7,199 nt of DNA, taken from contig JAGXSO010000109.1 of the NCBI GenBank assembly GCA_018333775.1, forward strand, positions 1-7,199, given 5' to 3'. The stretch comes from Truepera sp. (GTDB taxonomy: Bacteria; Deinococcota; Deinococci; Deinococcales; Trueperaceae). The notes beneath the pieces were generated by a model that was given only the letters and a program-made list of their open reading frames with translations, did not search any database and had not been told where the DNA came from. Every line of letters starts with the position of its first letter. The first letter of the stretch is position 1. Shown piece by piece: positions 1 to 7,199 of this stretch. The position numbers and the translations under genes were made by a program.

Positions 1-1
1 A

Positions 2-1489
2 AGTTGGGGGGGGATGCAAGGGGGGGGCGGGGGGGGCGGCAAGGTGCTCCTGGCCACCGTCAAGGGCGACGTCCACGATATCGGCAAGAACATCGTCGGA
101 GTGGTCTTGGCCTGCAACGGCTTTAAGATCATCGACCTCGGTGTGATGGTTCCGGCTGAGAAGATCCTGGAGACTGCCCGGCGGGAGGGTGTCGATATCA
201 TCGGCCTCTCGGGGCTGATTACCCCCAGCCTAGATGAGATGGTTCACGTCGCCAAGGAGCTGGAGCGGCAAGGCTTCACAACGCCGCTGCTGATCGGCGG
301 CGCCACCACCAGCCGCCTTCACACCGCGGTAAAAATTGCGCCACACTACTCCGGCCTGACGGTACATGTTTTAGACGCCAGCCGCAGCGTCGGGGTGGCC
401 AGCCGCGCCTGTTCGGAGACGGAGCGCCCAAAGCTCAAGGTAGAGGTTAGCGAACAGTACCAGGCGCTGCTAAAGCAGTTCGAGCGCCGCGAGCCCCAGC
501 TAGTAAGCTTGGCCGAGGCCAGGGCCAACGCGCCCCGGCTCGAGTGCGCTATCGTGAAGCCGGCGCTGCTAGGAACCCGCAGCTTTAGCGCTTATCCCCT
601 TAACGAACTCATTCGTTACATCGACTGGACCCCGTTTTTTATCGCCTGGGAGCTCTCCGGACGCTATCCACAGATTTTGGATGATCCCACAATTGGTGCG
701 GCAGCGCGCTCGCTTTTTGACGACGCCCAGGCGATGCTCCATGAGATCGTTGAGAAGGAACGCCTCACTGCGCGAGGGGTACTCGGCCTCTTTCCTGCCA
801 ACCGCGTTGGCGACGACCTTGAACTCTACGCAGATGAGAGTCGCAGCAACGTGATCGCCGTGCTGCACACGCTGCGCCAGCAGCACGCCAAACGCCCGGG
901 CCAGCCGAATCTGGCGCTGGCCGACTTCGTGGCCCCCAAGGAGGCAGAGGTGGACTACGTGGGCGCCTTTGCCGTCGCTATCCACGGCGCCGACGCGCTG
1001 GCGGTGCGCTTTGAACGAGACCACGACGACTACCGCGCCATCATGGTTAAGGCGCTAGCCGACCGCCTCGCCGAAGCCTTTGCCGAACGGCTCCACGAGC
1101 GTGTCCGCCGGGAGTTCTGGGGCTACGCCAAAGATGAAGAGTTAAGCAACGAAGAGCTGATTAAGGAGCGCTATCGCGGCATCCGCCCGGCGCCGGGCTA
1201 CCCCGCCTGCCCCGACCACACTGAAAAGCGCACCCTCTTCAAACTCCTGGACGCCGAAAAAGCTGTCGGCATGCACCTTACCGAGGCTTACGCCATGCTC
1301 CCCGCCAGCGCCGTCAGCGGCCTCTACTTTGCCCATCCGGAGAGCCGCTACTTCGGCGTCGGCAAGCTACAGCGCGATCAGATCGAGGACTATGCCCGGC
1401 GCAAGGGGTTGAGTGTGGCAGAAGTGGAGCGTTGGCTAGCGCCGAACCTGGCCTATGAGCCAGAGAATTATGCACCGGCAGGCGCGTAA
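2..1489 (+). CDS. metH: Cobalamin-dependent methionine synthase, C-terminal part (5' partial)
   Basis: MetH moves a methyl group from methyltetrahydrofolate through cobalamin to homocysteine, making methionine in the cytoplasm. The frame is open to the left edge, so the ATG at 14 is not the true start. Numbering from that ATG, the B12 domain shows the cobalt-ligand motif DVHDIGKN (His21), the [11 protein letters not shown] loop (Ser66) and LIGGATTS (about 93-100). The reactivation (AdoMet-binding) domain follows from about residue 190, with YIDWTPFF (Asp204), [26 protein letters not shown] and [10 protein letters not shown] (Arg391). The spacing matches E. coli MetH (His759 to Arg1134), so about 740 residues (homocysteine, folate and cap domains) lie outside the window. 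The first dozen residues come from a poly-G stretch and are doubtful. The identity is very secure. No clear terminator follows the stop. Confidence 0.97.
6..39. repeat. Poly-G tract at the window edge, probable sequence artefact
   Basis: Three runs of eight G (6-13, 20-27, 29-36) plus a GG at 38-39 are separated by only one to six bases. They encode Gly repeats directly before a well-conserved MetH strand ([13 protein letters not shown]) where family members have no glycine tract. A real G-quadruplex is possible, but low-quality poly-G calls at a contig end are more likely. Confidence 0.75.
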
Positions 1490-1562
1490 CCAACAACCAT
1501 CGCTAGCTCCCTGGCCGTGAGCGGTGTAGATACTGGATCGCCACAGCTCGCAATCCACCCTC

Positions 1563-1598
1563 TTGTCAAATTGACTAGACTTAGCTAAGCTAAGTCTA
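1563..1598 (+). promoter_or_regulatory. Leaderless promoter of the toxin-antitoxin operon
   Basis: The -35 box TTGTCA (1563-1568) is followed after 17 bp by TAAGCT (1586-1591), a TANNNT -10 box. Counting seven bases on puts +1 at 1598, the A of the antitoxin ATG. There is no Shine-Dalgarno before that ATG, which agrees with a leaderless mRNA. The start site is predicted, not measured. Confidence 0.65.
1576..1598. promoter_or_regulatory. Palindromic operator over -10 box and start site
   Basis: A perfect inverted repeat has 11-bp arms TAGACTTAGCT (1576-1586) and AGCTAAGTCTA (1588-1598) around a single central base at 1587. It covers the predicted -10 box and ends on the first base of the antitoxin start codon. 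Phd/YefM antitoxins repress their own operons by binding short palindromes at the promoter, so this is the likely autoregulatory operator. There is no T-run after it, so it is not a terminator. Confidence 0.75.
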
Positions 1599-1858
1599 TG
1601 CCTAAGATGATCAACGTCCACGAGGCCAAGACACACCTATCCAAGCTTTTAGAGCGTGCGCATCACGGTGAAGAGATCGTCCTCGCCAAAGCGGGCAAGC
1701 CTTACGCGCGCCTAGTGCCGCTCGAGCCTGTGCGCAAGCGTCGCAAGCTCGGTGCCCTCAAGGGCAAGCTCCCCCTGATCGACGACAGCGTGTTCTTCGA
1801 TCCGCTCCCGGCTGAAGAGCTCGAGACCTGGGAAAACAGCGGCGCGCCGTGGGACTAA
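1598..1858 (+). CDS. Phd/YefM-family type II antitoxin
   Basis: This 86-residue protein is a Phd/YefM-type antitoxin, expected to bind and neutralise the toxin encoded directly downstream and to repress the shared promoter. The N-terminal DNA-binding and dimerisation part has the family signature INVHEAKTHLSKLLERAHHGEEIVLAKAGKPYARLVP-like pattern in residues 5-41 (key pieces HEAKTHLSKLL, GEEIVLAKAGKP, ARLVPL). A basic linker (about 45-55) leads to an acidic C-terminal tail (about 60-86, including PAEELETWENS) of the kind that wraps around PIN toxins. Its length is typical. ATG 1598 is chosen because it lies exactly at the predicted transcription start and no upstream in-frame start has a ribosome site. 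The reading frame ends 10 nt inside the toxin gene, so the two are cotranscribed and probably translationally coupled. Confidence 0.92.
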   Translation: MPKMINVHEAKTHLSKLLERAHHGEEIVLAKAGKPYARLVPLEPVRKRRKLGALKGKLPLIDDSVFFDPLPAEELETWENSGAPWD

Positions 1859-2241
1859 ACGCGCTCCTCGATACCCACGTCTTCGTCTGGTGCCTCACTG
1901 CGCCCGAACGGCTCTCGCAAGCCGCGCGTGACGCCATCTACGATCCCCACACCACCTTGTGGCTAAGCAGTGCGACCGCCTGGGAACTCGCTACCAAGTA
2001 CCGCTTAGGCAAACTCCCCCAGGCCGCCGTGCTCCTCGAGGAGTTCGAGCGGCACGCTTCAAGCCTCGAGGCCGAACTCTTGGTCATGGGCCATCGTCAC
2101 GCCATCAAAGCCGGGCTCTTCGGCGTCAACCATAAAGACCCGTTCGACCGGATGCTGGCGGCTCAGGCGCAGTGCGAAGAGTTGACCTTGATCTCCTGTG
2201 ATGAGACTTTCAAGCAGTTCGATATTCGGCTGCTGTGGTAG
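1849..2241 (+). CDS. PIN-domain toxin, VapC-type ribonuclease
   Basis: This 130-residue PIN-domain protein is the toxin of the pair. VapC-type PIN proteins are Mg2+-dependent ribonucleases that cut tRNA or rRNA when the antitoxin is lost. The acidic metal site is complete: Asp8 (LLDTH), Glu46 (TAWELATK), Asp97 and Asp100 (HKDPFDRMLAAQA) and Asp118 (SCDETF). The length is normal and nothing is truncated, so it looks active. The start is GTG at 1849, inside the antitoxin gene in another frame, giving a 10-nt overlap. The only upstream purine patch is weak and distant, so translation probably depends on ribosomes finishing the antitoxin, which would keep antitoxin in excess. The RNA target cannot be read from the sequence. 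The partner is Phd-like rather than classical VapB, a common pairing for this PIN subgroup. Confidence 0.92.
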   Translation: MGLNALLDTHVFVWCLTAPERLSQAARDAIYDPHTTLWLSSATAWELATKYRLGKLPQAAVLLEEFERHASSLEAELLVMGHRHAIKAGLFGVNHKDPFDRMLAAQAQCEELTLISCDETFKQFDIRLLW

Positions 2242-2310
2242 CAGCGGCGTATCCGCCTTCGCTCGTGGCTTAAAGCGGCACCATTCGCCGTGACCATATC
2301 AGCAACCGGG

Positions 2311-2347
2311 TCGCTCACCAAGGAGTAGGGCCGCAGGTGTACGTTAC
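2311..2347 (+). repeat. Direct repeat copy 1 upstream of osmC
   Basis: The first of two copies of a ~37-nt element. The left 24 nt (core CACCAAGGAGTAGGGCCGC) match the second copy except for one base. The right part, ending in ACGTTAC/GCGTTAC, matches less well; about five mismatches in all. The two copies start 76 bp apart. Confidence 0.85.
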
Positions 2348-2358
2348 CTTTACGCGGG

Positions 2359-2375
2359 CGTCGCCATCCGCGACG
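2359..2375. other. Small hairpin between the two direct repeats
   Basis: CGTCGC (2359-2364) and GCGACG (2370-2375) form a perfect 6-bp stem with a five-base loop. It lacks a T-run, so it is not an intrinsic terminator; its role, if any, is unknown. Apart from this and the flanking repeats, the 243-nt gap 2242-2484 holds no convincing gene. Confidence 0.4.
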
Positions 2376-2386
2376 GCTTGGGCAAG

Positions 2387-2423
2387 TCGCCCACCAAGGA
2401 GTAGGGCCGCCGGAATGCGTTAC
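2387..2423 (+). repeat. Direct repeat copy 2 upstream of osmC
   Basis: The second copy of the ~37-nt element, ending about 60 nt before the osmC start. Just past its conserved GCGTTAC end is TACACT (2421-2426), a possible -10 box without a good -35. The equivalent place in copy 1 reads TACCTT. The repeat may therefore carry a duplicated promoter or binding site for osmC, but this is only an inference. Confidence 0.8.
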
Positions 2424-2472
2424 ACTAACATTCACGGCGGGACTGCGCCTGCATCTCCGCCAAGAGCCTAAA

Positions 2473-2478
2473 GGGAGG
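2473..2478 (+). promoter_or_regulatory. Shine-Dalgarno site of osmC
   Basis: GGGAGG lies six bases before the ATG at 2485 and fixes that start codon. It also shows that this genome uses ordinary ribosome sites alongside the leaderless starts seen at 1598 and 5996. Confidence 0.85.
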
Positions 2479-2484
2479 ATAACC

Positions 2485-2904
2485 ATGCCGGTACGTTCAG
2501 CACAGGCAGTCTGGGAAGGGACCTTAAAGGAAGGCCGGGGCGTCATGAAGCTTGGCAGCGGCGCGTTTGAGGGGCCGTTTTCGTTCAACACCCGCTTCGG
2601 CGAGACGCCGGGGACTAACCCCGAAGAGCTGATCGGGGCTGCCCAGGCCGGCTGTTTTTCGATGTTCCTGTCGGCGCTACTCACCACTAACGGCACCCCG
2701 CCCACCCGCGTCAGCACGATGGCCAAGGTGCATCTAGGCGAAGGGCCGACCATCCACACCATTGAACTTGCCACCGAAGCCGTCGTGCCGGGCCTCGATG
2801 AGGCCAAGTTTTTAGAGCTGGCTGAGAACGCCAAGCAGAACTGCCCGGTCTCCAAAGCGCTGGCCGGACCTGAAATAAAGCTAAGCGCCAAGCTCCATAG
2901 CTAA
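2485..2904 (+). CDS. osmC: OsmC-family peroxiredoxin
   Basis: OsmC proteins are cytoplasmic homodimeric thiol peroxidases that reduce organic hydroperoxides and H2O2. The 139-residue protein follows E. coli OsmC (143 aa) almost end to end: AVWEGTLKEGRG near the N-terminus, FNTRFGETPGTNPEELIGAAQAGCFSM-like core (residues 34-60), then VVPGLDEAKF and NCPVSKAL. Both catalytic cysteines are present, the peroxidatic Cys57 and the resolving Cys120. Arg37 and Glu47, expected to position and activate the thiolate, are also present. The TRF..GTNPEELIGAA pattern favours the OsmC branch over Ohr. The gene stands alone between the toxin-antitoxin module and the pyr leader, with its own ribosome site. Regulation is not evident beyond the upstream repeats. 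Confidence 0.96.
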   Translation: MPVRSAQAVWEGTLKEGRGVMKLGSGAFEGPFSFNTRFGETPGTNPEELIGAAQAGCFSMFLSALLTTNGTPPTRVSTMAKVHLGEGPTIHTIELATEAVVPGLDEAKFLELAENAKQNCPVSKALAGPEIKLSAKLHS

Positions 2905-2949
2905 GCGGCCCCAGTTTAGCGGTCGGTTCAAGACGCCCAGGTTCCGCCC

Positions 2950-2985
2950 TTGACGCTGCCAGGCGCCAGGGGTAGAGTGGCGTAA
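2950..2985 (+). promoter_or_regulatory. Promoter of the pyr operon
   Basis: TTGACG (2950-2955), 17 bp, then TAGAGT (2973-2978) is a strong sigma-A type promoter; +1 would be the A at 2985. That places the transcription start only five bases before the PyrR-binding hairpin, so the whole attenuator lies at the very 5' end of the mRNA. Confidence 0.8.
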
Positions 2986-2989
2986 GTTT

Positions 2990-3020
2990 CCTTTAACTCG
3001 GTCCCGCGAGGCCGGAAAGG
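2990..3020 (+). promoter_or_regulatory. PyrR-binding RNA hairpin of the pyr leader
   Basis: GGTCCCGCGAGGCC (3000-3013) fits the Bacillus PyrR site ARUCCNGNGAGGYU apart from its first and last bases, which change together and still pair (G-C). The upper stem pairs 3000-3003 with 3010-3013 and leaves the hexaloop CCGCGA (3004-3009), matching CNGNGA. C2999 pairs with G3014. An internal bulge (AACU, 2995-2998) separates this from a lower stem CCTTT (2990-2994) with AAAGG (3016-3020). The 3' arm contains the ribosome site of the leader ORF, so PyrR with bound UMP should block leader translation. Confidence 0.88.
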
Positions 3021-3022
3021 GG
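3016..3022 (+). promoter_or_regulatory. Shine-Dalgarno site of the pyr leader ORF
   Basis: AAAGGGG lies five bases before the ATG at 3028. Its first five bases are the 3' arm of the lower stem of the PyrR hairpin, so ribosome access and PyrR binding should exclude each other. Confidence 0.7.
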
Positions 3023-3027
3023 TAGTT

Positions 3028-3144
3028 ATGGTACATCCACAAGACAAAGGTGTTGAGAGGCGCCGTGCGGGCGCTTTTTTTATGGCCGCTAAACTCCGGC
3101 ATCGCGTATCAAGGGGTCCATGCCACAAGCGGTACCACCCATGA
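3028..3144 (+). CDS. pyr operon leader peptide (38 aa)
   Basis: A short ORF begins at ATG 3028 with a good ribosome site and ends at TGA 3142-3144. The peptide starts MVHPQDKGVERRRAGAFF and ends KRYHP; it is not expected to have a function as a protein. The intrinsic terminator (3056-3081) lies entirely inside it and its T-run encodes part of Ala plus Phe-Phe. A ribosome translating the ORF would cover the 5' arm and stop the terminator folding. This is the arrangement proposed for the Thermus pyr leader, where a translating ribosome replaces the Bacillus antiterminator. Three consecutive Arg codons (3058-3066) cover the 5' arm. Function is inferred from architecture; translation is unproven. 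Confidence 0.65.
   Translation: MVHPQDKGVERRRAGAFFMAAKLRHRVSRGPCHKRYHP
3056..3081 (+). terminator. Intrinsic terminator (attenuator) of the pyr operon
   Basis: GCGCC (3060-3064) pairs with GGCGC (3070-3074) around a five-base loop; 3056-3059 (AGAG) can extend the stem into the run of seven T (3075-3081). Termination here would give an RNA of about 97 nt from the predicted start at 2985. Because it precedes pyrR, it controls the whole pyrRBC operon. Confidence 0.88.
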
Positions 3145-3149
3145 AACCA

Positions 3150-3175
3150 GGGCGACCACGTGGGGTCGCCCCTAC
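3150..3175 (-). repeat. REP-like palindrome with GTAG foot
   Basis: GGGCGACC (3150-3157) and GGTCGCCC (3164-3171) form a perfect 8-bp stem with a six-base loop. Read on the minus strand, the tetranucleotide GTAG (3175-3172) stands directly 5' of the hairpin. That is the layout of REP sequences moved by RAYT/TnpA-REP transposases. No transposase is in the window, and copy number elsewhere cannot be seen. There is no T-run, so it is not a terminator. Confidence 0.6.
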
Positions 3176-3206
3176 TGACTACTGGCTCCTGGCTTCTGAC
3201 TACTGA
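3175..3206 (+). repeat. Heptanucleotide tandem repeat
   Basis: Four tandem 7-mers of the form CTGRCTN run from 3175 to 3202: CTGACTA, CTGGCTC, CTGGCTT, CTGACTA, followed by a partial CTGA. The array abuts the REP-like palindrome and ends nine bases before the pyrR ribosome site. Being non-coding and a multiple of seven, it could vary in copy number between strains. Confidence 0.75.
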
Positions 3207-4683
<1,477 letters not shown>

Positions 4684-4687
<4 letters not shown>

Positions 4688-5940
4688 GCCGAAGCGTTAT
4701 TACCAACGCGCGCCTGATCGGCGAGCAGAGCTTAGCCGACCTGTATCTAAAGGACGGCCTGATTGAAGGGATTAACCTCGGCGGTGAGGTGAGCCACACC
4801 TTCGACGCCGCGGGTAAGCTTGTTACCCCGGCCTTTATCGACCTGCACACTCACCTGCGCGAACCGGGCCAGGAGGTCAAGGAGGATTTAGCCAGCGGCC
4901 TAGCGGCAGCAGCAGCCGGAGGGTATGGCACCGTGGTCAGCATGGCCAACACCGACCCGGTCATCGACGACCCCGGCCTGGTGACCGATCTGCTCGCCAA
5001 GGCCGAGCGGCTAGGGCTAGCCCGGCTCCGCCCGGCGGCGGCGCTGAGCCGCGGCCTTAAGGGCACGCAGCTCACCGACTTTGCCGCGCTGCAAGCTGCC
5101 GGAGCGGTGATGCTTACCGACGACGGTATCCCTGTGGCCGACGCTCATCTGATGCGCCGCGCCTGCGAGTACGCCGCTGAGCTGGGCCTCCTTATCCAGA
5201 CCCACTCCGAGGAGCCCAGCCTGCGCCAGGGCGGGGTGATGAACGAGGGTGCCGTGAGCCAGCGCCTGGGCCTGCCCGGCAACCCGGCGCAGGCCGAGGC
5301 GGTCATGATCTACCGGGATTGCGAGCTGGCCCTGATGACCGGCGCCCGGGTCCATATCGCCCACGTCTCCTCACGGCGCGGTCTGCAACTTATCGAGTGG
5401 TTCAAGGCGCAAGGCGCGCCGGTTACCGCCGAGGTCACGCCGCACCACCTCACCCTGACCGACGAGGCCTTGGGCACCTTCGATCCGCTCTATAAGGTGG
5501 CGCCGCCCTTGCGCACCGCCGAGGATGTGGCTTATCTGCGCGCGGCACTGGCTCGAGCGGTGGTGGACTGCATCGGCACCGATCACGCCCCGCACACCCG
5601 CGCCGAGAAAGACCTCGACCTGCTGCAAGCTCCTTTTGGCATCGCCAACCTCGAGGTGGCCTTCCCGCTCTTGTACACCAAGCTGGTGCTGGACGGGGTG
5701 CTGACGCTAGCCGGCTTGCTCCACTACTTCCAGAGTGGCCCGGCCAAGGTGATGGGCTGGCCTGCGCCGAGCCTGGCCCCTGGCACCCCGGCTGATCTGA
5801 CCGTACTCGATCTGGAAAGTGCCAGGCCCGTCACTCCCAGCGCCTTTAAGAGCAAGGCCAAGTTCAGCCCCTGGGACGGCTGGGAGCTGCAGGGCTGGCC
5901 GGTAGCGACCTTTGTGCGCGGGAAACATGTCGGCGGTTAG
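4684..5940 (+). CDS. pyrC: Dihydroorotase, class I
   Basis: PyrC cyclises carbamoyl-aspartate to dihydroorotate, the step after PyrB. At 418 residues it has class I length (class II enzymes are about 350). The metal-binding residues are all present: His55 and His57 in DLHTHLREPGQEVKED, Asp146/Asp147 in LTDDG, His174 in QTHSEE, His227 in IAHVSS and Asp300 in GTDHAPH. FGIANLEVAFPLL and the PADLTVLDL / KSKAKFSPWDG end complete the signature. It is therefore a catalytic enzyme, unlike the inactive pseudo-dihydroorotases (PyrC') paired with some ATCases. The ATG overlaps the pyrB stop by four bases. It is the last gene of the visible pyr operon; no terminator follows and only 55 nt separate it from the next gene. 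Confidence 0.97.
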
Positions 5941-5959
5941 CCGCGATGTGCTTGACTTA

Positions 5960-5996
5960 CTGCCACAACGCTTCGCTACCCGTTACAATAAGGGTA
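5960..5996 (+). promoter_or_regulatory. Leaderless promoter of the CRP/FNR-family regulator
   Basis: TACAAT (5984-5989) is a near-consensus -10 box followed by exactly six bases and then ATG 5996, which would be +1. The best -35 is a moderate CTGCCA (5960-5965) with an 18-bp spacer; a better TTGACT at 5952-5957 is too far (26 bp). AAGGG at 5990-5994 is only one base from the ATG, too close to act as a ribosome site. Confidence 0.65.
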
Positions 5997-6655
5997 TGAC
6001 GGTACCGTTCTCATCAGGCCTTACGCACGCCCCGCCGCCGCCTCAGGCGGTGCGCGTCCGGGACTACCCCAGCCGCGAGCTGAAGCGGGGTGAGGTGCTG
6101 TACCGGCTTGGTGACGAAGGTGAGGCCGTCTTCCTGATCGAGGAAGGCCTGGTTAAGCTCAGCCTCGATCTGGTTAGCGGCAAGGAGCGCATCATCAGCA
6201 TCGCCGGTCCTGGGGACTTAGTGGGGGCGCTCACTCCCGTTCATGTGCGCTATCAGGATAGCGCCGAGGCGCTGAGCCCACGGGTGCGCGTAACCATCAT
6301 TCCCAGCGATCAGCTCGATGATGCCTCGATTCGGCAAGCCATCTTAACTGCGACCGGGCACTACTTGGGCCGGCTCAAAGAGGCGCTTGAGGATAGCGAG
6401 CTGCCGGTAGAGGGGCGCTTAGCCCGCACTTTTCTCAGGCTCGGCGAGCGCTTTGGCCAGAGCACTGGAGACTCGCGGGTACGCCTGACCCTGCCGCTGA
6501 CCCACGAGAACTTGGCGGCGCTAATCGGAGCGGCCCGCGAAACCACCACCGCCACCTTGAGCGAGATGCGCGATGAGGGCTTACTGCAAGGGACGCGCGG
6601 CAGCTACAGCTTTAACCCAGCCGACCTAAGCGAGTTTGCACTGACCACAAGTTAG
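5996..6655 (+). CDS. CRP/FNR-family transcriptional regulator
   Basis: A 219-residue DNA-binding regulator with the CRP layout. A cyclic-nucleotide-type beta-roll spans about 20-105 (RGEVLYRLGDEGEAVFLIEEGLVKL type pattern at 31-55, GPGDLVG at 71-77). A long dimerisation helix follows at about 111-133. A winged helix lies at about 138-207, with the recognition helix in ARETTTATLSEM (180-191). No Fe-S cysteines of the FNR kind are seen. The cAMP pocket motif (GEL...RxA) is replaced by GAL (77-79) and QDSAEA (87-92), so the Glu and Arg that hold cAMP are missing. It may act without cAMP, as Thermus SdrP does, or sense something else. ATG 5996 is preferred over an in-frame GTG at 5912 because of the promoter position and because family similarity begins well after it. 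Targets are unknown. Confidence 0.9.
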   Translation: MTVPFSSGLTHAPPPPQAVRVRDYPSRELKRGEVLYRLGDEGEAVFLIEEGLVKLSLDLVSGKERIISIAGPGDLVGALTPVHVRYQDSAEALSPRVRVTIIPSDQLDDASIRQAILTATGHYLGRLKEALEDSELPVEGRLARTFLRLGERFGQSTGDSRVRLTLPLTHENLAALIGAARETTTATLSEMRDEGLLQGTRGSYSFNPADLSEFALTTS

Positions 6656-6656
6656 G

Positions 6657-7199
6657 CTACTTGGTTAAGCCCCGCGCAATGATGAGGCGCTGAATCTCGT
6701 TAGTACCCTCATAGATCTGGTTCAGTTTCACGTCGCGCAGGAGCTTCTCCACGGGATATTCGTTGACGTAGCCGTAGCCGCCGTGGATCTGGATCGCCTC
6801 ATTAGCAGCGTCGAAGGCGACCTCGGAAGCGTAGGTTTTGGCGATGGCCGAGGCTTCGGTGTGGGACCTGCCCTGATCGACCAGCCAGGCGGCGTAATAG
6901 GTCATGGCTCGAGCGGTCTCAACGCCGATGGCCATATCGGCCAGCTTGAACTGGATCGCCTGGAACTGGTTGATCGGTTGACCAAAAGCCTTGCGCAGGG
7001 CGGCGTAGCGCTTGGCTTCGTCGAGCGCCCGCTTAGCTACACCGACTGAACCAGTCGCTACCGGAATGCGGGTTTTGTCCAGAGTTCTCATGGCGATCTT
7101 GAAGCCGTCTCCTGGCTTGCCTAGAATGTTGGCGGCAGGCACGCGGACATCCTCAAAGACCAGCTCGGCGGTAGGGCTGGCGCGCTGGCCAAGCTTGCC
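6657..7199 (-). CDS. Acyl-CoA dehydrogenase, C-terminal part (5' partial)
   Basis: Short/medium-chain type acyl-CoA dehydrogenases oxidise acyl-CoA to trans-2-enoyl-CoA using FAD and pass electrons to ETF. The frame is open to the right edge, so 180 residues of a usual ~380 are visible. The first visible residues, KLGQRASPTAELVFEDVRVP, are the middle-domain signature, and apparent later starts are internal. RKAFGQPINQFQAIQFKLADM is the FAD and dimer-contact block. The C-terminal EAIQIHGGYGYV..YPVEKLLRD and IYEGTNEIQRLIIAR carry the catalytic glutamate (YEGT). Substrate chain length or branching cannot be told from this part. It runs convergent to the regulator gene, with a single base (6656) between the two stop codons. 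Confidence 0.95.
   Translation of the reverse strand, partial: GKLGQRASPTAELVFEDVRVPAANILGKPGDGFKIAMRTLDKTRIPVATGSVGVAKRALDEAKRYAALRKAFGQPINQFQAIQFKLADMAIGVETARAMTYYAAWLVDQGRSHTEASAIAKTYASEVAFDAANEAIQIHGGYGYVNEYPVEKLLRDVKLNQIYEGTNEIQRLIIARGLTK

Follow-up and report, generated by a model that had tools for sequence, protein, structure and literature searches.

How might PyrR govern a pyrimidine operon whose leader carries a PyrR hairpin and an intrinsic terminator, with a short open reading frame (ORF) running from the one straight across the other? We addressed this question for a Truepera sp. locus within a 7,199-nt stretch of DNA (hereafter the window). It begins with the terminal part of a metH-like gene, recognized by gene reading and NCBIfam, followed by a Phd-family antitoxin-like ORF with an overlapping 130-codon ORF (1598-2241) and by an osmC-like gene. 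The 130-codon ORF, for which NCBIfam gave no match at E 1e-5, is perhaps the toxin partner of the antitoxin. Next on the plus strand are pyrR (3225-3761; GTG start, own Shine-Dalgarno sequence GGCGGAGG; NCBIfam PyrR equivalog NF003549, 241.8 bits), pyrB (3758-4687; NF002032, 362.1 bits) and pyrC (4684-5940; NF006841, 657.5 bits), joined by ATGA overlaps at both junctions, and behind pyrC stands a Crp/Fnr-like gene with NCBIfam scores under the cut-offs. The window's PyrR is a normal member of its family. It is 95% identical to that of the sister genome G096 and 79% identical to that of a Trueperaceae MAG (L001), and its closest solved structure, 1ufr, was deposited as a pyr mRNA-binding attenuation protein.

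Hairpin, overlapping ribosome-binding site and start codon

The PyrR-binding hairpin, identified with Rfam RF00515 and by comparison, occupies 2990-3020 (+), has a loop of the GGTCCNGNGAGGCC type and pairs CCTTT (2990-2994) with AAAGG (3016-3020). Its 3' arm is overlapped by a Shine-Dalgarno sequence, AAAGGGG (3016-3022, +). An ATG at 3028 opens a leader ORF of 38 codons (3028-3144, +), which reads through the 10-pair stem (3055-3079) and the T-run (3075-3081) of an intrinsic terminator (+) to a TGA at 3142-3144. A first-pass annotation of the sequence had named these elements in this order, and direct reading and folding bear out each of them. A promoter scan of the window found one promoter-like site against a shuffle mean of 0.1, the hexamers TTGACG-17-TAGAGT at 2950-2978 (+), at a distance of 11 nt from the hairpin. 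Transcription is predicted to start approximately at the hairpin's 5' arm; among 83 related rows, a TANNNT motif ending 7-9 nt ahead of the hairpin was counted 52 times.

With cmscan, the Rfam PyrR model, which spans hairpin to terminator, was placed on 2986-3083 at 40.1 bits (E 0.0059), short of its gathering score of 54. The hairpin folds with -11.8 kcal/mol (2988-3022). Comparison of whole-leader folding with shuffles was discarded as uninformative, the 109-nt leader folding no better than its shuffles (z -0.30). The minimum-energy fold of 2985-3144 lacks the PyrR hairpin, and we assume that co-transcriptional folding outweighs this full-length fold.

The comparison comprised 92 Deinococcota pyrR loci (30 and a further 62), drawn from 111 genomes of the phylum, of which 98 gave a PyrR match, some weakly or partially. 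The hairpin is present in 91 of these 92 loci. A pattern search recovered it in 85 loci and in the window; it was placed by hand in L113, L114 and L149, and L115 was re-registered. In L106, L109 and L112 (refetched as L220, L219 and L218) it lies about 1.4-1.5 kb upstream of pyrR, and these loci are outside the 89 rows (88 loci and the window) on which the counts below are based; a further locus, L107, is cut at a contig end. In the three refetched loci, the hairpin, a GTG leader and a terminator-like stem precede another gene, which indicates that the control unit starts with a different gene. A covariance model of hairpin and start codon matched 88 of the 111 genomes, 83 of them once only, and missed G005, G006 and G007, the genomes of three of the four loci L113, L114, L115 and L149. 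Two PyrR-like loops, tandem or nested, lie just ahead of the leader start in these four loci (refetched as L205, L204, L206 and L212, respectively), where they are perhaps two PyrR sites.

The hairpin is maintained by compensatory change. In an alignment of 36 of the 74 distinct hairpins, which omitted rows that had an additional base or irregular spacing, 11 pairs are kept in 98.7% of cells. Double-sided changes number 11, against a shuffle mean of 2.0 and no equally high value in 500 shuffles; they are confined to three pairs, a spread that 48 of the 500 shuffles also reach.

The start codon is equally constant: it follows the last G of the hairpin by 6-10 nt in all 89 rows, as ATG in 65 and GTG in 24. 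Of these rows, 74 are of the leader type; in the other 15, the start was scored as sharing pyrR's frame. The 15 include L172, a frameshift artefact which is in frame only via a split pyrR and which we count neither as a direct form nor among the 70 leaders considered below. Against an assumed 16S tail, the window's Shine-Dalgarno sequence forms a duplex of -12.7 kcal/mol, close to the median of the 89 rows (-13.4) and far from that of a random control (-3.0). Its unpaired probability in a 2985-3055 transcript ranges from 0.01 to 0.40, the hairpin by itself leaving it largely paired. Since hairpin (-11.8 kcal/mol) and Shine-Dalgarno duplex (-12.7 kcal/mol) are about balanced, PyrR could tip the choice between them.

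An open frame across the terminator

The terminator of the window has a stem energy of about -15 kcal/mol (-14.6 and -15.1), and the first bases of its T-run pair with the 5' side of the stem; a simple promoter and terminator scan of the window listed no terminator site. Taken alone, the window says little about the leader ORF: one of the two other frames is also open past the stem, so an open leader frame here proves nothing, and its significance is comparative. With a threshold of -5 kcal/mol or better, 70 of the 74 leader-type rows have a terminator. This criterion superseded an earlier terminator finder, which had accepted 37 of 68 leader rows with a T-run.

In every one of the 70 terminator-bearing rows, the leader frame continues without a stop past stem and T-run; the number falls to 66 if starts that directly precede a stop are kept instead of being passed over for a GTG two bases further along (L113, L132, L146 and L168). 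The other two frames are open in 25 and 42 rows to the stem end and in 25 and 40 through the T-run. Removal of near-copies left 39 leaders, all open to the stem end, as compared with 14 and 23 for the other frames. Shuffling of the spacer with the stem kept gave an expectation of 27.8 open leaders out of 39, and multiplied together, the per-locus probabilities give about 10^-6.3. Composition thus yields much of the openness, but not all of it; the spacers of the 70 rows are poor in T (12%), which makes the openness partly compositional. The first-pass annotation had suggested conservation of hairpin, Shine-Dalgarno sequence, ATG and open frame across Deinococcota as a check on its reading, and this conservation is found, with starts in 89 of 89 rows and frames open in 70 of 70 (66 without the skipping rule).

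We also considered, and rejected, a leader peptide with a function of its own. Three of the first ten codons specify different amino acids in the window and in its sister genome, and across groups the peptides vary widely, with close relatives sharing pieces. Probably the sequence of the peptide is irrelevant, and translation itself is what counts. Between start codon and stem lie 17 to 76 nt, with 27-39 nt in 60 of the 70 rows, distances at which a ribosome of the usual footprint would have to elongate, not merely initiate, to mask the terminator's 5' arm. We estimate that about 50 nt of polymerase travel are available for a ribosome to start.

Proposed mechanism and its alternatives

We consider it likely, at a probability of roughly 80%, that the window carries a PyrR-controlled, leader-peptide-coupled transcription attenuator. 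From the arrangement of its parts we infer that PyrR and UMP bind the hairpin, that the leader is translated and that the ribosome masks the stem. The transcript would begin approximately at the hairpin. At low UMP, the hairpin would be free of PyrR, and a ribosome could bind AAAGGGG, initiate at ATG 3028 and trail RNA polymerase; about eight codons on, it would mask the 5' arm of the terminator, and polymerase would continue into pyrR-pyrB-pyrC. At high UMP, PyrR-UMP would clamp the hairpin and hide the Shine-Dalgarno sequence, so that no ribosome enters, the terminator folds and transcription ends. In most relatives, the position of the leader's end at the pyrR start may add translational coupling, which a dispersed repeat appears to have severed in the lineage of the window. 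That a translating ribosome operates this attenuator had been put forward in the first-pass annotation, and the 89 starts in 89 rows, the 70 open frames in 70 and the location of the Shine-Dalgarno sequence in the 3' arm support this reading.

The alternative that survives best, though we regard it as unlikely, is that control is mainly by translational coupling, with PyrR repressing translation of the leader and thereby that of pyrR, and with a secondary role for the terminator. Coupling is favoured by the 62 of 70 rows in which the leader stop falls between -5 and +22 relative to the estimated pyrR start, 15 of them with an exact ATGA overlap, as well as by the leaders without a detected terminator (four Deinococcota rows and seven of 31 Acidobacteriota loci) and by the 14 loci in which pyrR would be repressed directly. 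Half of the stops in question (31 of 62, at +8, +19 and +22) are inside the pyrR coding sequence, however, and may have arisen as by-products of that sequence. Up to the pyrR start, no stop interrupts the leader frame in 62 of 70 rows, compared with 20 and 34 for the other frames; in the 25 rows with at least 35 nt between terminator and pyrR, the respective numbers are 18, 2 and 9. Two observations argue against coupling as the main output: the terminator is kept in 70 of 74 leader-type rows, and in the window the leader stops 83 nt ahead of a pyrR with its own Shine-Dalgarno sequence, yet the terminator is retained.

Leader-peptide-coupled attenuation remains our preferred reading, with coupling as a possible addition to it: in most relatives, as suggested by stops overlapping or abutting pyrR (62 of 70 rows), translating the leader may in addition promote translation of pyrR. 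The first-pass view that opening the terminator is the leader's only task is too narrow for these relatives, although opening the terminator as such is retained. Exceptions to the link between leader and pyrR are the window and seven other rows. In the window, a copy of a dispersed intergenic repeat (3092-3218, +; core GGGCGACCACGTGGGGTCGCCC) separates terminator and pyrR, which would apparently explain the lost link. Window positions 3140-3215 match the sister genome 36 times, including once at that genome's pyr locus; G083 and G001 gave no match. Twelve other copies that were aligned reach leftwards to different limits (one to 3092, six to 3118-3134 and five to 3141-3142), and the left edge of the repeat, between 3092 and 3141, is thus uncertain. 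The final codons and the stop TGA of the window's leader are repeat sequence, and the ancestral part of the 38-codon ORF amounts to its first 21 to 37 codons at most.

A Bacillus-type attenuator, in which the hairpin acts as an anti-antiterminator, an antiterminator pairs the hairpin's 3' arm with the terminator's 5' arm and the ORF is incidental, is very improbable for the window, although a hairpin of the same family stands ahead of a terminator here as well. We compared the complementarity of these two arms with that of shuffles, an arm-to-arm test that replaced an earlier, blunt one on whole-region energy (Deinococcota: 66 rows, mean z -0.11, 3% at p<=0.05, window p 0.17; Bacillota-type: 36 loci, mean z +0.59, 19% at p<=0.05). 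The Bacillota-type set consisted of the 36 loci, out of 79 searched, with a model match before pyrR and a terminator, excluding Thermus, Meiothermus, Omnitrophota and Acidobacteriota loci; here, 18 of 36 loci reached p<=0.05 (mean z -1.94), and 22 had a Watson-Crick run of at least 6. Among 68 Deinococcota rows (L103 and L115 were left out), p<=0.05 was reached in eight and a run of at least 6 in eight, with a mean z of -0.19, whereas the window itself gave p 0.53 and a longest run of 3. Seven of the eight significant rows have, on reading, GGCC in both terminator and hairpin arm. Antiterminator complementarity in Deinococcota as a set is at chance level. As the first-pass annotation had supposed in favouring the ribosome over an antiterminator RNA, no antiterminator signal emerges from the phylum as a set, while the same test detects the Bacillota-type one.

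Significant pairing in two of five Omnitrophota loci (mean z -1.14) is a further point on the side of an antiterminator, which may exist in that phylum alongside the leader design. An incidental ORF would not be expected to stay open in 70 of 70 rows when the other frames do so in 25 and 40. Among the Bacillota-type control loci, the hairpin is followed by a start codon at 5-11 nt in 15 of 36, and the frame of this start is open through the terminator in seven and stops within reach of the 5' arm in four more. Two of these seven loci, L005 (from about 2373) and L010 (from about 2346), have an ATG downstream of the hairpin whose frame crosses the terminator and is that of pyrR.

Least probable of all is attenuation as in E. 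coli pyrBI, in which UTP-dependent pausing of polymerase would determine how closely a ribosome follows it on the leader ORF, PyrR playing a minor part: a leader ORF across a terminator is common to both, but the window has no U-run from start to stem, the spacers of the 70 rows contain only 12% T, and the PyrR hairpin is conserved with compensatory changes.

Known systems, direct repression and other phyla

The mechanism that we favour, PyrR-gated translation of a leader ORF, is already known as a proposal for Thermus, of which the window is a further member. For the pyrR-pyrB-bbc-pyrC leader of Thermus strain ZO5, Van de Casteele et al. are said to have proposed in 1997, in J Bacteriol, that a translating ribosome prevents terminator formation; this single locus reportedly has a PyrR homologue and a terminator without an antiterminator. 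The window shares PyrR, the terminator without antiterminator and, as inferred from sequence, the terminator opened by a ribosome, but it comes from the phylum's Trueperaceae side, and its leader falls short of pyrR, apparently through the repeat. In the Bacillus subtilis pyr attenuators, a PyrR-binding hairpin likewise lies upstream of an intrinsic terminator, and hairpin and PyrR are of the same families as in the window, which in place of antiterminator complementarity has a Shine-Dalgarno sequence, a start codon and an open frame. Mycobacterium smegmatis PyrR, by what Fields and Switzer reportedly found in 2007, represses translation, and there too the PyrR site overlaps a ribosome-binding site; the hidden site of the window differs in belonging to a leader ORF and not to a pyr gene, the direct form being found in 14 relatives. 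In the E. coli pyrBI attenuator, finally, a ribosome on a leader ORF opens the terminator in response to UTP-dependent polymerase pausing, whereas in the window an RNA-binding protein would gate initiation.

Among the matches listed, as far as their titles and the starts of their abstracts reveal, we found no published test of the 1997 Thermus model. The passages available from one source name the PyrR motif among RNA families and are silent on leader peptides for it (PMC3766115). New in our study are the phylum-wide comparison of 70 rows, the finding that in relatives the leader overlaps pyrR, a link seemingly broken by the repeat in the window, the evidence that direct repression was adopted repeatedly, and the extension of the design to Omnitrophota. 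That a metabolite-binding protein may switch transcription via translation of a throw-away ORF had earlier reportedly been proposed from one Thermus locus. The comparison of many loci backs this proposal as no single locus could and suggests that it reaches into another phylum, and among the relatives are natural designs that lie between attenuation, translational coupling and direct repression. A caution also follows from the comparison: the functional element of a regulator can be a short ORF that spans a terminator and has gone unannotated.

In 14 Deinococcota loci, the Shine-Dalgarno sequence of the hairpin serves pyrR itself and no terminator is present, and the position of the hairpin over pyrR's own start fits the site expected of a translation repressor. 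In the window, the hairpin does not overlap the Shine-Dalgarno sequence of pyrR, which begins at 3225, 204 nt behind the hairpin. A rapidly built PyrR tree covered a hand-labelled subset of the loci, 76 rows in all, with two of the 16 direct rows coming from Acidobacteriota; on it, the direct form requires five changes, four of them forced by well-supported branches. L087, which has a leader without a terminator and a stop abutting pyrR, groups with direct forms on this tree and looks like an intermediate between the two designs. In G092 and G094, a second PyrR hairpin (L221 1644 and L222 1925, both +) with an overlapping Shine-Dalgarno sequence stands directly ahead of an ORF about 4 kb downstream of pyrR; by eye, the first residues of this ORF are pyrC-like. 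G095 likewise has a second hairpin match.

Outside Deinococcota, hairpin matches were obtained in 230 of 384 Omnitrophota and 36 of 297 Acidobacteriota genomes searched. We examined 35 Omnitrophota loci (the 30 best-scoring and five earlier ones), of which 21 have a leader open through a terminator before pyrR and seven more reach the 5' arm, shares that are biased upward because the search model includes start-codon columns and only top-scoring loci were read. The remaining seven comprise two loci without a detected terminator, three without hairpin or start by pattern, and two early stops (in L262 after two codons; in L252 after four, and here nothing downstream matched a pyr gene). In the frame control, for which 27 of 34 loci could be scored, the leader frame reached the 5' arm in 26 (other frames 2 and 12, expectation 12.5) and was open through the stem in 19 (other frames 1 and 10, expectation 7.8). 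A leader stop within the terminator loop, as in L047 and L060, is permitted if the ribosome acts by masking.

Of 31 Acidobacteriota loci, 10 have an open leader with a terminator, seven a leader without one and two the direct form; one reaches the 5' arm, one (L280) stops early, and 10 lack hairpin or start by pattern. The frame test on 10 loci found eight open, against 3 and 6 for the other frames and an expectation of 5.5. We give even odds to the broader idea that protein-gated leader-peptide attenuation is a general mode of PyrR action in at least Deinococcota and Omnitrophota, and perhaps in Acidobacteriota. One module of hairpin plus start would then serve three outputs, namely control of a terminator, coupling to pyrR via an overlapping stop, and direct repression of pyrR or pyrC; switches between them would follow from acquiring or losing a terminator, and direct repression would have evolved on more than one occasion. 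One of the Acidobacteriota leaders without a terminator (L228, from 1502, +) abounds in CTTTCTCAC-like repeats and ends inside pyrR; it is a pyrimidine-rich leader on a pyrimidine gene.
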